Shown here piece after piece: positions 1 through 32,854 of a stretch of DNA of 32,854 nt. Source of the DNA: Gemmatimonadota bacterium. Lineage in GTDB: Bacteria; Gemmatimonadota; Gemmatimonadetes; Longimicrobiales; Gaopeijiaceae. The notes beneath the pieces were generated by a model. It ran no database searches. It was not told where the DNA came from and was given only the letters and a program-made list of their open reading frames with translations. Numbering within the stretch: position 1 is the stretch's first letter; every line of letters starts with the position of its first letter. A program made the translations under genes and the position numbers. The DNA is taken from NCBI GenBank assembly GCA_007125125.1, contig SLDT01000027.1, positions 1 through 32,854 of the forward strand. Reading direction: 5' to 3'.

Positions 1-265
1 CGAAGACCCCGTCCCGAATGAAGCAGACATCCGAAATGGACACCTCGTCACCCGCGAGTCGCTTCTCGGATGAGGTCTGGATGATCGTCGGACACGCTCG
101 TCCCCCGAACAGGAGGGATGTCGTGTCGGACTTCGGGTCGCAACCGATGAGCAGAACCTTGCGGCCCTGCTGGGCCATCATGTAGCTCAGGTTTGCGAGG
201 GTGAAGCTCTTCCCGATGCCGCCCTTGCCGTAAATCGCAATGATCTGGGTTTCCGAGTTCGTCAT
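1..265 (-). CDS. bchX: BchX, chlorophyllide a reductase iron protein (N-terminal part, cut by window edge)
   Basis: The 88 codons present read MTNSETQIIAIYGKGGIGKS and continue with the very conserved NifH/BchX stretch containing LIGCDPKSDTTSLLFGGRACPT. BchX is the ATP-hydrolysing 4Fe-4S iron protein that passes electrons to BchYZ, which reduces ring B of chlorophyllide a to the bacteriochlorin. The P-loop GKGGIGKS is at about residues 13-20. The rest of the gene, including the later cluster cysteines, lies to the left of the window. The ATG at 263-265 overlaps the bchC stop codon (ATGA), so the two are translationally coupled in the classic crtF-bchC-bchX order. Telling BchX from BchL or NifH rests on the characteristic FGGRACPTIIQTSSEKRLAG segment. 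Confidence 0.96.
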   Translation of the reverse strand, partial: MTNSETQIIAIYGKGGIGKSFTLANLSYMMAQQGRKVLLIGCDPKSDTTSLLFGGRACPTIIQTSSEKRLAGDEVSISDVCFIRDGVF

Positions 266-1206
266 GCCACGTCTCTCCAGTCGAGGATCATCTTCACGCA
301 CGATGCGTCTTCAAAGGCTGTGCGATAGGCAGAGGCGGCTGTCGGCGCCTTGGCCCGATGGGTCACGAGACCTCCGAGCTTCAGCACGCCCCGGGTCACC
401 ATCCGGTTCACCTCGGCCAGGTCCGAGTCGGTCCACTCCGCCGCGACCCGAAATCGAGCCTCCTTCATGAAGGCAGGGGGGAACCGGAAGCGCACTTCGT
501 CGGGGTAGAATCCTGCAAGAACGACCTCTCCTCCGCGCGCGAGCACCGGGAAGAGGTGGTCCAGGATCCCGGGGTCACCGCTCACATCGATGATGGTGGT
601 GAAGGGCTCGTCGGCCTTCGCCCCGGGGGGTTGGACCTCGTAGCCTTCCGCGCCCGTTGCCCGGTCGGGATTGCGCTCCCAGACGATCGGGGGACGGCCG
701 GGGTCACGGGCGACCAGGAGCCGGGCCAGCAGCCTCCCGAGGGCACCATGACCCACGATGAGCACCGGGCCATCGTCTCCTGCCCGAGGCAGGGCGTGGT
801 AGGCGGTGGCCGCCAGGGCAAGAAGGCAGCCCTCCTCACCAAGCCCCTCGTCGATCCGGTGCACTCTGGCACCCGGGGCGACGATTCTTCGAGCTGCAGC
901 ACCGAAGAGCCCATGAGCACCGATGAACCCGCGCGACCCCGGTGCAAACACACGTTCCCCTCTCCGATGTCCGGACTCCGACCCGGCCCAGAGCACCTCT
1001 CCCGTTGCTTCGTAACCCGGGACGAGCGGGTATGCGAGCCCGGGGAAGGGCGGCATCCGGCCATCCCAGAGCAGGCGCTCGGTGCCTGTACTCACCCCCG
1101 TCCAGGCCACCTCGACGACGACGTCGTCGTCCGTGGGCGCAGAAAGGCCCAGGGTCCTCAGCGCCAGGAGTCCTGGTTCTTCGAGTACGACGGCCAGCGT
1201 GTCCAC
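262..1206 (-). CDS. bchC: BchC, 3-hydroxyethyl bacteriochlorophyllide a dehydrogenase
   Basis: This 314-residue protein belongs to the zinc-free, MDR-like BchC family, which oxidises the C3 1-hydroxyethyl group of bacteriochlorophyllide to acetyl, a late ring modification in bacteriochlorophyll a synthesis. Visible hallmarks are VSTGTERLLWDGRMP with a following PGYEATGEV near residues 38-70, the Rossmann motif LIVGHGALGRLLARL near 150-164, and the C-terminal DASCVKMILDW. The length matches the family. It lies downstream of crtF behind a gap with two PpsR palindromes and a sigma70-like promoter, and its stop overlaps the bchX start by ATGA. BchC upstream of bchX is the standard purple-bacterial arrangement, so confidence is high. 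Confidence 0.95.
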   Translation of the reverse strand: MDTLAVVLEEPGLLALRTLGLSAPTDDDVVVEVAWTGVSTGTERLLWDGRMPPFPGLAYPLVPGYEATGEVLWAGSESGHRRGERVFAPGSRGFIGAHGLFGAAARRIVAPGARVHRIDEGLGEEGCLLALAATAYHALPRAGDDGPVLIVGHGALGRLLARLLVARDPGRPPIVWERNPDRATGAEGYEVQPPGAKADEPFTTIIDVSGDPGILDHLFPVLARGGEVVLAGFYPDEVRFRFPPAFMKEARFRVAAEWTDSDLAEVNRMVTRGVLKLGGLVTHRAKAPTAASAYRTAFEDASCVKMILDWRDVA

Positions 1207-1302
1207 GCGATCCTTGACGATGATGGTTGCTCAGCGGGCCTCGGAGTTCCGGGAAGACTGACGCGGACACAGCCGAGAGCTCGGGCTTCTCGTTGCGCAT
1301 GT

Positions 1303-1331
1303 ATCATTGGGTCCCGAGTGGCAGATGTCAA
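1303..1331 (-). promoter_or_regulatory. Putative sigma70-type promoter of bchCX
   Basis: On the minus strand TTGACA (1331-1326) is followed after 17 bp by AATGAT (1308-1303; 4 of 6 matches to TATAAT). The -35 hexamer is part of the proximal PpsR palindrome, so bound repressor would cover the RNA polymerase site. The -10 call is approximate. Confidence 0.55.
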
Positions 1332-1343
1332 GGAGAAGCGACA
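1326..1343. promoter_or_regulatory. PpsR/CrtJ operator, proximal copy upstream of bchC
   Basis: TGTCAAGGAGAAGCGACA fits TGT-N12-ACA exactly. It is separated by exactly 8 bp from a second match at 1352-1369. Tandem sites 8 bp apart are the arrangement known for cooperative CrtJ/PpsR binding at bchC in Rhodobacter. A ppsR gene is present in this window. Confidence 0.8.
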
Positions 1344-1351
1344 AAATTGCC

Positions 1352-1369
1352 TGTCCAAAAACTTTGACA
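1352..1369. promoter_or_regulatory. PpsR/CrtJ operator, distal copy upstream of bchC
   Basis: TGTCCAAAAACTTTGACA is an exact TGT-N12-ACA match, with the fuller consensus half TTGACA on its right. Eight bp separate it from the proximal copy, which puts both on nearly the same face of the helix in the crtF-bchC gap. Confidence 0.8.
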
Positions 1370-1411
1370 CGCCGAGGGAGGAGGGTTGGGTTCGCTGGAG
1401 CGTGCGGTGGA

Positions 1412-2617
1412 TCAGGGTCGAGCGACGAGCAGGGAGGTCAGGACCGGCGAGCGATGTCTAGGGCGTCGCACGCGCGTAAATCCCGCCGTCTTCAGGAGCC
1501 CGGAGAGTTCGGCGGGCGACCGGGGCCGCCCCTGGCCCATGGCGAGGAGGTAGAGCGCGAAATAGGCGGCACCGACGGTCTCGGCGCCGCGAACACCCGC
1601 CATGGGCTCCGCGACGAGCACGGACCCGCCGGGGTGAACCGCCGCGCGCGCGCGACGAAGGAGGCGAACAACGGCGTCATCGTCATGATCGTGGAGAATA
1701 CGCACGAGCGTGATGAGGTCTGCTCCCTCCGGCAGGGGATCGACGAGGAAGTCGCCTCCATGGGCGCGAATCCTGGCGGACTCGTTCAGGGCTGCGATCC
1801 GAACCCGAGCACGTTCTGCGACAGCGGGGAGGTCGAAGAGCTCCAGCTCGAGCTCTGGATGTCGGTTCGCCACGGCAAGGAGAAACGCGCCCTCACCCCC
1901 GCCCAGGTCCAGAACTCGTTCGTGGCCGGCGAAGTCGTAACCATCGAGGATCTCGGTCGCAACGAGCGGTTGCGAACCCGCCATCAGGGATGAGTACGCA
2001 GCCACCTCCGAGGGTTGCAGGGACCGAGGGTCTCTTCCCCCGGCATAGGCCCAGTAGCCCTGTAGCTCCATGGAGCGGTCAGGATCATTGGCGATGAGAG
2101 CGATGGGATCCTGAAGATCCCGGTAGAGCAGGGTGTTGTGCTCGATCATGCGGGCGAGTGCCTGGTTCCCTGCGAGAGGAGCCCCGAGATGGCCGAGGCC
2201 GATCGTGCGCCCGTCACGCGAACGGCGCAGAAGCCCAAGCGCTACGCCCGCCCCCAGAAGCCGCTCCAGACGGTCGGGGGGAAGCCCGAGGGCCTCGTAC
2301 AGGCGATCGACCGGCTGGCCTCCATCCTTGAGCCGATCGAAGAGATCGAGCCGTACGAGTGCCAGCACGGTCTGGGAGTAGACGAACCCGGAGAGGAGGT
2401 CGAAGAGCTGGCGCGAGCGGGAGAGGGCGATCGGCCGTGTGAGGGGGAACGCCGCCGCACGCCGCTGGAACTCGGGAGAGGCGAGGAGCGCTGTCCATCG
2501 GTCTCGCAGCGGATCGAGCAACCGGAGCATGCGTGACAGGAGGCCCGCAGCACGGGGCGCCTCGGCGGAGCCCCCGGACTCGACCGGAAGCGCACGAGAG
2601 GTGGCGTCTGCGCTCAT
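1412..2617 (-). CDS. crtF: CrtF, hydroxyneurosporene/demethylspheroidene O-methyltransferase
   Basis: A 401-residue SAM-dependent methyltransferase of the plant-type O-methyltransferase family. An N-terminal CrtF-specific region (LASPEFQRRAAAFPLTRPI, then FDLLSGFVYSQ) precedes a winged-helix dimerisation domain at about 85-150. The SAM-binding motif VLDLGGGEGAFLLAV lies near residue 235, and the RILHDHDDDAVVRLLRRAR segment carries the usual catalytic His. CrtF methylates the tertiary hydroxyl of acyclic carotenoids to make spheroidene or spirilloxanthin type products. The position just upstream of bchCX is the classic crtF-bchCXYZ order. The start ATG at 2615-2617 overlaps the stop of a short open frame. 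BchU-type methyltransferases are related, but the N-terminus and context favour CrtF. Confidence 0.9.
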   Translation of the reverse strand: MSADATSRALPVESGGSAEAPRAAGLLSRMLRLLDPLRDRWTALLASPEFQRRAAAFPLTRPIALSRSRQLFDLLSGFVYSQTVLALVRLDLFDRLKDGGQPVDRLYEALGLPPDRLERLLGAGVALGLLRRSRDGRTIGLGHLGAPLAGNQALARMIEHNTLLYRDLQDPIALIANDPDRSMELQGYWAYAGGRDPRSLQPSEVAAYSSLMAGSQPLVATEILDGYDFAGHERVLDLGGGEGAFLLAVANRHPELELELFDLPAVAERARVRIAALNESARIRAHGGDFLVDPLPEGADLITLVRILHDHDDDAVVRLLRRARAAVHPGGSVLVAEPMAGVRGAETVGAAYFALYLLAMGQGRPRSPAELSGLLKTAGFTRVRRPRHRSPVLTSLLVARP

Positions 2618-2835
2618 CCGGGGACGAGGCTGCCCGAGGTGGTGATGGGGTGCTCCCTGGAGAGGAAGTGTCGAACGGGGACGACCCGGAGCGGGGGGCC
2701 CTCCGGGTCAGCCCCGCCGGGGCGGGGTCGCGGATGGGGAGGGCCCCCGAGCGCCCCGGGACGACACGGAAGACTGCCCGTCAAGTGGTCCCGCCCTTCT
2801 CTGGTCCTGGCTTCCTGGATGCTGACAATGTCCAT
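2614..2835 (-). other. Possible short leader ORF (73 codons) upstream of crtF
   Basis: A minus-strand ATG at 2833-2835 follows a strong Shine-Dalgarno (AAGGAGGAATG), and the frame ends in TGA at 2614-2616, overlapping the crtF start as ATGA. The product is Pro/Gly/Arg-rich with no recognisable domain, and it uses some AGG and AGA codons that are uncommon in a high-GC gene. It could be a translated leader coupled to crtF, or an untranslated leader with a chance ribosome-binding site. A strong inverted repeat lies inside it (2683-2709). I do not recognise a function. Confidence 0.25.
2683..2709. repeat. Inverted repeat (hairpin) in the crtF leader
   Basis: GACCCGGAG at 2683-2691 pairs perfectly with CTCCGGGTC at 2701-2709 across a 9-nt loop. 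It is followed by another GC palindrome (around 2711-2727). No T-run follows, so it is more likely an mRNA leader structure than a terminator. Confidence 0.4.
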
Positions 2836-2846
2836 TCCTCCTTACA
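2829..2846. promoter_or_regulatory. Possible PpsR operator upstream of crtF
   Basis: TGTCCATTCCTCCTTACA matches TGT-N12-ACA exactly. On the minus strand the same bases contain the AAGGAGG Shine-Dalgarno of the leader ORF, so the match could be accidental. There is no second copy 8 bp away on either side. Confidence 0.4.
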
Positions 2847-2875
2847 CTGCGACGCGTTGACACCCTACCTTAAGG

Positions 2876-2893
2876 GCGAAGTCGCTCCTTCGC
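2876..2893. terminator. Weak hairpin downstream of the glutamate dehydrogenase gene
   Basis: GCGAAG and CTTCGC form a perfect 6-bp stem around a 6-nt loop just after the dehydrogenase stop codon, followed on the minus strand by CCTTAAGG. The T-run is poor, so termination is uncertain. Confidence 0.25.
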
Positions 2894-2903
2894 AACGCGG
2901 AAC

Positions 2904-4250
2904 TCACGGCTGATCGCCTCCGTTGCGAAAGAGAGACTCTGTCCCGGTGGCTTCCATGGCCTCTGCCAGTCGATCAAGCGCGAGCACCCACGCGGCTGTC
3001 CGCAACGGAATGCCCCTCTCCGAGGAGAGCTCCGCCACCCGGCGCGTTTCCCGCACCATCCTCTTCTCGAGTCGACGAGCCGTCTTCCTGGCGGTCCACC
3101 GGTCTCCCTGCCGGTTCTGAACCCACTCGAACCAGCTCACGGTCACGCCGCCCGCGTTGGCAAGGATGTCCGGTATCACCTCGACTCCCCTGGAGTCCAG
3201 GATTTCGTCGGCTTCCGGCGTGACGGGGCCGTTCGCCACCTCGACGATGGCGCGAGCACGCACGTCGCGCGCGTTCCCTTCGTTGATGGCCCCACCGAGA
3301 GCGGCGGGCACGAGAAGGTCCACGTCGAGGGCAAGGAGCTCGTCGCCTTCGATCTGGGTTCCTGACGGAGGCCCTGCCAGGGCCCCGGACTCGTCCTTGT
3401 GCCGACGCAGTGCAGGAATGTCCAGACCCTGCTCGTCGAGGACGGCGGCCGACGAGTCACTCACGGCCACGACCTTCCATCCGGCCTCATGGAGCCTGGA
3501 GGCGAGCTGTGACCCCGCATTGCCAAAACCCTGAATGGCGACGGTCCGTTCGGACTCCTTGCCGATCAGTTCGTCGCCGAGTTCACGGATCACATGGAAC
3601 GCACCATCCGACGTCGCGCTCGAGCGGCCCGGAACCCCTCCCAGGGCGATGGGCTTTCCCGTGAATGCGGCCGGCAGATGGGCTCGACGGATCTTGTCGA
3701 ACTCGTCCGACATCCAGCCCATGACCTGCTCGTTCGTGGCCACATCGGGCGCCGGGATGTCCCGGTCCGGGCCGAGGAGGTCGGCGAGTGCACCGACCCA
3801 GCCCCTTGAGAGTCGCTCGAGCTCTCCCGGCGAAAGCTGTCCGGGGTCGACCGTCACCCCTCCCTTGGCTCCTCCGAAGGGAAGATCAAGGAGCGCTGCC
3901 TTGAACGTCATGCGGAAGGCAAGGTCTGCCACCTCCCGTCGGGACACGCCCGCCGAAAATCGCACGCCCCCCTTCGCAGGCCCTCTCGTCGAGTCATGAC
4001 GGACCCGAAACCCCGGAAAGACTGCGAGGGACCCGTCGTCCATCCGCACGGGGATCGAGACTTCGACCGAGGAAACGGGTCGGCGCAGGCGCACGAGCGT
4101 CTCGTCCGCAATCCTGCTGTGGTCGAGCGACGCGACGAGACGCTGGCCGGAGACGGCGAAGAGGTCGTCAGGCATGAGGGAGTCCAGTCCAAGCAATTCG
4201 GGGAGAGTGAAGGGCGACCGGCCCAGTCGAGGAGCTCGCTGCCGGTGCAC
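2904..4250 (-). CDS. Glutamate dehydrogenase (Glu/Leu/Phe/Val dehydrogenase family)
   Basis: A 448-residue protein with the full Glu/Leu/Phe/Val dehydrogenase layout. The N-terminal substrate domain carries GPAKGGVRFSAGVSRREV and the catalytic-lysine motif LPFGGAKGGVTVDP. The NAD(P)-binding domain has VAIQGFGNAGSQLASRL, and the C-terminal part has ANAGGVTVSWFEWVQNRQG. It reversibly deaminates glutamate to 2-oxoglutarate and ammonia in the cytoplasm. The start used is a GTG at 4248-4250; a start at 4175 (MPDDLF) would also leave the conserved domain intact. It lies divergently next to the deacylase gene. It has no evident link to photosynthesis and separates crtF from the rest of the cluster. 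Cofactor preference cannot be read with confidence. Confidence 0.92.
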   Translation of the reverse strand: MHRQRAPRLGRSPFTLPELLGLDSLMPDDLFAVSGQRLVASLDHSRIADETLVRLRRPVSSVEVSIPVRMDDGSLAVFPGFRVRHDSTRGPAKGGVRFSAGVSRREVADLAFRMTFKAALLDLPFGGAKGGVTVDPGQLSPGELERLSRGWVGALADLLGPDRDIPAPDVATNEQVMGWMSDEFDKIRRAHLPAAFTGKPIALGGVPGRSSATSDGAFHVIRELGDELIGKESERTVAIQGFGNAGSQLASRLHEAGWKVVAVSDSSAAVLDEQGLDIPALRRHKDESGALAGPPSGTQIEGDELLALDVDLLVPAALGGAINEGNARDVRARAIVEVANGPVTPEADEILDSRGVEVIPDILANAGGVTVSWFEWVQNRQGDRWTARKTARRLEKRMVRETRRVAELSSERGIPLRTAAWVLALDRLAEAMEATGTESLFRNGGDQP

Positions 4251-4296
4251 GCCCCCCGAGGGGCTGCAAGAACCCGCGGAAAGACACGACGTTCCG

Positions 4297-5694
4297 ATGC
4301 GCGAGGAATCCGGATGGATCCTGAACGGGATTCGGGCGTTGAAGGGAGAGCACTGCGCCGGGGCCAGACCCGTGACTCGCCCCAGCCGTTCTTCGTCCTG
4401 TCACGACTCGAGGTGTTCCATCCTTTCCCAGTCCAACACCGCCAGGCCTGCTGAGGCAGCTCAAGGAAGGGCGAACGAGCCCGGGGCAGAGGTGCGATCC
4501 GATCCGCCTCCGAGGGTCATGGCCGAGTTCGGGATGGGTGGGGACGGGGCCACACTTGTCATTGTTGCGGGCCTCCACGGGAATGAGCCCGCCGGCGTTC
4601 TTGGAGCCATGCGGGTCATTCGCGCTCTCCGAGAGGAGCGCTCGCGGCGACTGCAGGGTCGGGTCGTCTTCCTCACGGGGAATCGGGCAGCTCTTTCGGT
4701 GGGTGTTCGCTTCCTCGACCGCGACCTGAACCGCGCATGGACTTCCGAACGCCTCCGGACACTTCGCATGGGTGCCCGTCCGGGCCTCCCCGAGTCCACG
4801 GCACGGGAAGACCGCGAGCAGCGCGAACTTCTTGCCGAACTCGACCGGATCATCGGGGCCGCTGGTCCCACCTACGCCCTCGACCTGCACACGACGTCCG
4901 GTCCGGATGGGGTCTTCACCACGATTGGCGACACCCTGGAGAACCGGGACCTCGCCCAGTTTCTCCCCGTGCCGCTCGTGCTGGGCCTCGAAGAACTCGT
5001 CGAGGGAACTCTGCACGAATACCTCGGGGAGAGAGGTGTCCCATCGCTCGCGTTCGAGAGCGGACAGCACGAGGAACCCGAGGCCATTGACCGTGCCGAA
5101 GCCGCGATCTGGCTCCTGCTCGTCGGTCTCCGCTTGCTTCCCGAGTCTGCCGTGCCGGAGATCGGTAAGGCCAGGGGGCAGCTTGTGCCGATCGGGGAGG
5201 CCTTCCCGAAGGTCCTGGAGTTTCGACACAGGCACGAGCTGCGAGAGGGCGATGGTTTCCGGATGCGGCCCGGCTTTCGCAGCTTTCAACGGCTCCGCGC
5301 CGGAACCGTCGTCGGGGACGACCTGCGGGGCGGGGTCTCGATGCCCGAGGATGGGCGCATTCTGATGCCCCTCTACCAGTCGCAGGGATCCGACGGCTTT
5401 TTCGTGGTTCGCGAGTTCAAGGTCTTCTGGCTCCGACTGTCCCGCGTCCTGAGGGGACTGGGTGTGGGGCGTTTCGTTCACTGGCTTCCCGGAATCCGTG
5501 AGCATCCGTCGATTCCGGGTGCCCTGGATGTGAACAAGCGCGTTGCACGATGGTACGCCCTGCAGGTTCTGCATCTTCTCGGGTTCAGGCGGCAGCTGGA
5601 CGACGGCGACCGTCTCGTCGTGCTGCGTCGCGGGAAGAGGGCAGCGTCGGAGGGCGTGCACACGGGGGATGGCCACCCGCCGCCCAATCCGTGA
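4297..5694 (+). CDS. Succinylglutamate desuccinylase/aspartoacylase (AstE/AspA) family zinc deacylase
   Basis: The conserved core is an M14-like zinc deacylase. GLHGNEPAG carries the HxxE zinc ligands (H94 and E97 counted from 4297), RDLNR is the substrate-binding arginine motif, and LDLHTT carries the third ligand (H198). Family members remove acyl groups from N-acyl amino acids such as N-succinylglutamate or N-acetylaspartate; the substrate here is unknown. The start is uncertain. The frame is open from 4174, which would overlap the divergent dehydrogenase gene; ATG 4297 avoids this; GTG 4492 would begin just before the core. The C-terminal third (after about residue 330) is longer than in AstE and ends in a low-complexity tail. 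Glutamate dehydrogenase next door hints at amino-acid catabolism. Confidence 0.82.
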   Translation: MREESGWILNGIRALKGEHCAGARPVTRPSRSSSCHDSRCSILSQSNTARPAEAAQGRANEPGAEVRSDPPPRVMAEFGMGGDGATLVIVAGLHGNEPAGVLGAMRVIRALREERSRRLQGRVVFLTGNRAALSVGVRFLDRDLNRAWTSERLRTLRMGARPGLPESTAREDREQRELLAELDRIIGAAGPTYALDLHTTSGPDGVFTTIGDTLENRDLAQFLPVPLVLGLEELVEGTLHEYLGERGVPSLAFESGQHEEPEAIDRAEAAIWLLLVGLRLLPESAVPEIGKARGQLVPIGEAFPKVLEFRHRHELREGDGFRMRPGFRSFQRLRAGTVVGDDLRGGVSMPEDGRILMPLYQSQGSDGFFVVREFKVFWLRLSRVLRGLGVGRFVHWLPGIREHPSIPGALDVNKRVARWYALQVLHLLGFRRQLDDGDRLVVLRRGKRAASEGVHTGDGHPPPNP

Positions 5695-5767
5695 AATTGA
5701 CCGTGAGGAAGGCTCGCCGGCCGGGCCTGTCCCTCCAAGCCGATCACCCTTCTTTTGAGGTCATGAA

Positions 5768-6079
5768 GTGCAAATCCAGCTGAACACCGACCGGAACATC
5801 GAGACGACCCCACAGCTTCAAGCACAAGTCGAAGAAGCTGTGAACCAGACACTCGGACGCTTCGGGGACCGGATCACGCGCGTTGAAGTTCACCTTACCG
5901 ACGTCAACTCCGACAAGGGGGGGCGGGACACGCGCTGCGTGATGGAGGCGCGCGTCGCCGGAATGCAGCCCGTCGCGGTGGACGACCTCTCCCGGACCGT
6001 GGCCCAGGCGGTCCGGGCCGCTGCGGGGAAGCTCGAACGCGCCCTCGAGACCCGCCTCGGCAGACTTGGGCGCCGCTGA
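5768..6079 (+). CDS. HPF/RaiA-family ribosome-associated protein (short form)
   Basis: A 103-residue protein that resembles the N-terminal S30AE/HPF domain: MQIQLNTDRNIETTPQLQAQ, then a conserved VEVHLTDVNSDKGG strand-turn and a basic C-terminal helix. Family members bind the small ribosomal subunit and promote inactive ribosome states under stress. It lacks the C-terminal dimerisation domain of long HPF. GTG at 5768-5770 is the only workable start: the ATG at 5763 runs out of frame into an early stop, and TGAGGT lies upstream as ribosome-binding site. Flanking genes are unrelated. The family call is fairly firm, while actual hibernation activity is inferred. Confidence 0.72.
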   Translation: MQIQLNTDRNIETTPQLQAQVEEAVNQTLGRFGDRITRVEVHLTDVNSDKGGRDTRCVMEARVAGMQPVAVDDLSRTVAQAVRAAAGKLERALETRLGRLGRR

Positions 6080-6168
6080 ACGGGAACACGCTCCCTACTC
6101 GACGGGGGGAGGACCATGCCCTACTTTGGCGTCCTTCACCTCAGTTTCGATGACTCCCCAGGAGAACA

Positions 6169-8604
6169 ATGATCATGCAACACCTGCGTAGGCACTTCCT
6201 CTGGACGGCAGGGGCCGTGGCACTGTTGGCCATGAGCTCCTGTGCCACACGCGAGGCGCCGGCCGCCACGACACCACCGGCCGCGACCCAGCAGACTCAG
6301 CAGCAAACCCCTCAGCAGACTCCCCAGCAGAGGCAGGCTGCACAGCGGGCGGAATGGCCCCGACCCTATTCGGAGGTGATCACGGCAGCTGCCGAGACGA
6401 GCGAAGGACTCTTCAGGACGCACCGGATCGAGAACCGGCTCTTCTTCGAGATCCCGGAGTCCGAGCTGAACAAGCCGATGATGATCATGACCCGGCAGGA
6501 CGAGGGCGGCTTCGGCAGCCGGGGGAACCTGAATGTTCGTTGGGAGCGCCACGACCGCCAGATCCAGCTCCGATCCGTCGCGTACGGGATGCAGGCCGAC
6601 GAGAGCTCGGCGATCTGGAATGCGGTAGGGGCGATGAACCGCGGAAACATCATCCAGGTCTTCGACATCGAGACCTTGAACTCCGATGGGGCCGCAGTGA
6701 TCGACGTGACCCGGCTCTTCACCGCGAACATCCCGGAGTTCATCCAGGTTCGCGGGCTCCAGAACGATCGGACCTGGATCGAGTCTGTCCATGCCTTCCC
6801 GGAAAATGTGAACGTCACCGCGGTCCAGACCGGGGCCAACGCACCGGCCGGTACCCCGGCGGAGACGATCAAGATCACCTGGAGCATGATCAAGCTCCCG
6901 GACAACCCCATGATGCCGCGCTACCACGACTCGCGAGTCGGCTTCATGACGACGACCTACTTCGACTACTCGCGGCAGACGCCGCGGGCGGAACAGCTCC
7001 GTTTCATCCGACGCTTCCGGCTCGACAAGCAGGACCCCTCGGCCGAGATGTCCGATCCGGTGAAGCCGATCGAGTTCTGGGTCGACCGGGCCACCCCCGA
7101 GTGGCTTGTGCCCTGGGTCGTCCGAGGGATCGAGGCATGGATCCCGGCCTTCGAGGAGGCTGGTTTCACGAATGCGATCCAGGCCCGGATTCCCCCGAGC
7201 GCCGAGGAGGACCCTTCCTGGTCGGCCCATGATGCGCGGCACTCGATGATCTACTGGCGTCCCTCGACGACGCAGAATGCCACGGGTGGGAACACGGTCG
7301 ACCCGCGTACCGGCGAGATCATCAAGGCAGAGGTCAACATGTACCACAACGTGATGAACCTCGTCAGGAACTGGTACTTCGTGCAGGCCGGGCCGCTCGA
7401 CCCGCGGGCCCAGCAGTTCCCGATGCCCGATTCGATCATCGGGGCCATGGTCGAATACGTCGTGGCGCACGAGGTGGGGCATGCAATCGGCTTCCCGCAC
7501 AACTTCAAGGCCTCGGCGATGTACCCCGCCGACTCCATCCGCTCGCGCACCTTCCTCGAGCGAAAGGGGAGCCATGTCGCGACCCTGATGGACTATTCCC
7601 GTCTGAACTATGTGGCGCAGCCGGAAGACAGCATTCCTCCGGAGCTGCTGATTCCGAAGGTCGGTCCCTACGACAAGTTCGCGGTGATGTGGGGTCACAA
7701 GCCGATTCCGGGAGCAACGACCCCGGAAGACGAGCTCGAGACGCTCGACCGTTGGGCCAGCATGCAGGACACGATTCCCTGGTTCCGCTTCACGACGCCC
7801 GGGGCGAACAATGATCCCCACGCCGTCACGGAGGCCGTGGGGAACGAGGACGCGGTCAAGTCCTCGACCCTCGCGATGAGAAACCTGCAGCGGGTGATGG
7901 ACATGCTCCTCGATGTCGCGGAGCAGCCGGGACAGGACTACTCCCTCCTGAGGGAGCTCTACAACAATACTGTGTCCCAGTGGGGTCGCTACAATAACCA
8001 CGTGGCTTCGATCATCGGGGGTGCCTACACGCAGGAGCGCCTCGGCACCGGAATGCGGTTCGAGCCGGTCTCGAGAGAGCGGCAGCGAGAAGCCATGCAA
8101 TACCTTGCCGCGAACGCTTTCGAGGTTCCGGAGATGTTCCTGGACTACGAGATCCTCCGGCGACTCGAATCCGACGGAGCGCTGAACCGCTTCTCGAACT
8201 CTCAGGCAGGAGTGTTCCGCACGCTCATGGCCGAGGGTCGGCTGAACCGCCTCGTCGAGTACGAGATGCTGGCGAACAATGGGGCGAACGGATACACGCC
8301 CTACACGGTGGCGGACCTCATGGGCGACCTGCGTCAGGGCGTGTGGGGCGAACTCTCCCAGTCGAGCCCAAGGGTCGATGCGCTCCGTCGCAATCTGCAC
8401 CGCGTGTACCTCTCCACGATGGACGAGTATCTGAATCCGGACGGCGAGCGAAGCATGTCCGACGCCCGTCCGCTCGTTCGCTCCGAGATTTCCGAACTTG
8501 CCGACGCGATCGGTCAGGCGGCGGGGCGGTCGAGTGACCGCATGACTCAGCTTCACCTCCGCGAGATGGAACTCGAAGCCCGCAGAATCCTGGACAACCG
8601 TTGA
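6169..8604 (+). CDS. Metzincin-type zinc metalloprotease lipoprotein (DUF5118/DUF5117/DUF4953-like)
   Basis: An 811-residue exported lipoprotein: a basic N-terminus, a hydrophobic segment and the lipobox LLAMSSC, then a Pro/Thr/Gln-rich linker of about 40 residues. The rest follows the DUF5118-DUF5117-DUF4953 layout. The catalytic site HEVGHAIGFPH at residues 434-444 is a full HExxHxxGxxH metzincin motif, and TLMDYSRLNY further on (about residues 470-480) fits the Met-turn. It probably degrades peptides at the outer membrane or in the periplasm; the substrate is unknown. AGGAGA sits about 5 nt before ATG 6169. A strong inverted repeat after the gene (8678-8708) may end its transcript. Large proteases of this kind are common in Gemmatimonadota and Bacteroidota. 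Confidence 0.88.
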   Translation: MIMQHLRRHFLWTAGAVALLAMSSCATREAPAATTPPAATQQTQQQTPQQTPQQRQAAQRAEWPRPYSEVITAAAETSEGLFRTHRIENRLFFEIPESELNKPMMIMTRQDEGGFGSRGNLNVRWERHDRQIQLRSVAYGMQADESSAIWNAVGAMNRGNIIQVFDIETLNSDGAAVIDVTRLFTANIPEFIQVRGLQNDRTWIESVHAFPENVNVTAVQTGANAPAGTPAETIKITWSMIKLPDNPMMPRYHDSRVGFMTTTYFDYSRQTPRAEQLRFIRRFRLDKQDPSAEMSDPVKPIEFWVDRATPEWLVPWVVRGIEAWIPAFEEAGFTNAIQARIPPSAEEDPSWSAHDARHSMIYWRPSTTQNATGGNTVDPRTGEIIKAEVNMYHNVMNLVRNWYFVQAGPLDPRAQQFPMPDSIIGAMVEYVVAHEVGHAIGFPHNFKASAMYPADSIRSRTFLERKGSHVATLMDYSRLNYVAQPEDSIPPELLIPKVGPYDKFAVMWGHKPIPGATTPEDELETLDRWASMQDTIPWFRFTTPGANNDPHAVTEAVGNEDAVKSSTLAMRNLQRVMDMLLDVAEQPGQDYSLLRELYNNTVSQWGRYNNHVASIIGGAYTQERLGTGMRFEPVSRERQREAMQYLAANAFEVPEMFLDYEILRRLESDGALNRFSNSQAGVFRTLMAEGRLNRLVEYEMLANNGANGYTPYTVADLMGDLRQGVWGELSQSSPRVDALRRNLHRVYLSTMDEYLNPDGERSMSDARPLVRSEISELADAIGQAAGRSSDRMTQLHLREMELEARRILDNR

Positions 8605-8677
8605 GCCCGCGAGGGCTCCGCAGCGACCAGACAACGAGGTCACTCGCTATGGCGGACCCTCACCTCGTCCGCTGACC

Positions 8678-8708
8678 ACGGGCCCGGGTCCTTGAGACCC
8701 GGGCCCGT
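8678..8708 (+). terminator. Probable transcription terminator after the metzincin lipoprotein gene
   Basis: ACGGGCCCGGGTC (8678-8690) and GACCCGGGCCCGT (8696-8708) form a perfect 13-bp stem with a 5-nt loop, CTTGA. The downstream tract TTCCTCTTCC is pyrimidine-rich but poor in consecutive T. It lies in the 136-bp gap before the M14 peptidase gene. Confidence 0.65.
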
Positions 8709-8740
8709 TCCTCTTCCCTCCTCCATGGAGGCTCTTCCCG

Positions 8741-10357
8741 ATGACGAATGAACTCTGGGGGTGGCCACGACGCGTTGGTGTGGCGTTCGCCTCGATCCTC
8801 GCAGTGGCCACCCTTCTCTGGGCTGCACCCCTCGCCTCCCAGGGGGTGCACGAACTTCGCACACAGGCCGAGAACTCCGGCTTCACGGCGTTCACGGCCT
8901 ACGACAGCATGATGACGTACCTCGCCGATCTTCAGGCAGGAAGCACCGAGATGAGGCTTGGCATCTACGGAGAGACCCACCTCGGTCGCGAGCTCCCCTT
9001 TGCCATCTTCTCACGGCCTGCGGTCACGCAGCCGTGGGAGGCCTGGGCGCTCGGAAAGCCGATCCTGGTCCTTGCCGCCGGTGTGCACGGACCCGAACGG
9101 ACCCTTCGAGAGTCGGTCCTGATCATGACCCGGGACTTCGCCACGCCCGGGACACCGATGAACGATCTGCTCGATGACCTCACCGTCCTCGTGGTTCCCC
9201 AGATCAACCCCGACGGGTTCTCGAACCAGCCGAACCCACAGCGGGGCAACCTCTGGGGGCTCGACCTGAACCGGGACTACATGAAGATGGAGCAACCCGA
9301 GATCCAGGGATATCTTCAGAACGTGATCCTCAGGTGGGCGCCGCATCTCTACATCGATGGGCACAACGGGGGCTCCTACCCCTACAACATCAACTACCAG
9401 TGCCCGAGCCATGCCGCGCCGGACCAGCGAATCAGCCGGTTGTGCGACGAGGAGATCTTCCCGGCTATCGATCGGAAGCTGGCAACAGAAGACTACCTGT
9501 CCTTCTACTACTCGGGCGGGAACCAGGAAGCGTGGCGCGTTGGTGGCACGGAGCCCCGCATCGGACGCAACTACGGTGGCTTCGCGAACACCGTGGCCAT
9601 CCTCTTCGAGTCGCCGGGGCGTCAGTCCATGGCCGATGGCGTGAGGAGCGGTGTGCTTGCCTACGAGGCTGTGGTCGAGTGGTCCCGCGACAATCCCGAA
9701 CTCCTCATGAACACGGTGCACGAGGCGCGACGCGAGACGATCGCGCTCGGCTCCGAGCCAAGGGGAACGGTCGCTCTCGAGACACGCTACGAGCCCGAGG
9801 ACTTCCCCGTGACCTATCTCATCACGCAGGGCCAGGGCGCCGACCAGGAGGTCGTCACCGTTGAGAACGGTGTCCTTCTCAAGAAGCCGGTCGCCACGCT
9901 CGAGCGTGATCGACCCTGGGCCTACGTGCTTCCGCGAGACGCCGAGGCCGCGGTGGAACTCCTCCAGCGACACTCGATCCAGGTCGAGCGGCTCCTCAGG
10001 CCCACACAGGTAACGGTGCAGGCCTACACGATCGGCAACGTCACCTATGCGCCCGTCTACAACCATTCCGCGACGACGCGCGTCCATGTCGAGGACGTCA
10101 TCACTCGGGAGATGACCCTTCCCATCGGGAGCTACATCGTGCGTACGGGGCAGATGCAGGGCCGGGTGGCCGCGCACCTGCTCGAGGCCGAGTCTACCGA
10201 TGGAGTGGTCTACTGGAACAGGATGGACGCCTGGATCCCGAAGCGAGAGGTCGATCGGTTCAAGGCGGGAGAAGGTGAAGCGCCCCAGTTCCCGATCGTG
10301 AAGATCATGACACCGACCCCGCTCGCCACTCGACTCCTCCCCGGCGGGGGGGACTAG
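8741..10357 (+). CDS. Secreted M14-family zinc carboxypeptidase
   Basis: A 538-residue protein with an N-terminal signal peptide (hydrophobic segment VGVAFASILAVATLLWAAP, likely cleaved near ASQG). M14 landmarks are in order: AAGVHGPERT with zinc ligands H116 and E119, NPDGF, LDLNRDYM with the substrate-carboxylate arginine, DGHNGG with the third ligand H208, and LFESPGRQ with probable catalytic E290. The C-terminal ~200 residues look like an extra beta-rich domain. It would hydrolyse peptides outside the cytoplasm. The TAG stop (10355-10357) lies inside the 4-bp duplication of the inserted element that follows, so the native 3' end may have been altered by rearrangement. GGAGG lies about 12 nt upstream of the ATG. 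Confidence 0.88.
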   Translation: MTNELWGWPRRVGVAFASILAVATLLWAAPLASQGVHELRTQAENSGFTAFTAYDSMMTYLADLQAGSTEMRLGIYGETHLGRELPFAIFSRPAVTQPWEAWALGKPILVLAAGVHGPERTLRESVLIMTRDFATPGTPMNDLLDDLTVLVVPQINPDGFSNQPNPQRGNLWGLDLNRDYMKMEQPEIQGYLQNVILRWAPHLYIDGHNGGSYPYNINYQCPSHAAPDQRISRLCDEEIFPAIDRKLATEDYLSFYYSGGNQEAWRVGGTEPRIGRNYGGFANTVAILFESPGRQSMADGVRSGVLAYEAVVEWSRDNPELLMNTVHEARRETIALGSEPRGTVALETRYEPEDFPVTYLITQGQGADQEVVTVENGVLLKKPVATLERDRPWAYVLPRDAEAAVELLQRHSIQVERLLRPTQVTVQAYTIGNVTYAPVYNHSATTRVHVEDVITREMTLPIGSYIVRTGQMQGRVAAHLLEAESTDGVVYWNRMDAWIPKREVDRFKAGEGEAPQFPIVKIMTPTPLATRLLPGGGD

Positions 10358-10358
10358 A

Positions 10359-10704
10359 AGGCTGTTGAAGAAGTAGAGCGGCCGCCGTTGGGCGCGCAAC
10401 GGGATGGAGTCGGAGGCGGCTCGGCGAAGACATAGCCATAGCTACGTCGAGGAGAGCCAACGACCCATCCGGCCCCGTTCCGCCCCAACCGAGCGGCCCG
10501 GGTTGTCGGCGCGTAAGCGCTTCGAGTCGTCGTTCCGCGAGACCTCCGAGCATCGCGCAGGAGAACCCGAAGGGCGAAGGGGGGTTGCGGGCCTGGATCC
10601 GCGTTGGAGCACCTCACCGATGCTTCGACATCGCTGTCGGCGCTCCGCCTTGATCAGGACCGCAAGACCCCTTCGCGGGGGCCGCTCCACTTCTTCAACA
10701 GCCT
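10359..10704. mobile_element. MITE-like non-autonomous insertion element (~346 bp)
   Basis: Both ends are near-perfect inverted repeats. The left end begins AGGCTGTTGAAGAAGT, and the right end is its reverse complement; extended by one base each side (10358-10383 and 10680-10705) they match at 25 of 26 positions. TAGA is directly repeated at 10355-10358 and 10705-10708, which fits a 4-bp target-site duplication. There is no convincing coding region inside. This fills the stretch between the M14 gene and the transposase remnant. The GGCTGTTGAA-type end resembles those of IS1182-like elements, but I cannot confirm the family. Confidence 0.75.
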
Positions 10705-11538
10705 TAGATCTGTTCGACGAGCAGGAGCTGGCCGAGATCACCCACCCCGACTTCCTCGGCGAGTGGCTCGGCGCGTGTCGCAACCCCATGCTCGCCGAGG
10801 ACCGGGCGCGCAACTACCGCGAGCTCCTGGAGGCCGCCGAGCGTGAGCTGGCCAAGGTCTGGGCGCGGGTCGACCGCGAGCGCCGCCCGCTGTGAGGCAA
10901 GGACGACATCGGAGTCGCCGTGCGCAGGGCACTGGGCACGTCCAAGGTGGCCAAGCACTTCCGCTACGAAATCAGCCGCGACCGCTTCACCTTCGAGCGC
11001 AACGAGGAGAAGATCGAGGCCGAGGCGGCGCTTGACGGGCTCTACGTCATCCGCACGAACGTCGTCTCCGAGGACATCGGGGCGGAGAGGCGGTCGTGGA
11101 GGCCTACAAGGACCTCCCGCGCATCGAGCAGACGTTCCGCGTCATGAAGACGTTCGCCCTCGAGGTGGGCCCCATCCGGCACCGGCTCGAGGACCGCGTG
11201 CTGGCTCACGCGTTCGTCTGAATGCTCGCCCGCTACGTGCGCTGGCTCATGGAGCGGGCGCTCGCGCCCCTGCTGCGCACCGATCACGACCCCGTGGCTG
11301 CCCCAGCGCGCCACCCATCGATCGTTGCGCCCGTCAGGCGCTCCGAGGCCGGCGAGCGGAAGCTCCGCAACCAGCAGACCGACGAGCGCAGCTTCGACAC
11401 GCCGCTCGCCGAACTCACCACCCACACGCGGAACGCGACGCGCGTCCAGGGCACCGAGGCCACTTCGACAAGTATGCCATCTCCGCACCGCTCCAGGAAA
11501 AGGCCTTCGAGCTGCTCGTTGTCGCCTTTCGGTTGTAG
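10705..11538 (+). pseudogene. Degenerate 5'-truncated IS1634-like transposase
   Basis: The reading resumes as LDLFDEQELAEITHPDFLGE, which resembles the middle of IS1634/IS4-superfamily DDE transposases, and continues with YVIRT, VEAYKDLPRIEQTFRVMKT and RHRLEDRVLAHAFV near the C-terminus. The damage is clear: an in-frame TGA at 10893-10895 between PL and GKD, where the family usually has Arg or Lys; a frameshift near 11085; a TGA at 11219-11221 where the family usually has Cys; and another frameshift near 11455, before the final FELLVVAFRL. The N-terminal half is missing, and the fragment begins exactly at the MITE-like element. It is inactive and marks an old rearrangement next to puhC. Confidence 0.8.
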
Positions 11539-11619
11539 CCAGTGAGCCGCACCCGGGAATCCAGCGAAAACCCCGGCACGGTGCCACTTCTCATCGGTTC
11601 CTGAACAGGGAACTTCTGA

Positions 11620-12126
11620 CTAACGGTCGTGCGCCCGGGTCGACGCACCTGGCTCCGAAGAGGGAAGGAGCGCGGCAAATGCGCCCGCATTGTCCTGACC
11701 GAAGGCGTGGAGGTCGACAATGACACCCGAGACGGGATCTGTCAGGGTCAGACGACCACCGTGCCATTGCTCGAGGTGGTAGGGTGCCGCAGGGGAGGCG
11801 CTTCGAATCATCCTCTCCCGGGCGAGCGGCCGCAGCACGCCACGCATGAACCCACCTTCGCCCGGTGGAAGCAGGACGAGCAGCTCGCCTGAGTCGGCAT
11901 CCGTCACCGGCACTCCGGAGGGTCCTTCCGTGCCGAAGACGATGCTTCGTTCCGCCAGCAGAGCTCCCGGGTCCGTCGGAGTCACTCCGGACACGACACC
12001 AATGCCCGTGGTCCTGCCCACGAGCGCGAGTGCGAGCACACATGCAAGAAGCGCTGCGATCGCCCACACCGCCTGCTTTGGCACCAGCTCGCGCGGGAGC
12101 TCCTCCTCCGTCTCGAACCGGATCAC
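11620..12126 (-). CDS. puhC: PuhC, photosynthetic complex assembly protein
   Basis: A 168-residue protein with a short N-terminal cytoplasmic segment, one transmembrane helix (about 20-37, AVWAIAALLACVLALALVG) and a periplasmic domain. The conserved PuhC segments FMRGVLRPLARERM and YHLEQWHGGRLTLTDPVSGVIVDLHAFGQDN are visible. PuhC helps assemble the reaction centre and LH1 core. Its ATG overlaps the puhB stop (ATGA at 12123-12126), so the pair is coupled. It is the last gene of this operon. The genes that follow puhC in many purple bacteria (acsF, puhE and others) are absent, and the transposase remnant ends only 80 bp beyond its stop. Confidence 0.9.
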   Translation of the reverse strand: MIRFETEEELPRELVPKQAVWAIAALLACVLALALVGRTTGIGVVSGVTPTDPGALLAERSIVFGTEGPSGVPVTDADSGELLVLLPPGEGGFMRGVLRPLARERMIRSASPAAPYHLEQWHGGRLTLTDPVSGVIVDLHAFGQDNAGAFAALLPSSEPGASTRAHDR

Positions 12127-12704
12127 TGAACGGCCTCCCGCAGGATACGCGCCGGCACCTCGACATCGGGGATCGCGCGGAACGATGGATGGGGATGCCG
12201 CCAGTGTCCCGGCCTGTAGTGCGGCCAGAGAAGTGCCACACCGATCCGACGACCAGGCAATGGTTCGAAGGTGATGTCTCCGGAACCATCCGGGTGCCGG
12301 ACCCAGTCCGATCCCGCGAGCTCTTCGAGCGGAAGGTTCAGAACGGACGGGAAAGCGACCCCCGTGTGCAGGACGACACGGCGGTCCGTGATGGCATACC
12401 GGGAGCTCCTCACCACCGCGACTGCAAGCGCGGCCAGAAGACCCGAGCCCACGAGGGCAATCAGAAGCAGCCAGGTCAGGTCAGCGGCGAGAGCCGCTCC
12501 CGGTCGACCCGTGAACACTCCATGACCCAGCCAGAGCGCGGCGAGCACTCCCCAGTAGACGAGAGCCCAGCGAAGGTATAGCCCTCGCAGGAGGAGGGGT
12601 CTGAGCGCAGGTTGTCCGGTCCACAGGAGGCGCTCGCCCCTTGGGAGAGGCTCGTCAATGCCCGGAATGTATTCGACCTCGCGCGCCTCGGTTGCAGACT
12701 CCAT
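12123..12704 (-). CDS. puhB: PuhB, photosynthetic complex assembly protein with PH-like domain
   Basis: A 193-residue protein. The N-terminal YIPGIDEPLPRGERLLWTGQP is the PuhB signature; two or three hydrophobic segments follow (about 45-62 and 75-102), then a bacterial PH-like domain with SSRYAITDRRVVLHTGVAFPSVLNLPL and a C-terminal FRAIPDVEVPARIL. In Rhodobacter PuhB supports assembly of the reaction centre. It follows the C-terminal half of the H subunit by 17 bp and overlaps puhC by 4 bp, the standard puhABC order. The length is slightly shorter than the typical ~210 residues, but no key region is missing. Confidence 0.92.
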   Translation of the reverse strand: MESATEAREVEYIPGIDEPLPRGERLLWTGQPALRPLLLRGLYLRWALVYWGVLAALWLGHGVFTGRPGAALAADLTWLLLIALVGSGLLAALAVAVVRSSRYAITDRRVVLHTGVAFPSVLNLPLEELAGSDWVRHPDGSGDITFEPLPGRRIGVALLWPHYRPGHWRHPHPSFRAIPDVEVPARILREAVQ

Positions 12705-12721
12705 GTTCGATTCCCTCCTCC

Positions 12722-13255
12722 TCAGAAAATGGGCTCCGCGCGAGACGGGTCGGCATAGAGGTAACCACCGGCGAAGTAGGCAACGATCTTGTCTTCCTCG
12801 AGCAGGGTGATCTGGTCCGATGCCTTCGTGCGCGGCACGTCCCTGAAGTGCTCGGCCTTGATCGCCTTCACCCTCACCTCCCCTTCGCGCCGCCGAATCC
12901 GACAGTATCCCATCGGAAGAAGGACCGGAGCATCCGCGTCGCCCTCGAGCTCCACCTGCAGGTAGCGGAGGGTGGGCTCGGCCCGATCGACCCAGAGGTC
13001 GGTCACGCGACCGGCGGGCACCCCGTCGGCCCCCACCACGGTCATCCCGCGCGGATCCGGATCGCGCGTTTCCACGGACCAGCCTTCGAGGATGCTGATT
13101 GGCTGAATCCTGGGGTCACCGTGGGCCGTGAGATCGGGTCGATCGGCCCGGTCCGTGGCCCAGGCTGCGGGCCCCAGTCCGTCCTTCATGGGGTTCCCCG
13201 TCGGTTGAAGGGGAGCACCGGGATAGTCACCGGTTGGTCGGGCTGTGCGTGTCAT
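12722..13255 (-). CDS. puhA: Photosynthetic reaction-centre H subunit, cytoplasmic part (second gene of a split puhA)
   Basis: The 177 residues align only with the cytoplasmic PRC-barrel part of the ~255-residue H subunit. [16 protein letters not shown] matches the canonical PTGDPMKDGVGPASW, and [18 protein letters not shown] matches the C-terminal signature. No transmembrane helix is present. That helix is encoded by the preceding gene, whose stop overlaps this ATG (13252-13255). A strong Shine-Dalgarno, GAGGAGGA, sits 3 nt before this ATG, so the start looks real rather than the product of a sequencing frameshift. Aligned with the Rhodobacter LDGHGHNKI segment, this protein has LTAHGDPRI: the first of the two surface histidines linked to proton entry is kept and the second is Asp. 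Confidence 0.9.
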
Positions 13256-13566
13256 CGTTCCTCCTCGGTGGGTTGATTGTCCTGGGAGTGATCCCCGTCG
13301 GCCTCGACCGGGGCCGGCATCCCGGCGTCCGTGGTCGTGGCAGGAGCACCCGCGGACGAGGCCTCAAGCCCGACCAGTGCAGGGTGCTTCGCACGCTCCT
13401 CCTTGGGAGAGGGCACCGCCGGCCAGCCCTGGACAGTCACCCCCTTGCGATCGGACTCAAGAGGGTAGCCCTCTCGCTTGTCTTCCCTGCGGAGATAGAT
13501 CACGAGACCGGCAAAGAAGAACCAGAAGAGCCAGATGCTGATTTGAGCGAGGTTGATTTGATCCAT
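13252..13566 (-). CDS. Reaction-centre H subunit, transmembrane part (first gene of a split puhA)
   Basis: A 104-residue protein that starts with the single transmembrane helix of the H subunit ([20 protein letters not shown], about residues 6-25), directly followed by [13 protein letters not shown], the highly conserved membrane-exit motif of PuhA. After about residue 50 it becomes a Pro/Ala/Glu-rich hydrophilic tail with no counterpart in normal PuhA, ending in TEEER. It lies 24 bp after lhaA and overlaps the cytoplasmic-part gene by 4 bp in a different frame. I recall that the Gemmatimonas phototrophica reaction centre is described with H split into separate transmembrane and cytoplasmic polypeptides, which this pair would match. 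Confidence 0.9.
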
Positions 13567-13590
13567 GGTACACCTGCGTCCGTTTTGGGG

Positions 13591-15030
13591 TTAGCCGGGA
13601 AGCTCGGCAAGCCCGAAGCGGGCCCGACGCGAGCTGGCCGCAATCCCGCTTCCCCGCGTGATCAGGGGTCCGAGGACGGCCATGGTGAGAAATAGGGCCA
13701 CGATTTCCAGCTGGAACACCACGAGGTACCCGGCGCCTGGCCCCGAAACCCCGGGTCCTAGGCGCCCGGCCTCGGCCAGCGTCGCGAAGCTGTCCCGAAT
13801 GACTCCGCCACCGAGAATCGCCACGCCCATCGCGGTTGCCTGCATGGCGCCCCAGGCACCGACGGCCAGTCCGTTGCCTTCCGTCTCGTGCAGGTCCATT
13901 GCAGCCGTGAGGGTGCCGACAAGGAAGAGCCCGCCTCCCGCTCCGATGAGCGTGGCACCGGCCTGGAGCAGAAGCGGTGATCCGAAGGGTCCCGACACGA
14001 GAATCAGGAGGAAGGCGACAACGCCGAGCAAGGCTCCGAATGCCGCGAGGCGACAGGCATCCGTTCCACGCTGAAGGAGTCGCGCGCTCCAGGCGAAGGC
14101 CACAACCGCTCCCAGCGCGGTCAATGCGGTCAGGAAGGAGGTCGCACCCACCTCCATGCCGAGAACTTCTCCTCCAAAGGGCTCGAGGAGCACCTCCTGC
14201 ATTGAGAATCCGGCGGCGCCGAGTCCCACGGCAATCAGGAGGCGGGTTGCGCGACCACCCCGGGAGAAGCGTCGCCACGCAGCAGCGAAGCTGGAGGGCT
14301 CGGCAGGCGCCCGGGCGCGGGCCGGATCGCGCGCCTCCTGCTTCCAGAGCGCCACGACGTTCAGGGCGACCGTCACCACTGCCGCTCCCTGCACGACACG
14401 GATGAGGCGAATGGGATCGAAATCCGCGAGAAGCCAGGCGAATGCCGTCCCCGCGATGATCATCCCGAACAGCAGAAAGAGATAGAGAAGAGCCACGACC
14501 CGTGGGCGTTCCTCGGGTCGAGCCAGGTCGGTCGCAAGCGCCAACCCCGCCGTCTGGACAGTGTGTGCACCGACTCCCACCAGGAGAAAGGCCAGCCCGG
14601 CCCCCGCGACCCCCACCCACGCCGGGCCTGAGTGCCCCCCGCCCAGCACCAGGAGCGCAAAGGGCATGATCGCGAAGCCGCCGAACTGGATGAGCGTGCC
14701 AAACCAGAGGTAGGGGACACGTCGCCAGCCGAAGGCCGAGCGGTGCACATCGGACCGAAACCCGATCAGGGCTCTCAGAGGAGCCAGGAGGAGCGGAAGC
14801 GCAATCATCGCGGAGACGAGAAGCGCACCGACCCCGAGCTCCACGATCATCACTCGGTTCAGCGTCCCGACGAGGAGGGTCAGTGCCATCCCCACGGACA
14901 CCTGGAAGAGTGCGAGTCGCAGGAGGCGCGGCAGGGGCAGGCTTTCGCTCGCCGCATCCGCGAAGGGGAGCCAACGCGTGCCGATGCGGGTGAGCATCCC
15001 CGCACCCGGGGGAAGCGTCTTCGTCTTCAC
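13591..15030 (-). CDS. lhaA: LhaA/PucC-type BCD-family MFS protein, LH1 assembly factor
   Basis: This 479-residue polytopic membrane protein has about 12 hydrophobic segments and the BCD-family (bacteriochlorophyll delivery) signatures LNRVMIVELGV, LLAPLRALIGFRSD, GWRRVPYLWFGTLIQFGGFAIMPFA and SMQEVLLEPFGGEVLGM. LhaA assists LH1 assembly, probably by handling bacteriochlorophyll. The frame is open from 15075, but a GTG at 15028-15030 preceded by TGAGGAGCAT is the better start: the same bases contain the bchF stop codon. In most purple bacteria bchM precedes lhaA, whereas here bchF does. It is followed by the split H-subunit genes, as expected for lhaA-puhA. PucC is the paralogous alternative, but the neighbourhood favours LhaA. 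Confidence 0.9.
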   Translation of the reverse strand: MKTKTLPPGAGMLTRIGTRWLPFADAASESLPLPRLLRLALFQVSVGMALTLLVGTLNRVMIVELGVGALLVSAMIALPLLLAPLRALIGFRSDVHRSAFGWRRVPYLWFGTLIQFGGFAIMPFALLVLGGGHSGPAWVGVAGAGLAFLLVGVGAHTVQTAGLALATDLARPEERPRVVALLYLFLLFGMIIAGTAFAWLLADFDPIRLIRVVQGAAVVTVALNVVALWKQEARDPARARAPAEPSSFAAAWRRFSRGGRATRLLIAVGLGAAGFSMQEVLLEPFGGEVLGMEVGATSFLTALTALGAVVAFAWSARLLQRGTDACRLAAFGALLGVVAFLLILVSGPFGSPLLLQAGATLIGAGGGLFLVGTLTAAMDLHETEGNGLAVGAWGAMQATAMGVAILGGGVIRDSFATLAEAGRLGPGVSGPGAGYLVVFQLEIVALFLTMAVLGPLITRGSGIAASSRRARFGLAELPG

Positions 15031-15037
15031 ATGCTCC

Positions 15038-15538
15038 TCACGACGGGACCCCCATGAGTGGAGTCTGTTGCTCACTGCGCCGGGCCGCTCGCAGCTTCAG
15101 CACGAATTGCAGCGCATTCACGGTGTAGGCCGCATAGGCGGCCAGAGCGAGCCACGTGAGGGCGACCGGGCCCAGCATCGGGACGACCAGCCCGACGAGG
15201 TATGCCGTGTGCAGGGCAATCACACCCATGCTCACGACATCTTCCCAGAAGAAGGGTGCCGCGAAGAGCCATTGGCCGAAGACCTCCTTCTCCCAGATTG
15301 ATCCGGTCACCATGATCAGATAGAGCAGGGCGGTCTTCACGACGACCGAGGCTACCGCGATCGCATAGCCTTCGCCCGTCATGAGAAACCGGACCAGAAG
15401 CACGACGCTCGCGAGCATGACGATGAATTGCAGAGGCGCAAGGATCCCCTGTACAAGAGTCCAGGGAGAACGGTCGCGCCGAAGACGCTCCTCCGGGGTG
15501 TACAGGGCTCGCATCTGCTGTCGGGCCACCTTGAACAA
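15038..15538 (-). CDS. bchF: BchF, 3-vinyl (bacterio)chlorophyllide hydratase
   Basis: The 166 residues match BchF: ALYTPEERLRRDRSPWTLVQ, then several hydrophobic segments, including LYLIMVTGSIWEKEVFGQWLFAAPFFWEDVVSM and ALHTAYLVGL. BchF hydrates the C3 vinyl group to 1-hydroxyethyl, the substrate later oxidised by BchC. The longest frame starts at TTG 15536-15538 with TGAGG just upstream; an ATG at 15512-15514 would give an equally plausible 158-residue protein. The gene is first in a minus-strand operon behind a TTGACA-N18-TATACT promoter. Its stop sits inside the ribosome-binding site of lhaA, so nothing remains of the bchNBHLM block that usually follows bchF. Confidence 0.93.
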   Translation of the reverse strand: MFKVARQQMRALYTPEERLRRDRSPWTLVQGILAPLQFIVMLASVVLLVRFLMTGEGYAIAVASVVVKTALLYLIMVTGSIWEKEVFGQWLFAAPFFWEDVVSMGVIALHTAYLVGLVVPMLGPVALTWLALAAYAAYTVNALQFVLKLRAARRSEQQTPLMGVPS

Positions 15539-15599
15539 GCCTCAAATGGTTAGGGTTGTGAGCCACGGCCGCCGGAGTCAGGGCTCCCGTCGTCCCGTC

Positions 15600-15629
15600 A
15601 GTATAGGGGTCGTTCGGGAAGATTGTCAA
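15600..15629 (-). promoter_or_regulatory. Strong sigma70-like promoter of the bchF-lhaA-puh operon
   Basis: On the minus strand TTGACA (15629-15624) is followed by an 18-bp spacer and TATACT (15605-15600). This is the best promoter match in the window. The -35 box is one arm of the PpsR palindrome at 15624-15641. Confidence 0.7.
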
Positions 15630-15641
15630 GGATCCTTGACG
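15624..15641. promoter_or_regulatory. PpsR operator shared by the divergent bchF and aerR promoters
   Basis: TGTCAAGGATCCTTGACG contains a perfect 16-bp palindrome (15625-15640), with TGT-N12-ACG against the TGT-N12-ACA consensus. Its left arm supplies the bchF -35 box, and its right arm TTGACG (15636-15641) could serve as -35 for aerR. One dimer or tetramer bound here could control both directions. Confidence 0.7.
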
Positions 15642-15805
15642 TACAGCAATCTGGACAGTATTTCAAGAGAGTTGAACGCCTCCCGCCGGCATCGGCGCGG
15701 AAGCCGCCTTCGGATCGCGGCGCGACCCGGGTCAGCCGGTCAAGCAGAAGACCCGGGCTCGCGAGGGACATCCGAGTTCTCTACGAGCGCGATGGGGAGA
15801 AGTCC

Positions 15806-16609
15806 ATGAAGAGGGAGATCCGGCAACACCAGGAGCGTCGCGGCACCCGGGCATGGACTGGCACAGCGCTTCACCCATCGGATGGAAGGCTCGAGATCCA
15901 GCCCTGGAAGCATCCTAAGCTATCCTCGCCCGCCCCTCAGACCATCGAGCCGGAAGACCTGGAGCGGTTCATCGAGATCGCCCTCGAGTTCGACGATGCC
16001 GCCCTCGATCGCTTCGTCGCCTCCCTGATCCGTCGGGGCATCCCGGGCGAGCACATCCTCACTGACCTGATTCCTCCCGCGGCGCGCGAAATGGGCGCGC
16101 GCTGGGAACGTGACGACTGCAACTTTCTCGAAGTCACGATCGTGCTTGGACGCCTGCAACGCCTCGTCCGCGCAGCCCTGCTCGAATCCGGCCAGGGCGA
16201 GAGCACCGGACCCGAAAGCCCTCATGCTCCATCCATACTCCTCGGGGTGCTGCCCCACCAGCAGCATACCCTCGGACTGGTCATCGCCTCCAATTTCTTC
16301 CGGTCCCGAGGATGGGTCGTGTCCATGACCCCCTCTCACCCGGGAGAACGGCCGTCGTCGAGGGTCGCAAGGAGTCGATTCGACGTCGTGGCCTTCTCCC
16401 TGGCGACGCCCAGCTGCCTCTCCGAGGTCGAGAAGGAGATCCGGCTCGTGCGCAACGGCTCGAAGAACTCGCGCATCCGGATCATTGTCGGCGGTGGACT
16501 TCTCGAGCGGGCCCCGGAAGCCGCCGACGGACTCGGAGCAGACGCGATCGTGATCGACCCACAGAGGGCACCGGAAATCGCCGAGGCCTTCCTGTTCAAG
16601 GGAGTTTAG
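15806..16609 (+). CDS. aerR: AerR/PpaA, B12-binding antirepressor of PpsR
   Basis: The 267-residue protein has an N-terminal helical B12-binding cap (about 45-130: ERFIEIALEFDDAALDRFVASL, AAREMGARWERDDCNFLEVT) and a C-terminal Rossmann-like B12 domain starting at ILLGVLPHQQHTLGLVIASNFFRSRGW. His151 and His154 lie in the PHQQHTLG motif, where AerR-type proteins place their cobalamin-ligand histidine. In Rhodobacter AerR/PpaA binds cobalamin and antagonises CrtJ/PpsR. The start ATG 15806 follows GGGGAGA; the frame is open back to 15623 but only through the promoter region. It lies directly upstream of ppsR, the usual pairing. Light sensing by B12 is inferred from the family. Confidence 0.87.
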   Translation: MKREIRQHQERRGTRAWTGTALHPSDGRLEIQPWKHPKLSSPAPQTIEPEDLERFIEIALEFDDAALDRFVASLIRRGIPGEHILTDLIPPAAREMGARWERDDCNFLEVTIVLGRLQRLVRAALLESGQGESTGPESPHAPSILLGVLPHQQHTLGLVIASNFFRSRGWVVSMTPSHPGERPSSRVARSRFDVVAFSLATPSCLSEVEKEIRLVRNGSKNSRIRIIVGGGLLERAPEAADGLGADAIVIDPQRAPEIAEAFLFKGV

Positions 16610-16773
16610 ACGATTGTTATTCTGTCATGGTCCTCCAGATGGCCGGAGCAATCAGGCTCTCTTCTTCTGGCTCGGCACCCGTTCTGGTACATGTCGCAAC
16701 CAGCCTCGGGAAGTGAGGGAGTGCGACGCGGAGGGAGGTGGGGCCCTTGCTAAGAACTGGACGAGATACCGTC

Positions 16774-18174
16774 ATGGATGCTGAATCTCAAGAGAGATCG
16801 GTCGTCGACCGACTCATTCAGGCATCGTCGGACCTGGCGCTTCTCCTGACGGAAGACGGCATGATTCAGGAGGTGCACCTGGGCCGTGCCTTTGCCCGGG
16901 AACGGACGGACGCGTGGCTCGGCCGCCGCTGGTCGGACACCGTGACCCTGCCCACGAGGGACAAGGTCGTCAACCTCCTCGACGAGGCGAAGAGCACCGG
17001 AACCTCGCGCTTTCGCCAGGTGAACCAGGTCTTTGCCGACGGGGCCGAGATTCCCGTCAGCTTCACCGTGGTCCGTCATGACCGTGATGGATTCCTCCTC
17101 GCGCTCGGAAGGGACCTGCGGACTCTCTCCCAGCTCCAGCAGCAACTCGTGGACGTGCAGCAGGCACTCGAGCGGGACTACTGGAGGCTCAGGCAGGTCG
17201 AGACTCGCTACCGCACCCTCTTCCAGGAGTCGTCCCAGGCGGTACTCCTGATCAGCGCCGCAACTCGCCGCGTTGCCGATGCGAACGATGCAGCGGGACG
17301 CGCGCTCGGCATCCCGCTGCGAGATGTCCTCGGGGCCCGCCTGCCGGACGAGCTGCCGATCGACACGGCCGAAGCCGAAGAGGTCCGGCGTCTGCTCGAA
17401 GCGGTCTCGGAAGGAGCCCGCGTCGAGCCGCTTACGGTTCACCTCAAGGACCAGGAGCCGTGTCTGCTCGACGCATCCCTGATCCGGGAAGATGGCGAGA
17501 ACGTCCTTCTCGTGCACCTTCGCCCGGACTCCGCAGTCGAGCCCGGGCTGACCGATCGCGATCGCGCCAACCTTCTCCTTCTGGATCGGGTTCCCGATGC
17601 GTGGATCGTCACTGATCACGAAACCCGGATCCTGAGTGCGAACCGCACCTTCCTCGAACTCGCCCAGCTTTCGCGAGAAGAAGATGCAATCGGAGAGAGC
17701 CTGAGCCGCTGGCTGGGCAGGCCGGGAGCCGATGTGACGGTCCTCCTTGCGAGCCTGGAGAAGTTCGGCGTCGTGCGACTCTTCCCGACCACACTTCAGG
17801 GCGAGCTGGACATGGAAACGGAGGTGGAGCTCTCGGGCACGATCACCTCCGAGCTGGAGTCACCCCGGATCGGCCTCGTCCTTCGAAACATCGGGCGGCG
17901 GCTCACGTCTTCTACTGCCTCTGCCGAAGCCAATCGGGACCTCGGTCGATTCCTCGACGAGCTGACCTTCCGAGTGGGGAGAGCTCCGCTCAAGGAACTC
18001 ATTCAGGACACCGTCGGGAAGGTGGAGGCCCACTTCATCGAAGCTGCCCTTGAAATGACCGACGGAAACCGCACGGCCGCCGCCGAACTCCTCGGCGTCA
18101 GCCGACAGAGCCTTTACACGAAGCTGAACCGGTACAATCTGGAGGGTCCCACCGGGGGACTCGAGACGAGCTGA
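16774..18174 (+). CDS. ppsR: PpsR/CrtJ, PAS-domain repressor of photosynthesis genes
   Basis: The 466 residues (from ATG 16774; a GTG at 16738 would add 12) show an N-terminal PAS domain (about 12-115), a Gln-rich coiled linker (LSQLQQQLVDVQQALERDYWRLRQ), two further PAS domains (about 150-255 and 266-375) and a Fis-type helix-turn-helix at the C-terminus (GNRTAAAELLGVSRQSLYTK, from about residue 431). PpsR binds TGT-N12-ACA and represses bch, crt and puc-type genes under air; such sites occur in this window. The only cysteine is C230; the recognition-helix region has none, unlike the redox-active Cys of Rhodobacter CrtJ/PpsR. A clear intrinsic terminator follows the gene. Confidence 0.93.
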   Translation: MDAESQERSVVDRLIQASSDLALLLTEDGMIQEVHLGRAFARERTDAWLGRRWSDTVTLPTRDKVVNLLDEAKSTGTSRFRQVNQVFADGAEIPVSFTVVRHDRDGFLLALGRDLRTLSQLQQQLVDVQQALERDYWRLRQVETRYRTLFQESSQAVLLISAATRRVADANDAAGRALGIPLRDVLGARLPDELPIDTAEAEEVRRLLEAVSEGARVEPLTVHLKDQEPCLLDASLIREDGENVLLVHLRPDSAVEPGLTDRDRANLLLLDRVPDAWIVTDHETRILSANRTFLELAQLSREEDAIGESLSRWLGRPGADVTVLLASLEKFGVVRLFPTTLQGELDMETEVELSGTITSELESPRIGLVLRNIGRRLTSSTASAEANRDLGRFLDELTFRVGRAPLKELIQDTVGKVEAHFIEAALEMTDGNRTAAAELLGVSRQSLYTKLNRYNLEGPTGGLETS

Positions 18175-18187
18175 CCGCCGGCGCTGC

Positions 18188-18217
18188 GCGTCCCGCGTGG
18201 CGGGATGCCTTTTTTTT
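18188..18217 (+). terminator. Intrinsic terminator after ppsR
   Basis: GCGTCCCGC (18188-18196) pairs with GCGGGATGC (18200-18208), with one G-T wobble, across a GTG loop. Eight T residues follow at 18210-18217. It separates aerR-ppsR transcription from the bchG operon. Confidence 0.85.
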
Positions 18218-18226
18218 CCACACAAC

Positions 18227-18244
18227 CGTCCATTCTTCTTGACA
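18227..18244. promoter_or_regulatory. Near-consensus PpsR site and -35 box upstream of bchG
   Basis: CGTCCATTCTTCTTGACA differs from TGT-N12-ACA at one defining base. Its right arm TTGACA (18239-18244) is a perfect -35 hexamer; 17 bp later stands AAGATT (18262-18267), a weak -10. It lies just after the ppsR terminator and so should drive bchG-bchP-crtE. Confidence 0.55.
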
Positions 18245-18304
18245 GAGCACGCCGTACTCTCAAGATTACAACGAGGGCAGAACCGATGGCCGGCCCCCAG
18301 TGCC

Positions 18305-19156
18305 GTGCTCGAACTCTTCAAGCCGATCACCTGGTTCCCGCCCATGTGGGCCTTCCTCTGCGGCGCCGTCTCAAGCGGAGTCTCCCTGGGAGACCGTTGG
18401 GGAGTCGCCCTTCTGGGCCTTCTCGTGGCCGGCCCGCTGGTCTGCGCGGCGAGCCAGGCCATCAACGACTGGTATGACAGGGAGGTAGACCGGATCAATG
18501 AGCCCGAGCGACCGATTCCATCCGGCCGGATTCCCGGTCGCTGGGGCCTTGGCCTCGCCCTGCTCTGGACCGGCGTCTCAGCGGGTGCCGGGTTCTTCCT
18601 CGGGACCTGGGGATTCGTTGCGACACTCCTTGCCCTCGCCCTCGCGTGGGGCTATTCGGCACCGCCCTTTCGATTCAAGCAGAATGGCTGGGTCGGCAAC
18701 CTGGCTGTCGGAATCTCCTACGAAGGACTCGCATGGATTACCGGCGCTGCCGTTCTTCTTGGCGGAGCCCTTCCGGGAAACGACATCCTTCTCATCGCGC
18801 TGCTCTACAGCCTCGGAGCTCACGGGATCATGACCCTGAACGACTTCAAGGCGATTGAGGGCGACCGCATCTCCGGAATCCGCTCCCTCCCGGCGACCCT
18901 TGGTCCCGACCGAGCCGCTCAGGTGGCTTCCGGCGTTATGGTGGCAGCCCAGAGCATCGTGATTCTCTTCTTTCTGCTTCGAGGACAGATGTGGCACGCC
19001 GGGGGCATCGCGCTTCTCCTCCTCGCACAGATTGTCTTCATGGGCTGGTTCATGGCGCGTCCGCGGGAGCGCGCCCTCATCTTCAGCGGGGCAGGCGTTC
19101 CGCTCTACGTGGCAGGAATGATGATCGCCGCCTTCGCCCTGCGGGCGGGTGTCTGA
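18305..19156 (+). CDS. bchG: BchG, bacteriochlorophyll synthase (start unresolved)
   Basis: A polytopic UbiA-family prenyltransferase that esterifies bacteriochlorophyllide a with geranylgeranyl or phytyl diphosphate. The conserved LELFKPITWFPPMWAFLCGAVSSG, NDWYDREVDRINEPERPIPSGRI (first Mg-diphosphate motif) and NDFKAIEGDRISGIRSLP (second motif) are all visible. The frame is open from 18197, but that GTG sits in the ppsR terminator loop. The best start signal is GAGGGCAGAACCG before ATG 18286, which is out of frame by one base; deleting one C from the CCCCC tract at 18294-18298 would give MAGPSAVLELF. I therefore report the in-frame GTG 18305 as a conservative start and suspect a one-base indel. 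Confidence 0.9.
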   Translation: MLELFKPITWFPPMWAFLCGAVSSGVSLGDRWGVALLGLLVAGPLVCAASQAINDWYDREVDRINEPERPIPSGRIPGRWGLGLALLWTGVSAGAGFFLGTWGFVATLLALALAWGYSAPPFRFKQNGWVGNLAVGISYEGLAWITGAAVLLGGALPGNDILLIALLYSLGAHGIMTLNDFKAIEGDRISGIRSLPATLGPDRAAQVASGVMVAAQSIVILFFLLRGQMWHAGGIALLLLAQIVFMGWFMARPRERALIFSGAGVPLYVAGMMIAAFALRAGV

Positions 19157-19250
19157 GCCATGCTGTCCGCCTCATCTCCCTCCCGCCAACTGGCCACAAG
19201 ACCGACCCGCACCGCTCGTGGATCACGCGTACCCAAGTAGAGAGAATGAC

Positions 19251-20441
19251 ATGACTGATCACTTCGATGCCGTGGTTGTAGGTGGTGGCCCCGCCGGCGC
19301 CACCGCGGCACATGAACTGGCCCTGGCGGGTCACCGCGTGGCGCTCCTTGACCGAGCTGGTCGCATCAAGCCATGCGGAGGAGCCGTTCCACCTCGCCTG
19401 CTCGATGCTTTCGACGTCCCGGAAGACCTCCTCGTGAACCGTGTCGACACGGCACGGATCCTGGCCCCCTCGGGACGCCATGTGGACATTCCCGTTGGTG
19501 ACGGCTTCGTCGGCATGGTCGATCGGGGTCCCTTCGACGAGTGGCTCCGTCAGCGCGCGGTTCGCGCCGGCGCAGAAAGGGTGACCGGCAGCTTCAACCG
19601 GGTCGAGCGCAAGGACGACGGCACGACGCTCGTCCACTACACCGAGGGTGCCAGTCGCAGGGGAGCGGAGAAGAGTCTGTCGACACGCCTCATCGTAGGG
19701 GCCGACGGCGCGCTTTCCAAGGTTGCCAGGCAGGAGGTACCGAGAGCATCGGAGGGAGAGTTCGTTTTCGCCTATCACGAGATCATCGAATCCCCCCCGA
19801 CAGAAGACGAGAGCTTCGGTGCTGCCCGCTGTGATGTCTACTATCAGGGCGACCTCTCGCCTGACTTCTATGCCTGGGTCTTCCCCCACGGGCACACCAC
19901 CTCGGTCGGGACCGGTTCGACGGTGCGTGGATTCGATCTTCGTGGCGCCGTGGCCTCCCTGCGCGCTACGACGGGAATGGACCGGGAAGAGACGCTACGA
20001 AGCGAGGGAGCCCCCATCCCGATGAAGCCCCTGCCCCGTTGGGAAAACGGGCGTGATGTGATTCTCGCGGGCGATGCCGCGGGTGTCGTCGCCCCCTCTT
20101 CCGGCGAGGGGATCTTCTATGCCATGACCGGAGGCCGCCTTGCCGCCGAGGCAGGCTCGGAGTTCCTTCGCACAGGTCGCGCTCGGGCCCTTGCCCGGGC
20201 TCGGCGGCGGTTCCTCCGAGGTCATGGTGCGGTCTTCTTCATCCTCGGAGTCATGCAGCGCTTCTGGTACTCCGATGATGGTCGCAGGGAGCGATTCGTC
20301 GCGATCTGCCGGGACCGGGACGTTCAGGAGCTCACCTTCGAGGGCTACATGCACAAGGAGCTGGTTCGGGCGCGCCCTCTTGCCCATGCCCGGATCTTTT
20401 TCAAGAACATCGGCCACCTCACGGGACTGGTCTCGCCATGA
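19251..20441 (+). CDS. bchP: BchP, geranylgeranyl (bacterio)chlorophyll reductase
   Basis: A 396-residue flavoprotein with the FAD-binding motif VVVGGGPAGATAAHEL at residues 7-22, the KPCGGAVPPRLLDAF segment typical of geranylgeranyl reductases, VDRGPFDEWLR, and the second FAD motif AGDAAGVVAPSSGEGIFYAM. It reduces the geranylgeranyl tail stepwise to phytyl. The start is ATG 19251, where homology begins; the frame is open from 19149, but that part has no family resemblance and overlaps bchG. The gap from bchG is 94 bp, and its stop overlaps the crtE start (ATGA at 20438-20441). The bchG-bchP pairing is standard in purple bacterial clusters. Confidence 0.94.
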   Translation: MTDHFDAVVVGGGPAGATAAHELALAGHRVALLDRAGRIKPCGGAVPPRLLDAFDVPEDLLVNRVDTARILAPSGRHVDIPVGDGFVGMVDRGPFDEWLRQRAVRAGAERVTGSFNRVERKDDGTTLVHYTEGASRRGAEKSLSTRLIVGADGALSKVARQEVPRASEGEFVFAYHEIIESPPTEDESFGAARCDVYYQGDLSPDFYAWVFPHGHTTSVGTGSTVRGFDLRGAVASLRATTGMDREETLRSEGAPIPMKPLPRWENGRDVILAGDAAGVVAPSSGEGIFYAMTGGRLAAEAGSEFLRTGRARALARARRRFLRGHGAVFFILGVMQRFWYSDDGRRERFVAICRDRDVQELTFEGYMHKELVRARPLAHARIFFKNIGHLTGLVSP

Positions 20442-21385
20442 GCCCCCCTCCACCGCCGTCGGTCGCACCGCGACCGGGGCCCGTGTCGCCCCCGCAAGCT
20501 CGCCGGCCGGACACCGAGTCCCAGACGCCCGCCCTCTTTCGCGCGCGCATGCTTCCTCCGCTCATCCAGGAACTGGAACGGTCCATGGAGTTCGACTCCG
20601 GGCTCCCCCCGGCGATTCGTCGGGCTGGCCGTGAGGCTGTGGGCCTCGAAGGCTCGAGACGAGGAAGCCTCTGGCGGCCCCTCCTCACGCTCGCGGCCGA
20701 GCGCGCCTGCGGCGGCGAGGACACGCGCGCACTCGGCGTCGCGGCAGCCATCGAGCTGACGCACACGGCATCCCTGGTGCTCGACGACCTCCCCTGCATG
20801 GACGACGCCGAGGAGAGGCGAGGCAGTCCGGCCACCCATTGCTCGATCGGTCCGGCTGCCTCGATGCTTCTCGCGATCGGGCTCCTGGGCCGCTCGGCCG
20901 AACTCCTTGCCGCAGCCCCCCGCGGAGGGGCTCGCCTCGTGAGGCGGTGGGGTGCTGCCTTCGGGCTCTCCGGAATGGCCGGGGGCCAGGCGGTGGATGT
21001 CACCGGCGCCTTTGAGAGGGGTGGCGCCGCGCGCCGGCTTCACCGGCGCAAGACGACGGAATTGTCAGCCCTTGCCGTCTGGAGCGGCTCGGTTGTCGCG
21101 AACGCCTCGTCCGACACCCAGGCGCGCCTGTACCGCTTCGGACGCGACCTCGGGTGGGCCTATCAGCTCGCCGACGACGCCCGCGACCTGGACGAGGATC
21201 GGGACCTCGGCCGTGGCCCCGGGGGACGCTCGCCAGCTCGTCAGTCGCACCGACTTCTGCGCCGCAGCCTCACGCACCTGCAGGGTGCCGGCCCCGATCT
21301 CGACCCTGCCGGGATCGAACTCCTTCGGCACCTCGCGCTCGAGATTGTTCGGCCCCCCTCGGCACCTGCCCCTATCTCCCGCTGA
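20438..21385 (+). CDS. crtE: CrtE-type geranylgeranyl diphosphate synthase
   Basis: A 315-residue trans-isoprenyl diphosphate synthase with a Pro-rich N-terminal stretch of about 25 residues. The first Asp-rich motif is LVLDDLPCMDDAEERRG, with DDLPCMD as the DDx4D form typical of bacterial GGPP and FPP synthases; GMAGGQAVDV follows, and the second Asp-rich motif is QLADDARDLDED. It makes the C20 precursor for carotenoids and for the bacteriochlorophyll tail, so its coupling to bchP and bchG is functionally sensible. It overlaps bchP by 4 bp and is the last gene of the PGC side; tspO converges on it 56 bp away. FPP synthase is the alternative, but the context favours CrtE. Confidence 0.88.
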   Translation: MSPPPPPSVAPRPGPVSPPQARRPDTESQTPALFRARMLPPLIQELERSMEFDSGLPPAIRRAGREAVGLEGSRRGSLWRPLLTLAAERACGGEDTRALGVAAAIELTHTASLVLDDLPCMDDAEERRGSPATHCSIGPAASMLLAIGLLGRSAELLAAAPRGGARLVRRWGAAFGLSGMAGGQAVDVTGAFERGGAARRLHRRKTTELSALAVWSGSVVANASSDTQARLYRFGRDLGWAYQLADDARDLDEDRDLGRGPGGRSPARQSHRLLRRSLTHLQGAGPDLDPAGIELLRHLALEIVRPPSAPAPISR

Positions 21386-21441
21386 GAAGGCCGCGCCGGA
21401 CGCAGGAGCGAGTCTCGCCTCTTCCTGATCCTTCCGGGGGT

Positions 21442-21921
21442 TCATCCCCGGGAACGGTTGAGGCGCCAGAACTCGAAGTTCAGGACGGTCGCGAAGGACA
21501 CCCAGGCGACATAGGGCACCAGGAGCCATCCGGCCAGTGGCGAAACCCGATGAAATAGCGCGGTCGTCAGCAGGATCGTACCGAGAAAGGGAACGATCTC
21601 GACGAGCGCCGCTCCAGGTGATCTGCGTCCGAAGAAGAGCCAGGACCAGAGGGCGTTGAGCACAAGCTGCGCCCCGAAGGCCAGGAAGGCCCATCCAGCC
21701 AACGGGTGTGCCCGCTCCCGCCACACGAGGAAGGCGGCCACGGCCATGAGCGTGAAGAGCAGGGTCCAGGCCAGTGGGAAGACGACGTTGGGCGGGGTGA
21801 AGGGAGGCCGTCGAATCTCCCTGTACCATCCCTGGATCGCATCGGTGCTCACCGAACTCCCGATGGCGGCAACACCGAAGCAGAGTACAAAGAAGCCGGC
21901 CAGGGCAACGAGGTCGATCAT
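21442..21921 (-). CDS. tspO: TspO/MBR family tryptophan-rich membrane protein
   Basis: This 159-residue protein has five hydrophobic segments and the family signatures WYREIRRPPFTPPNVVFPLAWTLLF and LNALWSWLFFGRRSPG, ending with the NFEFWRLN segment. TspO binds porphyrins and, in Rhodobacter sphaeroides, lowers expression of photosynthesis genes through the PpsR/AppA circuit in the presence of oxygen. Here it borders the PGC (convergent with crtE) but is last in a minus-strand run led by T6SS genes, 13 bp after the SDR gene. A GC hairpin (CCGGGG/CCCCGG, 21434-21451) overlaps its stop and may act on both convergent transcripts. Confidence 0.93.
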   Translation of the reverse strand: MIDLVALAGFFVLCFGVAAIGSSVSTDAIQGWYREIRRPPFTPPNVVFPLAWTLLFTLMAVAAFLVWRERAHPLAGWAFLAFGAQLVLNALWSWLFFGRRSPGAALVEIVPFLGTILLTTALFHRVSPLAGWLLVPYVAWVSFATVLNFEFWRLNRSRG

Positions 21922-21934
21922 TGGCCCGCAGCCA

Positions 21935-22699
21935 TCAGATCAGTCCCCGGACCCACCCTCCATCCACGGGGATCGACGTTCCGGTCAGGTATCCCGCCCT
22001 CTCCGAGCAGAGGAAGGCCACGAGGGCCGCGAACTCCGCCGGTTCCCCGAGCCGGCCCATCGGGATCTCGGCCTCCCATCGCGCGAAGGCCTCCGGATCA
22101 CCCGCCGCGAGCTCGTCGAGTCGCTCCGTGCGTGTGAAGCCGGGCAGCACGTTGTTCACCGTGATCCCCTTCGCCGCGACCTCGTTCGCGAGGGTTCGCG
22201 CCATCCCGGTCACCGCCGCACGGATGCTGTTCGAAAGAATCAGCCCCTCGACCGGCTGCTTCACCGCCACGGAGGTGCAATTCACGATCCGACCCCATCC
22301 GCGCCGCTCCATCGCGGGAAGGGTGCCTCGGATCAACCCCACCACACTCTCGAGGTTCTGTCTCACCGCCCCCCGCCAGACCTCGATCCCATGACGGGCG
22401 AAGGGTCCGGGAGGGGGCCCCCCCGTGTTCGTGAAGAGGATCTCCGCGCCCCCCTGCTCCATTGCGACCGCCACGGCCGCCTCGACCCCCGCCTCGGTCG
22501 AGAGGTCGGCCGCGACCGTGTGGACCTCGGCCCCCGTGCGGTCTCGGATCTCGCCCGCCGCCCGCTCGAGCGCATCCCGCCCCCGGGCACAGAGCACGAG
22601 CCGCGCCCCCTCGCGGGCGAGCTCATCGGCGACCGCCCGGCCCAGCCCGCGGCTCGATGCCGCCACGAGGGCGAGCCGACCCTCGATCCCGAGCTTCAT
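21935..22699 (-). CDS. SDR-family oxidoreductase-like protein lacking the Tyr-Lys pair
   Basis: The 254-residue Rossmann-fold protein has the SDR glycine motif (AASSRGLGRAVADEL, about 15-29), NTGGPPPGPF, and the C-terminal PVDGGW. The position of the usual catalytic YxxxK reads LSNSIRAAV, so both Tyr and Lys appear to be replaced, while the catalytic Ser (CTSVA) remains. The NTGGPPPG and LSN...R features recall the BKR-like SDR subgroup in which this pair is naturally absent. The substrate is unknown. The start is ATG 22697-22699, which follows GAGGGGG; an upstream extension would run into the preceding gene. It begins 10 bp after the stop of the FnIII lipoprotein gene and is followed by tspO. 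Confidence 0.85.
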   Translation of the reverse strand: MKLGIEGRLALVAASSRGLGRAVADELAREGARLVLCARGRDALERAAGEIRDRTGAEVHTVAADLSTEAGVEAAVAVAMEQGGAEILFTNTGGPPPGPFARHGIEVWRGAVRQNLESVVGLIRGTLPAMERRGWGRIVNCTSVAVKQPVEGLILSNSIRAAVTGMARTLANEVAAKGITVNNVLPGFTRTERLDELAAGDPEAFARWEAEIPMGRLGEPAEFAALVAFLCSERAGYLTGTSIPVDGGWVRGLI

Positions 22700-22709
22700 G
22701 CACACCCCC

Positions 22710-25187
22710 TCATGGCGAGCCCGGCAGCGTGAAGGAGCGCACCTCACCGAAGGCCACGCCATGCTCGTTCTCGACCCGTGCCCGCACATAGTAGCTCCGT
22801 CCGGGTGCGAGCCCGTCGAGGACCCATTCTCCCGGGTTCAGCATACCGATCGGTGAGGCCGCAAAAATGCGGGGAGTCTCGACCGAGAAGGACATGTCGG
22901 AGTGCACCGACCACTCGAACGACAGGGTGCCCGGCCGCCCCCCGGTCCCGGACTCGGCCCGCAGCCGTGCCTGTCGACCCTGGACCTGGTCCGGGGTGCC
23001 AGTCACCGCCTCCGGCCTTCGGTCAAGGGCGATGACCGTGCGCTCCGGACTCGGATTCGAGCAGCCCCCGCTCAGGAGGCAGGCGCGAACCCGGTACGAG
23101 TGGGGTTGGTGCGACCCCGGGTTCCAGTCCCTCTCGAAACGCGCTCCGCCCCAGGTCCGGTCAAAGACCTGCCACGCTCCATCGCCTACGCGCCGCTCGA
23201 TCTCGAAGTAGTCGGGGTTCTGGGCGGGGTAGCTCCAGTCCAGTTCGTGCCATCCGTTTCCGTACATGTCCTGCGTGACCGTCAGGTCCGGCGGCGCCTG
23301 CGGACGCACCCCGGAGGTGAAGCTGCGAATCGAAGACTGCACCACTCCCGAGGCATTCCGCGCGATCGCCCGGAAGAAGTAGGTCGTCCCCTCCGTCAAC
23401 CCGGAGAGACGCTCCGAGACGAGATGGTAGCCGGGCACGTCGAGTGGCGAGCCCGTCCCCTGGTAGCTCGTCGGCTCCACGCTCCGCACCGGAGTCGAGT
23501 CCGAGACCAGGAGAAAGGGGTTCGTCCCCCATTCGAAGAAATACTCCGTCGGAAGCCCCCCGTCGTCGATCCTCGTTCGGAGCCCGGCAGTGGTTCCATC
23601 CTCGATACGGACGCCCCACTCACCCAGCCAGGGCTGCCAGGTGCCCTCCTCGTAGTCGAGCGTCGCAGACCAGGCCGTGCACACCCCGGGGCGGCACCCC
23701 CTCACACGGATCTCGTAGGCAACCCCTCCCGCAAAGGCACGATTGAACTCGAACTCGGTCCGGTACGTCGCCCCCTCGGAGCTCCACCCGGACTGGTCCG
23801 CGCGCCGCACCTGCACCTCGAACTCGTATCCCGGATGCTCCTCCAGGGGAAAGCTCCAGACCAGGAACGGTCCGTACCCATCCCCATCGACCTCCGGCTC
23901 ACCGGGATCCCGCGCCTCTCCGAGATCCGTGTACCCGAAAAACAGGTTCGAGGGCGCCGGAGCGGTCGTCGCCGTCGTGAAGGACTGGACCTCGCCCTCG
24001 GCCCGTCCCTCGGCGTTCTCGGCGACTGCCCGGACGTAGTAGGTGCGCGCCGATGACAGCCCCGACAGGGGCTGCGAGACCTGCCCCCCCGCAACGCTCC
24101 CCGGCACGAACCCGTCACCCACCTCCTCGAACGACGCGGGCGACGGTGTGAGCCCCACCTCGAAGTGGAGCTCCGTGTCGAGCCCACCCGTCTCGACCGT
24201 CGCGCGAAGGAGCGCACCCCCGTGCGTGACCTCCGACACCGTGAACGAGGTGAGCGCGGGGGGCGATGCCGTGACATTCACCCGGGCCGTCCCGACCGCA
24301 CTCCCCGACTGGGCACGCACGTCGGCTTCTCCTCGGGCTCGAGCCGTGACCCGACCCGTCGCGGACACCTCGGCGATGTCGGGCGCCGTCGAACTCCAGG
24401 TCACCGGGAGTCCGAGAGCATTCCCGAGTGCATCCCGTACGGTCGCCTCGAGCTGCGCCTCGTCCCCGATCGGTAGCGCGACCGTGGCCGGCGCCACCTC
24501 GATCGAGGCCGCCACCGGGGTCACCGCGAAGGGGATCTCGGCCTCGAAGCCCCCGTGCGACCCGCGAACTGTTGTTTCGCCGGCACCCACCGCCGTCACC
24601 ACCCCCGCACTCGAAACCGAGACCACGCTTCCGTCCAGGGTCGACCAGCTCAGGGGCAGCCCCGGGATCGGGGCTCCCGTCGCAAAGAGGACTTCTCCCG
24701 TGAGCTGAACCGTCTCCCCGAGCGAGACAAAGGGCGAAGGCGCCGCAGGGCTCACCCGAACGCCAGCCGGAACCGGGACCGGAGCCAGGCTGGGGCTTGC
24801 CGATACACCCGGCCCGAGCTCCACCCTCGTCTCGGCGCGGAAGAGGGCATCACCTCCCCGCCGCATCTCGACGAAGAGCTCGTGGTCCTGTGCGCCCCCC
24901 TCGAGCTCGAGTTCGACCCTTACCCGGACCTCCCCCCCGGACGCCGAGACGGGGAAGATCTCGTTCAGGACCACCGCCCCGTCTCCGCTCCGCTGGAGTC
25001 GCACGAGCACCCGGTCGACCACCCCGAAGGCCTCGACCATCGAGAGGGAGGGTTCCTCGTCCGGAACGACGAGCGCGGTGAGCGCAAGGGTGCCATGGCC
25101 CGAAGGCGGGGCAGGCGGATGCAGGAGGGCATCCCCGCAGGAGGCCAGCAGGACGAGGCCACCAAGGGCCAGCGCGCGCCGGATCAT
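22710..25187 (-). CDS. Large surface lipoprotein with Big2-like and fibronectin type III domains
   Basis: The 825 residues begin with a lipoprotein signal (RRALALGGLVLLASC, lipid-modified Cys17). Two Big2-like Ig domains follow at about 150-310 (VSSAGVVTAVGAGETTVRGS and VSATGRVTARARGEADVRAQ are the typical strands). Then come about five FnIII-like repeats, marked by LSGLSSARTYYVRAVAENAEG, LSGLTEGTTYFFRAIARNASG and LDGLAPGRSYYVRARVENEHG, to the C-terminus. No enzymatic domain is seen. Such proteins are usually anchored at the outer membrane and mediate adhesion or protein contacts. It overlaps the beta-barrel gene by 4 bp. I do not know a specific function; the linkage to tssF, tssG and tssH suggests envelope work related to that system. 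Confidence 0.8.
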   Translation of the reverse strand: MIRRALALGGLVLLASCGDALLHPPAPPSGHGTLALTALVVPDEEPSLSMVEAFGVVDRVLVRLQRSGDGAVVLNEIFPVSASGGEVRVRVELELEGGAQDHELFVEMRRGGDALFRAETRVELGPGVSASPSLAPVPVPAGVRVSPAAPSPFVSLGETVQLTGEVLFATGAPIPGLPLSWSTLDGSVVSVSSAGVVTAVGAGETTVRGSHGGFEAEIPFAVTPVAASIEVAPATVALPIGDEAQLEATVRDALGNALGLPVTWSSTAPDIAEVSATGRVTARARGEADVRAQSGSAVGTARVNVTASPPALTSFTVSEVTHGGALLRATVETGGLDTELHFEVGLTPSPASFEEVGDGFVPGSVAGGQVSQPLSGLSSARTYYVRAVAENAEGRAEGEVQSFTTATTAPAPSNLFFGYTDLGEARDPGEPEVDGDGYGPFLVWSFPLEEHPGYEFEVQVRRADQSGWSSEGATYRTEFEFNRAFAGGVAYEIRVRGCRPGVCTAWSATLDYEEGTWQPWLGEWGVRIEDGTTAGLRTRIDDGGLPTEYFFEWGTNPFLLVSDSTPVRSVEPTSYQGTGSPLDVPGYHLVSERLSGLTEGTTYFFRAIARNASGVVQSSIRSFTSGVRPQAPPDLTVTQDMYGNGWHELDWSYPAQNPDYFEIERRVGDGAWQVFDRTWGGARFERDWNPGSHQPHSYRVRACLLSGGCSNPSPERTVIALDRRPEAVTGTPDQVQGRQARLRAESGTGGRPGTLSFEWSVHSDMSFSVETPRIFAASPIGMLNPGEWVLDGLAPGRSYYVRARVENEHGVAFGEVRSFTLPGSP

Positions 25188-26311
25188 CGGTTCCCCCCCG
25201 GCTGGAGGCTCACGCCCAGCTCGCCCCCGAGGACACCCGAACGGACCCCGTCACGGACGAGGACGGAACCGCCATGAACCCGAAGGCGCGGCACCAACTG
25301 CATCCCCCCAGCCGGAAGCTCGAGGGCGAGGCCGGCCGAGGCGAGCGTTCCCTGCCCCACCCCGTCGTCTCGACGATGCACCCGCAGCTCCAGGTCGGGC
25401 ACGACCACCCCCGGACCCCAGCTTCGGCGCATTCCACCCCCGGCGAAGAGCAGGCCCTGGGGCTCACGCACCTCGGGGCGGTCGAGGAAGGTCCCCTCCG
25501 TGCGGTGGAGGTAGCCGGCATAGAGCACGCCGCTCCCGCCCATCCCCATCCCGAAGGCCCAGGACCCGCGGGCCTGGAGCCGATCCCCGGACCGAAAGAG
25601 GTTCACCCCCTCCACCTCGTCATCTCCAAAACGATCCCAGCGCAGCTGCAGCGCCCAGCGCCCTGCCGTGCCCACCGTGTAGTCCACCACCCCGGTCGCG
25701 CTCAGCACTGTCCCCGGCCGGTAGACGTAGCTCTCATCGGCAAGGGGCGTGTAGTTCCCGGGCACCGTGTATCCCACACTTCCCGCGAACCCCAGCGCAC
25801 CCATCGGGTGGAAGGCAGTCAGGCTCCCACCAAGCCCTCCACCGCTGCTCCACGATGACACCCGGAAGGGGAGCAGGTCCGCAGCGATCACCCCGGCCAG
25901 ACTTCCCTCGTCCTCGTCGAATCCATCGATCCCGGTCGCCGCGGCGACCTCGGCCATGACCGCCACCCGGCCCGGCACGACATCCGCGATCAGGCGGAAC
26001 CGAGTGTCCGTCAGCCCCGACACCACGATGGCATCGCTCCCGTCGTCCCGATCGAGCGAGCCGCGCGCCCAGATCGCTGCGACCTCGGCGCTCAGGGGAC
26101 CGGCCACCTGCACCCTTGCCCGGTACGGCACCGTCAGGAGCGAGACGGAGGAGAAGCCCGCGGCCTCCCCATCCGTCATGCGGAAGTGCTGGAACTGGGC
26201 GCCGCCCGCTCCCTCGGCCGAGAGCTGGGCCTCGACGGACGGCGCCGCCCACGCAACGAACAGGACTCCGAGTGCCGCGAGGAGCCACGTTCCGAATCGC
26301 GAGCGTCTCAC
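25184..26311 (-). CDS. Signal-peptide protein, predicted outer-membrane beta-barrel (unknown family)
   Basis: The 375 residues begin with a Sec signal peptide (FGTWLLAALGVLFVAWAAPSVEA, predicted cleavage before QLSAEG). The rest alternates short hydrophobic/hydrophilic stretches with many Gly and aromatic residues, for example AGSVGYTVPGNYTPLADESY, GRWALQLRWDRFGDD and GVLYAGYLHRTEG, the pattern of outer-membrane beta-strands with polar turns. No known domain is recognised. It is joined by 4-bp overlaps to the TPR lipoprotein gene upstream (26308-26311) and to the FnIII lipoprotein gene downstream (25184-25187), so the three are very likely made together in fixed proportion. Beta-barrel topology is inferred, not shown. 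Confidence 0.7.
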   Translation of the reverse strand: MRRSRFGTWLLAALGVLFVAWAAPSVEAQLSAEGAGGAQFQHFRMTDGEAAGFSSVSLLTVPYRARVQVAGPLSAEVAAIWARGSLDRDDGSDAIVVSGLTDTRFRLIADVVPGRVAVMAEVAAATGIDGFDEDEGSLAGVIAADLLPFRVSSWSSGGGLGGSLTAFHPMGALGFAGSVGYTVPGNYTPLADESYVYRPGTVLSATGVVDYTVGTAGRWALQLRWDRFGDDEVEGVNLFRSGDRLQARGSWAFGMGMGGSGVLYAGYLHRTEGTFLDRPEVREPQGLLFAGGGMRRSWGPGVVVPDLELRVHRRDDGVGQGTLASAGLALELPAGGMQLVPRLRVHGGSVLVRDGVRSGVLGGELGVSLQPGGNR

Positions 26312-27654
26312 TCTTCGCCTCCCGGGGGTCGCAGGATGATGTCGATGATTGTCGGACCCGAGCCGATTCCCTCGCGGCCGAGAAGTTCGGCCGCCGGATC
26401 CCGCTGGCCCGGCGTCGGGATCAGGGCCTCCACATCGGCGAAGCCGGAGCGAGGATCGAGGCCGCCCCCTGCTCCCGGTCCCGGCGGAAGCACGGGGTGG
26501 CCGGCTCCGGCGAGTTCCCCGATCGCCGTTCCCTGCCCCGCAGCGGCGCCACGCGTCCGATCCCGTCCCTCGCGTGCCTCGTCGAAACCGGTGTCCTCCG
26601 CGAGGGCCTGCTCGTAGAGCTCGGAGGCGAGATCCCAGTCTCCACCGTCCTCGGCCTCGAGTGCCCGGCCGTAGAGGAGTAGCGCCTCGAGGCTTCGGGT
26701 GGGTTGCTGAAGTATGAGGTCTCGCTCCGCCTCCGTGAGCTGGATCCCGAGCGCCCCGTGGAGGTCGAGCACGAAGCGCTTGTGCATGGCGAAGACCTCG
26801 CGAAGTGCGTCCCCCTCGTTCACGGGCGGCCCCGGGGTCCCTGTCTCGACCGGCACCACCGCAGCCAGGAGGTCGATACGCGCCTCGGTGCCATCCACGC
26901 TCCCCTGGACGATCCGTGCCGCCCCGAGCAGTCGGCCGCTGCGCGCCGCGGTGGCGGGGTCCACGTAACCCTCTTCCGCGAGTCGAATCTCGTCGAGGAG
27001 GAGTTGCACCTGCAAGCGCTCGAGCACGGTGATTCGGCCGGTCAGTGTCAGGTCGGTCACCGTGAGCTGGGCCAGGGCCCGCCCGAGCGGGGCCAGCTCC
27101 GGATCGACCCCGGAATAGCGAAAGGGAAAGACTGCAACCGTGTTCTCGCGCGGTGGCTGATTCGCGAGGACCGCCTCCTGTACGAGCGCCTCCCGTGCCT
27201 CGGCCATGAGCTGGCTCCTGCGCAGAACGGGGAGCCGGTTCTGGATCGCCTCCCGGAGGTCGGCACGGGTCTCGACCTCGAGGTAGGCGAGGTAGGTCGA
27301 CCGCGCATCGGCCCAGCGCTCAGCCCCCTCGTAGCTGAGCCCGAGGTAGAAGAGCACCCCCGGCGGGTGGGTCGGCAGTGCGCGCGCCCTCTCCAGCACC
27401 CCGATCGCATCGGCCGTCCTTCCCGCCTCCACGTACGCCGCTCCAAGACGCAGGAGGAGACCTGCATCATCGGGACGTTCCACGAGAGCGGCCTCGAGCG
27501 TCGGGACCTCGGCCGGGGAGGGAGGCTCGATCGGCTGGACCCCGATCGTGCACCCCACCGACAGCCATGCCACCAGGAGACCGGTCGGTATGAGTGCGCC
27601 ACGGGCGCGCAGGTCCCTCGTGGACCTGCCGGAGTCGGGGGCGGGAGTGTTCAC
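26308..27654 (-). CDS. Lipoprotein with TPR and CsgG/TolB-like domain
   Basis: This 448-residue lipoprotein has an unusual ~20-residue N-terminal extension before its hydrophobic segment and lipobox (WLSVGC, Cys35). TPR-like helices follow (about 50-150: LLLRLGAAYVEAGRTADAIGVLERA, VLFYLGLSYEGAERWADARSTYLAYLE). Next is a CsgG/TolB-N-like domain (about 170-285: TVAVFPFRYSGVDPELAPLGRALAQLTVTDL, then GRLLGAARIVQGSV), a further TPR near 330-365 and a Gly/Pro-rich tail. The CsgG-like fold is found in periplasmic or outer-membrane assembly proteins. It starts with GTG only 2 bp after the tssH stop and overlaps the beta-barrel gene by 4 bp. It is not a recognised T6SS core component; TssJ is the usual lipoprotein but is much smaller. 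Confidence 0.75.
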   Translation of the reverse strand: MNTPAPDSGRSTRDLRARGALIPTGLLVAWLSVGCTIGVQPIEPPSPAEVPTLEAALVERPDDAGLLLRLGAAYVEAGRTADAIGVLERARALPTHPPGVLFYLGLSYEGAERWADARSTYLAYLEVETRADLREAIQNRLPVLRRSQLMAEAREALVQEAVLANQPPRENTVAVFPFRYSGVDPELAPLGRALAQLTVTDLTLTGRITVLERLQVQLLLDEIRLAEEGYVDPATAARSGRLLGAARIVQGSVDGTEARIDLLAAVVPVETGTPGPPVNEGDALREVFAMHKRFVLDLHGALGIQLTEAERDLILQQPTRSLEALLLYGRALEAEDGGDWDLASELYEQALAEDTGFDEAREGRDRTRGAAAGQGTAIGELAGAGHPVLPPGPGAGGGLDPRSGFADVEALIPTPGQRDPAAELLGREGIGSGPTIIDIILRPPGGEE

Positions 27655-27656
27655 GG

Positions 27657-30431
27657 TCAGGTCACCTCGTAGGCGAAGTTCCCGGTCTCGTCGAGCGCGA
27701 CCACGACGCGCGAGGGGTGGCGCTCCTCGGCCATGGCCTGGAGGATCATGCGGGAAATATCGGGGAGGAGCGTGTTCGTGAGAATGTTGTCGATGTTACG
27801 CGCTCCGCTCTCGACCTCGGTGCACCGGTCCGCGATCGCCTCGATGATCGGGTCGTCCACCTCGAGCGCAATCCGGTGCGTCCCGGCGAGCCGGCGGCGA
27901 ACCTTCCCGAGCTTGAGTCGGATGATCTTGCGCAGCACCTCGTCGCGCAGCGGGAAGTAGGGAATGATCACGGTGCGACCGAGGAAGGCGGGCTTGAATA
28001 CCTCGTCGAGCTCGGGCTTGAGCGCACGGGCCAGCCCATCGTGCGAGGGCATGGTCTCGGGGTCCGCGGTGAGCTTCATGATCGTGTCGGTCCCCGCGTT
28101 CGTCGTGAGGATGATGATCGTGTTCTTGAAGTCGATCTCGCGTCCCTCACCGTCCTCCATGCGACCCTTGTCGAAGACCTGGAAGAAGAGCTCGACCACG
28201 TCGGGGTGCGCCTTCTCGATCTCGTCGAGGAGGACGACCGAGTAGGGGCGACGGCGCACAGCCTCGGTCAGGACGCCTCCCTCGCCATACCCGACGTACC
28301 CGGGCGGCGAGCCCTTGAGCGTCGAGACGGTGTGCGCCTCCTGGAACTCTGACATGTTGATCGTGACGAGATTCCGCTCTCCCCCGTAGAGGAGGTCCGA
28401 GAGGGCAAGCGCAGTCTCCGTCTTCCCGACGCCGGAGGGGCCGACGAGGAGGAAGACCCCCACCGGCTTCTCGGGATCGTCGATCTGGGCCTTCGAGGTG
28501 CGGATTCGGTGGCTGATGATCTCGAGGGCATGGGACTGCCCGATCACGCGCTCTCCCAGGGTGCGCTCGAGCTCGAGAGCCGCCTGGATGTCGTCTCTCA
28601 GCATCTTCCCGACCGGGATCCCCGTCCAGCCCGAGATGACCTGCCCCACGAGCTCGGCGTCGACCTGCACGGGTACGAGGGGATCCTCGCCCTGGAGCCC
28701 GTCGAGCTCGGTTCCGAACTCGGCCAGGAGGCTGCGCAGTTCATCGGCTGAGCGTCCGGCCAGCCCCCGGCGGAACTCGAGGAGGGGGTCGGCCTCACCG
28801 CCTCCCTCTTCGGGTCCATCACCCGCCTCGCCCGACGTCGCCACCTCCGCTTCGGTTCCCTCCTCCTCGACACTCGCTTCGGGGGCAGCCCCCTTCGAGC
28901 CGTTCTCGAGGACCTCGCGCACGGTCAGGATGCGGCGCACGAGGCCCATCTCGCTCTCCCAGCGCGTCCGGAGCCCCTCCAGCTCTTCCCGCGTCGAGGT
29001 GACCTGCCCGGCAATCTCGGCGAGCCGCTCTCCATGGTCGGCGCCGACCGCCTCTTCCCGGGTAAGGACCCGCGCCTGGGTCTCGAGGTCCTGCAGCCGC
29101 CGCTCGGCCGCTTCGACGGAGGCGGGCTTCGCCGCCTGCCCCAGCGCCAGCCGTGCACAGGCGGTGTCGAGCACGCTCACCGCCTTGTCCGGGAGCTGAC
29201 GATCGGGAATGTAGCGATGCGAGAGGCGCACGGCGGCGTGCGCTCCATCGTCCATGATCCGCACACGGTGATGGTTCTCGAGCGAGGGAACGATGCCCCG
29301 CATCATGACCATGCACTTCGCCTCGTCCGGCTCCTCGACCTTGATGACCTGGAAGCGGCGGGTAAGGGCAGGATCCCGCTCGAAGTACTTCTTGTACTCG
29401 GACCAGGTCGTGGCTGCCACAGTCCGGAGCTCACCGCGGGCAAGTGCCGGCTTCAGGAGGTTCGCGGCATCACCCTGACCCGCCTGGCCCCCTGCCCCGA
29501 TCATCGTGTGCGCCTCGTCGATGAAGAGAATGATCGGAATGGGTGACGATTTCACCTCGCTGATCAGTCCCTTGAGCCGGTTCTCGAACTCGCCCTTCAC
29601 CCCGGCCCCCGCCTGCAGGAGCGCCAGGTCGAGAGAGTGGAGCTGCACGTTCAGGAGAGGCGGGGGCACATCTCCCTCCGCGATCCGCATCGCGAAGCCC
29701 TCCACCACCGCCGTCTTGCCCACGCCGGCCTCGCCCACGAGGATCGGGTTGTTCTGGCGGCGTCGCATCAGGATGTCCACGACCTGCCGCACCTCCCAGT
29801 CGCGGCCCAGGACCGGATCGAGCTCGCCCTGTCTCGCCCGCTCCGTGACATTCACCGTGTACTGGTCCAGGTGCGGTGTCTTCCCATCGCCCGCGGTCTT
29901 GCCCCGTCCCGCGCCGGAGGGGCCCGTGCCGGACGCCGGCACGCCGACACTCCGCTCCTCGACGGAGTCGGCCACGATCTCCGCGAAGTTCTTGCGCAGG
30001 TCTTCCGGCTCGATCTTCTCGAGCTCACGACTCACGTCCCGGATCACGCGTCGGAGGTCGGGATCGAGCAGGATTGCAAGCACGACGTACCCGCTCCGCG
30101 TGCGCTGCCCCCCGAAGTCGACCGAGCCGAGGGTCCAGGCGCGCGTGAGTGCATCCACGAGGTGGGGGCTCAGGCTCGGCGTCCGGGCATTCCCGGTCTT
30201 GAGCCGGTCGAGTGAAGCGGTGAGCTCCTCGGCCAGCCTCGAGCGATTGATCTCGTAGCGCTTGAGGATCGCTGCGAGGTCGCCATCGGTCACATCGAGC
30301 AGCTTCATGAGGAAGTGCTCGAGCTCGACGTCGTAGTGGGTGCGCGAGAGGCAGAGTCCCGCAGCCGCCTCCACCGCACCCCGGGTCTCCTGGTTCAGCT
30401 TCCCGATCAGGGCTCGCAGATCGACGCGCAT
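27657..30431 (-). CDS. tssH: TssH/ClpV, type VI secretion AAA+ ATPase
   Basis: A 924-residue Clp/Hsp100 ATPase. It has a T6SS-type N-domain (LRALIGKLNQETRGAVEAAAGLCLSRTHYDVELEH), a first AAA+ module with Walker A GEAGVGKT at 233-240 and Walker B ILFIDEAH at 301-308, a middle domain, and a second AAA+ module with GPSGVGKT at 664-671. The gap between N- and AAA-domains and the DQYTVNVTERARQG segment are typical of ClpV rather than ClpB. ClpV disassembles the contracted TssB/TssC sheath. The end of the middle domain carries an unusual acidic low-complexity stretch of about 40 residues (512-550). It starts 18 bp after tssG and ends 2 bp before the TPR lipoprotein start. Confidence 0.95.
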   Translation of the reverse strand: MRVDLRALIGKLNQETRGAVEAAAGLCLSRTHYDVELEHFLMKLLDVTDGDLAAILKRYEINRSRLAEELTASLDRLKTGNARTPSLSPHLVDALTRAWTLGSVDFGGQRTRSGYVVLAILLDPDLRRVIRDVSRELEKIEPEDLRKNFAEIVADSVEERSVGVPASGTGPSGAGRGKTAGDGKTPHLDQYTVNVTERARQGELDPVLGRDWEVRQVVDILMRRRQNNPILVGEAGVGKTAVVEGFAMRIAEGDVPPPLLNVQLHSLDLALLQAGAGVKGEFENRLKGLISEVKSSPIPIILFIDEAHTMIGAGGQAGQGDAANLLKPALARGELRTVAATTWSEYKKYFERDPALTRRFQVIKVEEPDEAKCMVMMRGIVPSLENHHRVRIMDDGAHAAVRLSHRYIPDRQLPDKAVSVLDTACARLALGQAAKPASVEAAERRLQDLETQARVLTREEAVGADHGERLAEIAGQVTSTREELEGLRTRWESEMGLVRRILTVREVLENGSKGAAPEASVEEEGTEAEVATSGEAGDGPEEGGGEADPLLEFRRGLAGRSADELRSLLAEFGTELDGLQGEDPLVPVQVDAELVGQVISGWTGIPVGKMLRDDIQAALELERTLGERVIGQSHALEIISHRIRTSKAQIDDPEKPVGVFLLVGPSGVGKTETALALSDLLYGGERNLVTINMSEFQEAHTVSTLKGSPPGYVGYGEGGVLTEAVRRRPYSVVLLDEIEKAHPDVVELFFQVFDKGRMEDGEGREIDFKNTIIILTTNAGTDTIMKLTADPETMPSHDGLARALKPELDEVFKPAFLGRTVIIPYFPLRDEVLRKIIRLKLGKVRRRLAGTHRIALEVDDPIIEAIADRCTEVESGARNIDNILTNTLLPDISRMILQAMAEERHPSRVVVALDETGNFAYEVT

Positions 30432-30449
30432 TGGAGATCGTCTCCTGGG

Positions 30450-31553
30450 TCAGAGTGTGAGAATCGTTTCGTCAGCGTCTTCGGCACGCGGACGAGAGGC
30501 CAGCCAGCTCCCCCAGCCGAGCGGAGGCGAACTATCACTATGCGCTTCGAGTCGCGTTCCCGCCACCTCTTCTCTCCGAAGCACGAGCTGCAACTCGGCC
30601 TCGACCCCGTCGTGGGTGAAGAAGCGCACCAGGCGCCGAAGCAGTTCGTGGTCGGGCGCGCCCGGGAGCAGCCTGTCGTAGGCGTCCCGCGAGAGGGGTC
30701 CCATCCGGATCCGAATGCGGGCATGGGGATCCCAAACTTCGTCCCCGACGACCGCGCCTGCACCGAGCAGGTCGGCCTCGGTCTCCTCGCCGATGCGGCA
30801 GAGGTCATCCGGACCGAGGCGGAGCCATCCCCCGATGAAGGGCTCCACGGAGACCTCCGTCTCGAACCGATCCATGAGGAGCTGCTCGAGGGCGGGGGCG
30901 CTCCGGGTCGGCGCCGCCAGGATTCCCATGTACCAGCCGATCGTCTCCCGGCGAACCCCCGGGAAGGCCTCGTCCGGCTCATGGCCCATCCCGACCAGAT
31001 CAAGGAGGTGGCTCAGGGCGGTGTCTTCCAGGCCCCGTTCGAGGGCCAGCTCCGGCCGCCCCTTTCGCCATGCGGCGTAGAGAAGCGAGAGGGCGCGGTG
31101 CTGGAAGATGTCGAGGAAGTCTCGCGGAGAGCGGTCGCCGACGCGTTGCCGCTCGAGCACGAGGACGGAGTAGGGATGGGGAAGGACGCCCATCCCGCCC
31201 AGGAGCCCGAAGGTGTTCGCCGTCAGACGGTCGGGACCGGTGTCCGCGAGCTCGATCTCCTGGACCTCGCGTGGAGCGGAACCAAGCGACGGGTTCTGCG
31301 AGAGACGCACGACCTCTGCCGAGGGGTCTCCGAAGGTGCCCGGATGGCCTCGCTCGGCGCGCCTTCCCTCGAGAACACGGATCAGCTGGAAGAGTTCGAA
31401 GCTCCGCCCCTCGCGCCGCAAGGCTCCCTCGAGGGCGGGAAATCGGTCGGCAGCGGTGGGCGTGGGTCGACTGGCAGGCGACACGCTGCCCGAGGCGGGC
31501 TCCGGTGTGCCTTCTTCCGTCGGGTCGGGCGCGGTCAGACCAGTGTCTTCCAT
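30450..31553 (-). CDS. tssG: TssG, type VI secretion baseplate protein
   Basis: The 367 residues match TssG (ImpH/VasB): FELFQLIRVLEGRR near the start, VRLSQNPSLGSAPREVQEIE, NTFGLLGGMGVLPHPYSVLVLER, ALSLLYAAWRKGRPELALE and PFIGGWLRLGPDDLCRIG. With TssF, TssE and TssK it builds the baseplate wedge. The start ATG 31551-31553 is preceded by GAGGGCCGG; a TTG at 31571 would add six residues. The gene overlaps the end of tssF by 19 bp and is followed 18 bp later by tssH, a common tssF-tssG-tssH order. An N-terminal Pro/Thr/Ser-rich stretch of about 40 residues precedes the conserved part. Confidence 0.94.
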   Translation of the reverse strand: MEDTGLTAPDPTEEGTPEPASGSVSPASRPTPTAADRFPALEGALRREGRSFELFQLIRVLEGRRAERGHPGTFGDPSAEVVRLSQNPSLGSAPREVQEIELADTGPDRLTANTFGLLGGMGVLPHPYSVLVLERQRVGDRSPRDFLDIFQHRALSLLYAAWRKGRPELALERGLEDTALSHLLDLVGMGHEPDEAFPGVRRETIGWYMGILAAPTRSAPALEQLLMDRFETEVSVEPFIGGWLRLGPDDLCRIGEETEADLLGAGAVVGDEVWDPHARIRIRMGPLSRDAYDRLLPGAPDHELLRRLVRFFTHDGVEAELQLVLRREEVAGTRLEAHSDSSPPLGWGSWLASRPRAEDADETILTL

Positions 31554-32854
31554 CCGGCCCTCGGTGGCCAATCGCGAATCGGTTCCTTGCGCTGCATGCT
31601 GCGCGCGCGGAGCGAGGTGAAGCTGTTCATCGAGGTGTAGAGACCGAAGAAGCGATCGAGCACGCTCGCCAGCAGGTACACGCTCCCACCCGCAAAGTCG
31701 TCCTCGTCGAAGACGACCTCGATCCGGTGCCCTCGTGCGAACGAGATGCCGTGCTCCGTGCGCACGCGGGCGTGGGCAGGCTCGCTCCGGACCTCTCGAA
31801 TTCCCTCGATCTGGCGCTCCGCGCCTGCACCCGCCGAGAGGTTCTGGAGCTGGAGAAGCTGGCGCAGCGACACCGCGCCACCCTCGAGGAGCGACCCGTA
31901 GTTCAGGGAAAGCTGGGAGATCAGTCGCCAGATCCGCGCGCGCCCGAGTTCCGGCATGACGGCGGGTGTCGGCCGCCGGAGCGCCTCGATCTGGCTCAGG
32001 GGTCCGCCCCCGTCGAGCCGAAAGTCCTCTCCCTTTCCCGCTCCGATCGGGAGCCGGGACGGGATGTCCCCGTTGAAGCAGGTCAGCCTCAGGGTGGCCA
32101 CGTCCTCGTCCGGGTAGAACGTGCGGTCCGAGACATCGACGAAGCAGATCTCGGTCAGCGGCTGATCATCGGCCCCGCGCGTCCCGGCACGACGGCGCTC
32201 CCGCCAGTAGATGCCCTCGTCCAGATGGCTTCGTACCGGGGCGTAGAAGGGCTGGACCCGCCTCGGCTCGGGAAGGTCGGGACTCACGAGGCGCACCTCG
32301 TCGACCGAGTAGGTGAAGATGGAGTTCTGCCGCCGAAGGTCGGGGACCACCCGGTATTCCGTGCGCTTCTGGGTCAGGAGCAGGGGTTCGGAGGTGCGAC
32401 CGAAGAGGTTCACCGCGGGAGTACAGCCCAGGCGGAAGGCCGACGCATCGAGGCTGTCATCGAGTCGGTTGCGCCAGTCCGTTCGCTCGAAGCTCCGGAG
32501 CTGGAAGGTGAACTCGATTCGGTCCCCGAAGCCCCGTTCACGAATGCTCTCGAGCCCCCCGACATCGATGAAGTTGAACTTCTCCGGGAAGGCGAAGACC
32601 TCCTGGAGGAGCGAGTAGGCCAGGAGGGAGCGCCGAGGGGGGGCGAGGAGCAGCTCGTCGGGCCGGAAGCCGACCGGGGTGAGATGCTCGGGCCCGAGGC
32701 TGAAGGGCTCGACCCGGGACCCCGGTGTCGGGTCGCGGACCACGACCTCGAGACAGTTGTTCAGGAGCAGCTCGTAGAGGGCCGCGGTCAGCCCTGCATC
32801 CGCGTTCAGGTGGAGCCGGAGCGAGTCGAGGTTGAGCTCCCCGATGCTCCCCCC
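31535..32854 (-). CDS. tssF: TssF, type VI secretion baseplate protein (5' end outside window)
   Basis: The frame is open to the right edge, so the N-terminal part of this normally ~600-residue protein is missing; 439 residues are present. Edge residues read GSIGELNLDSLRLHLNADAG and then LTAALYELLLNN, a well-known TssF segment. Further on are PVGFRPDELLLAPPRRSLLAYSLLQEVFAFPEKFNFIDV, TPAVNLF, RVVPDLRRQNSIFTYSVDEV, ISQLSLNYGSL and the C-terminal GSVYLLASVLDRFFGLYTSMNSFTSLRAR. TssF forms the baseplate wedge with TssG. The run is transcribed from beyond the window, where tssE, tssB and tssC may lie. Confidence 0.95.
   Translation of the reverse strand, partial: GGSIGELNLDSLRLHLNADAGLTAALYELLLNNCLEVVVRDPTPGSRVEPFSLGPEHLTPVGFRPDELLLAPPRRSLLAYSLLQEVFAFPEKFNFIDVGGLESIRERGFGDRIEFTFQLRSFERTDWRNRLDDSLDASAFRLGCTPAVNLFGRTSEPLLLTQKRTEYRVVPDLRRQNSIFTYSVDEVRLVSPDLPEPRRVQPFYAPVRSHLDEGIYWRERRRAGTRGADDQPLTEICFVDVSDRTFYPDEDVATLRLTCFNGDIPSRLPIGAGKGEDFRLDGGGPLSQIEALRRPTPAVMPELGRARIWRLISQLSLNYGSLLEGGAVSLRQLLQLQNLSAGAGAERQIEGIREVRSEPAHARVRTEHGISFARGHRIEVVFDEDDFAGGSVYLLASVLDRFFGLYTSMNSFTSLRARSMQRKEPIRDWPPRAGWKTLV

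Follow-up and report, generated by a model that had tools for sequence, protein, structure and literature searches.

The bchC promoter and its surroundings

The window, by which we mean the whole 32,854-nt stretch of DNA analysed here, carries photosynthesis genes in two gene orders that are common to it and to proteobacteria, crtF-bchC-bchX and B12 protein-ppsR-bchG (Table 1). In Roseobacter litoralis, too, a methyltransferase gene occupies the matching position upstream of bchC. Upstream of bchC in the window lie two exact TGT-N12-ACA palindromes separated by 8 bp, as the first-pass annotation had reported, and our results support its reading of them as PpsR-type operators.

Table 1. Genes and regulatory features of the window (positions within the 32,854 nt)
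Feature	Position	Strand	Basis or remark
bchX, N-terminal part, cut by contig end	2..301	-	Fer4_NifH; follows bchC, as in Roseobacter litoralis
bchC	262..1206	-	TIGR01202, 372.7 bits, cut-off 291
Inferred -10 hexamer AATGAT	1303..1308	-	Promoter scan; 17-bp spacer; outside both palindromes
Inferred -35 hexamer TTGACA	1326..1331	-	Promoter scan and register scoring; within proximal palindrome
Proximal PpsR-type palindrome TGTCGCTTCTCCTTGACA	1326..1343	-	Exact TGT-N12-ACA; overlaps -35
Spacer between palindromes, 8 bp	1344..1351	-	Gap of 8 in 7/7 family phototrophs; other gaps near background
Distal PpsR-type palindrome TGTCAAAGTTTTTGGACA	1352..1369	-	Exact TGT-N12-ACA; about -73 to -56 relative to inferred start
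crtF/bchU-like O-methyltransferase, upstream of bchC	1412..2617	-	Methyltransf_2; weak TIGR02716
Single palindrome TGTAAGGAGGAATGGACA, upstream of methyltransferase	2829..2846	-	Exact; without tandem partner
B12-binding AerR/PpaA-like protein	15623..16609	+	PF02310 over cut-off; adjoins ppsR as in Roseobacter litoralis
ppsR, PpsR2-type, Phe433 replacing redox Cys	16738..18174	+	TIGR02040, 436 bits, cut-off 275; alignments, trees
Intrinsic terminator 3' of ppsR	18188..18218	+	
Second tandem operator CGTCCATTCTTCTTGACA-8-CGTACTCTCAAGATTACA, upstream of bchG	18227..18270	+	10/12; second-best tandem in window; Rhodobacter-type register
bchG, likely ATG start	18287..19156	+	TIGR01476/ChlG; sequence
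bchP	19149..20441	+	TIGR02023

The earlier proposal that the proximal palindrome supplies the -35 is borne out by the promoter scan and by the register scoring described below. TTGACA (1331-1326) followed after 17 bp by AATGAT (1308-1303) is the sole promoter-like site between positions 1200 and 1420; it scores 10/12 (0.0 in shuffles) against the E. coli consensus, which may not be that of the host's sigma factor. The window shares AATGATACA at the -10 with one relative (G191), and the other four relatives have other -10-like hexamers at 17 to 18 bp. We also considered a third palindrome at the -10, matching 4/6 in both the window and G191, but dropped it because it is missing in those other four.

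Scanning the genome with the motif, which the first-pass annotation had recommended, gave an answer that depends on whether single sites or tandems are counted. The window contains six exact TGT-N12-ACA palindromes versus 1.79 expected, but genome-wide there are 144 single palindromes against 113 in a reversed-pattern control, so we dropped single-palindrome counts as weak evidence. The lone palindrome upstream of the methyltransferase gene may accordingly be a single site or a chance occurrence. The exact tandem with an 8-bp gap is, on the other hand, unique in the 3.5-Mb genome, and allowing up to one mismatch yields two matches (zero with the reversed pattern), at bchC and at a light-harvesting beta gene, both of them photosynthesis genes. 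In their spacing, their position at a photosynthesis-gene promoter and the presence of a cognate PpsR in the genome, the bchC palindromes are a PpsR/CrtJ operator pair as judged from sequence, and binding by PpsR is predicted.

The same assembly (G000) has two separate light-harvesting beta genes. One (on contig C48) is the main pufB, adjoining a bchZ-like end; the other (on contig C271) is a Pfam LHC beta gene in a second antenna operon, which has a PpsR pair of its own. We rejected an assignment of the C271 gene as puf, the main pufB being on C48. Neither bchN nor bchD was found over cut-off in this assembly, though it contains bchC, bchG, bchP and puf; the assembly is incomplete, and the contigs concerned are probably absent. 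Beside the photosynthesis genes the window also carries a type VI secretion cluster, with a ClpB/ClpV-like AAA protein (27657-30431) and TssF (31535-32854), both on the minus strand.

Conservation and register of the operator pair

We drew 395 Gemmatimonadota genomes, of which 42 have bchC over cut-off, 7 of these in the window's family (f1), and searched the 320 bp preceding bchC in those 42 and in 79 proteobacteria, with shuffled controls. A pair with a gap of 8 bp was found in 8, 15 and 31 of the 42 Gemmatimonadota at zero, one and two mismatches (shuffles 0, 0 and 0.17) and in 12, 46 and 66 of the 79 proteobacteria (shuffles 0, 0 and 0.47), while gaps of other lengths were near background. 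All seven phototrophs of the window's family have the pair before bchC, and four plasmid-borne proteobacterial clusters, three of them from Rhodobacterales, carry it as well. The host is indeed distant from Rhodobacter, as had been supposed: it belongs to the Gemmatimonadota, within which its family, probably of the Longimicrobiales, and the Gemmatimonadaceae fall in different orders of one class. The phylum was assigned through the BchC of one of its genomes (L011), which is at zero distance from that of a named Gemmatimonadaceae MAG (L104), with matching promoters. The BchC comparison is compatible with either one or two acquisitions of the genes by the two Gemmatimonadota groups. That the operator and the gene are linked, by transfer or by common ancestry, is well supported. 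Because the pair lies far above chance and both it and the gene orders are common to proteobacteria, the suggestion that the regulatory DNA travelled with the genes is plausible. Six relatives also have a pair upstream of bchG (11/12 or 12/12) in the same position as in the window, and further tandems in relatives lie upstream of bchG, bchE, a light-harvesting beta gene and a V4R (BchJ-like) gene.

The first-pass annotation had also held that the locus copies the Rhodobacter bchC layout. This stands for the 8-bp pair, typical of closely linked CrtJ palindromes (PMC5362033, PMC9144470), and for the presence of two TGT-N12-ACA palindromes of which one carries the -35 (PMC5362033, PMC9144470), but not for their placement. 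In R. capsulatus one bchC palindrome runs from -47 to -30 and the other from -21 to -4, and they cover the -35 and the -10 (PMC5362033). The window pair is displaced 26 bp upstream of this published layout, so that it lies over the -35 and the sequence preceding it, and no palindrome reaches the -10.

We scored this difference with two models, bearing in mind that the shift had been spotted before the scoring was done. The Rhodobacter model, with the -35 in the distal and the -10 in the proximal palindrome, was passed by 43 of 47 loci from the named scan, and by two more after manual replacement of a falsely chosen upstream pair; the remaining two are the Gemmatimonadaceae record and a locus that scores 8/12. 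Among proteobacterial pairs 45 of 46 fit it (two reassigned by hand). For six f1 genomes including the window the outcome is reversed, with 6/6 fitting a model with the -35 in the proximal palindrome and 0/6 the Rhodobacter model. In these six promoters the proximal palindrome closes with TTGACA or TTGACG, and AATGAT, AAATAT, CATAGT or CATGAT follows 17 to 18 bp on; the shifted register scores 9 to 10/12 in every one, against a best Rhodobacter-register score of 6/12 for the window and 7/12 for its five relatives. With the -10 outside the pair, a layout identical to that of Rhodobacter is rejected.

The seventh f1 phototroph (G288, genus g6) has the Rhodobacter register at bchC, and its BchC branches at the base of the f1 clade; therefore the shift most likely arose inside the family, most simply once. 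In the window's genome the antenna promoter (TTGACA-N17-TATCAT) is in the shifted register too; the one in a relative (G150) is similar (10/12), and G288 has an unshifted one. The bchG pair is in the unshifted register in all seven f1 phototrophs, the window included. One genome thus offers a natural test of operator position, with the same pair in two registers.

A PpsR2-type regulator beside an AerR-like gene

The window does encode a PpsR, as had been claimed (Table 1). TIGR02040 is over cut-off in 7 of the 21 f1 genomes searched, exactly the seven with bchC, and the window's genome has one copy. The recognition helix (SRQSLY-KL-RY) is conserved. At the position of the HTH Cys420 of R. capsulatus CrtJ, however, the window protein has Phe, as do 27 of 27 Gemmatimonadota PpsR; among the proteobacterial sequences first compared, this residue is Cys in 22 of 25 and Tyr in 3. 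The window PpsR thus lacks the residue that marks a redox-sensing CrtJ/PpsR, although redox sensing by a route other than the HTH Cys is possible.

Phylogenetic analysis splits Gemmatimonadota PpsR and proteobacterial PpsR2-like proteins from all other PpsR (support 100/99). Grouping with PpsR2 and having no HTH Cys, the window protein is of the PpsR2 type. PpsR2 of Rhodopseudomonas palustris and Bradyrhizobium is under light control and, in the majority of strains, has no redox Cys in its HTH; there it acts beside a redox-sensing PpsR1 and a bacteriophytochrome, whereas a single PpsR was found in the window's genome (PMC6899989, PMC4452267). In a topology test, holding all Gemmatimonadota PpsR together was rejected (p-AU 0.012) and holding those of f1 together was not (p 0.098), values that are indicative because the tested group was picked after the first tree. 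Two sequences (L261 and L267) had very long branches in that tree, and both, with L266, were omitted from the second. Alphaproteobacterial PpsR2-like proteins adjoin the PpsR of the window's family, which hints at transfer between the groups.

The B12-binding AerR-like protein lies beside ppsR, the arrangement by which AerR/PpaA antirepressors are recognised, and is likely a partner of PpsR. In R. capsulatus the B12-binding AerR is a co-regulator of CrtJ (PMC5362033, PMC9144470). In Rubrivivax gelatinosus, crtI and pucB have paired palindromes as in the window, with gaps of 8 or 9 bp, and PpsR binds an 8-bp pair without redox effect; its PpsR differs from that of the window in retaining the HTH Cys, and it regulates other genes (PMC4452267). 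Gemmatimonas phototrophica resembles the window's host in belonging to the Gemmatimonadota, having an acquired cluster and possessing ppsR and ppaA, yet it has one predicted PpsR site, at bchID-puhE, with a bchC operator unreported in that study, and its photosynthesis genes hardly respond to oxygen and show little PpsR-like regulation (PMC11406998).

A model of bchC control and its alternatives

What is read directly in the DNA is a set of conserved palindromes at fixed spacing, promoter-like hexamers, a ppsR gene and a Cys-to-Phe replacement; the account of binding, cooperativity, repression, start site and AerR action that follows is our interpretation. We favour, with a probability of roughly 0.7, a PpsR operator pair that was acquired or co-descended with the photosynthesis genes and now acts in a shifted register, by cooperative binding and occlusion of the -35, with release through a partner. 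PpsR from the same cluster would bind both palindromes, probably cooperatively, with a distance of 26 bp (about 2.5 turns) between its dimers. The proximal dimer would lie over the TTGACA -35 and block RNA polymerase, and the distal dimer would stabilise it from upstream. Relative to purple bacteria the core promoter has moved by exactly one palindrome-plus-gap unit, which would leave the -10 free; this change would have come later, at both bchC and an antenna promoter. Since this PpsR has no HTH Cys, we expect release through a partner such as the AerR/PpaA-like protein, in response to light, and not through Cys oxidation.

That the Rhodobacter register was retained, with a -35 TGGACA in the distal palindrome, the -10 in the proximal one and AATGAT downstream a coincidence, would agree with the register seen in the scored proteobacterial pairs, in Gemmatimonadaceae, in G288 and at bchG within f1. 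We judge it improbable, because its best hexamers score as poorly as reported above and lack A2 or T6 of the -10, and because random downstream sequence of 60% GC passes in the shifted register, given TTGACA, in about 7% of cases. Still stronger objections meet the view that PpsR binds neither palindrome and that both came about by chance as a side effect of a TTGACA -35. Single TGT-N12-ACA sites do occur about as often as the reversed pattern, but the exact tandem is unique in the genome and missing in shuffles, and its 8-bp gap is kept across two phyla; we strongly disfavour this view.

A third alternative accepts the pair as an operator by origin and takes it for a relic, PpsR control of bchC having been lost in the host as in G. 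phototrophica, whose weak regulation and one predicted site (PMC11406998), like the loss of the redox Cys, would fit. Against it, PpsR is retained in every phototroph of the family, and all six shifted promoters (window plus five relatives), diverged as they are, share an identical distal TGT and ACA, while conservation averages 4.1 of 6 in the distal N12, 3.6 in the gap and 3.7 in the 15 bp upstream. As no promoter element overlaps the distal half-sites, their preservation favours an operator, and we consider a relic slightly less probable again than a retained Rhodobacter register. The regulatory operator pair that we prefer could nonetheless be part of a weak system in the window's host too, given how little PpsR-like regulation and how few predicted sites G. 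phototrophica has (PMC11406998).

A broader scenario is that the bchC and antenna pairs both slid by 26 bp within one Gemmatimonadota family under a repressor without HTH-Cys oxygen sensing, and that alphaproteobacterial PpsR2 shares its closest ancestry with Gemmatimonadota PpsR, perhaps by return transfer; taken as a whole we regard it as rather unlikely. If the operator pair did come with the genes, cis-operators and their cognate repressor can remain together through transfer between phyla. The replacement of Cys by Phe in all the Gemmatimonadota PpsR examined is also a testable reason for the near-absence of oxygen regulation in G. phototrophica, whose weak response would fit the loss of this residue.

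Two observations concern other members of the phylum. Three genomes of genus g2 in the window's family (G053, G061 and G064; e.g., L152, L153 and L154) have 11 to 16 tandem TGTAATGT/ACATTACA-like palindromes each, despite which PpsR over cut-off was not found in these three; the palindromes probably belong to another regulator or a repeat family. In a set of Gemmatimonadaceae (L012, L013, L014, L018, L020-L025 and L027-L031) only a few bases separate the proximal palindrome from the bchC GTG start downstream of it, and a leaderless bchC mRNA is therefore predicted.
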